Of a DNA stretch of 64,000 bases, positions 1 through 64,000 are shown one piece after another. The translations under genes and the position numbers were made by a program. Numbering within the stretch: position 1 is the stretch's first letter; every line of letters begins with the position of its first letter. The stretch spans positions 1,135,241 to 1,199,240 of the forward strand of contig JAUJMO010000001.1 in assembly GCA_030446805.1 (NCBI GenBank). Direction: 5' to 3'. The notes beneath the pieces are model-generated. The model ran no database searches. It was given only the letters and a program-made list of their open reading frames with translations, and was not told the DNA's origin. This DNA is from Caulobacteraceae bacterium (lineage in GTDB: Bacteria; Pseudomonadota; Alphaproteobacteria; Caulobacterales; Caulobacteraceae).

Positions 1-2373
1 GCCGAAGTCGAGTACCATCCGCACAACTCGCCCATGATCTGGGTCAAATTCCCCGTCGTGGACCCGGGCGACATGGCCCCGCGCCTGCATCAGGTCGGCG
101 CCGACGCCCCTGATGTAGTGGCAGACCCGGCTGCGGTCGGCGCCAGCATCGTCATCTGGACCACCACGCCCTGGACCATCCCGGGCAACCGCGCCATCGC
201 CTACGGCCCGGCCATCACCTACGGCCTTTACCTGATCGAGAGCGTCGAGACCGGGGGCGAGCTCGAGTCCTACGCCCGCGCCGGCGAGCGGCTGATCGTG
301 GCCGACAAGCTGGCCGAGGAGGTCCGGGCCGCCGCGCGGATCACCAGTTGGCGCCGCCTCCAGCCCGTCGACCCCGGCCCCCTCACCTGCGAGCACCCCT
401 TGGCCGGGGCCGACCCCGGCTATCGCTACCCCGTGCCGCTCCTGCCCGGATCCCATGTCACGGACGAGGCGGGCACAGGCTTCGTCCACACCGCTCCCAG
501 CCATGGCCAGGAGGACTTTCAGGTCTGGCTGGCGTCCGGCCGGCGCGACGTGCCCGACATGGTCGACGAGGACGGGGCCTACTTCCCCCACGTGCCCTTG
601 TTCGGCGGCTTGGCCGTCCTGGAGACCGAAGGCAAGAAAACCGGCAAGTTCGGCCCGGCCAACGGCGCGGTGACCGAGGCCCTGATCGCCCAAGGCAAGC
701 TGCTGGCCCGCGGCCGCCTGGAGCACAGCTATCCGCATAGCTGGCGCTCCAAGGCTCCGGTCATCTACCGCAACACGCCTCAGTGGTTCATCCGGCTTGA
801 TGAAGCCTCGGACGAACGCGTCGAAACGCTGCGCGAATTGGCCCTCGCCGGTATCGACCGGACGAAGTTCGTCCCCGACGCCGGCCGCAACCGCATCCGC
901 GGCATGGTCGAAGGCCGTCCTGACTGGTTGATCAGCCGCCAGCGCGCCTGGGGCACCCCGATCGCCATGTTCGTTGAGCGCGACACCGGCGAACCCCTGC
1001 GCGATGAGGCCGTCAACGCCCGCATCCAGGAGATCATCCGCGCCGAGGGCGCCGACGCCTGGTTCACCCGCCCCCCCGCTGACTTCCTGCCCGGTTACGA
1101 TCCGACCCACTACGAGCGCATCGAAGACATCCTCGACGTCTGGTTCGACAGCGGCTCCACCCACGCCTTCACCCTGGAAGGGCGCCCCGCCTCCCGCTGG
1201 CCGGCCGACCTCTACCTCGAAGGCTCCGACCAGCATCGCGGTTGGTTCCAGGCCTCCCTGCTGGAAGCCTGCGCCACCCGAGGCGCCCCGCCCTTCCGCG
1301 CAGTGCTCACCCACGGCTTCACGCTTGATGAGCAGGGCGAGAAGATGAGCAAGTCCAAGGGAAACACCGTGGCTCCTCAGACGGTGATCAAGGACAGCGG
1401 CGCCGAGATCCTCCGCCTGTGGGCCGCATCGGTCGACTACGAGGACGACCAGCGCATCGGCAAGACCATCCTCCAGACGGTCACAGACAGCTACCGCAAG
1501 CTCCGCAATACGGTGCGTTACCTGCTGGGCGCGCTGGCCGACTTCACCGACGCCGAGCGCATCGAGCTCGAGCGGATGCCCCCGCTGGAGCGCTACATCC
1601 TCCACCGCCTCTGGGCCCTGGACGCCGAGGTTCGCGCCGCCTACGAGGCCTATCGTTTCTCCGACGTGATCCGCGCCCTGTCCGATTTCTGCGCCGGCGA
1701 CCTGTCGGCGCTCTTTTTCGACATCCGCAAGGACGCCCTCTACTGCGACCGCCCCGACAGCGAACGCCGCCGCGCTTGCCGCACGGTGATGGAGGCGGTC
1801 TTCGACCGGCTCACGGTCTGGCTGGCGCCCCTGCTGCCCTTCACCATGGAAGAGGCTTGGCGGACGCGCTTTCCCAGCGGTGGCAGCGTCTGCGCGCGGG
1901 TGTTCCCCCCCACGCCCGAGGCCTGGCGCAACGAGGCGGAGGCGGAGCGCTGGGCCAAGGTTGAGCAAGTGCTTGGGGCGGTGACCAGCGTTCTGGAGAC
2001 TCAGCGCCGGGAGAAGGCCATAGGATCGGCGCTGGAGGCCGCGCCGATCGTCCATCTGCCTTCGGACGACTTGCTGGCGGCCTTTGCAGGCCTGCAGGCC
2101 GAGGACGTGTTCCGAACCAGCCAAGCCCAGCTGAGAGGTCCGGGCGAAGCTGAACCGGGGCCGGCTTCCGTGACCGTGCAGCGGCCGCAGCTCCCGGAGC
2201 GGGGTATCGTGATCGAGCCGCTCAGAGCTGAAGGACTGAGATGCGCCCGCTCCTGGAAGGTCCTCCCCGAGGTCCGGCGCAATCTTGACCAGCACGGGCT
2301 TCCCCTCACCGACCGCGACCTGGACGCGGTTCGCTGGTGGGACGCTCACCACGCCCGCGGGCAAGCCGCATGA
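1..2373 (+). CDS. ileS: Isoleucyl-tRNA synthetase (5' end outside window)
   Basis: Class I aminoacyl-tRNA synthetase that charges tRNA-Ile in the cytoplasm. The reading frame is open from base 1, so the gene starts upstream; 790 residues are visible and roughly 150-180 N-terminal residues, including the HIGH motif, are missing. The CP1 editing domain is present (TTPWTIPGN, GTGFVHTAPSHG), then the tRNA-binding WFDSGS region, KMSKS at 1342-1356 and the anticodon-binding helical domain. The C-terminal region that carries a four-Cys zinc finger in many IleRS keeps only one Cys (GLRCARSWKVLPE); the other positions read Ser, Thr and Asp. The stop codon overlaps the lspA start as ATGA, so the two are translationally coupled. 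Confidence 0.97.
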   Translation, partial: AEVEYHPHNSPMIWVKFPVVDPGDMAPRLHQVGADAPDVVADPAAVGASIVIWTTTPWTIPGNRAIAYGPAITYGLYLIESVETGGELESYARAGERLIVADKLAEEVRAAARITSWRRLQPVDPGPLTCEHPLAGADPGYRYPVPLLPGSHVTDEAGTGFVHTAPSHGQEDFQVWLASGRRDVPDMVDEDGAYFPHVPLFGGLAVLETEGKKTGKFGPANGAVTEALIAQGKLLARGRLEHSYPHSWRSKAPVIYRNTPQWFIRLDEASDERVETLRELALAGIDRTKFVPDAGRNRIRGMVEGRPDWLISRQRAWGTPIAMFVERDTGEPLRDEAVNARIQEIIRAEGADAWFTRPPADFLPGYDPTHYERIEDILDVWFDSGSTHAFTLEGRPASRWPADLYLEGSDQHRGWFQASLLEACATRGAPPFRAVLTHGFTLDEQGEKMSKSKGNTVAPQTVIKDSGAEILRLWAASVDYEDDQRIGKTILQTVTDSYRKLRNTVRYLLGALADFTDAERIELERMPPLERYILHRLWALDAEVRAAYEAYRFSDVIRALSDFCAGDLSALFFDIRKDALYCDRPDSERRRACRTVMEAVFDRLTVWLAPLLPFTMEEAWRTRFPSGGSVCARVFPPTPEAWRNEAEAERWAKVEQVLGAVTSVLETQRREKAIGSALEAAPIVHLPSDDLLAAFAGLQAEDVFRTSQAQLRGPGEAEPGPASVTVQRPQLPERGIVIEPLRAEGLRCARSWKVLPEVRRNLDQHGLPLTDRDLDAVRWWDAHHARGQAA

Positions 2374-2999
2374 CCCCTCCCGTTCAGGATGACGCCTTGG
2401 CCACCCCTCCCGCTTTCCCTGGCGAAGGCGCGGCCCCAACGGTCCAACCCGGCGCCGGGGGTGCAGGCCCCGCCATGGACCCCGGCCTTCGTCGAGGGGA
2501 GCGGAAAGGAGGTGTGACCCGCCTCGGCGGCCGTGCTTACGCCCTTGCCCTTCTGGTCATCATCCTCGACCAGCTCAGCAAGTTCTGGGTGCTCGAGGTC
2601 TTCCGCCTTCCCGAGCGCGGCTCCGTGGAGCTTCTGCCCGTCCTTTCCCTCTCCATGGTCTGGAACCGGGGCGTCAGCTTCGGCCTGTTTCAGGCGGAGG
2701 ACGCGGGCCGCTGGATCCTGGCCGCGTTTTCGCTCGGGGTGGCCGTCATGCTGGCCTTGTGGGCCCGCAAGGCGGACCGTCCCGTCCTGGCCACAGCGCT
2801 GGGGCTCGTCATCGGCGGCGCGATCGGCAACCTGATCGACCGCGTGCGCCTGGGCGCGGTGGCCGACTTCATCGATGTCTCCGGTCTGGGCTTCTTCCCC
2901 TGGGTGTTCAACATCGCCGACAGCGCCATCAGCGTCGGCGTGATCCTGCTGATCCTTGACAGCCTGCTGCCTCAGGCGCGCGACCCGCGCCGGCCTTGA
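2370..2999 (+). CDS. lspA: Lipoprotein signal peptidase (signal peptidase II), with repeat-derived N-terminal extension
   Basis: Inner-membrane aspartyl protease that cleaves signal peptides of lipidated prolipoproteins. The core has the four expected helices with DQLSKFW, WNRGVSFGLF, GNLIDR, VADFID and FNIADSAI, the last two carrying the catalytic aspartates. The ATG at 2370 overlaps the ileS stop (ATGA), giving 209 residues, about 48 more than usual. Those 48 residues (Pro/Gly/Ala-rich, ending MDPGLRRGERKGG) are encoded by a dispersed palindromic repeat. A GTG at 2514 would give a normal 161-residue protein but has its AGGAGG only one base away. I annotate the coupled ATG; either start may be used. 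Confidence 0.93.
   Translation: MTPPVQDDALATPPAFPGEGAAPTVQPGAGGAGPAMDPGLRRGERKGGVTRLGGRAYALALLVIILDQLSKFWVLEVFRLPERGSVELLPVLSLSMVWNRGVSFGLFQAEDAGRWILAAFSLGVAVMLALWARKADRPVLATALGLVIGGAIGNLIDRVRLGAVADFIDVSGLGFFPWVFNIADSAISVGVILLILDSLLPQARDPRRP
2404..2512. repeat. Degenerate copy of a two-armed palindromic repeat inside the 5' end of lspA
   Basis: The left arm near 2404-2436 resembles the left arm of the element at 53420-53444, and the right arm near 2472-2512 (TGGACCCCGGCCTTCG, then GGAGCGGAAAGGAGG) resembles the element around 53523-53558. The arms are inverted relative to each other and each contains an internal hairpin with several mismatches. The copy is translated in frame as part of lspA. 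Similarity was judged by eye. Confidence 0.75.
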
Positions 3000-3108
3000 C
3001 CGAGACGACCATCTGTCCGCCTGATCGAGCATGGGTCACGCAAGACGCCGCATTGGCGCCGCACCGCTCTGTCAGTTAGGCTGAACCCAGTTCCCGTCCG
3101 GAGCGTCC

Positions 3109-3657
3109 ATGCGTCCTCACAGTCTGCTTATCCTCGCCGCCCTGGCCGCCGCGGGCGTGTCCGCCTCGGGCTGCAGCTCGCTGCGGCAGCTGGCCGGCGC
3201 GAAGACCACGCCCGACGAGTTCCGTGTGGTCACCAAGCCGCCCCTGGTGGTCCCGCCGGAGTACGCCCTGCGCCCGCCCGCGCCCGGCGAGCCCCGCCCC
3301 CAGGAGCTCGCGCCCGAGTCGGCGGCCCGCAACGCGCTCCTGGGCGCGCGCCAGAACATCGTTCGCAGCCAGGGCGAGAACCTGCTGGTCGCGAAGGCCG
3401 GCGCCCAGCAGGCCGACCCCTTGATCCGCTACGTGGTTGACGACGAGTTCGGCGACATCGCCCACAAGGAAAAGAGCTTCGCCGACCGCATCCTGTTCTG
3501 GCGCAAGGACCAGCCCAACGCAGCCACCACGGCCGCGACCACCGCCGCCCCCGTCGACGCCGCCGCCGAACAGGCCCGCATCGCCAACCTGACCGGCGGA
3601 AGGCCGGTCGTGATCCAGCGCCAGGGCCGCACGCGCTTCAAGCTCCCGGGCCTCTAG
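3109..3657 (+). CDS. BamF/DUF3035-type outer-membrane lipoprotein
   Basis: Predicted lipoprotein of 182 residues. Residues 1-22 form a signal peptide ending in the lipobox ASG-Cys. The stretch TTPDEFRVVTKPPLVVPPEY just after the Cys is the hallmark of the alphaproteobacterial DUF3035 family, described as the BamF subunit of the beta-barrel assembly complex. Most of the rest is Ala/Pro-rich and probably disordered. It follows lspA, the peptidase that would process it. Family assignment is by recognised motif; the BamF role is family knowledge. Confidence 0.82.
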   Translation: MRPHSLLILAALAAAGVSASGCSSLRQLAGAKTTPDEFRVVTKPPLVVPPEYALRPPAPGEPRPQELAPESAARNALLGARQNIVRSQGENLLVAKAGAQQADPLIRYVVDDEFGDIAHKEKSFADRILFWRKDQPNAATTAATTAAPVDAAAEQARIANLTGGRPVVIQRQGRTRFKLPGL

Positions 3658-3703
3658 GCCGCAGGGCGTGGTCGAAGTGAGGAGCACGCCCTAAATCCCT
3701 CTC

Positions 3704-3907
3704 ATGACCTCCGTCCTGAACGTCCTCCTGCCCATCGCCTTGGGCGCCGTGTTCATCACCCTGTGCCTGGGCATCTACAGCCTGTTCCGCGGCGGCGACT
3801 TCGCCCGCTCCCATTCCAACAAGCTGATGCGCCTGCGCGTGGCGCTCCAGTTCGTGGCCGTGGTGGTGCTGATGGCGGCCTTCTACTTCAGCCGCCAGGG
3901 CGCCTGA
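3704..3907 (+). CDS. Small twin-transmembrane protein with HIG1-like domain
   Basis: A 67-residue protein with two hydrophobic segments (residues 5-27 and 47-62) joined by a basic loop containing SNKLMRLRVALQF, which matches the N-x-L-M-R-x-R-V-x-x-Q signature of HIG1 proteins. In mitochondria such proteins associate with respiratory complexes; the bacterial role is not established. Its stop codon abuts the ATG of the downstream adenosyltransferase, a common alphaproteobacterial pairing. Confidence 0.85.
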   Translation: MTSVLNVLLPIALGAVFITLCLGIYSLFRGGDFARSHSNKLMRLRVALQFVAVVVLMAAFYFSRQGA

Positions 3908-4495
3908 ATGGTCAAGCTGAACCGGATCTACACCCGCACCGGAGATGGGGGGGATACCGGCTTGGCCACGGGCGAGCGCGTTCTCAAGGACGACGCCCGG
4001 GTGGCCGCCTATGGCGAGGTGGACGAAACCAACGCCTGCTTGGGCTTGGCTCGGCTGCAGGCCGCCGCCGACGCCTGGCTCGACGCGGCGCTGGGTCGCA
4101 TCCAGAATGAACTCTTCGATCTGGGCGCCGACCTCGCCACCCCGGAACGCGACGAGCCTCTCGGGTTTGAACCGCTCCGCGTCACCCCCGACCAGGTGGC
4201 CCGACTCGAGCGTGAGATCGACTTCATGAACGAGGCCGTGTCGCCCTTGAACAGCTTTGTCCTGCCTGGGGGCTCGCCCCTGGCGTCGGCCCTGCACCTG
4301 GCCCGCACCGTCTCGCGTCGGGCCGAGCGGGCGAGCGTCACCCTTTCCCGCATGCCCGGCGAGAGGGTGAGCCCCACCGCGATCGCCTATCTCAACCGTT
4401 TGTCGGACCACCTTTTCGTGGCCTCGCGCCGCGCCAACGCCGACGGGGCGGCCGACGTGCTCTGGGTTCCCGGCGCCACCCGCGATCAGGGCTGA
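3908..4495 (+). CDS. PduO-type cob(I)yrinic acid a,c-diamide adenosyltransferase
   Basis: Makes adenosylcobalamin by transferring the adenosyl group of ATP to Co(I) corrinoid. The 195-residue protein has the N-terminal ATP loop TRTGDGGDTGL (residues 9-19), GEVDETNACLG and the C-terminal helix with RRAERASVTL and LNRLSDHLFVASRRAN, typical of the PduO/MMAB type rather than CobA. The start immediately follows the HIG1-like gene. Its 3' end overlaps the convergent small gene by 10 bases. No cobalamin riboswitch was seen upstream. Confidence 0.95.
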   Translation: MVKLNRIYTRTGDGGDTGLATGERVLKDDARVAAYGEVDETNACLGLARLQAAADAWLDAALGRIQNELFDLGADLATPERDEPLGFEPLRVTPDQVARLEREIDFMNEAVSPLNSFVLPGGSPLASALHLARTVSRRAERASVTLSRMPGERVSPTAIAYLNRLSDHLFVASRRANADGAADVLWVPGATRDQG

Positions 4496-4725
4496 GCGGG
4501 CCGGCTCGGAGCGGAGGCGGCCGCCCGCGTGCGCGGCCGACCTGTGAACAGGGAGATGTCGATGGGGGTGGCGCAGATCCGCTCTTCGGGGTCCCACCAC
4601 GCGCCTTTGGCCTCGCAGTCCTGCCGCGGCTTGACCACATAGATGGCGTGGTAGGTCGAGGCCGCCGAGCCCAGCAGGAACAGGGCGAAGAACCCGTACT
4701 TGAGGCGGGAGATCGTCTTCGTCAT
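4486..4725 (-). CDS. Small single-pass membrane protein of unknown function
   Basis: A 79-residue protein. The start is placed at the ATG beginning MTKTISRLKYGFF because a transmembrane helix (residues 9-30) follows at once; the upstream open frame has no membrane or family character. After the helix comes a short soluble part with two Cys (RQDCEAKGAWWDPEERICATP), which looks like a small disulphide-closed extracytoplasmic motif, then a Pro/Ala/Arg tail. I do not recognise a named family. It is divergent from etfB and convergent with the adenosyltransferase gene. Confidence 0.7.
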   Translation of the reverse strand: MTKTISRLKYGFFALFLLGSAASTYHAIYVVKPRQDCEAKGAWWDPEERICATPIDISLFTGRPRTRAAASAPSRPAQP

Positions 4726-4773
4726 GGGGGCTAGATGACGCCGGGGAACCCGCCCGGCAAGCGTTCGGGCTGT

Positions 4774-4803
4774 TTGACACCCGTTGTTGATGCCGCCAGT
4801 TAT
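4774..4803 (+). promoter_or_regulatory. Possible sigma-70-type promoter for etfBA
   Basis: TTGACA at 4774-4779 is followed after 18 bases by AGTTAT at 4798-4803, about 30 bases before the etfB start at 4832. The -35 box is perfect; the -10 is only a moderate match. This is inferred from sequence only. Confidence 0.4.
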
Positions 4804-4831
4804 CCGGCGCTCCAGTTGCGCGGTGGAACTC

Positions 4832-5599
4832 ATGAAGGTGTTGGTCCCGGTCAAGCGGGTCATCGATTACAACGTCAAGGTCCGGGTGAAGCCCGACGGC
4901 TCCGGCGTGGACCTGGCCAACGTCAAGATGTCCATGAACCCGTTCGACGAGATCGCGGTCGAGGAAGCCGTCCGCCTCAAGGAAGGCAAGGAGCACCACG
5001 CCCCTGGCACGGTCACCGAGATCGTGGTGGTCTCCATCGGCCCCGCCCAGGCGCAGGAGACCCTCCGCACCGCGCTCGCCATGGGGGCCGACCGCGGCGT
5101 CCTGATCCAGACGGACGAAATCGTGGAGCCCCTCGCCGTCGCCAAGCTCCTGCGCGCCGTGGTCGAGCAGGAGCAGCCCGGCTTGGTCATCATGGGCAAA
5201 CAGGCCATCGACGACGACACAAACGCCACCGGCCAGATGCTGGCCGCCCTGCTCGACTGGCCCCAGGCGACCTTCGCTTCGCGGCTGGAGGTGGCGGGCG
5301 ACACGGCCCTGGTGACCCGAGAGGTCGATGGCGGACTGCAGACGCTCGCCGTGAGCCTTCCGGCCGTGGTCACCACCGACCTTCGTCTGAACGAGCCGCG
5401 CTACGCCTCCCTGCCCAACATCATGAAGGCCAAGAAGAAGCCCATCGACATCAAGCCCGTCGCCGAATACGGCGTCGACGTCGCCCCCCGCCTCCGCTCC
5501 TTGAACGTGGCCGAACCGGCCAAGCGTCAAGGCGGCATCAAGGTGGAGTCCGCGCAGGACCTGGTCGTGCGCCTCAAGAACGAAGCGGGAGTGCTCTGA
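4832..5599 (+). CDS. etfB: Electron transfer flavoprotein, beta subunit
   Basis: Beta subunit of the soluble ETF heterodimer that accepts electrons from acyl-CoA and related dehydrogenases and passes them to ETF-ubiquinone oxidoreductase. It has 255 residues beginning [17 protein letters not shown], with the AMP-binding region ([30 protein letters not shown]) and the conserved loop [20 protein letters not shown]. The ATG at 4832 is chosen over an in-frame upstream ATG because the family begins exactly here. The TGATG junction with etfA (5597-5601) indicates coupled translation. Confidence 0.97.
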
Positions 5600-6546
5600 T
5601 GGCCGTCCTCGTCGTCGCCGATCACGACAACACCCACCTGCGCGACAGCACCACCAAGACCATCACCGCCGCCCAGCGCCTCTCGCCCGAGGTGGACGTC
5701 CTGGTTCTGGGCTCGGGCTGCCGCGCCGCCGCCGAAGAGGCGGCCTCCGTTCAGGGCGTTCGCCGCACCCTGCTGGCCGATCGCGAGGATTTGGACAAGG
5801 TCATCGCGGAGACGGTGGCCGATCTCATCCTGAGCCTGATGGACGGCTACGACGCGGTGCTGGCCCCCGCCTCCTCCGCCGGGAAGAACTTCGCACCGCG
5901 GGTAGCGGCCAAGCTGGACGTGGCGCCGCTTTCCGACGTGATCGAGATCGTCGACGCAGACACCTTCGTGCGTCCCATCTACGCCGGCAATGCGCTGCAA
6001 ACAGTTCAGAGCTCCGACCCCAAGAAGGTGATCACCGTTCGCCCCACCGCCTTCAAGGCCGCCGCGATCGGCGGCGGCTCCGGCGTGGTGGAGGAGGTCC
6101 AGCCGACCCCGCCCGCCGCCCGGACCCGCTTCGAACGGGAGGAGATCGTCAAAACGGAACGGCCGGAACTCGGCGCGGCCAAGATCGTCGTTTCCGGCGG
6201 CCGCGCCCTGGGCTCCTCGGAGGAGTTCGAGCGCGTGATCGTTCCCTTGGCCGACCTCCTGGGCGCGGCGGTGGGCGCCAGCCGGGCCGCCGTGGACGCC
6301 GGCTATGCGCCGAACGACTACCAGGTGGGCCAGACGGGCAAGGTGGTCGCCCCGGACCTCTACATCGCAGTGGGCATATCCGGCGCGATCCAGCACCTGG
6401 CGGGGATGAAGGACAGCAAGGTCATCGTGGCCATCAACAAGGATGGCGACGCACCAATCTTCTCCGTGGCCGACTACGGCGTGGTCGGCGACTACAAGAC
6501 TGTCATTCCGCAGATCATGGATGAACTGAAGCAGGTCGGCCGTTAG
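5599..6546 (+). CDS. etfA: Electron transfer flavoprotein, alpha subunit
   Basis: FAD-binding partner of EtfB, 315 residues. The C-terminal FAD domain is clear: [12 protein letters not shown], then [19 protein letters not shown] and [20 protein letters not shown]. The N-terminal domain provides the dimer interface. Its ATG shares a base with the etfB stop. The dehydrogenase gene that often follows etfA in alphaproteobacteria is not present; instead a convergent flavoprotein gene starts its 3' end seven bases downstream. Confidence 0.97.
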
Positions 6547-6552
6547 CAGTCG

Positions 6553-7488
6553 CTAGCCAACCGCCAGCAGCCCCTCGTCGGCCCCGCCCGCCAAGTGGGC
6601 TTTGCGGAGCTTGTTGTGGATGTCGGTGGCGGCGATCGCCCCTTCCGCCTGGGCGATCGACAGCTGGTTGAGCCCCCGCACCATGTCGCCGGCCGCGTAA
6701 AGGCCGTCGATGGACGTCATCATGTGCCCGTTGACCCAGAGCCGGTCGTCATCGTCCAACCGGGCTCCTGCGTCATGCGCCAGCTTGCTCCGCGGCTCCA
6801 TGCCAAGCGCCGGGTAGGCGCTGTCGAAGCTGTAGGACCGCCCATCCACGTTCAGGACCACGTCTTGGGCTTCCAAGGTGACGTCCGACGCGTCGCAATG
6901 GATCAGCTCGGCGCCCGTCTCGGCCAGAGCCCGTCGGTTCTCGCCGTCGAGCCGGCCCCCATCGATCAGGACCAAGGCCAGGCGATCGGTGTAGGTGCGC
7001 AGGAACTCGATCTCGCGCACCGCGTGCGCGTTCCTGCCGATCACCGCCACCCGCTTCCCGGTGATCTCGAAAGCGTCGCAGATGGGGCACCAGCGGATCA
7101 CCCCGCGTTGCGTGCCCGCGAACATGCCCGCGATGTCCGGCTGAACGTCTCGCACGCCGGTCGCCAGGATCACGCTGCGCGCCCTGAGCTCGCCCCCCTC
7201 CGTGTCTAGGGTGAAAACGCCGTCCGGACCGCATTGAAGCCTGCGGACGGTCCCGGAACGTATCTCCGCATCATACAGCCGGGCCTGGCCCTGCATGAGC
7301 CCCAGCAGCTCCCCGCCGTTGATCCCCTGCGGAAACCCCGGATGGTTGTGGCTGGTCGGGATCCAGCCCGCGCGCGGATCGCCTGCATCGATGACCAGGG
7401 CAGGGCGGTGGAAACGCCCCAGGTAGATGGCCGCGGTCAAGCCGCCTGGGCCGCCGCCGACGATGATGTTGTCCCGAACTTCGGCCAT
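6553..7488 (-). CDS. Thioredoxin-reductase-like NAD(P)/FAD-dependent oxidoreductase
   Basis: A 311-residue two-domain flavoprotein: N-terminal FAD dinucleotide fold ([18 protein letters not shown]), a central NAD(P)H domain with [18 protein letters not shown], and the C-terminal FAD motif [25 protein letters not shown] pair (WCPICDAFE) sits where thioredoxin reductase has its redox-active CxxC, so disulphide or peroxiredoxin reduction is plausible, but the partner is unknown. The start at 7488 is the ATG right before the FAD fold; a longer open frame upstream lacks homology character. It is distinct from canonical TrxB in its substrate-facing loops. Confidence 0.88.
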
Positions 7489-7546
7489 GACGCCTCTCCC
7501 GCGAACGCGAATAACTGCGCCGGCCGGCAAGAGTTCACGGCCCAGC

Positions 7547-8209
7547 TCAGGGTTCGGCCCACATGCGCAGGAGATCGCCCACGGACTTGGACAAGAGCAG
7601 CCGCGCCTCGCCCGCCCGCTGTGTCGCCTGCACCCGCGCCAGGTCGAACAGCAGTTCTCGCTGGTCGGCCCGGCGAACCTGGCTTTGAATCCAGCCCACG
7701 CAGGCCAGTCGCTCACCCCGGGTCACGGGGGTCACCCGGTGCAGGACGCCTGTGGCGTAAATGGCGACAGTGCCCGCCAGGGGCCGCACCTCACGCTCCC
7801 CGTCCAACCCGTCCAACAGGAGAGCGCCGCCGTCGTAGGTCTCCGGATCGGACAGGAAGAGGGTGAAGCTCAGGTCCGTGCGCATGCGTCCGCCGCCCTC
7901 GGCCGCGATCAGGGCGTTGTCGTTGTGCGGCCCATAGGCGTTCCCCGGCCGGTAACGGGAGAACAGCAGTCCCGACCACCGCGCCGGCCGGGCGTAGGCC
8001 GCCACCAGTTCGTGCCGCTCCAGGAGCGCGCGCACCGAAAGCCCCAGGGCGACCACGCCCGGGTCGGCCTTGTCGGCCTGGGCGTTGGCCTTCACCTGAC
8101 GGGCGGCCTCCCCGGCCGTGCTCCGGCCGTCCAGGAAAGGAAGCTTCGCCAGGGCCTCGCGAACGCGGCGAACCTCTCCGGGCGGGAGAGCGTTGGCGAT
8201 GATCAGCAT
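7547..8209 (-). CDS. PKHD-type Fe(II)/2-oxoglutarate-dependent hydroxylase (PiuC/YbiX family)
   Basis: A 220-residue double-stranded beta-helix oxygenase. The iron triad is visible as H95-x-D97 (YGPHNDN) and H157 (GVLHRVTPV), with R167 (TRGER) for 2-oxoglutarate. The family is commonly linked to iron uptake (PiuC next to TonB receptors), but no receptor is adjacent here, so the substrate is unknown. The ATG at 8209 starts [20 protein letters not shown], the family N-terminus. It is divergent from the small lipoprotein gene at 8271. Confidence 0.92.
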
Positions 8210-8270
8210 GGCCGGGCCTCGTTGTCGGGTCGGGGATGATCGCCTAGGCTGAACCAACCGAGGAGACGAG

Positions 8271-8468
8271 ATGAGCAGGTTCCGCGCGAAAGTCTGGACG
8301 AGCTTGGGCGCGGCCGCCCTGTTGGGCGTCGCCGCCTGCGAAGGCGGGGGCGAGACGGAGGAGACGCCTGCGGCGTCCACCGCTCCGGCGGCGGAAGGCG
8401 AGGGCGAGGACGGCGCGACGACGTCCCAGCCCGCGGCCCCCGCGGCCGAGGGTGAAGGCGAAGGCTGA
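8271..8468 (+). CDS. Small acidic lipoprotein, unknown function
   Basis: A 65-residue predicted lipoprotein: signal peptide with lipobox VAA-Cys at residue 23, then an entirely low-complexity Glu/Gly/Ala/Thr tail in which APAAEGEGE occurs twice. Nothing identifies a family. An acidic disordered tail on a lipid anchor could bind metal or act as a spacer, but that is speculation. It is convergent with the TlpA-like gene, with five bases between them. Confidence 0.6.
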   Translation: MSRFRAKVWTSLGAAALLGVAACEGGGETEETPAASTAPAAEGEGEDGATTSQPAAPAAEGEGEG

Positions 8469-8473
8469 CCGCC

Positions 8474-9091
8474 TCACTCCGCCAGGAGGGCGCCGATTAG
8501 AGCCTGCGCCTCCGGACTGTCCCACTCGGCTGCGCCGGCTAGACGGGCTCGTTCCCGCCCCTGACCGTCGTAGATCACGGTGGTGGGCATGCCTTGCGCC
8601 TTCATGGCGAAGGCGATCGCGAAGCTCGGGTCATGGTGGAACGGCAGGGGAGCGTGGTCGGCGATGAAGGCGCGCGCCTGATCGATGCGACCGACCGGGT
8701 CCAGGCTGATGGGCGTCACGCTGACGCGGTCGCCGTGCGAGCGGGCCAGGGCGGCCAGGGTCGGCATCTCCAGCTTGCACGGTGCGCAGTTGGTGGCCCA
8801 CAGATTAACCACCTTCACCTTCCCCGGGAGGTCGCGGATCTGAACGGCTTGACCCGCCGGGCCCTGGAACCTGTTGGCCGGGGCGGGCGTGGGCGCTTCG
8901 GCGATCTGCAGCCGGACCAGGGAGCCCCGGGCGAAACCGCCCAGCCCCGTGTAGTCCGGCCGGCTCGCCGCCTGAAGCACTATCCATGCGCTGGCGACCA
9001 GGCCTAGGGCGAGGGCGGCCCAGATCGGCCATCCCAAGCGCGCGCGCGGCGCGGCTTGCGGGGATTGAGGGGAGCTGTGCGGCGAACTCAC
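8474..9091 (-). CDS. Membrane-anchored TlpA/ResA-like thioredoxin
   Basis: Periplasmic thiol-disulphide oxidoreductase of 205 residues: one N-terminal membrane anchor (residues 21-41), then a thioredoxin fold with the active site C102-A-P-C105 (WATNCAPCKLEMPTL) and the cis-Pro region QGMPTTVIYD. Such proteins reduce apo-cytochrome c or other periplasmic disulphides. The GTG at 9091 is chosen because a GGAGG lies eight bases upstream and the anchor follows; the upstream open frame overlaps the divergent lipoprotein gene. Confidence 0.88.
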   Translation of the reverse strand: MSSPHSSPQSPQAAPRARLGWPIWAALALGLVASAWIVLQAASRPDYTGLGGFARGSLVRLQIAEAPTPAPANRFQGPAGQAVQIRDLPGKVKVVNLWATNCAPCKLEMPTLAALARSHGDRVSVTPISLDPVGRIDQARAFIADHAPLPFHHDPSFAIAFAMKAQGMPTTVIYDGQGRERARLAGAAEWDSPEAQALIGALLAE

Positions 9092-9149
9092 GCTTGGGGC
9101 CTCCGGGGTGTTCGGCTTATGTAGGCGCCTCACCTCGGAGCGCCGCCTC

Positions 9150-9428
9150 ATGTCTGCTCGTCTTCTTCTGCTCGCCGGTGTAGCCGTCGTCCTGGCGGCG
9201 TGCGGCAAGCAAGGCGAGCTGCAGCGGCCCGGCCCCCTGTTCGGCCAGGCCCGCCCCGTGTTCCCGTCCGATGTTGGACGCGGATCGCCGGACGAAACCT
9301 CGCCTGCCGAGAACGAGCAGGAAGACCGGGAGGCCGGCCTGCCCTCCCCCGACGAGGAGACGCGCCCGCGCGATCCCAGCATACCCGCGCAACGCGCGGC
9401 GCCCGTCAACATACCGCCGACGCGCTGA
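9150..9428 (+). CDS. LptM/YifL-like small lipoprotein
   Basis: A 92-residue lipoprotein with signal peptide and lipobox LAA-Cys (residue 18), followed by GKQGELQRPGPLF, which resembles the CGxKGPLYxP signature of LptM (YifL), a lipoprotein that helps the LPS translocon LptDE mature in enterobacteria. The rest is acidic and probably disordered. In relatives I recall such a gene between argH and lysA; neither is present here. It overlaps the promoter region of the divergent TlpA-like gene. Confidence 0.75.
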   Translation: MSARLLLLAGVAVVLAACGKQGELQRPGPLFGQARPVFPSDVGRGSPDETSPAENEQEDREAGLPSPDEETRPRDPSIPAQRAAPVNIPPTR

Positions 9429-9432
9429 CCTC

Positions 9433-9954
9433 TCAGTCCAGCGCGGCGATGTCCGGGAAACCGCGATAGCGTCCGGCCGCGTCCATGCCGTACCCAACGA
9501 GATAGCGGGCCGGCGCCTCCCAACCCACGACGTCCGGTTCGATCTTGCGCGGGTGCGGCCAGGGCTTGCGCGCGAAAACGGCGGTCAGAACTTCCTGGGC
9601 GCCCGCCTCGGTGGCCAGCCGTACGCTTTCGCGGAGCGACAGGCCCGAGTCGAACACGTCGTCCATCAACAGGACGCGCCGCCCCTCGACCGGGCGCTGG
9701 AAACGCGCGCGCACAAGCACGGTGCCCCCGCTGTGCCGATCATCCCCATAGGAGGCCAGCCACAGCGCGTCGAAACTCGGGTGGCGGCCCAGCCGGGCCA
9801 AGGCGCGGGTGAAATCCGCGGCGAACCAGAGCCCGCCGGTGAGCAGGCACACGGCCACGGTGTCGTCGTCAATGCGGGGCGCCATCGCGGCCGCCATGGC
9901 GGTGACCCGCCGAGCGACCTCCGCTTCGGGCAAGATGACGACGGGTTCGCTCAA
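9433..9954 (-). CDS. hpt: Hypoxanthine phosphoribosyltransferase-like protein
   Basis: Purine salvage enzyme converting hypoxanthine or guanine and PRPP to IMP or GMP. The 173-residue protein shows the type I phosphoribosyltransferase order: LLTGG, flexible loop ASYGDDRHSGG, the PRPP loop VLLMDDVFDSGLSL and the base-specific VGYGMDAAGRYR near the C-terminus, as in HPRT. The PRPP loop reads DDVFDSG instead of the commoner EDIIDTG. Its ATG overlaps the stop of the zinc-ribbon gene upstream (ATGA), a pairing often seen in related bacteria. Confidence 0.9.
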   Translation of the reverse strand: MSEPVVILPEAEVARRVTAMAAAMAPRIDDDTVAVCLLTGGLWFAADFTRALARLGRHPSFDALWLASYGDDRHSGGTVLVRARFQRPVEGRRVLLMDDVFDSGLSLRESVRLATEAGAQEVLTAVFARKPWPHPRKIEPDVVGWEAPARYLVGYGMDAAGRYRGFPDIAALD

Positions 9955-10886
9955 TGCTCGGCGCCGTGCGCGGCCCGCATGGCGGGCGCGTGCGGCGGCT
10001 CGCCGGGCGGGGGCTTCCCGTGCCCCTCGGCGTGTTCCGGGGCGTGAGCGGCGACCGCAGGATGGGTTGCAGGCGCGTGCGCCGGCTCGCCGTGCGATGC
10101 GGGCTCCCCATGAGCGGGTTCGGCGTGAGCCTCCGCAGGTCCGTGCGCTTTCGCGTGTCCGTGGTCCTGTGCAGCTCCATGGCCTTTGGCGGCTCCGTGG
10201 CCCGTCTCCGCGTGCGCCTCCTCCTCCCGGCCCAGTTCGAAGCTGATCTCGACGTCCTGGACGCTTTCCGGAGGGTTGTGCAGCTTGGCCACGAAGGTGC
10301 GCGCGCCGCCCGGAGGAATATCGGCGTTGGTGACCTGAAAGACGCGGGCGCCCAGGTCGTTCTCCGCCCCGTCCAGCAGGCTGAAACGCAGGGGCGGCGA
10401 GGCCACGGGCTTGTTGCGCACATTGCGCAGCTTACCCGTCACCAACACCGTGGGCCGGCCGTTCTCCCAGCCGACCTGGGCTTTCTGGTCCTCGATCACC
10501 AGGCCCACGCTGTTCACCGTCAGACCCAGCCCGGCGTAGGCGCTTGCGGTTTTCGGCCACACGGCCACAACATCGTCGCGGCCCAGCACCACGCTGGCGA
10601 CCGCCAGGAGAAAGCCGGCCGCCGCTCCACCCAGGACCAGACCGGAGCGCGCCGTCCGACGTCCCAGCTTTTGGGCCGCAATTCGCTCCCGAAAGGCGCG
10701 GGGCAGGTCGTCGGCAGGTGCGGGCGGCGGCTCCGGCGTGGGCGCACGGTCCAGCTCCAGAGCGGTCTCGCGCTCCGCGCGCCAGGTCAGGCCGCAACTG
10801 GTGCAGCGCACGGTCCGGCCTTCGGGCCCGACGCTGTTGTCGGCCACGGAATAGCGGGTGGCGCATTCGGGGCAGGTCAGTATCAT
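9951..10886 (-). CDS. MJ0042-type zinc-ribbon membrane protein with histidine-rich C-terminal tail
   Basis: A 311-residue protein. Residues 1-35 hold a zinc ribbon with C5-x2-C8 and C28-x2-C31, followed by a Pro-rich linker, a single membrane helix around residues 103-125, and a beta-rich DUF3426-like domain (KLRNVRNKPVASPPLRFSLLD). Residues 221-311 form a tail with 17 His among Ala/Gly/Glu/Pro, probably metal-binding or disordered. Function unknown. The ATG at 10886 begins directly with the zinc ribbon (MILTCPEC). It is translationally coupled to hpt and divergent from ftsE. Confidence 0.87.
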   Translation of the reverse strand: MILTCPECATRYSVADNSVGPEGRTVRCTSCGLTWRAERETALELDRAPTPEPPPAPADDLPRAFRERIAAQKLGRRTARSGLVLGGAAAGFLLAVASVVLGRDDVVAVWPKTASAYAGLGLTVNSVGLVIEDQKAQVGWENGRPTVLVTGKLRNVRNKPVASPPLRFSLLDGAENDLGARVFQVTNADIPPGGARTFVAKLHNPPESVQDVEISFELGREEEAHAETGHGAAKGHGAAQDHGHAKAHGPAEAHAEPAHGEPASHGEPAHAPATHPAVAAHAPEHAEGHGKPPPGEPPHAPAMRAAHGAEH

Positions 10887-10959
10887 CGCCGACGCAGCAT
10901 TCGTGGGGCTTTCCCCTCCTCCGAGGTCGCCGATTATCCTTAACAAGTTCAAAAGAGAG

Positions 10960-11676
10960 GTGGTCGGACCGGGGAGGAATCCTGCACGGTACGAGGGGCC
11001 GGCCGTCCGCTTCGAAAGCGTGGGCCTGAGATACGGCCGTCAACCGGAAACCCTGCGGGACGTCAGCTTCGACCTGGAGCCCGGCTCCTTCACCTTCCTG
11101 ACCGGCGCGTCGGGAGCGGGTAAGACCACCCTGCTGAAGCTGATCTATCTGGCGCTGCGGCCGACCCGCGGGCTGATCACAGCCTTCGGCCAGGACGTGG
11201 CCACCCTGCCCCGCGAGGCCGTGCCGGCGCTGCGGCGGCGGGTGGGCGTGGTCTTCCAGGAGTTCCGGCTGCTGGATCACCTGAGCGCCTTCGACAACGC
11301 CGCCCTGCCGCTCCGGCTGGCCGGGCTGAAGCCCAAGGCCTACCGCGACGACGTGGGCGAGTTGCTGGCCTGGGTGGGCCTGGGCGAGCGCATGCACGCC
11401 ATGCCCGCCACCCTGTCCGGAGGGGAGAAGCAGCGGCTGGCGATCGCGCGCGCGGTGGTCGGCAAACCTGACGTGCTCCTGGCCGACGAGCCCACCGGTA
11501 ATGTCGATCACGACATGGCTTTGCGCATCCTGCGCCTGTTCGTGGAATTGAACCGCCTGGGAACCACCGTGCTGATCGCCAGCCACGACCAAGACCTGGT
11601 GCGCCAATCCGGCAAGCCGGTGATGCACTTGGCCCGCGGCAAGCTCGGCCCCGCCTCCGTCGGGCGGGCTGCGTGA
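10960..11676 (+). CDS. ftsE: Cell-division ATP-binding protein FtsE
   Basis: ABC-type ATPase that, with FtsX, regulates periplasmic peptidoglycan hydrolases at the division site. It shows Walker A GASGAGKTT, the Q-loop in VVFQEFRLL, signature LSGGEKQR, Walker B VLLADEPTGN and the switch His in IASHDQD. The start is uncertain: I use the GTG at 10960 (238 residues, family-like length), because the in-frame ATG at 10858 runs into the divergent zinc-ribbon gene. The ftsX start overlaps the stop codon. Confidence 0.93.
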   Translation: MVGPGRNPARYEGPAVRFESVGLRYGRQPETLRDVSFDLEPGSFTFLTGASGAGKTTLLKLIYLALRPTRGLITAFGQDVATLPREAVPALRRRVGVVFQEFRLLDHLSAFDNAALPLRLAGLKPKAYRDDVGELLAWVGLGERMHAMPATLSGGEKQRLAIARAVVGKPDVLLADEPTGNVDHDMALRILRLFVELNRLGTTVLIASHDQDLVRQSGKPVMHLARGKLGPASVGRAA

Positions 11677-12575
11677 GCGAGAGCAATTTGACGGAGGCCC
11701 GCGCGCGCCTTTGGCGGCCCGCGCCGCTGCTGCCCAAGGAGGACGAGCGGGACGGAGCGCTGGTCTTCGTGGTGGCCGTCCTGTGTTTTCTCGCCTGCGT
11801 CGCCGCCTTGGCGGCTCTGGCGGCCGACAGGGCGGCGACCGGCTGGCGGCGCGAGCTTTCGGGCGAGGTGCTGGTGCAGGCCCGCCCGGGTCCGAACGAG
11901 ACTCCGGCCCTGGCCGCGGAGCGCGCCGCCGCGGCCCTGGCGGGCGTTCCCGGGGTGACGGAGGTCGTGGCTCTGGGTCGCTCGGAGGCGGAGGCCCTGC
12001 TGGAGCCGTGGCTGGGCCGCGGCGGGCTGGAGGATCTGCCCGTGCCCCAACTCGTCGTCGTGGAGCTCGACCGTGAGGCGCCCGCCAGGCGCGGCGCTTT
12101 GGACGCGGCGCTTCAGGCCGACGGGGTGGACGCCGTCATTCACGACTATGAGGCCTATCTCGGAGACGTGCGGCGTGCGGGGAGCCTGGCGCGAGCGGGG
12201 GCGGTGGGCACGGCCGCCCTGATCGCCTGTGCAGCCGCCGCCGTGATCGCCTTCGCCACCCGGGCAGGCATGGCCGCCCGGCGCGAGGTGGTCGAGGTGC
12301 TCCATCTGTCCGGGGCGGAGGACGCCATGCTGGCCCGCCTGTTCCAGGCCCGGTTCGCCAAGCTGGCGGCGGTGGCGGGCGTGATCGGCGCCGGGGGCGC
12401 CGCGGTGATCGCGGCGGGTCTGCGGGCGCTCTCGGGCTCTGGGGGTTTTCTGCCGATCCTACCGGTGGACTGGTCCGACCTGCCCTGGCTTCTGCTATGC
12501 CCGCTGCTCGCGGCCTTCATCGCCGCGCTGTCGGCGCGACGAACCGCGATGGAGCTTCTGGCCGGCTTCGAATGA
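11673..12575 (+). CDS. ftsX: Cell-division permease FtsX
   Basis: Membrane partner of FtsE, 300 residues. One helix near residues 28-50 is followed by an extracytoplasmic domain (about 55-165, the region that contacts amidase activators or hydrolases), then three helices typical of the FtsX permease family, with ARREVVEVLHLSGAEDAMLARLFQ-type cytoplasmic coupling loop between the second and third. The start is a GTG overlapping the ftsE stop as GTGA (11673-11676). Confidence 0.93.
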   Translation: MSESNLTEARARLWRPAPLLPKEDERDGALVFVVAVLCFLACVAALAALAADRAATGWRRELSGEVLVQARPGPNETPALAAERAAAALAGVPGVTEVVALGRSEAEALLEPWLGRGGLEDLPVPQLVVVELDREAPARRGALDAALQADGVDAVIHDYEAYLGDVRRAGSLARAGAVGTAALIACAAAAVIAFATRAGMAARREVVEVLHLSGAEDAMLARLFQARFAKLAAVAGVIGAGGAAVIAAGLRALSGSGGFLPILPVDWSDLPWLLLCPLLAAFIAALSARRTAMELLAGFE

Positions 12576-12585
12576 GGGCAGCTGT

Positions 12586-13239
12586 TTGAAAAGCCTGGCC
12601 ACCGTGCTTGTCCTGCTCTTCATCTGGGTGGTGGGACTCACCGCCTTCGCCGACCGGGTGGACCGCTACGCGCCCGTGACCAACGCGCCTTCCGCCGACG
12701 CCATTGTGGCTCTCACGGGCGCGTCGGATGTGCGCATCGAAACCGCCATGCGGCTGCTGGAGGCCAAGAAGGGTCGGCGGATGCTGGTCTCGGGAGTCCA
12801 TCGCGACGCCACGCGGGAGGACATCCGCAACGTGACCCGCGGTTACGGCGAGCTCTACGACTGCTGCGTGGACCTCGACTACGAGGCGGAGACAACGCTG
12901 GGCAACGCCCAGCACACGGCGCAATGGGCCCGGGCGCGGGATTATGACAGCCTGGTCCTGGTCACCAGCGACTTCCACATGGCCCGCGCCCTGCTGGAGC
13001 TGAAGGCCGCCCTGCCGGGCGTGGTGCTGCGGCCTTACGCCATCGAAACGGACACGGTGGACGCCGCGCGTTGGTGGGTCACGGGCGAAAGCGCGCGGCG
13101 CATGACGCTGGAGTATTCCAAATACCTGGTGGTGCTCTTCAGGGAGCTGATCCTGAGCCTTGATGGAGAGGAACCCCGGTCGGCGGCGTCGACCTCGCCG
13201 TCGGAAACCGGGCGCCTGCAGATCGAGACATTCGAGTGA
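12586..13239 (+). CDS. YdcF/DUF218 family membrane-associated protein
   Basis: A 217-residue DUF218 protein with one N-terminal helix (residues 4-22). The family core shows ADAIVALTGA, LLEAKKGRRMLVSG, the TLGNAQHTAQWA segment and the strongly conserved VTSDFHMARA. DUF218 proteins such as ElyC and SanA are implicated in envelope polysaccharide metabolism, though the reaction is unclear. It starts with TTG (12586), just after ftsX, and ends overlapping plsC as GTGA. Confidence 0.87.
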   Translation: MKSLATVLVLLFIWVVGLTAFADRVDRYAPVTNAPSADAIVALTGASDVRIETAMRLLEAKKGRRMLVSGVHRDATREDIRNVTRGYGELYDCCVDLDYEAETTLGNAQHTAQWARARDYDSLVLVTSDFHMARALLELKAALPGVVLRPYAIETDTVDAARWWVTGESARRMTLEYSKYLVVLFRELILSLDGEEPRSAASTSPSETGRLQIETFE

Positions 13240-13958
13240 GCCAGGTCCGCTCGGCGGTGTTCTACATTTGGTTGTTCGCGGTGATTGCGGTGATGGCGGT
13301 CGTGTGTGCGCCCTGCTTGCTGCTGCCGCGCCGGGCGCTGACGACGGGGCAAAGGGTCTGGGCCGCTCTCGTCCTGGGAGGACTGCGCGTGATCTGCGGG
13401 GTCCGGGTCGAGGCGCGTGGGCTGGAGCACCGGCCCCCAGGGCCCGGGCTGATCGCGGCCAAGCACCAGTCGATGCTGGACGGCATCGCGCCCTTCGCCT
13501 TTCTTCGGGACCCGAGCTTCGTCCTCAAGAAGGAACTGTTGGCCAACCCGGTGTACGGGGCCTATGGCCGCAAGGCGGAGCTGGTGAGCCTGGACCGCGA
13601 GGGCGGGGCTGCAGCCCTGAAAGCGCTGATCACCGAGGTGCGGGACCGGCTGGGCAAGGGGCGCCCCGTGATCATCTTTCCGGAAGGGACGCGGCGGCCC
13701 CCCGGTGGCGTGCCCGACTACAAGCCGGGCGTGGCCGGTGTATATCGCGAGCTGGAGGGACCGGTGGTCCCGATGGCGACGAACTCGGGCCTGCGATGGC
13801 CTGCGAAGGGATGGGTGATGCGGCCAGGCGTGGCGATCTATGAGTTTCTGCCTCCCATCGCGCCGGGCCTCAAGCGGGGCGCCTTCATGGCCGAACTGCA
13901 GAGCCGGGCCGAAACCGCCTCCGAAGCCCTGCGCATGGAGGGCGAAGCCCGTGGCTGA
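13236..13958 (+). CDS. plsC: 1-acyl-sn-glycerol-3-phosphate acyltransferase (PlsC-like)
   Basis: Transfers an acyl chain to lysophosphatidic acid to make phosphatidic acid at the inner membrane. The 240-residue protein has a hydrophobic N-terminus, the catalytic H77-x4-D82 (AKHQSMLDG) and the substrate motif FPEGTR. GTG start overlapping the DUF218 stop. The same order ftsE-ftsX-ydcF-plsC recurs in Caulobacterales, tying phospholipid synthesis to division genes. Confidence 0.93.
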   Translation: MSQVRSAVFYIWLFAVIAVMAVVCAPCLLLPRRALTTGQRVWAALVLGGLRVICGVRVEARGLEHRPPGPGLIAAKHQSMLDGIAPFAFLRDPSFVLKKELLANPVYGAYGRKAELVSLDREGGAAALKALITEVRDRLGKGRPVIIFPEGTRRPPGGVPDYKPGVAGVYRELEGPVVPMATNSGLRWPAKGWVMRPGVAIYEFLPPIAPGLKRGAFMAELQSRAETASEALRMEGEARG

Positions 13959-14970
13959 AGCCGAAGGTCGCCCGACCCGCAATTGGCTGCTGATCCCCTT
14001 GGCGCTGGCGGCGACCGGCTTGGTCGCCTGGAGCGCCTATTGGTGGGTCGCTCGGGACCGGCTGCTGAACGCCCTGGACCAAGCCGTCGCGGCCCAGGAG
14101 GCCCAGGGCCGCAGGATCGAGTGGGCCAGCCGCAAGGTCGAGGGTTATCCCTTCCGGTTGAAGATCGTGCTGCGGCAGGCGCGGGTGGCGTCCCCGTCCG
14201 GCTGGGCCCTGCGGGCCCCCCAGCTGGAGGCCCAGGCCAATGCCTACCGCCTGACCCGCTGGGTCGCATCCGCGCCCGAGGGCGTCGTCGTTCTGCGGCC
14301 GGAGGCGGGCCCCTTGCACGTGCAGGGCCGCCTCTTGCGCGCCAGCCTGTCGGGCGTGAACAGCGTTCCGCCGCGGATCTCGGTGGAAGGAGCCGACCTC
14401 CGCTTCGTCCCGCTGGAGGGCGCAGAGCCCTTCCTGCTGGCCGGGGCCGAGCGTGCGGAATTCCACCTGCGCCCCGCGCCGGAGGGGGATGAGGCCGCCC
14501 TGCTGTTCCGGGTGCGCGGGGGACTGCCCCGGCCTGCAGGACTGATGGCCTTTGTGTCCGGGAGCCAGCCCACCAACTTCGTGTGGGACTCGCGGGTGTC
14601 GCAGATCGGCGCGCTCCAGGGGCGGAGTTGGGCCGACGCGGTTCGCAACTGGACCCGGGCGGGCGGACGCATGCGGGTCGCCAGCGCCAGCCTGCAGGCC
14701 GGCGACCTGCGGGCGCGCAACACGGGGGGAGTCCTCTCGGTGGGGTCGGACGGGCGTTTGCGCGGAAGCCTGGACGTGATGATGAACCGGCCGTTGCAGG
14801 CGCTCTCGGCCCTGGGCCGGATCGAACAAGCCGACCCCAACGCCATCGGGGCGGCGACGGTGGTCGCGCGTACCCGGGGCGACGCCAACGTCGAGCTCGC
14901 GCTCGGGTTCGAAGCCGGGCAGTTCACAGTGGGACCTGTCGCCGTAGCCCCCGCCCCCAAGGTCTTCTGA
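13951..14970 (+). CDS. DUF2125 domain protein
   Basis: A 339-residue protein of unknown function with one N-terminal membrane helix (about residues 10-30) and a large beta-rich extracytoplasmic region. Phrases such as RRIEWASRKVEGYPFRLKI and PNAIGAATVVARTRGD are typical of DUF2125 proteins, distantly like AsmA-type envelope proteins. The GTG at 13951 overlaps the plsC end by eight bases. Confidence 0.82.
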   Translation: MAEAEGRPTRNWLLIPLALAATGLVAWSAYWWVARDRLLNALDQAVAAQEAQGRRIEWASRKVEGYPFRLKIVLRQARVASPSGWALRAPQLEAQANAYRLTRWVASAPEGVVVLRPEAGPLHVQGRLLRASLSGVNSVPPRISVEGADLRFVPLEGAEPFLLAGAERAEFHLRPAPEGDEAALLFRVRGGLPRPAGLMAFVSGSQPTNFVWDSRVSQIGALQGRSWADAVRNWTRAGGRMRVASASLQAGDLRARNTGGVLSVGSDGRLRGSLDVMMNRPLQALSALGRIEQADPNAIGAATVVARTRGDANVELALGFEAGQFTVGPVAVAPAPKVF

Positions 14971-15029
14971 GGGGCGCCGCTCGGCGGGCGCCGCTTCTCC
15001 CAGCCAGGGGAACGGGCTAAGTCGCGCCC

Positions 15030-16124
15030 ATGCACACCGCCCCCCAGCCGAAGCCCGGCATTCTCGAGATCAGTCCCTACGTCCCCGGCAAGGCCAAGGC
15101 GCAGGGCTTCGAGAAGCCGCTGAAGCTTTCGGCCAACGAGAATCCGCTGGGCTGCAGCCCGGCGGCGCAGCAGGCCTACCAGGCGGCGGCGAACCAACTG
15201 AGCCTTTATCCCGACCCGCGCGCGACCATCCTGCGCGAGGCCATCGCCCGCCGTCACCGGTTGAACGCCAAAGGCCTGATCTTCGGCATCGGCTCCGACG
15301 AGATCTTCACCCTGCTCTGCCAGACCTTTTGCGAGCCGGGCGACAACGTCGTGCAGTTCGAGTTCGGCTTCTTCGCCTACCGCATCGCCGGCCGCGCCGC
15401 CGGAGCGCAGATGCGTTTCGCACCCGAGGGCGATCTCCGCCGCGGCGTGGACCGCCTGCTGGCCGAGGTGGACGAGCGCACTCGGGTGATCTTCCTCGAC
15501 AACCCAGGCAATCCGAACGGAGCGCTGGTTCCGGCCGCGGAGGTGCGCCGGCTGCACGCCGCCCTGCCCCCGCACGTGATCCTGGTGCTGGACGGCGCCT
15601 ACGCCGAGTTCGTCACCGGCGCCGACTACGAGGACGGGGTGGCGCTGGCGCGTGAGACGTCCAACGTCATCACCACACGGACCTTTTCCAAGCTCCACGG
15701 CCTGGCGGGGCTGCGCGTGGGCTGGGCCTATGGACCCGAGGCGCTGATCGACGCCATGGACCGCATCCGTGCGCCCTTCAACACCTCCGTGCCGGGCCAG
15801 CTGGCCTGCGCGGAGGCGGTGTTCGATGAGGACTTCCAGAAGCGCTCGGTAGAGCTGGTCGAGCGGTGGCGCCCGTGGCTGGAGCAGCAGATCGGCGGAC
15901 TGGGTTTCGAGACCTATCCGTCGTTCGCCAACTTCGTCCTGGTCCGGTTCCCGGAGACCCCTGGCCGCTCGGCGGGTCACGTCGAGGCCCATCTGGCCTC
16001 CCGAGGCGTGCTCGTCCGCGCGCTGGCCAACTACGGGCTGCCGGACTTCCTGCGGATCACCGTGGGCACGGAGGAACAGAACCGCCAGCTGATCGACGCT
16101 TTGGCCGAGGTGGCCGCACTCTAG
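15030..16124 (+). CDS. hisC: Histidinol-phosphate aminotransferase
   Basis: PLP-dependent fold-type I aminotransferase of the histidine pathway, often also active on aromatic amino acids. The 364-residue protein shows [10 protein letters not shown] at the N-terminus, [16 protein letters not shown] and the PLP lysine K221 in [17 protein letters not shown]. Its TAG stop (16122-16124) lies exactly at the left junction of the IS630 element; the T and A belong to the target duplication. A tyrC (arogenate/prephenate dehydrogenase) gene, a common downstream partner, is absent. Confidence 0.95.
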
Positions 16125-16134
16125 AGCGGTTTTC
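16124..16134. repeat. Left terminal inverted repeat of the IS630 element
   Basis: GAGCGGTTTTC, perfectly inverted at 17134-17144. With the flanking CTCTA the identity extends to 16 bases (16119-16134 against 17134-17149), because the target itself is the palindrome CTCTAGAG. Confidence 0.9.
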
Positions 16135-16136
16135 GA

Positions 16137-17053
16137 TCACGTAGGGCCGTATCCGCAAGCGGTGAAGTAGTTGGCGCATTCGGTGGGGGTGAAGGCGTCG
16201 AGGAAGCGGCCGATGGCGGTCCAGAGGCCCTCGACGGTTCGCTCGGCGGCCTTGCGCAGCAGCGCCTTGAGCTTTTGGAGAAGGCCTTCTCGATGGGGTT
16301 GAAGTCGGGGCTGTAGGGCGGGAGGTAGAGCAGTTGAGCGCCGGAAGCGTGGATCATCTCGCGCACTCTCGGCCCTTTGTGGCTGGACAGGTTCGGGCAC
16401 GAGCACCTTCTTGAGGTAGACCTCGAAGGCGTCGCGGTTGATCGGGCCGTCGAGCACGAAGGGGGCGACCAGGCCGCAGGTGCGGATGCCCGCCACGAAG
16501 GTGGTGGTCTTCCAATGGCCGTGCGGCGCCCCGGCCCGCAGCCGCTTGCCTTGCGGCGCCCGCCCGTGGGTGCGGGTCATGTTGGTTGACGCCCAGGTCT
16601 CGTCGATGAACACCAGGCGCTCAGGGTCGAGGTCGAGCTGGCCCTCGAACCAGTCCTGGCGCCGCTTCAGGATGTCGGGACGGTCCTGCTCTTGAGCGTG
16701 CGCGATCTTTTTTTGCGCGTGATCTTGTGGCGGCGGAAGAAGCGCCAGAGCGCGGCGATGCTGACGGGAGCGCCCTGGCCGGCGAGCTTCTCCTTCAACT
16801 CCGAGAGGGTGGCGTCGGGAACCTCCGCCAGCGCCGCATGGATCAACGCCGCGTGGGCCTCGGTCTTGTGTGAGAGCCGGTCCCCGCCCTGCGGCCGGGG
16901 CCGGGCGTCGCCGCCCGACCGACGCAGGGCCACCCAGCGGATCGCACTCGACGGGCTAACCCCGAAGCGCTCCGCCGCCTGACGGCACGACAGCCCTCCA
17001 TCCACGGCGGCCAGAACACGCGAGCGAAGGTCGAACGACAGCGGCTTGGGCAT
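16137..17053 (-). pseudogene. IS630-family transposase, frameshifted and internally deleted
   Basis: Three frames together give the transposase. Residues from 17053 to 16667 encode the helix-turn-helix part (SCRQAAERFGVSPSSAIRWV). At 16708-16714 an A7G run on the coding strand allows a -1 shift into the frame with KIAHAQEQDRPDIL and the first catalytic Asp (VFIDETWAST). Near 16390 a deletion of about 30-35 bases has removed the segment that should hold the second catalytic Asp (VVMDN) and shifts the frame; the part with [11 protein letters not shown] and YSPDFNPIE follows. A further shift at about 16272-16276 returns to the previous frame. The second and third changes look inactivating; the first is probably natural programmed frameshifting. 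Confidence 0.88.
16707..16714 (-). promoter_or_regulatory. Candidate -1 ribosomal frameshift site of the IS630 transposase
   Basis: On the coding strand AAAAAAAG sits at the point where the helix-turn-helix frame must pass to the catalytic frame. Slippage back by one base on A-AAA-AAG gives a continuous family-like protein. Several IS630-family elements are known to use such a signal. No stem-loop was confirmed downstream. Confidence 0.6.
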
Positions 17054-17133
17054 GCGGGCCGGCCTCCCTCGCCAGCCCCGACCCTGAATCAGATCAAACC
17101 GCCCTTGGGAATCCCGCGCGATTCCACCCGCGT

Positions 17134-17144
17134 GAAAACCGCTC
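17134..17144. repeat. Right terminal inverted repeat of the IS630 element
   Basis: GAAAACCGCTC, the inverse of the left tip. It is followed by the TA duplicate at 17145-17146, which forms part of the stop codon of the adjacent methyltransferase gene. Confidence 0.9.
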
Positions 17145-18025
17145 TAGAGCACCCAGCCCTGACCAGGGTCCGCGTCACCCGCCGCCCAGCGCCGTCCGGA
17201 TGCGTCCGGTGGATGCTGGCCATGATCTCCGCTCGAGACCGCGGCGGCTTTGGACTGAGGCGACGGGCCGTCAACATGCGCCGCAACCGGAGCGCCGTCG
17301 CGCACCGGCGCTCCTGTCGGCTGAAGGGCCGGGACCAGCACCCGAGCTCGGGCGCGGACCGGCTTCTTCGCCTTGACCGCGAAGGTCTGCTTCACCGCCT
17401 CCAAGAGGATCAGGCCCGACAGGGGCGGCCACAGGCGCGAGCCCGTCTGCTCCCAGGCTTCCGCCCAGGGAGCCAACAGGTCGGCGGGCGGCATGTATAG
17501 CGCACGCGACCAAGCCAACGGCTCCAGTTCCGCTTCGCGCACAACCGTTTCCAGCTGCCGCCGCGTCCAGGCCCGGCCATGTCCCAGCGGCGTGCTTTCG
17601 GCCCCTGCCCACATCCCGCGGCGCGAGGCCGCCACGATCACCACCCGGCCGGAGGGCGCCAGCACGCGCCACACTTCCTCCAGGAGGGCCCGCGGATCGT
17701 CGCTCTCCTCCAGCGCATGGACCAGGAGAACGCGGTCGAACATGGCGTTGCGAAACGGAGACGAGGCTTCGTGGATCAGGCAGGAGGCGGCGCGTCCATC
17801 GGCCGGCCATACCTCGACTCCCTGAGCGGCCGGCATGGCCGCCAGGGTCCGGCGCGCGGTAGGCCTCCACATCTCCAGGTAGGGCGTGGCGTAGCCCAGG
17901 CCCAGCACGTCCAGGCCTGAGCAGCCCTCCCAGGTTTCCCAAATCTTGCGCGAGACCATCTCGCGAGCGGCGGCGCCCAGTCGGGTGGCGTAGAAGTCCC
18001 GGAGTTCGATGACGTCGCGGCGCAT
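17144..18025 (-). CDS. Class I SAM-dependent methyltransferase with odd C-terminal tail
   Basis: A 293-residue protein with a methyltransferase fold: GLDVLGLGYATPYLEMW near the start, MFDRVLLVHALEESDDP and LEEVWRVLAPSGRVVIV. This divergent family usually lies near gloB in alphaproteobacteria; its substrate is unknown. The fold ends around residue 225. The last 60 or so residues are Ala/Gly/Pro/Asp-rich without conservation character, and the stop codon is formed at the right junction of the IS630 element. The tail may be readthrough into formerly non-coding DNA. Confidence 0.82.
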   Translation of the reverse strand: MRRDVIELRDFYATRLGAAAREMVSRKIWETWEGCSGLDVLGLGYATPYLEMWRPTARRTLAAMPAAQGVEVWPADGRAASCLIHEASSPFRNAMFDRVLLVHALEESDDPRALLEEVWRVLAPSGRVVIVAASRRGMWAGAESTPLGHGRAWTRRQLETVVREAELEPLAWSRALYMPPADLLAPWAEAWEQTGSRLWPPLSGLILLEAVKQTFAVKAKKPVRARARVLVPALQPTGAPVRDGAPVAAHVDGPSPQSKAAAVSSGDHGQHPPDASGRRWAAGDADPGQGWVL

Positions 18026-18076
18026 GGGGATAACCTAGGCCGTGAGGGTGACTGCGTCACCCGGTCCAACCGCCCG

Positions 18077-18859
18077 TCAGTCCGCCGCAGCCATGGTGCG
18101 CACGATCCGCTCGGACGAAGGTCGACCGGCCAGGCCCTGACTGGGGGCCACGATGATGTTCAGCACATTCCCCGTCACGGACACGGCGGGCTGCGGTCCG
18201 ACCGTGAACCTGACGCGCCGCAGCCGCGCCAACAGCCGACTTTGCCGCCGCCCGGAATAGCGCACCATGGCTTCCGCGGTTGTGGTGGCTGCATCGGCGA
18301 AGAGGGTGGAGGTCTCCGGCGTCACCTCGGGCGCTTCAAAGGGGATGCGCCGCCCGACCGCCCGGGCCGCGCGAACCGCCTGTCGGACGAAGTGGCCGAT
18401 CAGCGCGACCGGGGATACCGCTGAGGGCCGGATCGACACGGCCTGACCCGCGAGCGCCGCGGGCAGGCCGCTGGGTCGGTCGGCGGTGAACACGGTCATG
18501 CCGCCCATGCGGCTGGCCCGCACCATCTGTCGACCAAGGTCGTCCCTGTAGATCACGTCGCCCCGCGGGCCGGGGGCGGGACGCAGCACCCAGACCTCCT
18601 GGCTGCCTTCGAACTTGAGCAGCGGAGTCTCACTGGAGCGGTCCAGGATGAAGGTCCGGTCGTCCGGGGCGACGTATTTGGCCACGGGCGGAGCGATCTC
18701 CGCCGTGCCGCGCCCGCCGAAGAGGAGGCCATGACCCTGGGTGAAACGCGCCTGACCGGCCGCCGGACCCGCGGCGAAGCCCGCGGCCGCCACGCCGAAC
18801 GCCAGAACGACACCGGGGGCAACCCCGGCGCACGCAGCCACTGACCTACCCACAATCAC
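18077..18859 (-). CDS. Secreted DUF4908-like protein
   Basis: A 260-residue protein with a long N-terminal signal peptide (to about residue 34). The mature part contains TFILDRSSETPLLKFEGSQEVWVL and a YRDDLGRQMVRASRMGGMTVFT segment, which resemble the caulobacterial DUF4908 family of exported proteins. No catalytic motif is visible. It begins with GTG; a second GTG six bases downstream is also possible. Family assignment is from memory of its phrases and is moderate. Confidence 0.6.
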   Translation of the reverse strand: MIVGRSVAACAGVAPGVVLAFGVAAAGFAAGPAAGQARFTQGHGLLFGGRGTAEIAPPVAKYVAPDDRTFILDRSSETPLLKFEGSQEVWVLRPAPGPRGDVIYRDDLGRQMVRASRMGGMTVFTADRPSGLPAALAGQAVSIRPSAVSPVALIGHFVRQAVRAARAVGRRIPFEAPEVTPETSTLFADAATTTAEAMVRYSGRRQSRLLARLRRVRFTVGPQPAVSVTGNVLNIIVAPSQGLAGRPSSERIVRTMAAAD

Positions 18860-18926
18860 AGGCCCTGATCGGCTCGGAGTGGGGCGCTTTTCAGGCGAGG
18901 GGCACGGTCGCCGCGGACCGCCCCGC

Positions 18927-19652
18927 TCAGCCCACCATGTACTGCCCGCCGTTCACGCCCAAGGTCGCGCCGGTGATGAAGCTGGCGTCGTCGCGCGCCA
19001 GGAAGGCCACAACCGCGGCGATCTCCTCCGCCTCGCCCAATCGCCCGACGGGGATGTTGGCCACAATGCCTTGCAGGACGTTCTCAGGCACGGCCGCGAC
19101 CATCTCCGTGCCGATATAGCCCGGCGCGACGCAGTTGACCGTGATCCCCTTACGCGCCGTCTCCAGAGCGAGCGCCTTGGTGAAGCCGATCATTCCGGCC
19201 TTGGCCGCCGAATAATTGGTCTGACCGACCTGACCCTTCTGGCCGTTGATGGAGCTGATGTTGATGATCCGGCCGAAACTGCGCTCGCGCATCCCCTCGA
19301 TCACCTGGCGCGTCATGTTGAACACGCTGTCCATGTTGACCCGGATGACGTCGCCCCACTGTTCGGGCGTCATCTTGTGGAAGAAGCCGTCGCGGGTGAT
19401 GCCGGCGTTGTTGACCAGGACCTCGACCGGTCCGAGCTCGGCCTCGACCTCGCCCACGGCGCGTCGAGCGTCTTCGAAACTGCCCACGTTCCCCTTCACA
19501 ATGGTGACGTCCAGTTCGGCCGCCGTCGCTCGCGCCGCTTCGTCATTGCCCGAATAGCCAGCGGCGACCTTGAATCCGTCCTGCTTCAGTCGCTCCACGA
19601 TCGCGCGGCCTATGCCCCGCGTTCCGCCCGTAACCAGCGCCGTCCTCGCCAT
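18927..19652 (-). CDS. phaB: Acetoacetyl-CoA reductase
   Basis: NADPH-dependent short-chain dehydrogenase that reduces acetoacetyl-CoA to (R)-3-hydroxybutyryl-CoA for polyhydroxybutyrate. The 241-residue protein has the nucleotide motif TGGTRGIG (residues 8-15), NNAG (81-84), and catalytic S133/S134, Y147 and K151. The segments ITRDGFFHKMTPEQWGDVI and VAPGYIGTEMV are specific for PhaB rather than FabG. It lies downstream of phaA on the same strand, with a small secreted-protein gene between them. Confidence 0.95.
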   Translation of the reverse strand: MARTALVTGGTRGIGRAIVERLKQDGFKVAAGYSGNDEAARATAAELDVTIVKGNVGSFEDARRAVGEVEAELGPVEVLVNNAGITRDGFFHKMTPEQWGDVIRVNMDSVFNMTRQVIEGMRERSFGRIINISSINGQKGQVGQTNYSAAKAGMIGFTKALALETARKGITVNCVAPGYIGTEMVAAVPENVLQGIVANIPVGRLGEAEEIAAVVAFLARDDASFITGATLGVNGGQYMVG

Positions 19653-19722
19653 GTGCCTCTCCTGTGCGGCGAGGCTCTGACGGCCCCGCTCACCCGTAGA
19701 ACGCTCCGGGAGGGTCAGGGCT

Positions 19723-19742
19723 CCCGGCGAGGGCTCGCCGGG
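19723..19742. other. Perfect 9-bp hairpin between phaB and the upstream small gene
   Basis: CCCGGCGAG at 19723-19731 pairs with CTCGCCGGG at 19734-19742 around a two-base loop. There is no U-tract on either strand, so a classical intrinsic terminator is not supported. It may be an RNA stabiliser, a processing site or a weak terminator that lowers readthrough into phaB. Confidence 0.5.
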
Positions 19743-19777
19743 CGGTCAGGCGCACGACGCCGGAGGGCGTTGCAGGG

Positions 19778-20131
19778 TCAGCTCGGGGTGTCTTCTTCGA
19801 TCGGGCTGGGTCCGCCGGGTTCGCTCCCGACGGGCTGAACGGGTCGTCCCTGGCTGTCGAACAGGGCGCCCCTCCCGTCCGTCTGGCAGACGCGGCTCGA
19901 CCCGAAGCGCGCCCGGAGCGCCGGCGGAATGACCACGTCGCCGTGCTCGCCCACGTGCATGGACAAAGCCGCGTCCGAGACTTTGATGATTCGCCCTTGG
20001 AAAAGGCCGGGCGTGGGGGCGGGCGCGCCCGTTCGGTGACAGATGGCGGACATGCCGCCGTCAGCGCTGGCGCCCACCGGCACGGCCAGCGCAGCGGCGG
20101 TGCCGATGAGCAGCAGGGTTTTCCCGATCAT
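19778..20131 (-). CDS. Small exported protein of unknown function
   Basis: A 117-residue protein with a signal peptide (residues 1-24, MIGKTLLLIGTAAALAVPVG). The mature part has two Cys (SAICHRTG and RVCQTDG), likely a periplasmic disulphide, and ends in an acidic Pro/Gly tail. ATG at 20131 is preferred because a GAGGA lies six bases upstream; an in-frame ATG 18 bases earlier also exists. It sits between phaA and phaB, but nothing links it to polymer metabolism other than position. Confidence 0.62.
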   Translation of the reverse strand: MIGKTLLLIGTAAALAVPVGASADGGMSAICHRTGAPAPTPGLFQGRIIKVSDAALSMHVGEHGDVVIPPALRARFGSSRVCQTDGRGALFDSQGRPVQPVGSEPGGPSPIEEDTPS

Positions 20132-20221
20132 GATCGTCCTCAGCAGCAAGAGGCGTTCGGCCTCCCGTGCACCGTGACGCGAAAACCCTAACGAAACGCT
20201 CTGGCTGGACCGCGAGGCCGG

Positions 20222-21400
<1,179 letters not shown>

Positions 21401-21477
21401 GGCGAACTCCTTGCAGGCGCGCAGTTGTCGGGCGGGCGTGGACGGTTAATCTAGACGCCTCTTTTCAGGATTGCACC

Positions 21478-22053
21478 TTGGCGGACCCCGCAACACACGA
21501 AACCGCGCCAGAGGCGCCCGTGGTGGTGAAAAAATACGCCAATCGCCGCCTCTACGACACGTCCTCCAGCGCCTACGTCACTCTGGAGGACCTCGGCGCC
21601 ATGGTGAAGCGCGGTACGGACTTCCTGGTCCAGGACGCGCGCACGGGCGAGGACATCACGCGCCAGGTGCTGACTCAGATCATCGTGGAGGAGGAGAACC
21701 GGGGGGAGAGCCTCCTGCCGATCCAGTTCCTTCGGCAGTTGATCCGCTTCTACGGAGGCGGCGGGCCGGCCTTGCTGCCCGGCTATCTCACGGCCTCCAT
21801 GGAGACCTTCTCCCGGCAGCAGGAAAGCTGGCGCGAAGCCTTCGCCCAGGGCTCCACCGGCGGCTTCTTCGAAGAGCAGGCGCGGCAGAACATGGCCCTG
21901 TTCGAGCGCACCATGCGCGCCTTCTCGCCGTTCACGGCCGGGACGGCGGCGCCGGAGCCCGAACCCACCGCGGCCGAAGCGGAGCTGAGCGACCTCAAGC
22001 GCAAGATGGAGGAGATGAGCCGCCAGATCGAACGGCTGGCGGGCAAGACCTGA
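21478..22053 (+). CDS. phaR: Polyhydroxyalkanoate synthesis repressor PhaR
   Basis: Regulator of polymer and phasin genes. Residues 18-40 carry the DNA-binding signature VKKYANRRLYDTSSSAYVTL, followed by the accumulation-regulator domain (EDITRQVLTQIIVEEENRG, LLPIQFLRQLIRFYGG) and a C-terminal coiled coil (AELSDLKRKMEEMSRQIERL). 191 residues from a TTG start at 21478. It is divergent from phaA, as expected for its regulatory role. Confidence 0.94.
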   Translation: MADPATHETAPEAPVVVKKYANRRLYDTSSSAYVTLEDLGAMVKRGTDFLVQDARTGEDITRQVLTQIIVEEENRGESLLPIQFLRQLIRFYGGGGPALLPGYLTASMETFSRQQESWREAFAQGSTGGFFEEQARQNMALFERTMRAFSPFTAGTAAPEPEPTAAEAELSDLKRKMEEMSRQIERLAGKT

Positions 22054-22094
22054 CGTCCACGCTTCCTTCAGCGTCCCGCCCTACCCTGGGCGCC

Positions 22095-22406
22095 ATGGCC
22101 GACCCCGTCCGTCCCGTCCTCGCGACCCCCGCCGCCCGCGCCGTGCGCCGCGGCCGCATGCTGGTGCTGAGGGAGCGGCTGGAGGAACAGGCCGCCGCGC
22201 CGGACGAGCGGGAGCCTGCTCCTTCGGCCGCCCCGCTCCCGCCCGGCGCCGTCGGGGCGCAGCTGCTGGGCGAGCGGCCCCGCCGGGGCCTGCGCGCCGG
22301 ACCGGAGGTGCTGGAGCAGGCGCGCTCCACCTATCTGCAAAACGAGTTTTCGGGCGCCCGCGACCGGCGCCCCCGCAAGGGCCAGCTGGCGCGAACGGAC
22401 GTCTAG
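22095..22406 (+). CDS. Small basic protein of unknown function downstream of phaR
   Basis: A 103-residue soluble protein rich in Arg, Ala and Pro with no recognised domain. The first 40 residues and the last 30 (QARSTYLQNEFSGARDRRPR) look structured and the middle is a Pro/Ala linker. ATG at 22095 starts 41 bases after phaR, so co-transcription is likely. I see it as a real gene from its position and codon bias, but cannot assign a role. Confidence 0.6.
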   Translation: MADPVRPVLATPAARAVRRGRMLVLRERLEEQAAAPDEREPAPSAAPLPPGAVGAQLLGERPRRGLRAGPEVLEQARSTYLQNEFSGARDRRPRKGQLARTDV

Positions 22407-22407
22407 C

Positions 22408-22845
22408 CTATCGGAGCCCGCCGGATTCGCGGCGCGCGGCGGTGATGCTGACCACGAAGCCGGCCAGCACGTCGAGCAGCACCATCAGCAGGATCAGGAA
22501 GAAGCTGGAGGTCGCAAAGGCCCGCAACAGCAGGAACTCGACCAGGCAGACGATGAACAGGGCCATGGACAGGCCGTGGTTCACCACCGCCGCGCCCCGG
22601 CTGGAGCTGGACTTCAGCATCTCCATAAAGAGCACGGCCAGGGCGGCGATGACCAGCAGGTCGCCGAAGCCCAATGTCCACAGAGCGCCGGAGGCCATGG
22701 GCACGCTGAACACCGGTTCGGCCAGGCGCTCCGGCGCGCCGGGCGAGTCGAAGCCGCCTTCCACCGCGAGCAGCACCGCGCCGTTGTAGAGCGCCACCGG
22801 CAAGGCCAGCAGCGGGATCGCCGACCACAGGGATGCGCCCTTCAT
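22408..22845 (-). CDS. Four-helix membrane protein in the glycosyltransferase operon
   Basis: A 145-residue integral membrane protein with about four helices (residues 8-30, 53-73, 88-108 and 113-135) and no charged catalytic motif. It overlaps the preceding glycosyltransferase gene by four bases (ATGA), so the two are coupled. It may be an accessory for a lipid-linked sugar step, but it does not show the GtrA flippase pattern clearly. The start is the ATG of MKGASLWSAIP. Confidence 0.75.
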   Translation of the reverse strand: MKGASLWSAIPLLALPVALYNGAVLLAVEGGFDSPGAPERLAEPVFSVPMASGALWTLGFGDLLVIAALAVLFMEMLKSSSSRGAAVVNHGLSMALFIVCLVEFLLLRAFATSSFFLILLMVLLDVLAGFVVSITAARRESGGLR

Positions 22846-23573
22846 AGTTCGTCCGCTCCCCCCGGATCGCGGAACCGCGTCCTCAGCCACATCACGCCCA
22901 AGAGGTCCGACAGCGACGCCCACAGCCGCCCGAGGTTGGTGTATTTGGAGGCGCCGGTGGTGCGCGGTCGGTGGCCGACCGGCTCGAACACCACCCCGTA
23001 GCCTTCCCGGATCATCAGAGCGGGCAGATAGCGGTGCATGTGATCGAAATAGGGAAGCCGCAGAAAGGCTTCGCGCCGGAACGCTTTCAGCCCGCAGCCC
23101 GTGTCGTTCGCCTGATCGTTGAGCAGCCGTTTGCGGACGCCGTTCGCCGTTCGCGAGGCCCAGCGCTTTGCGGCCGTGTCCCGGCGCTTGACCCTTTCGC
23201 CGCCCACAAGGGCCAGGGAAGCCGGTCCGTCGCCCAGACGAGCGGCCAGGCGCGGCGCGTCTGCGGGATCGTTCTGCCCGTCGCCGTCCAGGGTGACCAC
23301 GATCGGACCTCGCGCGGCCAGAACGCCCGTGCGCACCGCCCGGCTCTGCCCGGCGTTGCTGCGGTGCTGGAGCACCCGAAGCTGCGGCACACGGGTTTGC
23401 AGCGCCTTCAGCCGCTCGCGCGTGGCGTCCCGGCTGGCGTCGTCCACGAACACGATCTCGTGCGCAACGCCCTCAAACGCGGCGGCGATCTCCTCGGCCA
23501 GCGGCGCGGCCGCGCCTTCTTCATTGTAGACCGGCACCACGATGGAGACTTCCGGCGGGTGGTCGGGCGGCAT
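22842..23573 (-). CDS. Family 2 glycosyltransferase, dolichol-phosphate-mannose-synthase type
   Basis: A 243-residue GT-A enzyme predicted to load a sugar from a nucleotide donor onto undecaprenyl phosphate. Visible are VSIVVPVYNEEGAAAPL, FVDDASRDATRE, the DxD-type LDGDGQNDP and the lipid-type segment NDTGCGLKAFRREAFLRLPYF. It faces the GT39 gene across 65 bases. Together they look like a lipid-carrier sugar module that could decorate lipid A or other envelope glycans, as ArnC and ArnT do. Confidence 0.9.
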   Translation of the reverse strand: MPPDHPPEVSIVVPVYNEEGAAAPLAEEIAAAFEGVAHEIVFVDDASRDATRERLKALQTRVPQLRVLQHRSNAGQSRAVRTGVLAARGPIVVTLDGDGQNDPADAPRLAARLGDGPASLALVGGERVKRRDTAAKRWASRTANGVRKRLLNDQANDTGCGLKAFRREAFLRLPYFDHMHRYLPALMIREGYGVVFEPVGHRPRTTGASKYTNLGRLWASLSDLLGVMWLRTRFRDPGGADEL

Positions 23574-23638
23574 TCGGGCTCCGAAGCGTTCACGTCCTCC
23601 CTAGAGCGTTCGCGCCGGCTAGGCTAACCCTGAGGGGG

Positions 23639-25324
23639 ATGAACACGGACGGGTGGGATCACTGGGCGCGCGCGTGGCGGGGCCCCGCGCTGGCGGCGGC
23701 CCTGGCCTGCGCGGCCGCGGCGCCTGCGGTGTTCGCCCTGCCCCCGCTCGATCGCGACGAATCCCGCTTCGCCCAGGCCACGGTGCAGATGCTGGAAACG
23801 GGCGACTTCACCAACATCAACTTCCAGCAGGACCCGCGGCACAAGAAGCCCGTGGGCATCCACTGGCTGCAGGCGATCAGCGTGTCCGCCCTGTCCAGCC
23901 CGGAGGCTCGCGCCATCTGGGCCTACCGCCTGCCCTCGCTGCTGGGCGCCATGCTGGCGGCGGCGGCGTGCGCCTGGGGCGCGCGCGCCTTCTGGGGCGC
24001 GGGCGCCAGCATGGCGGCAGGCGCGATCCTGGGCGTCTCCACCCTGCTTTCGGTCGAGGCGGGGATCGCCAAGACCGACGCCGTGCTCTGCGCGGCCGTG
24101 ACGGTGGCCATGGCGGCGCTGGCGCGCATCTACGCGGCCGCGCGGGGGGCGGAGGGAGGCGCCTCCCGCCTGACGCCCGACGGCCGGACGGTCACCGTGT
24201 TCTGGGCGGCGGTGGGCGCCTCGATCCTGGTTAAGGGCCCTGTCGGCCCCATGGTGGTCGGTCTGGCGCTGCTGGCGCTGTGGGCCATCGACCGCGACCT
24301 CGGCTGGGCGAAGCGCCTGCAATGGTGGTGGGGGCTGGTGATCTGCCTGTTCATATTCGGCCCCTGGGCCATGGCCATCACCGTGGCCACGGACGCCGGA
24401 TTCTGGACGGAGGCCGTGGGCGGCGACCTTGCGCCCAAACTGAACAGCGCGGACGAGGGTCATGAGGGTCCGCCGGGCTACCACCTGCTGCTGGCGCCTT
24501 TGATGCTGTTCCCCGCCACCCTGCTCATTCCAGCCGCGGCCGTGACGGCCTGGCGACGGCGGGCGGAGCCGGCCGTGCGCTTCGCCCTGGCCTGGAGCCT
24601 GCCCACCCTGCTCGTGTTCGAGCTCTTGCCGACCAAGCTGCCGCATTACGTGCTCCCGGCCTACGGAGGCTTGGCCTGGCTGCTCGCCGCGGCCATCGAG
24701 TCACCCAAGGGCGCCTGGATGCGCTGGACCGGGGCCGGCCTTTCCTTGGCGGCGGGCCTGGCCTTCGCCGCACTGGCGCTGACGGCTGTGTCTCGGTTCG
24801 GCGACCCGGGCGACGCGACCTGGGCCGCGGTCGCCGCAGGCCTGTTCGCCGCGGCCGGGCTGGCGGGAGCCGTGGCCCTGCTGCAGCGCGCCTCAAGGAC
24901 AGCGCTGGCCACCACGGCGGCTCTGGCGGTGGTGGCCCACGGCGTCCTGCTGGCCGGCCTGGCGCCGAGGCTGGAACCCTTGTGGCTGTCGGAACGCACG
25001 TCGCGCGAACTGTGGCGGACGGGGCTGCATCCGCGGTCGGGCCTGGCGCCCGGGCCCGTGGAGGCGTCCGGCTTCGCCGAGCCCAGCCTGGTGTTCGCTC
25101 TGGGCACCAGCACCGGCCTGGGGGGAGTGGAGGAAGCCGCCGAAGCCATTGCGGAGGGACGCACCGCCGTCGTGGCCGAGGTCGACCTGCCCGCCTTCCA
25201 GGCGGTGCTCGGCCGACGGGACATGCGAGCGCGCGCGGTCGCGCGCATCGCCGGCGCCAACTACTCCAACAGCGACGAAACCGTGCTCACCATCTTCCGC
25301 CCGGCATCCGAGGACACGCCATGA
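23639..25324 (+). CDS. ArnT-like family 39 glycosyltransferase (PMT superfamily)
   Basis: Polytopic 561-residue inner-membrane enzyme that uses a lipid-linked sugar. The periplasmic loop with DRDESRFAQATVQML (donor site Asp/Glu) and the KKPVGIHWLQ segment match ArnT/GT39; about a dozen hydrophobic segments follow, and the C-terminus is a soluble domain. A GAGGGG ribosome site precedes the ATG at 23639. The acceptor (lipid A, polymer or other) cannot be told from sequence. Its stop overlaps the lyase gene start (ATGA). Confidence 0.9.
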   Translation: MNTDGWDHWARAWRGPALAAALACAAAAPAVFALPPLDRDESRFAQATVQMLETGDFTNINFQQDPRHKKPVGIHWLQAISVSALSSPEARAIWAYRLPSLLGAMLAAAACAWGARAFWGAGASMAAGAILGVSTLLSVEAGIAKTDAVLCAAVTVAMAALARIYAAARGAEGGASRLTPDGRTVTVFWAAVGASILVKGPVGPMVVGLALLALWAIDRDLGWAKRLQWWWGLVICLFIFGPWAMAITVATDAGFWTEAVGGDLAPKLNSADEGHEGPPGYHLLLAPLMLFPATLLIPAAAVTAWRRRAEPAVRFALAWSLPTLLVFELLPTKLPHYVLPAYGGLAWLLAAAIESPKGAWMRWTGAGLSLAAGLAFAALALTAVSRFGDPGDATWAAVAAGLFAAAGLAGAVALLQRASRTALATTAALAVVAHGVLLAGLAPRLEPLWLSERTSRELWRTGLHPRSGLAPGPVEASGFAEPSLVFALGTSTGLGGVEEAAEAIAEGRTAVVAEVDLPAFQAVLGRRDMRARAVARIAGANYSNSDETVLTIFRPASEDTP

Positions 25325-26232
25325 GGCCAGCGATCGAGATCGTGGAGGTGGGCCCTCGCGACGGGCTCCAGAACGAGTCCGCGGTCCTCAGCGTCGAGGA
25401 CCGGGTCGAGTTCATCAACCGGTTGGAGGCCGCGGGCGTCCGCCGGGTGGAGGCGGTCAGCTTCGTCAATCCCAAACGGGTGCCGCAGATGGCGGGGGCG
25501 GAGGAGGTCATGGCCGCCCTCCCCACGGACTTGACCCGCTCCCGCATCGGCCTGGCGCTGAACCTGCGCGGCTGGGAACGGGCGGTCGCCGCCGGTTGCG
25601 ACGAGGTGAACGCGGTGGTGAGCGCCTCCGAGGGCTTCGGCGTCCGAAATCAGGGCGCCCCCGTGGCCGCGCAGCTCAACGCCATGCGCGAGATCGCCGA
25701 AAGCAACGCCGGCCTGCCGATGGGCCCCAAGCTGTCGCTGACCATCTCCGTGGCTTTCGGCGATCCGTTCGACGGCGAGGTGCCCGAAAGGGCGGTGGTG
25801 GAGATCGTTCGGCAGGCGGCGGCCGCGGGCTACCAGGAGATCGCGCTTGGCGACACGATCGGCGCGGCCGATCCCTGGACCGTCCGGCGGCGGGTCGAGG
25901 CCTGCCGCCAGGCCGCTCCGCAGGCCCGCTTGCGCATGCACTTTCACGACACCCGGAAGACCGGCCTGGCCAACGCCTTTGCGGCCATCGAAGCCGGCGT
26001 GGACGTGCTGGACGCCAGCTGCGGGGGGATCGGCGGCTGCCCCTTCGCGCCGCGGGCCACCGGCAACATCGCCACGGAGGACCTGGTCTATATGCTGGAG
26101 CGGGCCGGCCTCTCCAGCGGTCTGGACCTGGACGCGCTGATCCGCACGGCCGAGTGGCTGGAAGGCCCGCTCGGCAAGCCCGTCGCCTCCGGCCTGCGTC
26201 GGGCGGGGCGCTTCCCGTCAGCTTCGGCGTAA
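25321..26232 (+). CDS. Hydroxymethylglutaryl-CoA lyase
   Basis: Cleaves HMG-CoA to acetyl-CoA and acetoacetate at the end of leucine breakdown. The 303-residue TIM-barrel protein has EVGPRDGLQNE at the N-terminus (metal Asp), RMHFHDTRKTGLAN, and the signature Cys loop SCGGIGGCPFAPRATGN. Coupled by ATGA to the GT39 gene, which is functionally unrelated. Its end overlaps a convergent methyltransferase gene by 15 bases. Confidence 0.94.
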   Translation: MRPAIEIVEVGPRDGLQNESAVLSVEDRVEFINRLEAAGVRRVEAVSFVNPKRVPQMAGAEEVMAALPTDLTRSRIGLALNLRGWERAVAAGCDEVNAVVSASEGFGVRNQGAPVAAQLNAMREIAESNAGLPMGPKLSLTISVAFGDPFDGEVPERAVVEIVRQAAAAGYQEIALGDTIGAADPWTVRRRVEACRQAAPQARLRMHFHDTRKTGLANAFAAIEAGVDVLDASCGGIGGCPFAPRATGNIATEDLVYMLERAGLSSGLDLDALIRTAEWLEGPLGKPVASGLRRAGRFPSASA

Positions 26233-26988
26233 GACGGCGATGGCCTGGCCGATGCCGGACAGGTCGCTGGCGCGGTGCTCCAGCAAGGCCCAGTGCGGCG
26301 CGGCCCGTCGCGCGAAGCCCTCGGCGGTGAAATAGCCGCACAGGAGGTTTGAACCCTCCGCGCCCTCGCGCCGGACCATGAAGCCCTCGGCCGACAACCG
26401 AGGCTCCAGCGCCGCGCCGCCCGGCAGGCGCTCGTCGAGAAAGGTCAACAAGGCCAGCCCGCCCGGCCGGGTCACCCGCGCCAGTTCGGCCAGCCAGGCG
26501 GCCGCCTGCGGCTCATGCATGTGGGTGAACACGGACACCGAATAGACCAGGGCGAACCGGCCGGAGGCGTACGGCAGCGGCGGGCTGGGCCGGCTCACCA
26601 CGAAGTCTCCCGCGAGGTTCGCGCGGCACCAGTTGATCAGCCGCGGATGGAGGTCGCAACCGTGCAACGCGGCCGGAGTCATCCCCGCCAACGGCCCCGC
26701 GACCCGGCCGCAGCCGCAGCCGAAGTCCAGCATCTCGTCTTTCGCCGAAAAGCGCACGCCGTGCGTCTCGGCCAGGGCCATGAAGCTGCGCGCGGCCGCC
26801 TGTCCGACGTGAACAAAGGCCCCGGCGTCCGGCGATCCCGCCGTGAGCACGCGCAGGTAGGCCGGCGGCAGGCCCGCCACTCGCGAGGGGGCGCCCCAGG
26901 CTTGCAGTCGCTGGAAGGTGCGAAAGGCGGCGTCGCCCAGGCCAAGCCTGTTCAGGGCGTCGGCGGCCCTCCCGAGCGCGACCTTCAA
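26218..26988 (-). CDS. Class I SAM-dependent methyltransferase
   Basis: A 256-residue Rossmann-fold methyltransferase: motif I LDFGCGCGRVAGPLAG, LHGCDLHPRLINWC, FALVYSVSVFTHMHE and ARVTRPGGLALLTFLD. It starts with TTG (26988), seven bases after the glycosyltransferase ends, so it is probably co-expressed and may methylate a surface sugar. It resembles the methyltransferase at 40485-41324 in the phrase SVFTHM. Confidence 0.88.
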   Translation of the reverse strand: MKVALGRAADALNRLGLGDAAFRTFQRLQAWGAPSRVAGLPPAYLRVLTAGSPDAGAFVHVGQAAARSFMALAETHGVRFSAKDEMLDFGCGCGRVAGPLAGMTPAALHGCDLHPRLINWCRANLAGDFVVSRPSPPLPYASGRFALVYSVSVFTHMHEPQAAAWLAELARVTRPGGLALLTFLDERLPGGAALEPRLSAEGFMVRREGAEGSNLLCGYFTAEGFARRAAPHWALLEHRASDLSGIGQAIAVLRRS

Positions 26989-26995
26989 GAGCGGC

Positions 26996-27931
26996 CTAGC
27001 GGCGGTTCAGGCGGCGCAGCAAGGGGCGGATCACGGACACCCCGATCACCACGGGCCCCAGCACCCAGGCCAGGACGTGCCGCCGCGGCGTGTCCGCGCG
27101 CTTGCGGAAGTAGCGGGCTAGGCCCACGCCCTTCCAGAATTCCACAAACAGCGGCGAAACGCGGCTGGTGTGGCCCAGGTGGACGACCTGGGCGCCGGGG
27201 TGGAACAGAACCGAGCCGCCCCGCTCACGCACGCGCCAGCACAGGTCAACGTCCTCCACATGGAGGAAGTAGCCGACATCGAAGCCGCCCACGGCCGCGA
27301 AGTCCTCGCGGGCCATGAAGAAACAGGCGCCGGAGATGGTGGAAACCTCCACGGGCGCACCCGGAACGGGGTCGGCCTCGTGGTGGACCTCGAACTTGCG
27401 GAAAAAGGGTACGCGCTCCGCCAGACGGGTGAAGGTCAGCAGGCTGGTGACGGGGGTCACCTCGCCGCGTCGCGCCCCGCGCTGCTCCGTCCCATCCTCG
27501 TTGAGGACGCGAGCCCCGATGATGCAGGGCCGCCGGGAACAGAGCTTCAGCGCACCCTCCATGGCCTCCATACAGCCCGGCTGGAGGTAGGCGTCCGGGT
27601 TGAGGAACAGGAGCCGGCGTCCGGTCGCGGCGGAGGCACCCATGTTGGCCCCCTGGGCGAAGCCCACATTGCCGTGCCCGGCCAGCAGTCTGACTCGCGG
27701 CTCATCCTCGGCGATGGCGCGCAGTCGCGCCGCATCCTCGGGCGTCGAACCATTGTCGATGATGACGAACTCGCCCACCCGGGGCTCAGCCAGCACATGG
27801 TCGATGCTTTGGAACAGGGCCGGGCCGGTCATGAAGACGACCATGATCACCGACACGTCCACCGCCAGCGGCGAAGGGGCCCTGCGCGCGCCGGACAGCG
27901 TTTCGGGATCGGGTCGGAGGAAGCCGCTCAT
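26996..27931 (-). CDS. Family 2 glycosyltransferase, rhamnosyltransferase-like
   Basis: A 311-residue GT-A glycosyltransferase: [42 protein letters not shown] (DxD region) and [31 protein letters not shown], the pattern of WbbL-type rhamnosyltransferases. A C-terminal amphipathic or membrane segment follows. Coupled to thrS by ATGA, placing a surface-glycan enzyme at the end of a housekeeping operon together with the methyltransferase downstream. Confidence 0.9.
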
Positions 27932-29895
27932 GCGTCCTCCCTAGCTCCTGAAACGTCCAAGAGTTCGCCGGTGCGCCGACGTAGGTCCGGCGGCATGGCG
28001 TCACGGGCCAGGGTCTCCGCCGCCAGATCCAAGGTCAGGATCTGCTGGCCGTCCGAGCCGAACCGGCGCAGGGCCACCTGCCCCGTTTCGGACTCCTTGC
28101 GCCCGACCACGGCGATGACCGGCGTCTTGGTCAGGCTGTGTTCGCGGACCTTGTAGTTGATCTTTTCGTTGCGCAGGTCGACCTCGACGCGCAGCCCCGC
28201 CGCGCGCAGCCGCTCGGCCGCCTGCTCGGCATAGGCGTCCGCGTCCGAGGTGATGGTGGCCACCACCACCTGCACGGGCGCCAGCCAGAGCGGAAAGGCG
28301 CCCGCGTAATTTTCGATCATGATGCCCATGAAGCGCTCGAAGGAGCCCAGGATTGCCCGGTGCAACATGAACGGGACCTGTTTGGAGCCGTCCTCCGCCA
28401 CATATCCCGCGCCCAGCCGCTCGGGCAGGTTGGGGTCGAGCTGCAGCGTGCCCAGCTGCCAGGTGCGTCCGATGGCGTCCTTGACGCTGAAGTCCAGCTT
28501 CGGACCGTAGAAGGCGCCCTCCCCCGGATCGACGTCCAGAGTGATGCCCGCCGCCTCGGCCGCGCGGGCCAAAGCCGCTTCCGCCATGTCCCAGAGCTCG
28601 TCCGACCCGGCTTTTTCATCGGGTCGGGTGGAGAACTTCACGGCGTGAAGCCGCATGTCCAGGTCGTCGTAGACCGAGCGCAGCAGCTCCACGAAGGCCC
28701 GGGTCTCCTCGGTGACCTGATCCTCGCGGCAGAAGATGTGGGCGTCGTCCTGCACGAACTGGCGCACGCGCATCAGGCCGTGAAGCGAGCCGGACGGCTC
28801 GTACCGGTGGCAGGATCCGAACTCGGCCAACCGCAGGGGCAGGTCGCGGTAGCTCTTCTGGCCGACGTTGAAGACCTGGACGTGGCCCGGGCAGTTCATG
28901 GGCTTCACGGCCAGGGTCTCGCCCTCGACCGTCTGGGCCACGAACATGTTCTTGCCGTACAGCTCCCAGTGGCCGGACTTCTCCCACAGCGCGCGGTCCA
29001 GGATCTGCGGGGTGCGGATCTCCTGGTAGCCGGCCGCCTCCAGCCTGCGACGCATGTAGCTTTCCAGGGTGCGATAAAGGCGCCAGCCGTGTGGGTGCCA
29101 GAACACCATGCCTCGCCCCTCCTCCTGCAGGTGGAAGAGGTCGAGCTGGCGGCCGATGCGGCGGTGGTCGCGCTTCTCCGCCTCTTCGACACGCTGGAGG
29201 TGTTCGGCCAGCTCCGCCTCGGTCGCCCAGACGGTGCCGTAGATGCGCTGCAGCTGCGCCTTGTTGCTGTCGCCCCGCCAATAAGCGCCGGCGAGCTTGG
29301 TCAGTTTGAACGCTTTGCCGACCAGCCCCGTGGAGGGCAGGTGCGGCCCCTTGCAGAGATCCTGCCAGCCGCCCTGATGATAAACGGTGATCTCCGCATC
29401 CTCGGGCAGATCGCGGATGATCTCGGACTTGTAGCTTTCGCCCATCGCTTCGAAGCGGGCGATGGCGTCCTCGCGCGCGACCACTTCGCGGGCGAACTTG
29501 GCGTCGCGCGCGATGATGTCGCGCATCTTGGCTTCGATGCGCGGCAGGTCCTCGGCGCTGAACGGCTCGTCCCGCGCGAAGTCGTAGTACCAGCCATCCT
29601 CGATCGGCGGCCCGATGGTGACCTGGGTCCCGGGAAAGAGCTCCTGGACGGCCTCGGCCATCACGTGGCTGGCGTCATGGCGCAGCACCGGCAGAGCCTC
29701 GGGTGCGTCGCGCATCAGGAACTCGATGCGGCCCCCGCGCTCGATCGGCCGTTCTAGGTCGCGCAGTTCGCCGTCCAGCCTCACCAGCACCGCTCGCTTG
29801 GCGAGCGAGGGCGCGATCGAGGCGGCCACTGCGCGCCCGGTCACGCCGGGGTCGAAGGAGCGTGACGCCCCGTCCGGAAATGTCAGATCGATCAT
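27928..29895 (-). CDS. thrS: Threonyl-tRNA synthetase
   Basis: Class II synthetase of 655 residues. An N-terminal TGS domain is followed by the editing domain ([28 protein letters not shown]), motif 2 ([20 protein letters not shown]), zinc-binding Cys and His ([32 protein letters not shown]) and the anticodon-binding domain ([23 protein letters not shown]). ATG at 29895 overlaps the yidD stop (ATGA). Confidence 0.98.
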
Positions 29896-30194
29896 GCCGC
29901 GCAAGCCCGCTCGTGCGACGCCGGCGGAACCGGGTCGTGGCCGCAACCGCCCCAGGGCGCGCAGCGGCACACCCGTCGCGCCGCCAGCCAGCCGCCGCGC
30001 ACCGGTCCATGCTCGATCAGCGCCGCCGCAGCGTACTCCGAACAGGTCGGAGTGTAGCGGCAGTGCGTTCCGATCAGGGGCGAAAGCGTGAGCTTGTAGG
30101 CGCGCAGGGCGAGCCGGATGGTGCGGGCGTAGAGCGGCAAGGGAGCCTCTTGGCGAAGCCGGCGGGGGTAACATGGTGCGCCGCACCACGCCAC
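29892..30194 (-). CDS. yidD: YidD family membrane protein insertion efficiency factor
   Basis: Small amphipathic protein at the inner membrane that assists YidC-dependent insertion. The family core is unmistakable: [30 protein letters not shown] and [24 protein letters not shown]. As listed it has 100 residues from ATG 30194; a TTG at 30140, with AAGAGG upstream, would give an 82-residue protein that fits the usual length better. It is coupled to thrS. Confidence 0.92.
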
Positions 30195-30206
30195 CCCGAA
30201 GCTTGG

Positions 30207-30650
30207 CTAGGCGGCCTGCGGGCGACGGGCCTGCGCGTCGGCGACGGCGGCCACGGCGGCTTCGAACGCCAGCAGGGTGGACGCGTGGCGGGGCGGGAAG
30301 TCACGCACCGGCGCCAGCACCGCCAGGTCGGCGAACCGCCCCTCCGGCGCCGGCCCGCCCGCCTTGAGCATGGCCCGGAGCGCATCGCGCGCCGCCTCGA
30401 TGTCGGCCGCGGAAGCACCGATCACATTGGCCCCCAGCACGGCCGCTGCGGCTTGGCCCAGCGCGCAGGCCCGAGCATCCTGGGCGAAGTCGGCGACCCG
30501 GCCGTCCTCCATCCGGAGATCCACCACGATCCGGCTGCCGCAAAGCTTGGCGGTCTTCTCCGCCGTGCCGTCCGGCTGCGCGAGCCGCCCCGCGCGCGGC
30601 ATGTTGGCCGCGAGCCTGAGAATGCGGTCGGAGTAGAGGTCGTCGATCAC
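30207..30650 (-). CDS. IscU/NifU-like iron-sulphur scaffold homologue
   Basis: A 147-residue IscU-fold protein. Two of the three cluster-ligand positions are Cys ([12 protein letters not shown] and [12 protein letters not shown]), but the third is replaced in [13 protein letters not shown], where His stands at the usual HC site without the Cys. It may be a divergent scaffold or have another role. It is coupled with the SRPBCC gene upstream by ATGA and followed by yidD, an arrangement common in alphaproteobacteria. Confidence 0.82.
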
Positions 30651-31120
30651 GCGCCGTAAGCCCTGTCGGCGTCGCCCACCTGCTCGCGGTAGCGCTGCTC
30701 GCAGATCGCCTTCACCGCCTCGCCCAGGGCGTTGTAACCCTGCTGGATCGCCCGCCGGCTTGCCTTGGCCGCCTGCTCGCCCAGCATGCCATGGAAGAAG
30801 GCTCCATTGGCGAAGATGCAGCCCGTCTCCGACAGGGACTCGATCTCGAGATAGCGCACGCTGCGCGACATGAGGCCGGAGTCCAGCCGCCAGAGGATCT
30901 GCGCCCGGGGCTCCCAGTCGACCACCACAGGCGCGATCGGCCGAGGATCCTTGCCTGGCAGCGCCTCCGTCAGCTTCAAGGCGCCGCCGATGGTCAGCTT
31001 GCCCTGGGCTTCCGGATAGAGCGGGTTCCAGCTCTTCCAGCCGTCCAGGTTGGAGATCAGGTCCCAGATCACTTCCGCCGAGGCCGCCACCCCGATGCGA
31101 TGTTCGATGCGAAACGCCAT
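30647..31120 (-). CDS. SRPBCC/START-like domain protein
   Basis: A 157-residue helix-grip fold protein of the polyketide-cyclase/ligand-binding type: FRIEHRIGVAASAEVIWDLISNLDGWKSWNP, then LTEALPGKDPRPIAP and a long C-terminal helix. It would bind a hydrophobic ligand; none can be named. Located 44 bases after cysS and overlapping the scaffold gene. Confidence 0.85.
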   Translation of the reverse strand: MAFRIEHRIGVAASAEVIWDLISNLDGWKSWNPLYPEAQGKLTIGGALKLTEALPGKDPRPIAPVVVDWEPRAQILWRLDSGLMSRSVRYLEIESLSETGCIFANGAFFHGMLGEQAAKASRRAIQQGYNALGEAVKAICEQRYREQVGDADRAYGA

Positions 31121-31164
31121 GGACTAGGCCGGCTCCTGCTTCCGGGTGGCTGACATATGGGAGG

Positions 31165-32550
31165 TCATGCCGGCTCCTTCACGCGCCAGCTGGCCCCGTC
31201 GGGGCCGTCCATGACTTCAACGTGAAGCTCCGCCAACTCCGCCCGGATCCGGTCGGCCGCGGCCCAGTCCTTGGCGGCCCGCGCGGCGGCGCGCTCAGCG
31301 AGCAGCCCGTCCACCCGCCCCTTGAAGGCCTCGTCCACGCCCGCTTCGAACCAGCGCTCCGGGTCGGCCTCCAGGAAGCCCAGCAGCCGGGCGGAGGCCA
31401 GCAAGGCGCCCTTGGCGGCAGGCCGCCCCGGTCCGGCCACCGTTTCCAGCGTCTTGGCCATCGCGAACAGCTCGGCCGCGGCGCGGGGTGTGTTCAGGTC
31501 CTCCGACAAGGCCTCCAGGAACGCCGTGGAAGGCTCCGCCCCCGGCTCCGCCTCGACGTGCGCCGCCCGACGCAGCGCGCCGTAAAGCCGGTCCAAGGAC
31601 TTGCGGGATTGCGAAATCAGCTCGCCCGTCCAGTCCAGCGGGGCGCGGTAGTGGGCGGACAGCAAGGCCCAGCGCACCACCTCGCCCGGGACCTCCTTGA
31701 TGAGGTCGTGCACCAGCAGCACATTGCCCAGGCTCTTGCTCATCTTCTCGGCTTCGAGCGTCAGGAAGCCGTTGTGCATCCAGTAGCGGGCGTAGGTCGG
31801 CAGCCCGTGCGCGCACCGCCCCTGAGCGATCTCGTTCTCGTGATGCGGAAAGATCAGATCATGGCCGCCGGCGTGGATATCGATGGGCAGGCCCAACTCC
31901 GCCTCGATCATGGCGGTGCACTCCAGATGCCAGCCGGGGCGCCCTTCGCCCCAGGGGCTCGGCCAGGCCGGCTCGCTCGGCTTGGCGGGCTTCCACAGCA
32001 CGAAATCGGCCGGATTGCGCTTGTACTCGGCCACCTCCACCCGGGCGCCCGCGAGCATGTCGTCGGTGGAACGTCCCGACAGCGCGCCGTAATCGTTGAA
32101 GGCGGCCACATCGAACAGCACGTGATCCGCCGCGACATAGGCGGCGCCGTTGGCGATCAGCTTCTCGATGGTGGCGATCATGCCCGCCATGTGCTCGGTC
32201 GCTCGCGGGGTCAGCGTCGGCGCCAGGCAGCCCAGGGCCGCCATGTCGGCGTTGTAGACGGCCTCGAACCGCCGGCTTATCGCCTGGGCGGGCTCGCCAG
32301 CCGCGGAAGCCGCCGCGATGATCTTGTCGTCCACATCTGTGACGTTGCGCGCGTAAAGCACCGCCCCCGCGCCGTGTTCGCGCCGGAGCAGGCGAAACAG
32401 CACGTCGAACACCACCGCCGGGCGTGCGTTGCCTATATGGGCGTAGCTGTAGACCGTGGGCCCGCACACATACAGCGTCACGCGGCTGGGGTCGGCGGGC
32501 TGGAACGGCCGCTTGGCGCGCGCCATGGTGTCGTGAAGCTGCAGCGGCAT
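31165..32550 (-). CDS. cysS: Cysteinyl-tRNA synthetase
   Basis: Class I synthetase of 461 residues. The zinc and HIGH region is YVCGPTVYSYAHIGNARP; other zinc ligands lie in WHLECTAM and GGHDLIFPHHENE; the KMSKS loop is EAEKMSKSLGN. ATG at 32550 (MPLQLHDTM) is preferred to the in-frame ATG 54 bases upstream because the family begins here. It heads a minus-strand run of seven genes and is divergent from folE by 54 bases. Confidence 0.97.
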   Translation of the reverse strand: MPLQLHDTMARAKRPFQPADPSRVTLYVCGPTVYSYAHIGNARPAVVFDVLFRLLRREHGAGAVLYARNVTDVDDKIIAAASAAGEPAQAISRRFEAVYNADMAALGCLAPTLTPRATEHMAGMIATIEKLIANGAAYVAADHVLFDVAAFNDYGALSGRSTDDMLAGARVEVAEYKRNPADFVLWKPAKPSEPAWPSPWGEGRPGWHLECTAMIEAELGLPIDIHAGGHDLIFPHHENEIAQGRCAHGLPTYARYWMHNGFLTLEAEKMSKSLGNVLLVHDLIKEVPGEVVRWALLSAHYRAPLDWTGELISQSRKSLDRLYGALRRAAHVEAEPGAEPSTAFLEALSEDLNTPRAAAELFAMAKTLETVAGPGRPAAKGALLASARLLGFLEADPERWFEAGVDEAFKGRVDGLLAERAAARAAKDWAAADRIRAELAELHVEVMDGPDGASWRVKEPA

Positions 32551-32604
32551 TGTTGCTCGATCAGGGGGCGGCCCCATATAGCGGGGCGGTTGGAAGGAAG
32601 CCAC

Positions 32605-33258
32605 ATGGACGGAGTCGTTCCGCTAAGACCCGCGCCCGACGGCGTTCCCGCTCACGCTGTTCAGGCGAACGACGCTGAAGGGGCGACCCGCCGCCCGACC
32701 CGCGACGAGGCCATGGCCGCCGTCCGCACCCTGTTGGCCTGGGCCGGCGATGATCCGGACCGCGACGGCCTGCAGGACACCCCCAAGCGCGTGGTCGACG
32801 CCTATGAGGAATGGTTCGGGGGCTACGCCGCCGACGCCGCCCACGAACTGTCGCGCACCTTCGACGAGCGCAACGGCTACGACGACATCGTGATGCTGCG
32901 CGACATCGACGTCGAAAGCCACTGCGAGCACCACATCGCGCCCTTCCTCGGCCGCGCCTACGTCGCCTACAAGCCGACCGGCCGCGTGGTGGGCCTGAGC
33001 AAGCTGGCCCGGGTGGTGGAGATCTACTCCAAGCGCCTGCAGAACCAGGAGTCGCTCACAGCCCAGATTGCGCAAGCGATTGAAGACGCGCTCCAGCCGG
33101 AGGGCGTGGCCGTGCTGATCGACGCCGAGCACCAGTGCATGACCACGCGGGGCCTGCGCCACAAGCAGGTGTCCACCATCACCAGCCGCTTCACCGGCGT
33201 GTTCAAGACCGACGCCGCCCTGCAGGAGCGTTTCCTGCGCATGACCCAGCGCGGGTGA
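32605..33258 (+). CDS. folE: GTP cyclohydrolase I
   Basis: First enzyme of folate synthesis, making 7,8-dihydroneopterin triphosphate from GTP. 217 residues; zinc ligands are in [10 protein letters not shown] and EHQCMTTRG, and active-site residues in [20 protein letters not shown]. The ribosome site GGAAGGAAG lies directly upstream of ATG 32605. hisI overlaps its end as GTGA; both enzymes open purine-type rings, which may be why the pair is conserved. Confidence 0.97.
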
Positions 33259-33614
33259 GCGACGCCGCCCAGCCCCGATGGAACAGCGACGGCCTGATCA
33301 CGGCCGTCGCCCAACACGCCGACACGGGCGAAGTGCTGATGTTGGCCTGGATGAACGCCCAGTCGCTCCGCCTGACGCTGGAGACCGGCGAGGCCCACTA
33401 CTGGAGCCGCTCGCGCAACGAGCTCTGGCGCAAAGGCGCCACCTCCGGCCAGCTCCAGGCCGTGGAGGAGGTCCGCCTCGATTGCGACGGCGACGCCGTG
33501 CTGCTGCGGGTGCGACCGGCCGGCGACGGCGGCGCCTGCCACCTGGGCCAACGGAGCTGCTTCCACCGACGGCTGGAGCTTCGGGGGGGCGAATTCGATG
33601 CGAGCCGGATTTAG
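33255..33614 (+). CDS. hisI: Phosphoribosyl-AMP cyclohydrolase
   Basis: Third step of histidine synthesis, opening the adenine ring of PR-AMP. The 119-residue single-domain protein (no HisE fusion) shows [43 protein letters not shown] and the zinc Cys in [10 protein letters not shown]. The GTG start overlaps the folE stop codon (33255-33258), so the two genes are coupled. Confidence 0.95.
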
Positions 33615-33632
33615 GCGCGCCGCCCCCGCGTC

Positions 33633-34391
33633 TTGCTGACCGACCCCATCTTCTACCTTTTCGCCGTTCCCGCGGTGATCCTGCTGGGCTTGGCCAAAGG
33701 CGGCTTCGCCGGTGTAGGGGCGATCGCCGTGCCGCTGATGGCGCTGGCCGCCCCGCCGGTCCAGGCGGCGTCCGTGATCCTGCCCATCCTCCTGGTGCAG
33801 GACGTGGTCAGCGTCTGGGCCTTTAGACGCAGCTGGGACCGGAGCATCCTCGCCCGGATGCTCCCCGGGGCGGCGCTGGGCATCCTCTTGGGCTACTTGC
33901 TGGCCTCACGGGTGCCCGGCGGGGCGGTGGAGCTGGCCGTGGGAGTCATCTCCATCCTGTTCGGGATCCATCGCCTGTGGACGGAGCGTCGCGGAGCCGT
34001 GGCCGGAACGCCGGGATCGTGGCCCTTCGCCTTGGTTTGCGGGGTGGCCTCGGGCTTCACCAGCCAGATCGCCCACGCCGGCGGCCCCCCCTTCCAGATG
34101 TACGCCCTGCCGAGAGGCCTGGGCCGGGACGTCTTCATCGGCACCAGCGCCATCTTCTTCGCCGTGGTGAACTGGCTCAAGGCGCCCGCCTACCTGGCGC
34201 TGGGCCAGCTCACCCCCGAGAACCTGCTCACCTCAGCGGTCCTGCTGCCGCTCGCGATCGCCTCCACGGTGGCCGGCGTGGTCCTGGTGCGCAGGGTCTC
34301 GGGGGAGAACTTCTACCGGATCATCTACGTCCTGCTGCTGCTGGTCGGGGCCAGGCTGGTCTGGGACGGCCTGGCCTCCCTCGGTGGCTAA
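33633..34391 (+). CDS. TauE/SafE-family permease
   Basis: A 252-residue membrane protein with about eight helices and the family motifs LLGLAKGGFAGVGAIAVPLMAL and GFTSQIAHAGGPPFQMYALP. TauE/SafE proteins are thought to export sulphite, sulphoacetate or related anions; the substrate here is open. TTG start at 33633, 18 bases after hisI. Convergent with fghA, overlapping by four bases. Confidence 0.88.
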   Translation: MLTDPIFYLFAVPAVILLGLAKGGFAGVGAIAVPLMALAAPPVQAASVILPILLVQDVVSVWAFRRSWDRSILARMLPGAALGILLGYLLASRVPGGAVELAVGVISILFGIHRLWTERRGAVAGTPGSWPFALVCGVASGFTSQIAHAGGPPFQMYALPRGLGRDVFIGTSAIFFAVVNWLKAPAYLALGQLTPENLLTSAVLLPLAIASTVAGVVLVRRVSGENFYRIIYVLLLLVGARLVWDGLASLGG

Positions 34392-35239
34392 GGCCGGAGC
34401 CGCTCCGCATGCCAGCGAAGATGCTCGCCGATGACGCTGGCCACGAAATAATAATTGTGCCCGTAGCCCGCGAGCCGGCGGAGCTCCAGGGACTGGCCGT
34501 GCTCGCGGCAAGCCGCTTCAAGCAGGTCGGGGCGCAGCCGTTCCATGAGCGGATCGTCGAGGCCCTGGTCCACCAGCAGCTCGGGCAGACGGCGACCGTC
34601 CTCGATGAGGCAGGTCGCGTCGTACTCACGCCAAGCCTGCTCGTCCTCTCCAAGATAGGCGCGGAGCCGTTTTCGGCCGGACTCGACCTTGGTCGGGGCG
34701 CTGATCGGGGCGAGGGCGCTGGTCGCGCGGAACCGCCCTGGGTTGCGCAGGGACACCGTCAGGGCCCCGTGCCCGCCCATGCTGTGACCGCACATGCCCT
34801 GACGGCTCATGTCGGCTGGGAAGTTGGCTGCGACGACCTCGGGCAGCTCGCGTTCCACGTAGGAGCGCATCCGGTAGTGCGGCGCCCAAGGCGCCTGGGT
34901 TGCGTCCAGGTAGTAGCCCGCCGAGGGCCCGATCTCGCCCTGCCCGTCCGGATCGCCGGCCACTTCGCCGCCATCCAGCGCCGGCCCGCGCGGGCTGGTG
35001 TCCGGGCCCACGATGATCAGTCCCAGCTCGGACGCGTAGCGCTGAGCGCCGGCCTTGATGATGAAGTTCTGCTCGTTGCAGGTCAGCCCCGAAAGCCACC
35101 ACACGACGGGCGCCGGGCCGGCCTTGGCGGCGGGCGGCAGGTAGACGGAAAAGCGCATGGGCGTGCGCGTCTCCCGGCTGTCGTGCTCCCAGACCTGCTG
35201 GCGGCCCTCGAAGGAGCCGTGGTCTTCGATCATCCTCAT
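34388..35239 (-). CDS. fghA: S-formylglutathione hydrolase
   Basis: Esterase-D-type alpha/beta hydrolase that releases formate and glutathione from S-formylglutathione. 283 residues: VVWWLSGLTCNEQNFI, the nucleophile in CGHSMGGHGAL, DQGLDDPLM with the acid and GYGHNYYF with the catalytic His. Last gene of the adhC-DUF3089-fghA run; its ATG shares one base with the upstream stop. Confidence 0.96.
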   Translation of the reverse strand: MRMIEDHGSFEGRQQVWEHDSRETRTPMRFSVYLPPAAKAGPAPVVWWLSGLTCNEQNFIIKAGAQRYASELGLIIVGPDTSPRGPALDGGEVAGDPDGQGEIGPSAGYYLDATQAPWAPHYRMRSYVERELPEVVAANFPADMSRQGMCGHSMGGHGALTVSLRNPGRFRATSALAPISAPTKVESGRKRLRAYLGEDEQAWREYDATCLIEDGRRLPELLVDQGLDDPLMERLRPDLLEAACREHGQSLELRRLAGYGHNYYFVASVIGEHLRWHAERLRP

Positions 35240-36377
35240 CAGGCGGCGGCTCCGGGACGCGCGGTCCAAGTTCGGGTCTGGGCGTCGACCATCTCCAGCA
35301 AACTGCCCTGAGCGAGGCTCATGTCCAGAACGTGCAGTCCCCAGCCGGGCAGGACGGGCCCGCCCGCCAGCGCGGACTGAAGCACGGCGGCGCCCGGGCC
35401 CGGCAGGACGGATACTCGCAGCACGGAGCCGCCCGCATCGGTGACGCACTCGGCCTGCAACTGGCCGACCAGATGGAGGTAGGGCGCGCCCGAAGCGGGC
35501 GCGACCGGCGGGCGCAGATAGGCCCGCAACGGCCCCGCTCCGCCCCCCGGCGCGGCCGGGTTCACGCAGGCGGCCGAGCGGCCCTGCCCCTGCACTCTGC
35601 CGAAAAAGCGGCGCACCGTCGGGTCCGTAGCGGCATAGGAGGCGAACACCACTGCGCAGCCGATCTGTCCCGGCGAGCGGCAGAGCGGCGTTGACTTCAG
35701 GTCCCCCCCGACGTCGCTGCCCTTCGGGACCGCCAGCCCCGGGTGGCCGGCCAGGATGGCCGAAACGAGCAGGCGCTTCTGGGCCGGATCGGTCTCGATC
35801 TCCTCGGCCATCAGACGGGACAGGAGGATGGCGCCCTGGCTGTGACCGATCAGGACCACGCCGCGACCCCCATTGTCCCTGCGCAGATACTCCCGCCAGG
35901 CCTCGCGCACGTCGCCGTAGGGCTGGCTCCAGTCCGCGGCGGCCCCGCCGCCTAAAGAGTTCCTCAGCCCCACCAGGGTGATCTGACGGTAAACGGGCGC
36001 AAACACCCGGCAGCGGGAGGCGAAGCGTCCCACCTGACCGGCGGCCGACCGGGCCTCCTCGGGACCGGCCGTCATGTCGCTGACCGGCGTGGGGTCCAGC
36101 GACACGGTGGGATAAACGTAGAAACAGTCGATCGGCGGGTCGGCCGCCGCGCGGAACGGCTCGGGCGTGCGGGCGCCCCCGGCGTCCACCCGCACCGCGT
36201 CCAGCTGAGCGGTCGAGCAAGGGTCCTTGCGACCGGGGCGGCAGAGCCAAGCGGCGTCCTCGGCGTAGGCCCCGCTCCCGGCTTGCCCCGTAACTGCGGC
36301 CGTTCCCGAGCTCGGCGCCGGCTCCGCACAGCCCGCGCCGGTGATGCACAGCAGCGCCGCCGCGAGCAGGCTTCGCA

Positions 36378-36378
<1 letters not shown>
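35239..36378 (-). CDS. DUF3089 alpha/beta-hydrolase lipoprotein
   Basis: A 379-residue predicted lipoprotein: signal peptide (residues 1-16) with lipobox TGAG-Cys, then an alpha/beta-hydrolase fold with AWLCRPGRKDPC, IDCFYVYPTVSLD, DVREAWREYLRRDNGGRGVVLIGHSQGA (nucleophile Ser). DUF3089 proteins are uncharacterised lipase/esterase-like proteins. Its position between adhC and fghA, with one-base overlaps on both sides, is unusual because those two act in the cytoplasm. Confidence 0.87.
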
Positions 36379-37487
<1,109 letters not shown>

Positions 37488-37531
37488 GAGCTATCCTTGG
37501 CTGAGAGGAAAGATTATTGGGGAGCGGCCGC

Positions 37532-38611
37532 CTATTCGGCGGCGGGCGCCTGGATCACGCCACGGCGGATCTGATCCAGTTCGATGCTCTCGAACAGGGC
37601 CTTGAAGTTGCCCTCGCCGAAGCCCTCGTTGCCCTTGCGCTGGATGAATTCGAAGAAGATCGGGCCAAAGGCGTTCTTGCCGAAGATCTGCAGCAAGAGG
37701 CCCTGGTCGTCTGAAGGCGCGCCGTCGATCAGGATGCGGCGCTTGCGCAGCTCCTCCAAGGGCTCGCCGTGCCCCGGCAGCCGCGTGTCCACCAGCTCGT
37801 AGTAGGTTTCGACCACGTCCTGAAGCGGAACGCCGTTCGCCGTCAGGGTGTCGACGGTCTGGTATAGGTTACGCGAGCCCAAGGCGATGTGCTGGATGCC
37901 TTCGCCCTTGTATTCGCGCAGGTACTCTTCGATCTGGTCGATCTGATCGCTGGTGCCTTTGGACTCGTTCAGCGGGATGCGGATCCTGCCGTCCGGGCTG
38001 GTCATGGCGCGCGAGGTCAGGCCGGTGACCTTGCCTTCGATGTCGAAGTAGCGGATCTCGCGGAAGTTGAAGACGCGCTCATAGAAGCCCGCCCATTTGC
38101 TCATGTTGCCGCGGAACACGTTGTGCGTGAGGTGGTCCAGATAGGTCAGCCCCGCGTCGGGCCGCTGGACGGCGCCCTCGATGGGCTCGAACTCCTGATC
38201 ATAGACGGCGTGCTCCGTGTAACGGTCGCAGAGATACAGGTAGGACCCGCCGATCCCCATGAGGATCGGCGCCTCCAGCCCCAAGGGACCGGAACCGGGC
38301 TCGGCCGGATCGGCGCCCCGGTTCATGGCTTCCTGATAAGCGAACTGCGCGTCCCGGACCCGGAAGGCCATGCCCACCGCCGCCGGCCCGTGCGCCTTGG
38401 CGAAGTCCGCCGCATGGCCCGTCGTCTCGCGGTTGAGCAGGAAGTTGATCTCGCCCTGCTGGTAACGGATCACATCCTTGCGCTTGTGCCGGCCGACCGC
38501 CGTGAAACCCATGCGCTCGAACAGGTCGCCCATGCTGTCGGGGTCCGGTCCGGCGAATTCCACGAATTCGAAGCCGTCCGTGCCCAGCGGGTTCTCGAAA
38601 AGATTGGCCAT
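37532..38611 (-). CDS. hppD: 4-hydroxyphenylpyruvate dioxygenase
   Basis: Non-haem iron enzyme converting 4-hydroxyphenylpyruvate to homogentisate in tyrosine breakdown. The 359-residue, two-VOC-domain protein has iron ligands in YLDHLTHNVFRG, GIQHIALGS and FFEFIQRKGNEGFGEGNF, the last being the family's C-terminal signature. ATG at 38611. The remaining homogentisate genes are not in the window. Confidence 0.97.
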   Translation of the reverse strand: MANLFENPLGTDGFEFVEFAGPDPDSMGDLFERMGFTAVGRHKRKDVIRYQQGEINFLLNRETTGHAADFAKAHGPAAVGMAFRVRDAQFAYQEAMNRGADPAEPGSGPLGLEAPILMGIGGSYLYLCDRYTEHAVYDQEFEPIEGAVQRPDAGLTYLDHLTHNVFRGNMSKWAGFYERVFNFREIRYFDIEGKVTGLTSRAMTSPDGRIRIPLNESKGTSDQIDQIEEYLREYKGEGIQHIALGSRNLYQTVDTLTANGVPLQDVVETYYELVDTRLPGHGEPLEELRKRRILIDGAPSDDQGLLLQIFGKNAFGPIFFEFIQRKGNEGFGEGNFKALFESIELDQIRRGVIQAPAAE

Positions 38612-38698
38612 GGCGAGCGCTCCTATCCCTGGCCGGAGAGGTAGCCTCCCCGATGGGCCCGGGCAACCGCGCCTCGACGGCGGCGGCCGAAGCGGCCT

Positions 38699-39370
38699 AT
38701 GGCACCCGCACAGTATTGGAGCGCCGTCCTGAGCTCTTTCAACGATCAAGTCCGCGACGACCCGAACCGGAGCTTCATCGCCGTGGTCAACCGTCTGGCG
38801 GCGGAGTCCGGACCGAACGGCTTGTCCATCCGCGAGGTCCGCGACCACATGGACGAGCGTGCCTTCGGCCTGCTCATCCTGATCCTAACCATACCGTGTC
38901 TGGTCCCCGCCTTGTACGGGGTCCCCCAGGTGCTGGGCATCCCGATCCTGCTCCTGGCGTGCCAGATCCTGATCGGCCGGAAGGAGCCCTGGCTGCCCGA
39001 GGGCGTTCTGCGCCGGCGTGTGCCCAAGGCGTGGCTGGATCGCATGGCCGACTTCGCCACCAAGCGCATGGGCTGGTTCGAACGGTTGTCGCGGCCGCGG
39101 CTGCACTGGCTGGCGGCCGGCCCAGGCGAGCGCCTGGCCGCCCTGTTCATGATCCTGGCCACCCTCACCATCGTGCTGCCGATGACAAACACCGTGCCAT
39201 CGGTGGCCCTGGCGCTGCTGTCGGTGGGTTTGATCCAGCGCGACGGCGCCTTTGTCGCGCTCGGCTCGGCCGTCGCAGCGGCATGGGCCGGGCTGCTGAT
39301 CGGGGTGGCGCTGGCCTTCTATCTCGGCGCGACCTGGGCCGTTCAGCTGGTGGAGCGCTTCACAGCCTAG
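38699..39370 (+). CDS. ExoD-like membrane protein
   Basis: A 223-residue exopolysaccharide-synthesis ExoD family protein. After a soluble N-terminus come membrane segments with the family phrases LILILTIPCLVPALYGVPQVLG, GRKEPWLPEGVLRRRV and IVLPMTNTVPSVAL. ExoD mutants in rhizobia are affected in polysaccharide and alkali tolerance; the mechanism is not known. Divergent from hppD. Confidence 0.88.
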   Translation: MAPAQYWSAVLSSFNDQVRDDPNRSFIAVVNRLAAESGPNGLSIREVRDHMDERAFGLLILILTIPCLVPALYGVPQVLGIPILLLACQILIGRKEPWLPEGVLRRRVPKAWLDRMADFATKRMGWFERLSRPRLHWLAAGPGERLAALFMILATLTIVLPMTNTVPSVALALLSVGLIQRDGAFVALGSAVAAAWAGLLIGVALAFYLGATWAVQLVERFTA

Positions 39371-39376
39371 GCCGGC

Positions 39377-39922
39377 GTGTCGCAAAGCCCTATCTGCTCC
39401 GCCATGCTCCGCTTGCACCCGAGCGCCTACGCCCTGCTGGCCGCCTTTGCGTCCGCCGCCATGCTGGCTGCGGCGCACACCTTTCAACGGTTCGGCTACG
39501 AGCCTTGCACCCTGTGCCTTCGCCAGCGCGAGGTCTATTGGGTCGCCCTGACTCTGGCCCTGGCCGGCTGGGCCGTCCTGCGACGTCGTCCCGACCAGGG
39601 CGCCGTGGTCACTCTCCTGCTAGGCGCCGTCTTCTTGTTCGGCTTCGCGGTGGCGGGCTACCATGCAGGCGTGGAATGGAAGTGGTTCCCGGCGCCCGCC
39701 ACGTGCGGCGGCGGCGGCGGACCGGCCAGCGCCGGCGACATCGCCGCCATGCTGGGCGGCGCCCCGGTTCACTACGTCCTCTGCGACGAGGCCGCCTGGC
39801 GGATGCTGGGCGTGTCCATGGCCGGCTGGAACGCCCTGATCTCCTTGGGGCTGGCCCTCTTGGGTGTATTGACGGCGACCGAAGCGCGTGGCTCGACGGC
39901 TCTGAGGACCGCTCATGTCTGA
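39377..39922 (+). CDS. dsbB: Disulphide bond formation protein B
   Basis: Four-helix membrane quinone reductase that reoxidises DsbA. The 181-residue protein has the first redox pair in PCTLCLRQREVYW, and the second Cys pair in ATCGGG and VLCDEAAW in the second periplasmic loop. GTG start at 39377 just after the exoD-like gene; it overlaps coq7 by eight bases. No dsbA is nearby. Confidence 0.92.
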   Translation: MSQSPICSAMLRLHPSAYALLAAFASAAMLAAAHTFQRFGYEPCTLCLRQREVYWVALTLALAGWAVLRRRPDQGAVVTLLLGAVFLFGFAVAGYHAGVEWKWFPAPATCGGGGGPASAGDIAAMLGGAPVHYVLCDEAAWRMLGVSMAGWNALISLGLALLGVLTATEARGSTALRTAHV

Positions 39923-40478
39923 CATCCCCGTCCCACCCCGTCCCGGGCGCGGCGCCACAAGGCGCCGGCTCGCCGAGATGCTGCGGGTGGATCACGCCGG
40001 CGAGCTGGGGGCCGTGCATATCTACCGTGGGCAGCGGGCCGTGCTGGCCCGCGCGCCCGGTCGCGAGCGGATCACCGAGCAATTGGCCGAGATGGAGTCC
40101 CATGAGGCCGTCCACCTGGCGCGCTTCGAGGAGCTCCTGACGGAGCGCGGCGTGCGCCCCACCCTCCTGGCTCCCGTCTGGCGCGCGGCCGGCTTCGCCC
40201 TGGGCGCGGGCACCGCCCTGCTTGGAGAGCGCGCCGCCCACGCCTGCACCGAAGCCGTCGAGACCGTCATCGGCCATCACTACGCCGAACAGGTGGAGGA
40301 GGTCCGTGACCGCGAGCCGGAGCTGGCGGCTCAGTTCGCCCAATTCCGCGACGAGGAACTGGAGCATCTGGACACCGCCGTGGCCGAAGGCGCGCGGGAG
40401 GCCCCCGGCTACCGCGTGCTGTCCGCCGTGATCCAGGCCGGCTGCCGCGCGGCGATCAGGATCACCGAAAAGATCTGA
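39915..40478 (+). CDS. coq7: Demethoxyubiquinone hydroxylase
   Basis: Di-iron hydroxylase of ubiquinone synthesis at the inner membrane. 187 residues; the carboxylate-bridged iron ligands appear in DHAGELGAVHIYRGQ, EMESHEAVHL, CTEAVETVIGHHYAEQ and RDEELEHLD. It overlaps dsbB, whose product also works with quinones. Confidence 0.95.
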   Translation: MSDIPVPPRPGRGATRRRLAEMLRVDHAGELGAVHIYRGQRAVLARAPGRERITEQLAEMESHEAVHLARFEELLTERGVRPTLLAPVWRAAGFALGAGTALLGERAAHACTEAVETVIGHHYAEQVEEVRDREPELAAQFAQFRDEELEHLDTAVAEGAREAPGYRVLSAVIQAGCRAAIRITEKI

Positions 40479-40484
40479 GCCGGC

Positions 40485-41324
40485 TCAGGCCGGCTTCTCC
40501 GCCAGGAAGATGTCCTGGCCGTCGCCCATGCCCGGCTGGCCGCGCCACCCGCCGGGACGGAAGTCGATCAGTTGCAGGCCGGCGTCGGCCAGGAAGCGCC
40601 GCCAGCAGATGTCCTCGTGCGCGATCCCGCCTTCGGGGGATTGGGCGCTCAGAACATGGGCCCCCTCCCTCCAAGGAACGAACTTCGTCTGGGCGCGTCC
40701 GGAGGCCAGGGCTTCCGTCGCCTCGGCGTCAACGTTGAATCCGGTGAAAAGGACCCGCCCGCCCGGTCGCAGGACCCGGGCCGACTCGGCCAGGTATTGG
40801 GCGATGGACGGCGCCTGCATGTGAGTGAATACGGAGGTGGCGAAAGCGAAGCTCATCTCGCAGTCTCCGCACGGAAAACGGTACTCGTGTTCGGCGATGC
40901 GTCCGCCGGGGTTGTAGTGGGCGTTGAAGATGTCCGCGTGCACGAAGCGGAAGTTGGCCCGCCCTCGGGCCCGCAGCCGGCAGATCACGACCGCACGTCG
41001 CACGATGTCGAAGCCGAGGTAGGCGCCCTCGGAAGACAGATAACGGGCGAGCGGCTCTGCGAGCCGGCCGTTGCCGCATCCGATGTCCAGGACATGATCG
41101 TGGGTCTGCAGCCCGCCGATCTCGACCAGCACGCGCAGCAGCCCCTGGCCGAGGTCGCGGAAGTCGCCGCTGCCCACATGATGGACGATGTTCCAGGGTT
41201 CGCCCAGCCGGCCGGGCTGGGTCAGTCGCGCGGGCAGACCGTGGAGATCCTCGCGCAGGCTCTTGGCGAAGCTCACCGCATTCCACTTGAACCGGCGCAG
41301 CAAGGATTGGGGAGCGGCGGTCAT
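40485..41324 (-). CDS. Class I SAM-dependent methyltransferase
   Basis: A 279-residue methyltransferase: DHVLDIGCGNGRLAEPLARYL (motif I), GFDIVRRAVVICR, FAFATSVFTHMQ and SARVLRPGGRVLFTGF. The start ATG at 41324 precedes the basic helix typical of this group. Substrate unknown; similar proteins are found in polysaccharide loci. Six bases separate it from the convergent coq7. Confidence 0.87.
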   Translation of the reverse strand: MTAAPQSLLRRFKWNAVSFAKSLREDLHGLPARLTQPGRLGEPWNIVHHVGSGDFRDLGQGLLRVLVEIGGLQTHDHVLDIGCGNGRLAEPLARYLSSEGAYLGFDIVRRAVVICRLRARGRANFRFVHADIFNAHYNPGGRIAEHEYRFPCGDCEMSFAFATSVFTHMQAPSIAQYLAESARVLRPGGRVLFTGFNVDAEATEALASGRAQTKFVPWREGAHVLSAQSPEGGIAHEDICWRRFLADAGLQLIDFRPGGWRGQPGMGDGQDIFLAEKPA

Positions 41325-41379
41325 GGCGGTCGCAGGCGGCGGAATGTCGGAAACCCTAGCCGCGCTGGCGCGTGAACGC

Positions 41380-41404
41380 AAAAAAGCCCGGCCGGGGCCG
41401 GGCT
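41380..41404 (-). terminator. Rho-independent terminator after ompA
   Basis: On the minus strand AGCCCGGCC and GGCCGGGCT pair around a very short loop (41385-41404) and are followed by six T. It lies 45 bases beyond the ompA stop and before the next minus-strand gene, so it should end the abundant ompA message. Confidence 0.85.
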
Positions 41405-41448
41405 TTCCGCAGCTGAAGGCGACCGACCGAAGCCGGCCGCCCTGAAGC

Positions 41449-42690
41449 TTAGAAGTTGACCGAAACCGTCGAACGCCGGTTCAGGGGCTCCTTCACGCCG
41501 TCGCCGGTGGGGACCGCAGGAGCCGCCTCACCGCGCCAGTCGGCGGTGATGTTGGCCGGGTTCACGCCCAGGCCCACCATGGCGTCGGCGACAGCGCGAG
41601 CGCGGCGCTCCGACAGGCGGATGTTGTAGGCGGCCGAACCGGAGGTGTCGGCGTGACCGACGACCTGGATCTGGGTGGCGCCGCCCTGCTGGGCGAAGCT
41701 CGCGGCCTCTTGCACCACCGTCTGGGCTTCCGGCGTCAGGATGGACTGATCGAACGGGAAGTAGACGATGAACTCGCGGTTGGCCGGACGCTCGGGGGCG
41801 GGCGGCGCCACCACGGGCGGCTCGGGCGGCAACGGCGGCGGCGGGGGCGCGATCGGCTCCACGGGCAGCGGCGGCGGCGGCGGCGGCGGCGCGGCGAAGG
41901 TGTAACGCAGACCCACGCTGAGCGAGGTGTCCTTGTACGGGCCTTCGAAGAAGCCCAGGTTCGTCAGCGGACGCCCTTGGCCGGGGCCGTTGCCGCCGTT
42001 CAAGGTCACCGATCCGAACTCGACATCGTTCGTCATCAAGTAACGGCCGGTCAGGTCCAGAGACAGGTTCGGCGACAGCTGGAAGGCCAGGCCCAGGATG
42101 CCCTGGTAGGCGAAGGCGCGCTCGATGTCGTCCACCGAAAGGTTCTGGATCGGCGCGGCCGTGGCCGGAACCGTGGCCAGTTGACCGAAGACCTTGTTCT
42201 GGATCTCAGCGACGCCGACGCCCACGCCCGCGAACGGGACGATCGTCTGGCCGAACAGACCGAAGTCGAAGTCGAAGTCATAGATGGCGTTCAGCATCAG
42301 GGTGCTGGCGTTCAGCTCCCCTTCCACGTCGCCGCAAGTGGGCGCGGTCGTGGTGCGTCGCACGCCGGGCGTGCAGAGACCCTGGACGACGGCGCTGCCG
42401 CTGGTCGCGCGGATGCTTTCCAGGTCGCCCTTGCGATAGCCGCCTTCGAGCTCCAAACGCACGTTCTCGTTGAAGCGATAGCCGCCCCGCAGGAAGCCCG
42501 CGAAGTCCCGGTCCGGCGAGAAGCTGAACTCGGTGTTGTTGACCGAAGACTGCCCGTCGAACTCCGACTCGTGGCCTCCGATGTCGCCGGCGATGTAGGC
42601 GCCGTTGCTGAAATCGAAGAATTGGGCGTTCGCGCCGGAAGCGGTCGCAATCGCCAGTGTGGCGGTGGCCGCCATCAGCTTAAGTTTCAC
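41449..42690 (-). CDS. OmpA-family outer-membrane protein
   Basis: A 413-residue protein: signal peptide (1-22, cleavage after GANA), an eight-stranded beta-barrel (YIAGDIGGHESEF through SVGLRYTF), a Pro-rich linker of about 45 residues (PPPPPPPLPVEP) and a C-terminal peptidoglycan-binding OmpA domain with VYFPFDQSILTPEA, GHADTSGSAAYNIRLSERRA and NRRSTVSVNF. It anchors the outer membrane to peptidoglycan. Barrel loops contain a Cys pair (LCTPGVRR, TCGDVE). Confidence 0.95.
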   Translation of the reverse strand: MKLKLMAATATLAIATASGANAQFFDFSNGAYIAGDIGGHESEFDGQSSVNNTEFSFSPDRDFAGFLRGGYRFNENVRLELEGGYRKGDLESIRATSGSAVVQGLCTPGVRRTTTAPTCGDVEGELNASTLMLNAIYDFDFDFGLFGQTIVPFAGVGVGVAEIQNKVFGQLATVPATAAPIQNLSVDDIERAFAYQGILGLAFQLSPNLSLDLTGRYLMTNDVEFGSVTLNGGNGPGQGRPLTNLGFFEGPYKDTSLSVGLRYTFAAPPPPPPPLPVEPIAPPPPPLPPEPPVVAPPAPERPANREFIVYFPFDQSILTPEAQTVVQEAASFAQQGGATQIQVVGHADTSGSAAYNIRLSERRARAVADAMVGLGVNPANITADWRGEAAPAVPTGDGVKEPLNRRSTVSVNF

Positions 42691-42849
42691 GTTGTTTATT
42701 CCCCTGCAGGCTTGGCCGATAAGCGCCGCTGACGCGGCGTGGTTCCGACGAAAAAAAAGGCTTTGGAAACGAGTGACCGAACTGCAACAGTCGTTGGCCG
42801 GACCCCGGCTTAGACCGACCGCGCAGCCCGCGTCGGTCTCCGCGGCGAC

Positions 42850-42878
42850 AGTAGAGTCGATATTCCCCGAATAGTCAA
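42850..42878 (-). promoter_or_regulatory. Likely housekeeping promoter of ompA
   Basis: On the minus strand TTGACT (42878-42873) is followed after 17 bases by TCTACT (42855-42850). This leaves a 5' leader of roughly 150 bases before the ompA ATG, which may be a regulatory untranslated region. The remaining 42691-42849 stretch contains no gene. Confidence 0.5.
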
Positions 42879-42899
42879 GCTTTTACAGCGTCTGGCCGA

Positions 42900-43466
42900 T
42901 CAGGCCTCCAGCTCGATATCCCAGTAAAGGTAGTCGAGCCAGCTTTCATGAAGGTGGTGCGGCGGGAACCTTCGCCCCAGATCCTGAAGCCGGTGCATGG
43001 TGGGCCGGCCCGGCCGCTGACGCGGGTGCATGCCCGCCTGCCTGGGGGTCCGCCCACCCTTGACCAGGTTACACGGCGCGCAGGCCGTGACGATATTCTC
43101 CCAGGTGGTCCGGCCTCCTTGCGATCGCGGGATCAGGTGGTCGAAGGTGAGGTCCTCCGCCGAGCCGCAGTACTGGCAGGCGAAGCTGTCGCGCAGGAAC
43201 AAGTTGAAGCGCGTAAAGGCCGGGGGTCGGTCCTGGGCCACATACTGCTTCAGCGAGACCACGCTGGGCAGGCGCATCTCGAAGGACGGAGAGCGCACAA
43301 CGTGATCGTATTCGCTGACCACGTCCACGCGATCGAGGAAGACCGCCTTGATCACTTCCTGCCAGGGCCACAGCGACAGGGGGTAGTAGGATAGCGGCCG
43401 GAAATCGGCGTTCAGCACCAGCGCGGGATGGCCCGACGGCGGGCGTGTGAGCACCTGCAAGGTCAC
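42900..43466 (-). CDS. HNH endonuclease domain protein
   Basis: A 188-residue protein of a family widespread in alphaproteobacteria. N-terminal part: ALVLNADFRPLSYYPLSLWPWQEVIKAVFLDRV. The zinc-bound HNH domain shows CQYCGSAEDLTFDHLIPRSQGG and NIVTACAPCNLVKGGRTP. It is chromosomal and single, without a methylase partner, so restriction is unlikely; a role in DNA repair is sometimes guessed but not shown. GTG start. Confidence 0.9.
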   Translation of the reverse strand: MTLQVLTRPPSGHPALVLNADFRPLSYYPLSLWPWQEVIKAVFLDRVDVVSEYDHVVRSPSFEMRLPSVVSLKQYVAQDRPPAFTRFNLFLRDSFACQYCGSAEDLTFDHLIPRSQGGRTTWENIVTACAPCNLVKGGRTPRQAGMHPRQRPGRPTMHRLQDLGRRFPPHHLHESWLDYLYWDIELEA

Positions 43467-43591
43467 CCCTGGGTCTCCGGGGTGCGCGTTCGACAGTGGG
43501 GCGGCGCCGGATGACTGAAGGCGGAACTCCTCAGCTCGAGCCGGCGATCGCTCGCCGGTTCCCCATGCTTAACCCCGATTCCGCCACGGCG

Positions 43592-44272
43592 CTACGACCC
43601 TCGCCGTTGTGGCGAGCCCCACCCCGCGAACCGTCCCGCCAGGGCGTCGCGCAGGAAGGCCGCGCCCAGGGCCAGACCGTCTTCGGACACGCTGTGTCCC
43701 GTGCCGTAGCTAACGCGCCAGAGCGCCGGCACGCCCGCCGCAGCCAAGCCTTCCAGAGAGGCGAACAGCGCTCCGATCGGAATAACCTCGTCGTGGCTTC
43801 CGTGCACCAGGGCCACCGGCGGCCGGCTGGTCGCCGGACCCGCGTCCGCCAGCATCCCGGACAATCCCAGGATCGCGCCCAGCGGCTCCGCCCGACGCAG
43901 CCCCACGTGCAGGCTCATCATGGTGCCCTGGCTGAACCCCACCAGCGCGCAGGCCGAGGGCGGCAGCCCCTGCCGCGCCAGTTCCGCGTCGATGAAGCCG
44001 TCCAGGCTCGCCGCCGCGCCCCGCACGCCGGCGGCCATCAGGGCGGGATCGAGGCGGCTGATCGGAAACCACTGATGCCCGCCCGGATAGCCCGGCACGG
44101 GCTCCGGCGCGTTCGGAGACACGAACGCCGCGTCCGGGAGGGCCTCGGCCAAATACGGCGCCAACCCGATCAGGTCCTGCCCGTTGCTGCCGTACCCGTG
44201 CGCCAGGATCACGATGCGCCTGGCCGGCCCTCCGTTGGCGGGCGGGAGACGCGGTCCGTCGAGAGTGCTCAT
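43592..44272 (-). CDS. Phospholipase/carboxylesterase family hydrolase
   Basis: A 226-residue alpha/beta hydrolase of the YpfH/carboxylesterase 2 group: ILAHGYGSNGQDL, nucleophile in VGFSQGTMMSLH, LVHGSHDEVIPI with the acid and GTGHSVSEDGL with the catalytic His. Cytoplasmic, no signal peptide. Divergent from the secreted hydrolase-like gene at 44364. Confidence 0.92.
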   Translation of the reverse strand: MSTLDGPRLPPANGGPARRIVILAHGYGSNGQDLIGLAPYLAEALPDAAFVSPNAPEPVPGYPGGHQWFPISRLDPALMAAGVRGAAASLDGFIDAELARQGLPPSACALVGFSQGTMMSLHVGLRRAEPLGAILGLSGMLADAGPATSRPPVALVHGSHDEVIPIGALFASLEGLAAAGVPALWRVSYGTGHSVSEDGLALGAAFLRDALAGRFAGWGSPQRRGS

Positions 44273-44363
44273 GCTCGGGCCTTAGCCGCCCGCTTCCGGC
44301 TCGCAAAGCCGCTTGCCGGCCGGCCCCGTCCGGGCGACCTTCCCTCAAACCAGGAATCGCTCC

Positions 44364-45317
44364 TTGCGAGTCGCCGCGGCCCTGCTTCTCAGCCTGACCC
44401 TGCTGGCCGGTCCCACCCAGGCCGGCTCGGAGTTGCTGCGCCTGCGCCGGATGGACGGAGAGCCCTTCGTGGCCCTGCTGCAGCGTCCGGCGGTTGCTCG
44501 GGCCCCCGTGGTCCTGGTGCTGCATGACCGCGCCTGCGGGCCCACCGCGACCCCGCCGGCCAGGATCGACGCGCCGCCCGGGATGGCCCGGCTGGCGCTG
44601 GCCGCCGAGCCGGCCGCCGGCCCGTCCGGGGCAGGCTGTCTCCAGCCCCCCACCGAAGCGCGGGTTCTGGACGTCATGACGGCGGTGGCGGCTTTAAGGG
44701 CGGACGCGCCCTGGTGGGACCGCCGCCTGTACCTCGTGGGCCTGTCCGAGGGCGCCCTCGCTGCGCTCGCCGCCGCCGCTCTCTTGCCGGAAGCGCGCGG
44801 GGTGGTGCTGGTGAACCCGCCCCCGGACGCGCCGGGCCGGGCCGAAGACCTGCGCAAACCCGTCCTGGTGCTCCAGCCTCCAAGAGCCGAGCGCGCCGTG
44901 GTCGCCACCGGCGGGGCCCTGCTTCGTCGGCCGGCGAGCGCGCCGGCCGCGGTGGAGGTCGAGGTCGCCCGTTTCCTCGTTGGGCAGGAGCGTCGGCTCC
45001 AGAAGGAACAACCGGCCGTACCAGGCGCCCCTGTGCGGACCGCAGGACCCGCGGCGAAGTCCGGCAAGGCCGCGAGCGGCGGGCGCGCCCTCACCCCCAG
45101 CACTAAGGACGGGGCGGCGCCTTCGCCGGCGGTCGCCGCGCCACGTAAAAGGCCCACAACAGGTGCGCCGCCACCCCGCGCCATGGCCGCCAGGGTTCGG
45201 CCATCCGCCTCAACGCCCTCTCGCCCGGTCGCGCCTCCAGCCCCGCGGCTTCGCGCCAAGCTTCCTGCAGGGCCAAGTCTCCCGCCGGAAACGCGTCCGT
45301 CCGCCCCTCGCACATGA
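44364..45317 (+). CDS. Exported alpha/beta-hydrolase-like protein with Pro/Ala-rich tail
   Basis: A 317-residue protein. The TTG at 44364 is chosen because AGGA lies eight bases upstream and a signal peptide (RVAAALLLSLTLLAGPTQAG) follows immediately. The core looks like a dienelactone-hydrolase fold (APVVLVLHDRACG, YLVGLSEGALAALAAAALL with GLSEG as possible nucleophile elbow, KPVLVLQPP) but no catalytic His is clear. From about residue 215 it is a low-complexity Pro/Ala/Arg/Lys tail, and the last 215 bases lie antisense to the 3' end of alkA. The original stop may have been lost. Confidence 0.6.
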   Translation: MRVAAALLLSLTLLAGPTQAGSELLRLRRMDGEPFVALLQRPAVARAPVVLVLHDRACGPTATPPARIDAPPGMARLALAAEPAAGPSGAGCLQPPTEARVLDVMTAVAALRADAPWWDRRLYLVGLSEGALAALAAAALLPEARGVVLVNPPPDAPGRAEDLRKPVLVLQPPRAERAVVATGGALLRRPASAPAAVEVEVARFLVGQERRLQKEQPAVPGAPVRTAGPAAKSGKAASGGRALTPSTKDGAAPSPAVAAPRKRPTTGAPPPRAMAARVRPSASTPSRPVAPPAPRLRAKLPAGPSLPPETRPSAPRT

Positions 45318-45759
45318 GGAGGTAGACCTCGGCCGTCCACAGCCCCACGCCCTTGATGGCGACCAGGGAGCCAAGAGCCTCGTCCTCCGGCATGGCCCCC
45401 AGCCGGCGGAAGTCGATGCGTCCTTCCAGCTCCGCCCGGGCGATCTCGCCGACGTAGCGCACTTTCTGCCCGGACAGTCCGAAGCTGCGCAGCCTAGCTT
45501 CGTTCAGGCTGGCCACGGACGCGGAGGTCACATCCCCGCCCAGCCCCGCTTCCAACCTGCCCCAGATGGCCGCCGCCGAGGCTGTGGAGACCTGCTGCTC
45601 GACGATCTTGCGCATCAGGCTGCCTGCGCCGGACGGTCGCGAACGCCATTCGAAGGGCGGCAGCTCCGCCTCCAGGCGCGCGAACGCCGGATCCACGGCG
45701 GCCAGCGCGGCCCGGCCGCGGGCGATCAGGTCTGCATCGGGGTGGCCGGCGTAGAGCAT
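45103..45759 (-). CDS. alkA: DNA-3-methyladenine glycosylase II
   Basis: Removes alkylated bases in base-excision repair. The 218-residue HhH-GPD protein has EQQVSTASAAAIWGRLE, the helix-hairpin-helix LVAIKGVGLWTAEVYLL and the catalytic Asp in DAFPAGDLALQEAW, with conservation up to HLLWAFYV at the C-terminus. It is divergent from gluQ by only 17 bases, so their promoters must overlap or lie inside genes. Confidence 0.93.
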   Translation of the reverse strand: MLYAGHPDADLIARGRAALAAVDPAFARLEAELPPFEWRSRPSGAGSLMRKIVEQQVSTASAAAIWGRLEAGLGGDVTSASVASLNEARLRSFGLSGQKVRYVGEIARAELEGRIDFRRLGAMPEDEALGSLVAIKGVGLWTAEVYLLMCEGRTDAFPAGDLALQEAWREAAGLEARPGERALRRMAEPWRPWRGVAAHLLWAFYVARRPPAKAPPRP

Positions 45760-45776
45760 GGGTCCTAGTAACGCGC

Positions 45777-46637
45777 GTGCCGTCCTTCGCCACCCGGTTC
45801 GCCCCCTCCCCCACGGGCAGGCTCCATCGCGGGCACGCCTTTTCCGCCCTGACCGCCTGGGAGGCGGCCCGGACCGCGGGCGGCCGGTTCGTTCTGCGTA
45901 TCGAGGACATCGACGGCGCCCGCTGCCGCCCCGAACACGAGGCGGCGATCCTGGAGGATCTCGCCTGGCTGGGTCTGAGCTGGGAACGGCCCGTCCGCCG
46001 TCAGTCCGAGCACATGGCCGACTACCACCAGGCGCTGGAGCGGCTCCAGGGCCGTGGGCTGCTGTATCGCGATTTCCGCAGCCGCCGGGAGATCGCCCAG
46101 GCCGCCGCTTCGGCCCCTCACGGCTTGACCGCCGCAGCTTCGACCGGCCTCCATCCTCGCCAAGTCGAGACGGTTCTGCTGGCGGAGGGCCGCCCCTTCG
46201 CCTGGCGCTTGTCGATGGCCGCAGCCCGTTGCGAACTCGGCCCCGCTTTCGACGCGCTCACCTTCACCGAGCAGGGCGCCGGCCCCGCGGGCGAGCGCGG
46301 CCCCGTTCCTGCCCGGCCAGAAGCTGCGGGCGACATCGTGCTCGCACGCAAGGACGTGGGCGTAGCCTACCACTTGGCCGTGGTGGTGGACGACGCGCTC
46401 CAGGCGATCACCCACGTCATTCGCGGCCAGGATCTGTTCGAAGCCTCGGGCGTGCAGCGCCTGCTGCAGGCCCTGCTGCGGCTTCCGGAGCCCGTCTACC
46501 GCCACCACCGCCTGTTGACGGACGCCGAGGGCCGCCGTTTCGCCAAGCGCGACCGCGCCCAAACCCTCCAGGAACTGCGGGCGGCCGGCGTCACGCCGGC
46601 GCAGTTGCGAGCGGAGTTGGGCTTTCCGCCACGGTGA
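45777..46637 (+). CDS. gluQ: Glutamyl-Q tRNA(Asp) synthetase
   Basis: GluRS-like catalytic domain that glutamylates queuosine in tRNA-Asp. 286 residues: HIGH-equivalent FAPSPTGRLHRGHAFSAL, RIEDIDGARCRPEHE, the pocket segment VGVAYHLAVVVDDALQAITHVIRGQDL and a KMSKS-like RRFAKRDRAQ; no anticodon-binding domain. The zinc-binding Cys cluster of the family (YxCxC) is replaced by LLYRDFRSRREI. GTG start. Confidence 0.93.
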   Translation: MPSFATRFAPSPTGRLHRGHAFSALTAWEAARTAGGRFVLRIEDIDGARCRPEHEAAILEDLAWLGLSWERPVRRQSEHMADYHQALERLQGRGLLYRDFRSRREIAQAAASAPHGLTAAASTGLHPRQVETVLLAEGRPFAWRLSMAAARCELGPAFDALTFTEQGAGPAGERGPVPARPEAAGDIVLARKDVGVAYHLAVVVDDALQAITHVIRGQDLFEASGVQRLLQALLRLPEPVYRHHRLLTDAEGRRFAKRDRAQTLQELRAAGVTPAQLRAELGFPPR

Positions 46638-47620
46638 ACACAGGCCACAAGCGCCCGATGCCCGCCGCCCCCGCTCCGTCCGCCCGCGCCTTCGCCGTTC
46701 TGCTGTTCGGGGCTTGCGCCATCGGCTTTGCGCCGATTCTGGTGCGCGTGTCGGACACCGGGCCCGCCGCAGCCGGGTTCTGGCGCTTCCTTTTCGCAGC
46801 CCCCCTGCTCTTGCTCCTGAGCCTCAAGGCCTCGGACGGTCCGGGGCGACCCCGGCCCGTGATGCTGCTGGCCGGGGTGCTGATCGCGACCGATCTGGCC
46901 TTCTGGCACTACGGCATCGTGCTCACCTCGGTGGCTAACGCCACTGTCCTGTCCAACCTTACGCCGGTCGTGGTCACCCTGGCGGTCTGGGTGATGACGC
47001 GCGAGCGGCCGTCTCGCTTGTTCCTGCTGGCGCTGACCCTGGCTCTCGGGGGCGCCGTCACCATGGCCCTCGCTCGGGGCGGGGGCGGCCAGGGCGCCGA
47101 TCCGCCGCTCGGCAACCTGTTCTCGGCCGTGACGGCCTTGTTCTATGGGGGCTACTTCGTCGCGGTCCGCCAGGCGCGTGCGAGCGCCTCGGCCACACGC
47201 GTCATGCTCTGGTCGACCCTGGCGGGCCTGCCCATCTTCCTGATCGCCGCCTTGGCGCTAGGCGAGCCGATCCTGCCCGCGAGCGGCGGGGGTTGGGCCG
47301 CCTGCCTGGGCCTGGGCGTCATGCATGTGGCCGGTCAGGGCTCCATCGCCTGGGCGCTGGGACGCCTGCCTGCGCCCACGGTCGCGGTGGTCGTGCTGGT
47401 GCAGCCTGTGATGGCCGCCGCCCTGAGCTGGGCGCTGTTCCGCGAGCCCGTCACGGCCGTTCAAGCCTTGGGCGGCGCCGTGGCCCTGGCCGGCGTGGTT
47501 CTGGCCCAGCTGGCCGCCGCGCCGAGCCCCCCGCCTAGCCCCCGAACGAAAACGGGCGACGCCCCGTTTGGAGCGCCGCCCGTCGAACTCGAACCTTCTT
47601 CGAAGCCTATTCGGCCTTGA
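46634..47620 (+). CDS. EamA-family (DMT superfamily) exporter
   Basis: A 328-residue inner-membrane protein with ten helices in two EamA repeats ([34 protein letters not shown]; second repeat with [33 protein letters not shown]). It probably exports small metabolites. The GTG at 46634 overlaps the gluQ stop; an ATG 24 bases later is an alternative. The last 30 residues are not membrane-like, run through the cspA terminator and end 14 bases inside cspA on the opposite strand. Confidence 0.9.
47550..47569 (-). terminator. Terminator of cspA, inside the 3' end of the EamA gene
   Basis: On the minus strand AAACGGG (47569-47563) pairs with CCCGTTT (47556-47550) around a six-base loop, followed by a short T-rich stretch TTTTCG. 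It lies 38 bases after the cspA stop. The U tract is weak. Confidence 0.6.
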
Positions 47621-47810
47621 GGTTCACCGCCGCGGTCTTGCCGCGTTCCTTCTGAACCTCGAAGCTGAGCTTCTGGCCTTCGTTCAGGCCGGTCATGCCC
47701 GCCCGCTCGACCGCGCTCACGTGGACAAAGACGTCCGAACCGCCGTCGTCAGGGGCGATGAAGCCGAACCCCTTGGTTCCGTTGAACCATTTCACCGTGC
47801 CGCTAGCCAT
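47607..47810 (-). CDS. Cold-shock domain protein (CspA family)
   Basis: A 67-residue RNA-binding protein with both RNP motifs: KGFGFI and DVFVHVSAV, beginning [14 protein letters not shown]. Acts as an RNA chaperone or antiterminator. ATG at 47810 has AGGAG seven bases upstream. The 168 bases upstream to the next gene form its leader and promoter; I see no clear promoter there. Confidence 0.96.
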
Positions 47811-47978
47811 GTCGTGTCTCCTGCCGTCGCCTGGGGCGCGGCTCGTGTCTCGCAAACCATGTCAGAGAAGCAGCAAGGCGGGGGCGGGCGCGGAAGCGCG
47901 GCGCCCCTTCAGTGACGGCGACCGTCTTGGGTGTGCAGGGGTCTTGTGCGCTGAACCCATGTCCTGATCAAGGCGCGC

Positions 47979-48728
47979 TCAGCGACACACCCGATAGGGC
48001 CCACGATCCAGGTGGAAGTGGTCCCGATGGGCCGCATTATACTCCGGCCCCAGCACCGCCTCGAAGGTTTCGCACGCCCCGTCCCGCACCGCGCGCAGGA
48101 AGCGCCCTTCGGGACCCTCGTCCGCCCAGTTCGAGGCCACGGTGATTCGCCGCCCGTTGCGCAGCCGGAAGCCGGCCACGTCCAGGGCGTTGGCGGTGGC
48201 GTGCTCGCTGGGTCGCCCGCCTTCTGCGCCGCCGACCCGGCGGCAGGCGTAGGTTCCGTAGTGCTCGACCGCGGCCAGTTCCGAACCCAGGATCTCCCGC
48301 GCGGCCGGCTGCACCACCTGCCGCTCCCAGATCGCAAAGGAGAGCGCCACAGGGCAGGTCAGGACCGGCCCGGCGGGCCTGAGCGGCGTGGTCCCGCCCC
48401 TCAAGGTCAGGACGTTCTCCAGCGCGCAGAACCCACCCTGGCCCTGATCGTCGGGCCGGTCCGGCCGGTCGGCGGTGCGCACCCCCCCGCCGGCCAGCAC
48501 CGTGCGGCAAGCCTCCGGGTCCCCCTCCAGCCGCATGAGTTTGAGGCCGGTGGCGGACCCGAGCGGCTCGTCCACCCTGAGCGGCCTCCACGGCAGGTGC
48601 TGCGGCGCCACCGTGCTGTTCAGCACCAGGAACACCACCCCCGCGGCTGTCGCCCACAAGGCCAGTTGCGCCAGCAAGTCAGCTAGCGGGTTGGAGGTGC
48701 GCGGAGTTTCGGCGGGCTGATCGCTCAC
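47979..48728 (-). CDS. Extensin-family (extensin-like C domain) membrane-anchored protein
   Basis: A 249-residue protein with one N-terminal helix (residues 20-40) and an extracytoplasmic extensin-like C domain. Conserved features: GGFCALENVLTLRGG, ALSFAIWERQVVQPAA, the metal-site patterns SEHATANALDVAGF and AHRDHFHLDRGPY (HxH), and paired Cys. It resembles D-Ala-D-Ala peptidases of the MEPM fold, so a cell-wall role is plausible. GTG start; divergent from the GT87 gene. Confidence 0.9.
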   Translation of the reverse strand: MSDQPAETPRTSNPLADLLAQLALWATAAGVVFLVLNSTVAPQHLPWRPLRVDEPLGSATGLKLMRLEGDPEACRTVLAGGGVRTADRPDRPDDQGQGGFCALENVLTLRGGTTPLRPAGPVLTCPVALSFAIWERQVVQPAAREILGSELAAVEHYGTYACRRVGGAEGGRPSEHATANALDVAGFRLRNGRRITVASNWADEGPEGRFLRAVRDGACETFEAVLGPEYNAAHRDHFHLDRGPYRVCR

Positions 48729-48814
48729 GGGCGGGGGTCTCCGGGCCTTGGACGGGTCTCAAACGGAGTTAACGCGTAACCGCTTGTTACCGCCCCGCTC
48801 CCTAGGCTGGCGCC

Positions 48815-50053
48815 ATGACCGTTCTCGCTTCGGCCCTACCCCCGGCGCCCCGCTTCAGCCCCTGGACGCTGATGTGGATCGCCGCCCTGAGCGCGATAGC
48901 CGGCTACGCCTATTGCGTGTGGATGTTCCTGGACAGCGGAGAGTGGTGGATCAACGCCACGGGCCTCCCCGCCGACCTCGACTTTGTCTGCTTCTGGTCG
49001 GCCGGACGCCTGGTGATCGATGGGGCGCCGCTGGCCGCCTACACGCCCGACAGCCTCGCCCGTTGGAGCGCGGACGCCCGGAGCTACCCCTTCTTCTATC
49101 CTCCGGCCTACCTCCTGCTGGTTGCGCCGCTCGGCATGCTCCCATTTACGGCCGCCGCGGCCGCCTGGGTCGGAGCCACGGGCGCCGCCTACCTCGCAGC
49201 CGTCCGCGCCATCCTGCCCCGCGCGCCGGTGGTCGCCCTGGCCGCCGCCGCCCCCGCAGCCTTTTTCAACGTCTACGTCGGCCAGAACGGGCTGCTCACC
49301 GCCGCCCTGTTCGGCGGCGCCCTGGTGCTGCTGGACCGCCGGCCGATCGCAGCCGGCCTGTTGATCGCCGCCCTGGCCTATAAGCCGCATTTCGGACTGC
49401 TGATCCCCTTCCTCCTGCTTCTCACTGGCCGTTGGCGCGTGTTCGCCTCGGCTGCCGCGGGCCTGCTCGCGCTCAACCTGCTGGCCGCGGCGGCCTTTGG
49501 ACCGCAGGTCTTCGCGGCCTTCCTGGACGGCATGACGGCGGCGCAAAACCAGCTGCTCGAAACCGGCGCCCTGCCCTGGTGGAAGGTGCAGAGCCTTTAC
49601 GGGGCGGCGCGCTGGCTCGACATTCCCGCGCCGCTCGCCTGGACCCTGCACGCCGCCTTGGCCCTGCCGCTGGCGGGCGGCCTGCTCCTGCTCTGGCGCA
49701 GCCGCGCACCCTACGCGCTCCAGGCCGCGGCCCTGCCCACCGCCGCCCTGCTGGTCTCGCCCTACAGCGCGGTCTACGACTACGCCGTGCTGATGATCCC
49801 GGCGGCCTTTCTCATCGGCGACGGCCTGCGCAGCCCCCTGCTTCCCTTGGAGATCGCCGCCCTCGCCGCCGCCCTCCTTCTTCCGCTGTTCTTCATCATC
49901 CACAGCACGCCCTTGGGAGTTCCCGCGGGGCTGGCCCTGGTGGCGGTGATCGGTCACCGCTGGCGGGTCTGGTCCCGCGAGGCTTCTGCCGGGGCGCCCG
50001 GCGCGCTATCTCCGGCGGCATGGCAGACGACGCCGGCCCCCGTCCCGACCTGA
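48815..50053 (+). CDS. Family 87 (DUF2029) glycosyltransferase
   Basis: A 412-residue polytopic protein with about ten helices. The loop FVCFWSAGRLVIDGAPLAAY and PFFYPPAYLLLVAPLG is the GT87 signature, followed by NVYVGQNGLLTAALFGGAL and ALAYKPHFGLLIPF. GT87 enzymes such as mycobacterial PimE use polyprenyl-phospho-sugars. Substrate unknown. It overlaps the next gene by 34 bases. Confidence 0.88.
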   Translation: MTVLASALPPAPRFSPWTLMWIAALSAIAGYAYCVWMFLDSGEWWINATGLPADLDFVCFWSAGRLVIDGAPLAAYTPDSLARWSADARSYPFFYPPAYLLLVAPLGMLPFTAAAAAWVGATGAAYLAAVRAILPRAPVVALAAAAPAAFFNVYVGQNGLLTAALFGGALVLLDRRPIAAGLLIAALAYKPHFGLLIPFLLLLTGRWRVFASAAAGLLALNLLAAAAFGPQVFAAFLDGMTAAQNQLLETGALPWWKVQSLYGAARWLDIPAPLAWTLHAALALPLAGGLLLLWRSRAPYALQAAALPTAALLVSPYSAVYDYAVLMIPAAFLIGDGLRSPLLPLEIAALAAALLLPLFFIIHSTPLGVPAGLALVAVIGHRWRVWSREASAGAPGALSPAAWQTTPAPVPT

Positions 50054-51117
50054 AAGCGGCTCCCTTCGGCCAGGGTTTCCTGACCGACTGCTGGTGGTTC
50101 GCCGCGCTTGCCTCCGAGCTCAAGCCCGGCAAGCTGCAACGCTACGAACTTCTGGGCGAGCCCGTCCTCCTCGGCCGCACGCGACAGGGCCAGGTCTACG
50201 CCCTTCGCGACATCTGCCCGCACCGCGCCGCGCCCCTCTCGGCGGGCCGTCTGGTCGAGGAGGGCGGCGAGCCCCGGGTGGAGTGCCCCTACCATGGCTG
50301 GCGCTTTGGCCTGGACGGCGCCTGCCGCGTGATCCCCTCCCTGCTGGACGACCAGGACCTCGATCCCGCCCGCATCCGGGTGCGCAGTTACCCTGTCCGC
50401 GAGAGCCAGGGCCTGGTCTGGATCTGGACCGCGTCCGACCCTCGCGCGCCCGCCGAACCCGACCACGAGCCCCCCGCCTTCGAAGGCGTGGTCGGCGGCG
50501 CCCCCAAGATCGTCGAACGCATGGACTTCGACAGCCACATCGACCACGCGGTCGTGGGCCTCATGGACCCCACCCACGGCCCCTACGTCCACCAGCAGTG
50601 GTGGTGGCGCTCCGCCGCGAGCCAGCACGAAAAGAGCAAGGCCTTCGCGCCGCGTCCCTTCGGCTTCGCCATGACGCGGCACGCGCCCTCCAGGAACAGC
50701 CGCGCCTACCGCCTGCTGGGGGGCGCGCCTGAGACCGAGATCACCTTCCGCCTCCCCGGGCTGCGTTGGGAGCACGTCCGCTACGGGCCCCGCACGGTGA
50801 TGACCCTGACCTGCCTCACGCCCCTGGACGCGCGCCGCACGCGCATCACCCAGATCTTCTGGTCCGACCTCTGGGCTTTCAACCTGCTCAAGCCGGTCGT
50901 GCGCCGCGGCGCCAAGACCTTCCTCAAGCAGGACGGCGACATGGTGAACCTGCAGAACGAGGGCCTGCGTTACGACCCGACCCTGATCTGGATCGACGAC
51001 GCCGACCGCCAGGCCAAGTGGTACCAGCAGCTGAAGCGCGAATGGGCCGCGAGCCGGCGCGAAGCCCGCCCCTTCAACAACCCGGTCCCGGAGACGGTGC
51101 TGCGCTGGCGAAGCTGA
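50020..51117 (+). CDS. Rieske-type ring-hydroxylating oxygenase
   Basis: A 365-residue aromatic-ring-hydroxylating oxygenase alpha-subunit type protein. The Rieske [2Fe-2S] ligands are in [11 protein letters not shown] and ECPYHGWRF; the mononuclear iron site is in [22 protein letters not shown]. Reductase and ferredoxin partners are not adjacent, so it likely draws electrons from elsewhere; substrate unknown. ATG at 50020 lies within the end of the GT87 gene. Confidence 0.9.
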
Positions 51118-51173
51118 ATCGGCCGCTTCGCCCGGTCATGCTAGGCTGCCGCGCCCGGTGCCCGACTCAGTCC

Positions 51174-52979
51174 ATGCCCATCCGCCGCCTGCCCCCCGAG
51201 ACCGTGAACCGCATCGCCGCCGGCGAGGTCGTCGAGCGTCCCGCGTCCGCCGTGAAGGAGCTTGTCGAGAACGCCCTGGACGCCGGCGCCCGCCGGATCG
51301 AAGTCACAGTCGAGAACGGAGGCCTGACCCGGATCCTGGTGGCCGACGACGGGCACGGACTGTCCCGCGACGAACTCCCCCTGGCGGTGGAGCGGCACGC
51401 CACCTCCAAGCTCCAGCCGGACCCGGACGGAGGTTGGGACCTGCTCAACATCACGACGCGTGGCTTCCGCGGCGAAGCCCTACCCTCCATCGGCTCCGTT
51501 TCGCGCTTGGCCATCGCCTCGCGCGCACGCGGCCAGGCCGAGGCCTGGGCCGTGCGCGTCGAGGCCGGCGATCTTCACGGCCCCGCGCCCGCGGGCTTCC
51601 CGCAAGCGCACGGGGCGCGGATCGAGGTCCGTGACCTCTTCTACGCCACGCCGGCGCGGCTGAAGTTCATGAAGTCCGCGCGCGCGGAGGCGCTGGCCAT
51701 CTCCGACGAGGTGCGCCGGCAGGCCATGGCCCGCCCCGACGCCGGCTTCACCCTGGAGATCGACGGCCGCCGCACCTTCCGCCTCCCGGCCGAGGCCGGC
51801 GAAGGCGGCCGCCTGTCTCGCCTGGCCGCCGTGCTCGGCCGCGAGTTCGAGGACAACGCGCTCTGCATCGACCAAGAGCGCGACGGGGTTCGCCTGCACG
51901 GCTTTGCGGGCCTGCCGACCTACAATCGGGGCCAGGCCGGCCATCAGCATCTGTTCGTCAACGGCCGGCCCGTGCGCGACCGCGTGCTTCAGGGCGCGCT
52001 TCGCGCGGCCTACGCCGACGTGCTGGCCCGCGACCGCCACCCGGTTGCGGCCCTCTACCTAGAGCTCGACCCGGTCCTGGTCGACGTCAACGTCCACCCG
52101 GCCAAGACGGAGGTCCGCTTTCGCGATCCGGCCCTGGTGCGGGGATTGATCGTGGGCGCCCTCCGCCATGCCCTGGCCGCCGCCGGTCACCGCGCCTCCA
52201 GCACGGTGGCGGGCGCCACCCTGGGCAGCTTTCGGGCCGAGCCCGCCCCGCCCCCGGCCTGGGCCCAGCCCTGGACCTCGGCCCTGGCCCACGCGCTTCC
52301 GGGCCTGTCAGAGCCGACCGCCCGCTACGAGCCGGTTTCCGCGCGCGAACCGCTCCCGTCCCACCCAGCGCCCTCGGCCGAGGTCATCGACCCGCTCGAC
52401 TTCCCCCTGGGGGCGGCCCGCGCCCAGGTGCATGAGACCTACATCGTGGCCCAGACCCGCGACGGCGTGGTGATCGTGGACCAGCACGCCGCCCACGAAC
52501 GCCTGGTCATGGAACGGATGAAGGCCCAGCTGGCCGGGGGCGCGGTGGCCCGCCAGGCCCTGCTCATCCCCGCCGTGGTCGAGTTGGACCCGGCCGAGTC
52601 GGAGCGCCTGTCCGCCGCAGCCCCGGACCTCCTGGAGCTGGGCCTGGTGGTCGAACCGTTCGGCCCGGGCGCGGTCCTGGTTCGCGAAATCCCCGCGGCG
52701 CTGGGCGACCCCGATCCCGCCGCCCTCGTCCGCGACGTGGCCGATGACCTGGCGGAGCACGGCGGGGCGTTGTCCCTGCGCGACCGCCTGGCCCATGTGG
52801 TGGCCACCATGGCTTGCCACGGCTCCGTCCGCGCCGGCCGCCGGCTGAACGCCCCGGAGATGAACGCCCTGCTCCGCGAGATGGAGCGCACGCCCCTCTC
52901 CGGCCAATGCAACCACGGCCGCCCCACCTATGTGGAGCTCAAGCTCCAGGACATCGAAAAGCTGTTCGGGAGGCGTTGA
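51174..52979 (+). CDS. mutL: DNA mismatch repair protein MutL
   Basis: GHKL ATPase that couples mismatch recognition to strand removal. 601 residues: [58 protein letters not shown] and [11 protein letters not shown] in the N-terminal domain, a Pro/Ala linker, and a C-terminal domain with [12 protein letters not shown], which fits the DQHA-x2-E-x4-E nicking motif, plus [12 protein letters not shown]. It is therefore probably an endonuclease-type MutL, as in MutH-less bacteria. Confidence 0.96.
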
Positions 52980-52983
52980 GCGC

Positions 52984-53364
52984 ATGAAGGTCAAGGGCCT
53001 GTCCTGGGTGGGCGTGGGTTCGGACGACTTCCCCCGGACCCTGGCCTTTTTCACCGAAGTTCTCGGACTGGAACCGGCCGTAGTCGACGAACGCGGCGTG
53101 GCGCTGCTTCACGCCGGAGAGGGCCAGGTGGTCGAGATCTTCGGTCCGGGCACGAGCGGCCGCGCCCAAACCTCCGCACCCGTTGTCGCCTTTGAGGTGA
53201 ACGACGTTCGCTCCGCCCGGGCGGAGCTCGCCCGATACGGGGTGGAGATCATCGGAGACATCGGCGCCTGGAACGGGTTCGAGTGGCTCTATTTCCGCAG
53301 CCCGGATGGGCACGTCTTCTGTGTCAAGACGACCCCGCCCCCCGGCTGGGAGAAGACAGCCTAG
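52984..53364 (+). CDS. VOC-family (glyoxalase/dioxygenase-like) protein
   Basis: A 126-residue protein with two beta-alpha-beta-beta-beta units: GVGSDDFPRTLAFFTEVLGLE and FEVNDVRSARAELARYGVEIIGD, ending LYFRSPDGHVFCVKTTP. Metal-ligand positions are not all clear, so function cannot be named. Four bases after mutL, presumably co-transcribed. Its stop lies in CTAGAGCGG, the same string found at the IS630 end. Confidence 0.88.
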   Translation: MKVKGLSWVGVGSDDFPRTLAFFTEVLGLEPAVVDERGVALLHAGEGQVVEIFGPGTSGRAQTSAPVVAFEVNDVRSARAELARYGVEIIGDIGAWNGFEWLYFRSPDGHVFCVKTTPPPGWEKTA

Positions 53365-53419
53365 AGCGGCAGCAGGCTGCCCGCGAGGGGCGCGCACCCG
53401 GGCTTCCAATCCCCCACTC

Positions 53420-53551
53420 CCGCTCTCCCCGGCGAAAGCCGGGGCCCACGGCGCCGCCGCGCCTTAGCCGGAAATGATCGCGGGTTCCGCCCGACGATCG
53501 GATACTCGGGCCCGTCGCGGCCTGGACCCCGGCTTTCGCCGGGGAGAGCGG
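53420..53551. repeat. Two-armed palindromic intergenic repeat
   Basis: A 25-base arm at 53420-53444 is repeated in perfect inversion at 53527-53551. Each arm contains its own hairpin (CCCCGGCGAAAGCCGGGG). The central 82 bases are non-coding. The 232-base gap 53365-53596 between the VOC gene and rsmD holds nothing else. The same family, degenerate, occurs at about 2404-2512. It resembles BIME/REP-type elements of other proteobacteria and could also act as a bidirectional transcription barrier. Confidence 0.85.
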
Positions 53552-53596
53552 AAAGGAGGGCCGCGGAGAGCGGAGGCAGGAGCATGATGACCGGCT

Positions 53597-54184
53597 CTAG
53601 GCCGACCCTTCCAGCCGAAGAAAGAGAACCCGCGCCGCGCCGTAGCGCCGCTGGTCCAGCAGGGCCCAGCCCGGAACCTCCACCGCCGGCTCCTCGGCCC
53701 CGCGCTCCCAGACGGCCAGGGCGCCCGGCTCCACCCAGCCGCCCTCCTCCAGGCTCTCCAGCGCCCGCTCACCCAGCCCCTTGCCGTAGGGCGGGTCCAG
53801 GAAGACCAGGTCGTAGGCCGGTCCGGCGCCCGCCGGACGCGTGCCCATGTCCGTGGCGTTGCGCCGGTCCATCCGCGTCTGCCCCGACAAGCCCAGCGCC
53901 GCCGCGTTGGCGTCGATGGCTCCCCTCGCGCGCCCGTCCGACTCCACGAACAGGCAGACCTCTGCGCCGCGCGACAGCGCCTCGAACCCGAGCGCGCCCG
54001 ACCCTGCGAACAGGTCCATCACCCGCCGGCCCTCCCAGCGCGGCGGCTCGGTCAAAGGCGACCACCCTGCATGCTCCAGCACATTGAACAGCGCCTGCCG
54101 CGCCCGGTCGGCGGTGGGTCGGGTGCCCTGCCCCTCGGGCGCCCGCAGCCCACGTCCGCGGAAACGTCCGCCGACGATCCTCAT
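53597..54184 (-). CDS. rsmD: 16S rRNA (guanine(966)-N(2))-methyltransferase
   Basis: Methylates G966 of 16S rRNA. 195 residues: MRIVGGRFRGRGLRAP, RPTADRARQALFNVLEH, SAM motif VMDLFAGSGALGFEALSRGA and the catalytic DPPY in DLVFLDPPYGKG. The ATG at 54184 starts exactly at the family N-terminus. It usually follows rluB directly; here a CPBP protease gene on the other strand separates them. Confidence 0.94.
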   Translation of the reverse strand: MRIVGGRFRGRGLRAPEGQGTRPTADRARQALFNVLEHAGWSPLTEPPRWEGRRVMDLFAGSGALGFEALSRGAEVCLFVESDGRARGAIDANAAALGLSGQTRMDRRNATDMGTRPAGAGPAYDLVFLDPPYGKGLGERALESLEEGGWVEPGALAVWERGAEEPAVEVPGWALLDQRRYGAARVLFLRLEGSA

Positions 54185-54276
54185 CGCCTCCACCCCATGA
54201 GGTCTCTCACCACATCCGCCCGCCCGCGGCCACCGCCGTCTCGCGCCTGGAGGAGCGCTGTGCCAGAAGCCAGCCC

Positions 54277-55209
54277 ATGACCTCGGCCTTTCTGTTCCAC
54301 GTGGGCCGACGCGAACGCAGCCCGCTGCGCTGGCTGGGGTGGCTGGCGCTGGCTGCGGCGTTCAGCCTGTTCGCGTCTTTCCTCGTCGCCTCCGTCTTCC
54401 AAGTAATCGATCCGGCCTGGATCGCGCTCGCGTCCACGAGCGCGCCCCTGCCCGAGGGACCCGGCCGGCTGCTGGCGGAAACCCGTTTCACCCTGCTCTT
54501 GGCCAGCCTGCTGCTCGCGGTGGCGCTGGCCGTGCTCTACGCCGCGCGGCTGGCCTTTCGCCGCCCGGCCTGGACCTTCATCGCGCCCACCCGCCCCTTC
54601 CGCCTGCGGGTCCTGCTGCTGGGCTTCGTCCTATTCGGGGGCCTCGCCACCCTCGCCGTGCTGCTGGAGGCGGGGTTCACCGGCGAGCCCCTGAGCCCGC
54701 CCGTCCTGGACGCCCGCTACCCGCTCGATCACCGCCTGCTCTACGCGGGGGGCGCGGTGATCTTCCTGCTGATGGCGGCGCTGGCCGAGGAGATCGTCTG
54801 CCGCGGCGTTCTGCTTCAGCTCACGGCCGGCTTCACCCGCCGCCTGCCCGTGCTGCTGCTGGTGAACGGAGTCGTCTTCTCCGCCCTGCACTTCGACCCC
54901 GCGCCCGACGCCTTTGTGGCCCGCACGGCCAGCGGGGCCGTCTGGGCCTGGACCGCCCTGCGCCTGGCCGGCATCGATTTCGCGGTGGGCGCTCACCTCG
55001 CCAACAACCTCGTCCTGTCGCTTTTGGTGCAGCCCATCAGCGAGGGCGTCCAGACGGGCCGCGAGATGCCTCCGGGCGTCCTGGCGCTCGACCTGGGGCT
55101 CAGCCTGGCTCTGGTCGCGGCGGTCCTGGCCGCCCTTCGCTCGCCCGTCGTGCGGTCCTGGACGGAGACGCACGCGGGCGCGCCCGCCCTCGCGCAAACC
55201 TTCGACTAG
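54277..55209 (+). CDS. CPBP-family intramembrane glutamic protease
   Basis: A 310-residue membrane protein with seven to eight helices. CPBP motifs are present: motif 1 ALAEEIVCRGVLLQ (EExxxR), motif 2 VFSALHF, and motif 3 GAHLANNLVLS. Members process membrane peptides or modify signals; the target here is unknown. It lies between rluB and rsmD on the opposite strand and overlaps the rluB stop by four bases. Confidence 0.88.
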   Translation: MTSAFLFHVGRRERSPLRWLGWLALAAAFSLFASFLVASVFQVIDPAWIALASTSAPLPEGPGRLLAETRFTLLLASLLLAVALAVLYAARLAFRRPAWTFIAPTRPFRLRVLLLGFVLFGGLATLAVLLEAGFTGEPLSPPVLDARYPLDHRLLYAGGAVIFLLMAALAEEIVCRGVLLQLTAGFTRRLPVLLLVNGVVFSALHFDPAPDAFVARTASGAVWAWTALRLAGIDFAVGAHLANNLVLSLLVQPISEGVQTGREMPPGVLALDLGLSLALVAAVLAALRSPVVRSWTETHAGAPALAQTFD

Positions 55210-56300
55210 GGCCGTTTCGGAGATCGGGAGCTCGGGTCGAACCCCGGCTTCGCGGCCGGCCCCGCCTTGCGGCGCGGGATCCCGCCCGGCTTGGGCGCCT
55301 TGGCCTTGGCCCAACCGGCTTTGTAGACCTTCTTCTCGCGCTTGGGCGACTGCGCCTCCGCGGCCGGCTGCCCGGCCCTGGCGCCCTCCCCCGTCGGACG
55401 CCGCCGCTGCACCTGCGCTGGGCGGGCGGGCGGGGTCCACCCCACCTTCTCCCCCTTGGGCAGGGCTTCCGGCGGGATCCGGTCGGCCAGGAGCTCGCGG
55501 ATCACCCGCGGCCCGACTTCCTCCACCGCGCCCGGCTCCAGCGTGCCCAGCTGGAAGGGGCCGTAGGCCAGGCGGATCAGCCGGTTCACCTTCAGACCCA
55601 GGTGCTCCAGCACGCGCCGGACCTCCCGGTTCTTGCCCTCGGTCAGGGCCACGCTGATCCAAAGGTTGGCTCCCTGCGGGCCTTCCTTGGCCTTGTCCAG
55701 CCGCGCCTCAATGGGGCCGTAGGCCACGCCTTCGATCGTTACGCCGTTCTGGAGCGTGTCCAGCTTCTCCTGCGTCACGCGCCCGCGCGCACGGGCGCGG
55801 TAGCGCCGCACCCAGCCGGAGGACGGCAGCTCCAAGGCGCGCGCCAGCCCCCCGTCGTTGGTGAGCAGCAGCAGCCCTTCCGAATTGATGTCCAGCCGCC
55901 CCACGCTGATCAGACGGGGCAGCCCCGGCGGCAGCTGTTCGAACACGGTGGGACGCCCCTTCGGGTCGTTGTGGCTGGTCAACAGCCCCACGGGCTTGTG
56001 GTGCCGGAACAGCCGGGTCGGCTCCGCCTCTCCCACGACCTCGCCGTTGACTGTCAGGATGTCGCCGCGCCCGACGCTCACCGCCGGCGTGGTCAGCACC
56101 GTCCCGTTCAGCGCCACCCGCCCTTCGGCGATCAGCCGCTCCACCTCGCGCCGGGACGCCACCCCCGCCCGCGCCAGCACCTTGGCCACGCGCTCGGCGC
56201 CCGAGGGCTCGCCCCGCGCGCCCAGGCGGGCGAGAGCTTGACCCGGAGCCTCGGGACCGCTCCCGTGCTCGCCCTTATGTTTCAACCGATCACCGCTCAT
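55206..56300 (-). CDS. rluB: rRNA pseudouridine synthase RluB/RsuA family
   Basis: Modifies a uridine of rRNA. 364 residues: S4 RNA-binding domain (ERVAKVLARAGVASRREVERLIAEGRV), catalytic Asp in SVGRLDINSEGLLLLTND, and EGKNREVRRVLEHLGLKVNRLIRLAYGPF. A basic, low-complexity C-terminal tail of about 90 residues (Lys/Arg/Pro/Ala-rich) follows, a common extension in alphaproteobacterial RluB that may hold RNA. Its start overlaps the divergent tadA start region by 24 bases. Confidence 0.93.
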   Translation of the reverse strand: MSGDRLKHKGEHGSGPEAPGQALARLGARGEPSGAERVAKVLARAGVASRREVERLIAEGRVALNGTVLTTPAVSVGRGDILTVNGEVVGEAEPTRLFRHHKPVGLLTSHNDPKGRPTVFEQLPPGLPRLISVGRLDINSEGLLLLTNDGGLARALELPSSGWVRRYRARARGRVTQEKLDTLQNGVTIEGVAYGPIEARLDKAKEGPQGANLWISVALTEGKNREVRRVLEHLGLKVNRLIRLAYGPFQLGTLEPGAVEEVGPRVIRELLADRIPPEALPKGEKVGWTPPARPAQVQRRRPTGEGARAGQPAAEAQSPKREKKVYKAGWAKAKAPKPGGIPRRKAGPAAKPGFDPSSRSPKRP

Positions 56301-56792
56301 GACGAGCAGCTAATGCGCCTGGCGCTGGAGGAGGCGCAAGCCGCCGCGCGCGCCGGCGAAGCTCCCGTGGGCGCCGTGATCGCCGACTTGGCCAGCGGCG
56401 ACATCCTCTCGCGCGCGGGCAACGCCCCCATCTCCGGCCACGACCCGACCGCCCACGCCGAGATCCTGGCGCTCCGCGCCGCCGCCCAGGCCTTGGGCAA
56501 CTATCGCCTGAGCGGCCTGACCCTGGTCGTCACCCTGGAACCCTGCGCCATGTGCGCCGGGGCCATCAGCCACGGCCGCATCGGCCGGCTCGTCTACGGC
56601 GCTTCGGATCCCAAGGGCGGGGCGGTGGAGCACGGCCCGCGCCTGTTCGAGCAACCCACAATCCACCACCGTCCCCTGGTGACGGCCGGTGTCCTGGCTC
56701 CCGAGAGCGCCGCCCTGCTGCGCGGCTTCTTCCGCGAACGGCGTCAGCCGAAGGCCGCCTCGCCGGCGCGCAGGCCGCTCATCATGGACTGA
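56277..56792 (+). CDS. tadA: tRNA-specific adenosine deaminase
   Basis: Deaminates A34 to inosine in tRNA-Arg. 171 residues with the zinc site TAHAEILAL and EPCAMCAGAISHG, and the catalytic Glu in HAE. The ATG at 56277 gives the usual N-terminus; ATG 56313 would avoid the overlap with rluB but cut family residues. The last 49 bases run antisense to the end of the FAD-enzyme gene. Confidence 0.95.
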   Translation: MFQPITAHDEQLMRLALEEAQAAARAGEAPVGAVIADLASGDILSRAGNAPISGHDPTAHAEILALRAAAQALGNYRLSGLTLVVTLEPCAMCAGAISHGRIGRLVYGASDPKGGAVEHGPRLFEQPTIHHRPLVTAGVLAPESAALLRGFFRERRQPKAASPARRPLIMD

Positions 56793-58027
56793 TTACTCCA
56801 CAGGTACGCCCATTCTCCGAAGCGCCCCGCGACCTGGACGCCTTGACCTTCCACCCAGGCCCGCACCCGGTCGCGTCGCTCCTCCATGCCCAGGTCGAAC
56901 ACCACATTGCCGTAGGGCAGCCGCATATGGTGGACGAACAAGAGGTCCTGCTCCACGGCCAGCCCCATCCGGCGGAGCCCCTCGACCGTGTTGGCCTTTA
57001 GCGCCTCCACCGAATGCGTCTGGGGTCGCTTGACGGAGGAGTAGATCTCGAACTGCAGCGAACTGCAGCCCGCCGGGGCGTTGGACTCCGCCTTCCAGCT
57101 CGGCGCATAGCCGCGCGCCGCCAGGATCTCGCGGTCGTAGATGTAGAACCACAGGGTCGGCGACACCTGCGGGCGGTTGAAGCCGATGGAGATCAGGTCC
57201 ACCACGGTTGCGAACAGGCTCTCGGCGTCGGCGCGCACCGCGTCGGGGGCGTTCGGCATCAGCTTGATCAACACCGGCAAGGGCAGGCTGGAGACCATGT
57301 TGCGGTACTGCACCGATTGGCCGTTGGCGAAGCGCACGGTTCGCGAGGGCGCGTCCACCTCCACCGCGCGATGGCCGGGGACGATCTCCACCTCCTTGAC
57401 CATGGGCTCCATGAAGGCGCGGTAGCCGCCCTCCTTGGGATAGCGCATCTCCTTGGCGTAAAAGGCGTTGGGCGTGTCCTCCGTGAACGCCCCCGCCAAC
57501 ACCTCGCGCAGGTCGGCGCGACGCACCCGCTGCCCAATCCAGTCGGTGCCGAGTTGCTCGGCCGGCAAGGTCCAGTACTTCTCCGTGTAGACCATGGGCC
57601 AACGGGCCGCGATGGGCTCGCCGTACTGCTGGATCAGCCAGTCCCTGTAGTTGCGGATTTCGCCTTGCGGCGCTTCCGCCAGCCCGGCGATGAGCTCGAC
57701 CTTCTCCTCCGTCGGCAGCGGATGCATGTTGTTCTGAACCGGGTGGCGCAACCACAGGTCACGGTCCCAGTTCACCGCTTCAGGCTCGTGGGTGTTGTAG
57801 GCGGAGCGATCGAACACCTCCCGCACCTCTCGCTCCTCCGCGAAAGACAGGTGAACCGCGGTGTCGAAGCGGAACTCCCCGCGCTCGCTCTGGACCGTGA
57901 AGTTGTCCAACAGCCCGCCCGGCCGCTCGCGGGCCTCGTAGACGATGGCGTGCTTGCCGCGTTGCTTGGCCTGGTAGGCCGCCGCAACACCTGCGATGCC
58001 GCCGCCCAGCACGATATTGTCGATCAT
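56744..58027 (-). CDS. FAD-dependent oxidoreductase, UDP-galactopyranose-mutase/amine-oxidase-like
   Basis: A 427-residue flavoprotein of the GMC/amine-oxidase fold: IVLGGGIAGVAAAYQAKQRG with the second FAD motif YEARERPGGLLDNF. The middle part shows KYWTLPAEQLGTDWIGQRVRR, and MRYPKEGGYRAFMEPM, phrases shared with protoporphyrinogen-oxidase-like proteins in sugar loci. The last gene of the CDP-sugar cluster, coupled by ATGA to the reductase, so it most likely acts on the sugar nucleotide (oxidation or ring contraction). That is inference; the substrate is unknown. Confidence 0.8.
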   Translation of the reverse strand: MIDNIVLGGGIAGVAAAYQAKQRGKHAIVYEARERPGGLLDNFTVQSERGEFRFDTAVHLSFAEEREVREVFDRSAYNTHEPEAVNWDRDLWLRHPVQNNMHPLPTEEKVELIAGLAEAPQGEIRNYRDWLIQQYGEPIAARWPMVYTEKYWTLPAEQLGTDWIGQRVRRADLREVLAGAFTEDTPNAFYAKEMRYPKEGGYRAFMEPMVKEVEIVPGHRAVEVDAPSRTVRFANGQSVQYRNMVSSLPLPVLIKLMPNAPDAVRADAESLFATVVDLISIGFNRPQVSPTLWFYIYDREILAARGYAPSWKAESNAPAGCSSLQFEIYSSVKRPQTHSVEALKANTVEGLRRMGLAVEQDLLFVHHMRLPYGNVVFDLGMEERRDRVRAWVEGQGVQVAGRFGEWAYLWSNQSMMSGLRAGEAAFG

Positions 58028-58899
58028 GGGGTGTCCATCTGGAAGGCCCGCCAGTCCGGCGAGGCCGTCAGCCATTCCACATAGCCGGCCAGCGATTCGG
58101 TCCAAGGCGGCATGGCGTCCAGCCCCAAAAGGCTCAGCCGGTAGTTCAAGGCGGTTTCGTTGGGCGACACGGGCGCCAAGCGCTTGAAAGCCGGGCCGGG
58201 CGAAACGGAGCAAGGGAGAGCTGAAATCCGCACGATCTCCGCAACATACTCGAAGCGGCTGGCCCCGCCCTGGCCCACCACATTGAAGGTGCCCCGCAGT
58301 TGCGCGTCGACCATAGACAGCGCCTGCCGCGCCACATCGCCTGCAAAGGTGGGGTTGCCACGCTGGGACGCGTCGCTGGTCATGTGCGCCGTGCCCCGGG
58401 CCTCCAGCAACCGTCGCCACACGAAGTTTTTGGGCTGCTGAGTCCCACCGTACAGCCAGCCGGTGCGCAGGATCAGGTGCTCGCAGCCGGAGTCCCGGAC
58501 CGCCGCCTCGCCCGAGATCTTCGATCGGTGATGCGTGGTGGTCGGCCGAACGGGGTCCTCTTCCGTGTAAGGCTCCGACTTCCAGTCGCCGTAACACCCG
58601 GTGCTGGAGAAGTGCACCAGCAAGGCGCCCGCACGTCGGCACGCCGCCCCCAGCAGCCCGGGCAGCACGCTGTTGGCCGCAAAGGCCGTGTTGGGCTCGG
58701 TTTCCGCGGCCTCGGCGTCAGTGTGCCCCGCGCAGTTGACCACCACCTCGGCGCCGGACTCCGCCACCAGCCTCTGGATGGCGGCCGCGCGGCGAACGTC
58801 CAGGGCGTCGCGCCCCGCCGTGGCCAGGTCGTCGCCGGCCAGGGCTTGGGCGAAGGCGGAGCCCAGCACCCCGCCGGCCCCGGTGAGCAGCACCTTCAC
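58024..58899 (-). CDS. RmlD-like sugar-nucleotide reductase/epimerase with altered catalytic Tyr
   Basis: A 291-residue extended short-chain dehydrogenase: MKVLLTGAGGVLGSAF, VVVNCAGHTDAEAAETEP, FSSTGCYGDWKSEPYTEED. The usual YxxxK reads H123-H-R-S-K127, with His where the catalytic Tyr should be. The start GTG at 58899 overlaps the preceding stop as GTGA. It presumably reduces the 4-keto sugar made by the dehydratase, if activity is retained. Confidence 0.85.
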   Translation of the reverse strand: MKVLLTGAGGVLGSAFAQALAGDDLATAGRDALDVRRAAAIQRLVAESGAEVVVNCAGHTDAEAAETEPNTAFAANSVLPGLLGAACRRAGALLVHFSSTGCYGDWKSEPYTEEDPVRPTTTHHRSKISGEAAVRDSGCEHLILRTGWLYGGTQQPKNFVWRRLLEARGTAHMTSDASQRGNPTFAGDVARQALSMVDAQLRGTFNVVGQGGASRFEYVAEIVRISALPCSVSPGPAFKRLAPVSPNETALNYRLSLLGLDAMPPWTESLAGYVEWLTASPDWRAFQMDTP

Positions 58900-59336
58900 G
58901 TCCAACTCCAGGGCAGATCCGCGATGGGCAGGGTCTCGGCTTCCGCCGGGTCGTGTTCGATGCTGGCCAGGTTGAGCAGGAGGTTGGGCCCGGCGCCGAC
59001 GCCGCCAAAGGCCAGCCACAGGCCGGGGGGTACCGTCAGCCGCCCATAGGCGTCCACGCGATCCGGCGTCAGGTGGTGGGCGCGTCGTTCCCCCGCGCGG
59101 CCGCAAGCCACGAAGCGCACCTCGCCCAGCACCACCACGAGGTTCAGGGTCATCCGCTCGTGCCGCCGCCAGCCCTTCACCGCGCCCCTGTCCACCGAGG
59201 AGAAATAGGCCTCGCCGAAGCCGGCGAACCCCGGGTCGCTGGCCTTCATGGCGTGACGAACCTCGCCCCCGGCACCCGGGATGCGCCTCAGCGGCGTGAA
59301 GAGGAGATCCTCCACTCCGGCCGTCAACTCGCCCAC
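58896..59336 (-). CDS. dTDP-4-dehydrorhamnose 3,5-epimerase-like cupin
   Basis: A 146-residue cupin: GVEDLLFTPLRRIPGAGGEVRHAMKASDPGFAGF, RGAVKGWRRHERMTLNLVVVLGEVRFV and LTVPPGLWLAFGG. The pattern matches RmlC-type epimerases, here likely acting on a CDP-4-keto-6-deoxyhexose. It starts with GTG at 59336, 13 bases inside rfbG. The histidine pair needed for epimerisation is only partly evident, so a binding-only role cannot be excluded. Confidence 0.8.
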   Translation of the reverse strand: MGELTAGVEDLLFTPLRRIPGAGGEVRHAMKASDPGFAGFGEAYFSSVDRGAVKGWRRHERMTLNLVVVLGEVRFVACGRAGERRAHHLTPDRVDAYGRLTVPPGLWLAFGGVGAGPNLLLNLASIEHDPAEAETLPIADLPWSWT

Positions 59337-60430
59337 TTCCGCCGCCTTTCCCGAGCGAGGGATTCGAACGCCCGAACCTGCTCGGTGGTGGCCTCCGACG
59401 CGGCGCGGCCGTCGCGCACGACGTCGCGGTACCAGGAGCCGGTGAAGTCCACGCACTCCTCGTAGAACAGCGTGGGCGCCCACCGCAGCATCAGCAGCGC
59501 CTTGTCGATGTTCAAGCGGAGCAGCCCCGCCTCATGGAAAGGCACGTTGCCCGTCACCTCATAGCTTTCGGACGGCGCCTCGAACCCCCAGACCTGGGCC
59601 AGGTCGCCCAGCAGCTTGAGCACGTTCACGGTCTCCTCGGCGCGCGGCCCGAAGTTGAAGGGCTCGCCGTGCAGGGACGCGTCCTCGGCCATCCTGGCGG
59701 CCAAGGCGAGATAGCCGCTGAGCGGCTCCAGCACATGCTGCCATGGCCGGGTTGAGCTCGGGCTCCGGATCTGCACGCGTCCTCCCGTGCTCCAGGCCCG
59801 GATGCAGTCGGCCACGATCCGGTCGGCCGCCCAGTCCCCGCCGCCCAGCACATTGCCGGCCCGAACCGTGGAAACGCGAACGGGCCCGTCCTGGGGAAAA
59901 AAGGAATGCAGGTAAGAGTACACCACCAGTTCGGCGCCGCTCTTGGAACCGCTGTAGACGTCGCGACCGGCCAGGCGGTCCGTTTCCCGGTACCCCCAAG
60001 ACCATTCGACGTTTTCATAAGCCTTGTCGCTGGTGACGATGATCGCCGTGCAGGGCTGCTGCATCTTGCGCAGCGCTTCCAGCACCACGGCCGTGCCCAT
60101 CACGTTCACCGACAAGGTGTTCAGAGGGTCCGCGTAGGATGTGGACACGATCGCCTGGGCGGCCAGGTGAAAGACGAAGTCGGGACGGAAATCCGCAACC
60201 ACCTCCGACACCCGCACCGGGTCTCGTACATCGCCCCGCTCGTCGCGGACGCGCCGGCCCAGGCCGGCCGCCTCGAACAAGGACGGCTGGGTCGGCACCG
60301 CGTCCGAAAAGCCGCAAACCTCTGCGCCCAAGTCGAGCAGCCATGTGGTGAGCCAGCTTCCCTTGAAGCCCGTGTGCCCCGTCACCAGCACCCGCTTGCC
60401 GCGGTAGGCGTCTCCAAAGAAGCCGGTCAC
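59324..60430 (-). CDS. rfbG: CDP-glucose 4,6-dehydratase
   Basis: Converts CDP-D-glucose to CDP-4-keto-6-deoxyglucose. 368 residues of the extended SDR type: VLVTGHTGFKGSWLTTWLLDLGA, HLAAQAIVSTSYADPL, VTSDKAYENVEWSWGYRETD, catalytic Tyr-Lys in DVYSGSKSGAEL and VRAGNVLGGGDWAADRIV, all specific for this enzyme. Starts 13 bases after rfbF. Confidence 0.96.
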   Translation of the reverse strand: MTGFFGDAYRGKRVLVTGHTGFKGSWLTTWLLDLGAEVCGFSDAVPTQPSLFEAAGLGRRVRDERGDVRDPVRVSEVVADFRPDFVFHLAAQAIVSTSYADPLNTLSVNVMGTAVVLEALRKMQQPCTAIIVTSDKAYENVEWSWGYRETDRLAGRDVYSGSKSGAELVVYSYLHSFFPQDGPVRVSTVRAGNVLGGGDWAADRIVADCIRAWSTGGRVQIRSPSSTRPWQHVLEPLSGYLALAARMAEDASLHGEPFNFGPRAEETVNVLKLLGDLAQVWGFEAPSESYEVTGNVPFHEAGLLRLNIDKALLMLRWAPTLFYEECVDFTGSWYRDVVRDGRAASEATTEQVRAFESLARERRRKWAS

Positions 60431-60443
60431 CCCCGGTTCTCCG

Positions 60444-61220
60444 TCACCACTGCTTCCACGGCGCCCGGCCCCCCTCCCAAAGGTCGCGCAAGAGCGTCAG
60501 GTCGCGCACGGTGTCCATGCATTGCCAGAAGCCGTCGTGCTTGAAGGCGTTCAGCTGGCCCCGATCGGCCAGCGTCTCCAGCGGCGTCCGCTCCAGGATG
60601 GTGCTGTCGCCCTCGATCAGGTCGGCCACGTCCGGCTCCAGCACCATGAAGCCGCCGTTGATCCACCCCTCGCCCACCTGCGGCTTTTCGTCGAAGCTGA
60701 GGATGCGCTCCCCGTCCATGGTCAGCCCCCCGAAGCGCGCCGGCGGCCGCACGGCCGTCAGGGTCGCCTGACAGGCAGCCGCCTCGTGAAAGGCCAGCAG
60801 ATCGCGCAGGTTCACGTCCGACACGCCGTCCCCATAGGTGGCCATGAAGCGCCGTCGCCCCAGGAACTGGGCCGCGCGCCGGATGCGCCCGCCCGTCATG
60901 GTCTCCTGCCCCGTTTCGAGCAGGTGGACCTTCCAGGTCTCGCCCTCCTCCGGGTTGTGCATGTCGAACTTGCCCGTGGCCAGGTCGATGCTCACCCCGC
61001 CCTGGCGCGATCGGTAGTTCAGGAAGAAGTCCTTGATGGTGTCGCCCTTGTAGCCCAGGCACACCACGAACTCGTCGAACCCGTGGGCCGCATAGCTCTT
61101 CATGATGTGCCAAAGGATCGGATGCCCGCCCACCTCCACCATGGGCTTGGGCTTGACGTCGGTCTCTTCGCGCAGGCGGGTTCCCAGACCCCCCGCCAAC
61201 AAGACCACAGGGACCGACAT
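60444..61220 (-). CDS. rfbF: Glucose-1-phosphate cytidylyltransferase
   Basis: Makes CDP-glucose from CTP and glucose-1-phosphate, the committed step to CDP-deoxysugars. 258 residues: LAGGLGTRLREETDVKPKPMVEVGGHPILWHIM, GYKGDTIKDFFLNY, FMATYGDGVSDVNL and NGGFMVLEP. First gene of the five-gene minus-strand run, divergent from the DUF707 genes; the 137 bases to 61358 hold both promoters, with nothing else recognised. Confidence 0.96.
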   Translation of the reverse strand: MSVPVVLLAGGLGTRLREETDVKPKPMVEVGGHPILWHIMKSYAAHGFDEFVVCLGYKGDTIKDFFLNYRSRQGGVSIDLATGKFDMHNPEEGETWKVHLLETGQETMTGGRIRRAAQFLGRRRFMATYGDGVSDVNLRDLLAFHEAAACQATLTAVRPPARFGGLTMDGERILSFDEKPQVGEGWINGGFMVLEPDVADLIEGDSTILERTPLETLADRGQLNAFKHDGFWQCMDTVRDLTLLRDLWEGGRAPWKQW

Positions 61221-61357
61221 GCACGTCTCCGCCAGCTACGAAGCCGTGCGCTCTAGTGCAAGCGGGCCGATGCAGCAACGGCTGGCGCCGTCCGGTTCCG
61301 GCGTGACAGGCGCCGCTCGCCCCTCTACACGGGCGCCGTCAAAGCAAAAGGGCACCC

Positions 61358-62452
61358 ATGGCGCGCATCGACCTTCACCTCACCTGGGAGATGCTTGAGC
61401 GCCGGACCTGGACCTTCGGCCACCGCGACAACGGGCCTTACTCCCGCTTCGTGCGCCTTCTCCCCGACGGGCGGATCTCCGGGTTTGCGGTCGAGAACGT
61501 CAACGAACGCCGCTGGGGCCTGGAAGGCGGCAAGTTGTCCATCATCGACGCCTGGGATCGCAAGACCACGGTCTTCGACGAAGTGCATCTGGACGACGAA
61601 GGCCGGCTGACCCTCTTGGGCGGCTTCCGCTTCCATCCGGTCGGCACGCCCCACATGCTCAAGGAGATCCCGTCCCCGGCCGAACTGGCCCCGGCAGCCG
61701 GCGCACCCGAACTCTTGGTCAAGCGCAAGGGCGAACCGCGCCGGAACCTGGTCGTCCTGCGCGCCAACGAGGAGTCGCTTCATCATCAGTGGCCCCGCGA
61801 GCTCAAGGACGACGACCGGACCTGGGACCTCTGCGTCAGCTTCTACGGCAAGGACGAGAACTTCGACGCCCCCGACTTCGCCGAATACCGCGCCCTCCAG
61901 AACAAGCAACACAAGTTCTCGGCCCTCTACGACTTGCTGCACGAAGGCAGCCCGCTGCTGGACTATGACTACGTCATGCTTCCCGATGACGACCTGATGA
62001 TGAACTGGCGCGACATCAACGAGATGTTCGCGCTCTGCCGCGACTACAAGCTCCAGCTCGCCCAGCCGGCGCTGGACCCCTCCGGCTTCGCCAACCACGC
62101 CATCACCCTGCGCCAGTGGGGAACGCTTCTGCGCTTCACCTCTTTCGTGGAGCTCATGATCCCGATCTTCTCCCGCGAAGCGCTGCGGATGTGCGTGCCG
62201 ACGTTCAAGGGCTCCACGGGCGGCTTCGGCCTGGACAACATCTGGCCCAAGCTGCTGGGCCATCCCCGCACCGGCCTTGCGGTCCTGGACAAGACGCCGG
62301 TGGTCCACACCCGTCCCCAGGGCGCCACCTACGACATCGGCAAGGCGCTGCGCGAAGGCGACGAACTGCAGCGGATCTACGACGCCCACGCCCGCCACCT
62401 GGAGTACGGCAGCGTCCTGGCCCAGCCGCTCCACGCCACCAACGGCTGGTGA
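61358..62452 (+). CDS. DUF707 protein, copy 1 of a tandem pair
   Basis: A 364-residue protein. Residues 1-105 form a beta-rich domain (NGPYSRFVRLLPDGRISGF, RRWGLEGGKLSIID, TTVFDEVHL) and residues 125-330 the DUF707 domain (NLVVLRANEESLH, DLCVSFYGKDENF, YDYVMLPDDDLMMNW, GFGLDNIWPKLLG). The LPDDDL motif looks like the DxD metal site of GT-A glycosyltransferases, so a sugar-transfer role is plausible. No signal peptide or helix. Confidence 0.85.
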   Translation: MARIDLHLTWEMLERRTWTFGHRDNGPYSRFVRLLPDGRISGFAVENVNERRWGLEGGKLSIIDAWDRKTTVFDEVHLDDEGRLTLLGGFRFHPVGTPHMLKEIPSPAELAPAAGAPELLVKRKGEPRRNLVVLRANEESLHHQWPRELKDDDRTWDLCVSFYGKDENFDAPDFAEYRALQNKQHKFSALYDLLHEGSPLLDYDYVMLPDDDLMMNWRDINEMFALCRDYKLQLAQPALDPSGFANHAITLRQWGTLLRFTSFVELMIPIFSREALRMCVPTFKGSTGGFGLDNIWPKLLGHPRTGLAVLDKTPVVHTRPQGATYDIGKALREGDELQRIYDAHARHLEYGSVLAQPLHATNGW

Positions 62453-62456
62453 CGCA

Positions 62457-63569
62457 GTGAGCGCCCCCGGCCTGGAAGGCCTGAACCTGCTGCGCTCCCT
62501 GGTGCTCACGCCCGAGGGCCTCACCCGCCGCGTGTGGGAGTTCGGCCTGGTGGGCCAGGGCCCTTACGCCCGCCACGTGCGCCTGCTGCCCGACGGGCGC
62601 GTCGCCGGCAACCTCGGCGAGAACGAAACCTTCTGGCGCATCGAGAATGAGCGGGTGGTTTTCCTCACCGGAGCCGATCTGCGCTCCACCGTGTTCGACC
62701 GGATCTATCTGGAGGAGTCCGGCCGCCTGGCCATGGTCGGACCGTTCCAGGCCCCGCGCGGCCTCGACCACGTCCTGCGGGAGGTCGTCCCCCTGGACGC
62801 TCTCGCCGCCGCGTCCGACGCCCCCGAGGTGATCTGGCGGCGAAAGCAGGCGCCCCGCCCCAACCTGGTCGTGCTGCGCGCCAATGAGCGGTCGTTGCAC
62901 GTCGACTGGCCGCGCGAGATGCTGGACAGCGATCGCAGCTGGGATCTGTGCATCAGCTTCTACGGCCACGAAGAGAACTTCCACGCCGACAGCTGGTCCG
63001 AGTACCGGGTGCTGCAGAACAGGACGCACAAGTTCGATTCGCTTCACGCCCTGCTGCACAAAGAAAGCCCGTTCTGGGGCTATGAGTACGTCGCCTTCCC
63101 GGATGACGACCTGATGCTGAGCTGGCGCAACTGGAACGAACTGTTCGCCATCTGCCGCAGATACCGGCTCGATCTGGCCCAGCCGGCCCTGGACCTCGCG
63201 GGTCATATCGCCCACCCGATCACCGGCCGCGACGACCGGTTCCTCCTGCGCTATGTATCCTTTGTCGAAGTGATGACGCCCATCTTCTCGCGGCAAGCGC
63301 TTCGGGCTTGCGCGCCCAACTTCGGACGCTCGCCCAGCGGCTTCGGCCTGGACAACATCTGGCCCAAGCTCCTGGGCAACCCGCGCGACCGCATGGCCAT
63401 CATTGACCAGGTTCCGGTGCTGCACACCCGCCCCCCGGGATCGCAGTACAGCATCGACGCCGCCATCGCCGAGGGCAACGCCCACCAACACGCCTACGAC
63501 TCCCCCAGCCACGTCCTCGAGTTCGGCGGCATCCTCGCCGACCCCAGCAATCGCCAGCACGCCTGGTGA
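62457..63569 (+). CDS. DUF707 protein, copy 2 of a tandem pair
   Basis: A 370-residue paralogue of the preceding protein with the same domain order: GPYARHVRLLPDGRVAGNL, then NLVVLRANERSLH, DLCISFYGHEENFH, YEYVAFPDDDLMLSW and GFGLDNIWPKLLGNP. The GTG at 62457 lies four bases after the first gene's stop. Similarity runs over nearly the whole length but is far from identity, so the duplication is old and both are maintained. Confidence 0.85.
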   Translation: MSAPGLEGLNLLRSLVLTPEGLTRRVWEFGLVGQGPYARHVRLLPDGRVAGNLGENETFWRIENERVVFLTGADLRSTVFDRIYLEESGRLAMVGPFQAPRGLDHVLREVVPLDALAAASDAPEVIWRRKQAPRPNLVVLRANERSLHVDWPREMLDSDRSWDLCISFYGHEENFHADSWSEYRVLQNRTHKFDSLHALLHKESPFWGYEYVAFPDDDLMLSWRNWNELFAICRRYRLDLAQPALDLAGHIAHPITGRDDRFLLRYVSFVEVMTPIFSRQALRACAPNFGRSPSGFGLDNIWPKLLGNPRDRMAIIDQVPVLHTRPPGSQYSIDAAIAEGNAHQHAYDSPSHVLEFGGILADPSNRQHAW

Positions 63570-63622
63570 GGGGCGGCGGCGCCGGCCTTGATCGGCGGGC
63601 ACCGAGCTTGTTACGAGTGGGC

Positions 63623-64000
63623 ATGCCAGCAGAACCCCGCGTCCGGCCTTGGGGGCCGTCACAACTTTCCGAAGGCAGTAATCTCGTAGGCGCGGACCAA
63701 AAGAGGGCGTGGGCGGAGCGTGGTTTCGTGACCCTGCCGGGGCTGTTCAGCGCGGAAACGCTGGAGCGCTACAAAGCTACGGTCGCCCGGGTTCGGTCAG
63801 AGACCGACCATGGCCCAGATGAGTACGGCTTGGGTGATCGGATCGGGCAGCTTCATCAGAGGGAGCCGGACCTTCTCGACCTCGCCTCACACCCGGAGAT
63901 TCTGCGGTTCCTGACCTGGGCCTTCGGGGAAGACCCGGTGTTGATGGGCTCGCTCAACTTCGACAAGGGCACTCAACAGGACGCCCATATCGACGCGATC
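63623..64000 (+). CDS. Phytanoyl-CoA dioxygenase (PhyH)-family protein, 3' end outside window
   Basis: The frame from ATG 63623 stays open to the end of the window (126 residues seen). It begins MPAEPRVRPWG, then GFVTLPGLFSAETLERYKATV and ends TQQDAHIDAI, where H-x-D is the start of the iron triad of PhyH-type Fe(II)/2-oxoglutarate oxygenases. The protein presumably hydroxylates a lipid or a small molecule; its location suggests glycan or glycolipid decoration, which is inference. Confidence 0.8.
   Translation, partial: MPAEPRVRPWGPSQLSEGSNLVGADQKRAWAERGFVTLPGLFSAETLERYKATVARVRSETDHGPDEYGLGDRIGQLHQREPDLLDLASHPEILRFLTWAFGEDPVLMGSLNFDKGTQQDAHIDAI

Follow-up and report, generated by a model that had tools for sequence, protein, structure and literature searches.

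The window, by which we mean the whole stretch of 64,000 nucleotides of Caulobacteraceae DNA analysed here, opens on the 3' part of ileS, the product of which has a C-terminus (DLDAVRWWDAHHARGQAA) similar to the ileS ends of relatives, and passes directly into lspA through an ATGA overlap of the ileS stop codon with the lspA start codon (Table 1). This overlap had been described in a first-pass annotation of the sequence and is confirmed. From ATG 2370 the lspA frame runs without a stop until 2997-2999 and encodes 209 residues, of which the match to Pfam Peptidase_A8 (PF01252) begins only at residue 59 (134.2 bits, cut-off 25; E = 4.8e-39). The product also matches TIGR00077 (117.8 bits, cut-off 73.95), LspA structures of other bacteria align from about residue 42-59 onward, and the (V/I)TRLG segment conserved in the family begins at GTG 2514, which is codon 49. 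The conserved core thus starts 48 codons past the coupled ATG, as had been noted.

Table 1. Features of the ileS-lspA junction in the window, with repeats of other families at the same junction in related genomes
Feature	Position	Strand	Basis or remark
ileS reading frame (3' part; gene start probably upstream of the window)	34-2373	+	stop TGA 2371-2373
ATGA overlap (lspA ATG 2370-2372, ileS TGA 2371-2373)	2370-2373	+	same 4-nt overlap in many relatives
Codons 1-12 of lspA, MTPPVQDDALAT, native-type N-terminal tail	2370-2405	+	bases 1-22 without repeat match; short tails in relatives; identical in congener
Codons 13-48, repeat-derived, in lspA frame	2406-2513	+	genome matches, copy alignment, arm scores
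5' repeat arm	2409-2438	+	23/30 to consensus
ATG at codon 36, second of the rival internal starts	2475-2477	+	no usable SD
3' repeat arm (reverse complement of 5' arm)	2476-2505	+	25/30 to consensus
AAAGGAGGTG, right end of repeat	2505-2514	+	complementary to usual 16S 3' tail
GTG, rival start, codon 49	2514-2516	+	AGGAGG 1 nt upstream
Conserved LspA core (signal peptidase II), including stop codon	2514-2999	+	profile and structure matches
Well-preserved intergenic-type repeat copy	53420-53551		BLAST, fold
Junction repeat CCTTCTCCCCTTGCGGGAGAAGG			G116, G092, G079
Junction repeat TCCTCCTCGATGGGGGA			G086, G101
Junction repeat CCTCTCCCA..GGGAGAGG			G050, G121, G106, G131
Junction repeat TGTCATCCCGG..CCGGGATGACA			G097; related-looking one in G013

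Within the lspA frame, ahead of this core, sits a decayed but genuine copy of a palindromic repeat that occurs genome-wide. When the window was scored against a 30-nt arm consensus (CCCGCTCTCCCCGGCGAAAGCCGGGGTCCA) derived from other copies, the best arm score apart from the junction and the copy at 53 kb was 20, and when the 64 kb window was resampled 100 times under an order-3 Markov model, neither an arm at 23/30 or better nor a facing pair of arms appeared. Queried by BLAST with the 53 kb copy, the genome returned the junction (E = 4.9e-7, 37 nt, 89%), multiple alignment brought the junction copy into register with eight others, and its right end, GCGGAAAGGAGG, is common to the 53 kb copy and one further copy. 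One or two arms are found at about 36 distinct genome sites, so the other copies on which the first-pass reading depended do exist. The divergence of both arms from the consensus might suggest instead that a GC-rich palindrome arose by chance in an ordinary N-terminal extension with no repeat involved, but the Markov resampling, on which we reject a chance match, the many genomic sites and the absence of such an extension from the ileS-coupled lspA of relatives make this extremely improbable. In-frame capture of a repeat copy in lspA, with the frame kept open, is supported.

The extent of the captured segment is smaller than had been proposed. Both arms do occur, as claimed, and are correctly ordered and oriented; the claim that all 48 codons match them does not hold, with about 36 being repeat-derived, and the repeat does not lie just after the start codon, since some 12 native-type codons come first. 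The first 22 bases of the junction have no match elsewhere in the genome (matches beginning before base 35 have E >= 0.03) and codons 1-12 resemble native tails, which together place the insertion site at about codon 13. The junction copy has since decayed, its arm-to-arm identity being 20/30 and its RNA fold z-score -1.7 vs -5.7 for the 53 kb copy. A conserved RNA structure is without support, because a decaying palindrome implies that RNA structure is not the thing kept; a search of the window against Rfam at gathering score returned no matches.

Of 60 Caulobacteraceae genomes, 28 have matches to the query repeat. The other two-arm copies analysed (n = 21) span 92-152 bp, 87 of their 126 frames (six per copy) are open, and GANTC is present in five of them and absent from the junction copy. 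Six further ORFs with Pfam domains (cyclophilin, PurF-type GATase, UbiA, DUF599, deaminase and Zn-protease) also cover a copy; as the repeat always lies upstream of the domain and the start is uncertain, none counts as a second clear capture. The cyclophilin copy (L181:1050-1158; G000:C1:313449-313557) stands in an open frame with a signal-peptide-like stretch immediately after the repeat, in a region strongly different in the congener, and is a possible second in-frame capture. Another copy (L158:1078-1187; G000:C1:186077-186186) immediately precedes the gene of a PurF-like amidotransferase and has an SD-like GGGAGGAG adjoining its end, and another (L175:1066-1168; G000:C4:579765-579867) occupies the short gap between two genes that we take, by eye from their sequence, to be gcvH and gcvPA, another tight operon junction. 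The L002 and L004 copies were dropped as candidate sources of an SD for a gene, the ORFs behind them having only 28 and 12 codons.

Among about 50 other members of the family, no overlap-coupled lspA has more than 26 residues ahead of the conserved core; coupled relatives have 0-26 residues there, as in MPK-VTRLG, MR-VTRNG and MTEAPAARPPRG-ITRLG, and relatives without the repeat are also without the 48-residue extension. ATGA or near-ATGA joins of ileS and lspA occur in many of these genomes, and from this sharing the coupled lspA start is probably ancestral. The single congener, in a genus comparison of two genomes (the other relatives, from a GTDB scan, being at most 64% identical), carries the 48-codon extension too, with no indels, and keeps the ATGA overlap and the open frame, so that the insertion predates the split of the two species. 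The junction of a relative, used as query in a search of plasmids, gave no match. We also observed that synonymous divergence between the congeners is 0.047 in the lspA core (2514-2996) vs 0.158 in ileS, or about one third.

Comparison of the congeners also bears on whether the segment is translated. The repeat part (108 bp) differs by eight substitutions and no indels, and in the lspA frame five of these changes are synonymous and three nonsynonymous, where 77 of the 108 sites are nonsynonymous (p about 0.05, which is marginal for two genomes and eight substitutions). None of the other five frames has so low a share of nonsynonymous changes, although a reverse frame with stops in it is close behind at four synonymous and three nonsynonymous. 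Over 1514 bp of orthologous copies elsewhere there are 138 substitutions and 28 indel events; the lack of indels in 108 bp is suggestive of coding, and alone is not significant. GC by codon position is 0.89/0.75/0.61 in the repeat segment vs 0.71/0.44/0.90 in the core, so that the segment is not coding-like in composition, as is expected of captured non-coding DNA. Given the proportion of open frames among the copies, an open in-phase insertion would arise by chance in roughly 23% of cases (1/3 x 0.7) and is unremarkable in this GC-rich repeat family.

The rival start codons yield different LspA N-termini. Judged from the sequence, lspA probably starts at ATG 2370, which has no SD but is coupled to ileS; about 75% of starts in Caulobacter crescentus are without an SD (PMC4117421). 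The same prevalence somewhat weakens the argument from a misplaced SD that can be raised against GTG 2514, as under SD-less initiation no start would depend on a well-placed SD. The first-pass annotation had offered takeover by this GTG (in GUGUG 2512-2516), driven by the AGGAGG of the repeat, as an alternative in which the 48 codons would form a leader, untranslated or inconsequential. The repeat does supply AAAGGAGGTG, a near-perfect SD, as the complement of the usual alphaproteobacterial 16S 3' tail, adjoining the GTG; core homology begins about there, and in genus g22 lspA often begins right before the core, behind a different repeat. However, AGGAGG stands only 1 nt away and the stretch of complementarity extends into the start codon itself, which is too close and leaves the takeover weak, both congeners have kept the ATGA overlap and the open frame, and in the lspA frame the substitutions fall preferentially on synonymous sites. 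GUG starts that follow a short spacer are inefficient in E. coli, 2 nt being the shortest tested (PMC9841429). We regard takeover by GTG 2514 as unlikely, and a repeat-derived tail as the likelier outcome. A start at ATG 2475, inside the repeat, would be in frame and would leave a 13-residue tail (MDPGLRRGERKGG) ahead of the core, similar in length to those of relatives, but the codon falls at the palindrome's 3' arm and has only a 4-nt partial SD match (GGTG), poorly spaced, and such a start appears very unlikely.

With ATG 2370 as the start, our reading of the locus, which we hold to be probable as a whole, is that lspA received a copy of a dispersed palindromic repeat (here about 100-110 bp) behind about codon 12 in a common ancestor of the two known species, and that length and open frame would have been retained after the insertion. 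Ribosomes ending ileS would restart at the overlapping ATG and read through the repeat, so that LspA would gain a 48-residue N-terminus, presumably on the cytoplasmic side, with about 36 residues derived from the repeat. This tail would be rich in Pro and Gly, basic beside the membrane and probably disordered, with the enzyme core unchanged. The insertion may have been tolerated because the N-terminus of LspA varies in length, and its effect would be neutral, there being no sign of selection for a function. Structure prediction was of low confidence over residues 1-50 and returned a normal, well-folded LspA core from residue 51, which is compatible with a tolerated, flexible tail.

We consider the lspA case a new instance of a known phenomenon, the capture of repeats inside protein genes; literature searches for this repeat or for the LspA extension returned nothing specific. 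A close likeness in kind is with the Rickettsia palindromic elements (RPE; Ogata et al. 2000) and the Wolbachia palindromic elements, which are described as short, dispersed elements with open frames that are fused in frame in conserved protein genes, in 19 genes in Rickettsia, with neutral or slightly harmful effect (PMC2229807). Like an RPE, the lspA copy belongs to a dispersed palindromic family of the same genome, lies in frame in a conserved gene and is absent from relatives, whereas its host is a GC-rich member of the Caulobacteraceae of free-living type with one clear in-frame case. Enterobacterial RU-1, RU-2 and RU-3 repeats are likewise fused to ORFs, where the translated repeat forms a protein end, N-termini included (Delihas 2007, PMC2759123); these differ in size class and host, and the gene affected here, lspA, encodes an otherwise well-conserved enzyme and is coupled to ileS. 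The Caulobacter CerM-associated intergenic repeats (CIR; Chen and Shapiro 2003) of Caulobacter and relatives are also dispersed palindromes of about 110 bp, and are reported with GANTC, with stops in all six frames and as never intragenic (PMC2229807). By these traits the present family is not CIR, as GANTC occurs in few copies and most frames are open. REP elements share the dispersed palindromic character, but those with a REP-associated tyrosine transposase (RAYT) are 20-40 bp long, unlike the 92-152 bp, long-armed elements here, and a REP/RAYT origin is rejected, as neither of the two genomes of the genus contains a PF01797 (REP-type) Y1 transposase, for which control genomes gave matches. 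The mobility of the repeat is only inferred.

The ileS-lspA junction is a recurrent landing site for palindromic repeats. At least four other families, all unlike that of the window, occupy it in several Caulobacteraceae (L199, L201, L216, L214, L213, L206, L202, L215, L209, L200, L041 and L186), and in these genomes the ileS stop precedes the repeat. In several of them lspA begins behind the repeat, for example with (M)LKITRLG, and this arrangement, found in several related genera, was counted against the ATG 2370 reading. In G101, G086, G116, G092 and G079 a longer frame that crosses the repeat is open too, but lspA has a short start past the repeat; of the genomes examined, those of the window's genus alone have a repeat within an ATGA-coupled frame. 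There is a slim possibility that the capture has a regulatory role, in which ileS-coupled ribosomes, about to synthesise the first transmembrane helix, would pause at the repeat-supplied anti-SD complement (2505-2514), and the junction would recruit repeats of several families as a means of setting the LspA/IleS ratio. Internal SD sites in Caulobacter crescentus are reported to correlate with ribosome pauses (PMC4117421).

Our findings extend in-frame repeat capture to a GC-rich genus of the Caulobacteraceae and to a membrane enzyme of lipoprotein processing. The presence of at least five repeat families at one operon junction, that of the window included, provides a natural series on how repeats alter the coupling of neighbouring genes, and this series may matter more than the lspA capture itself.
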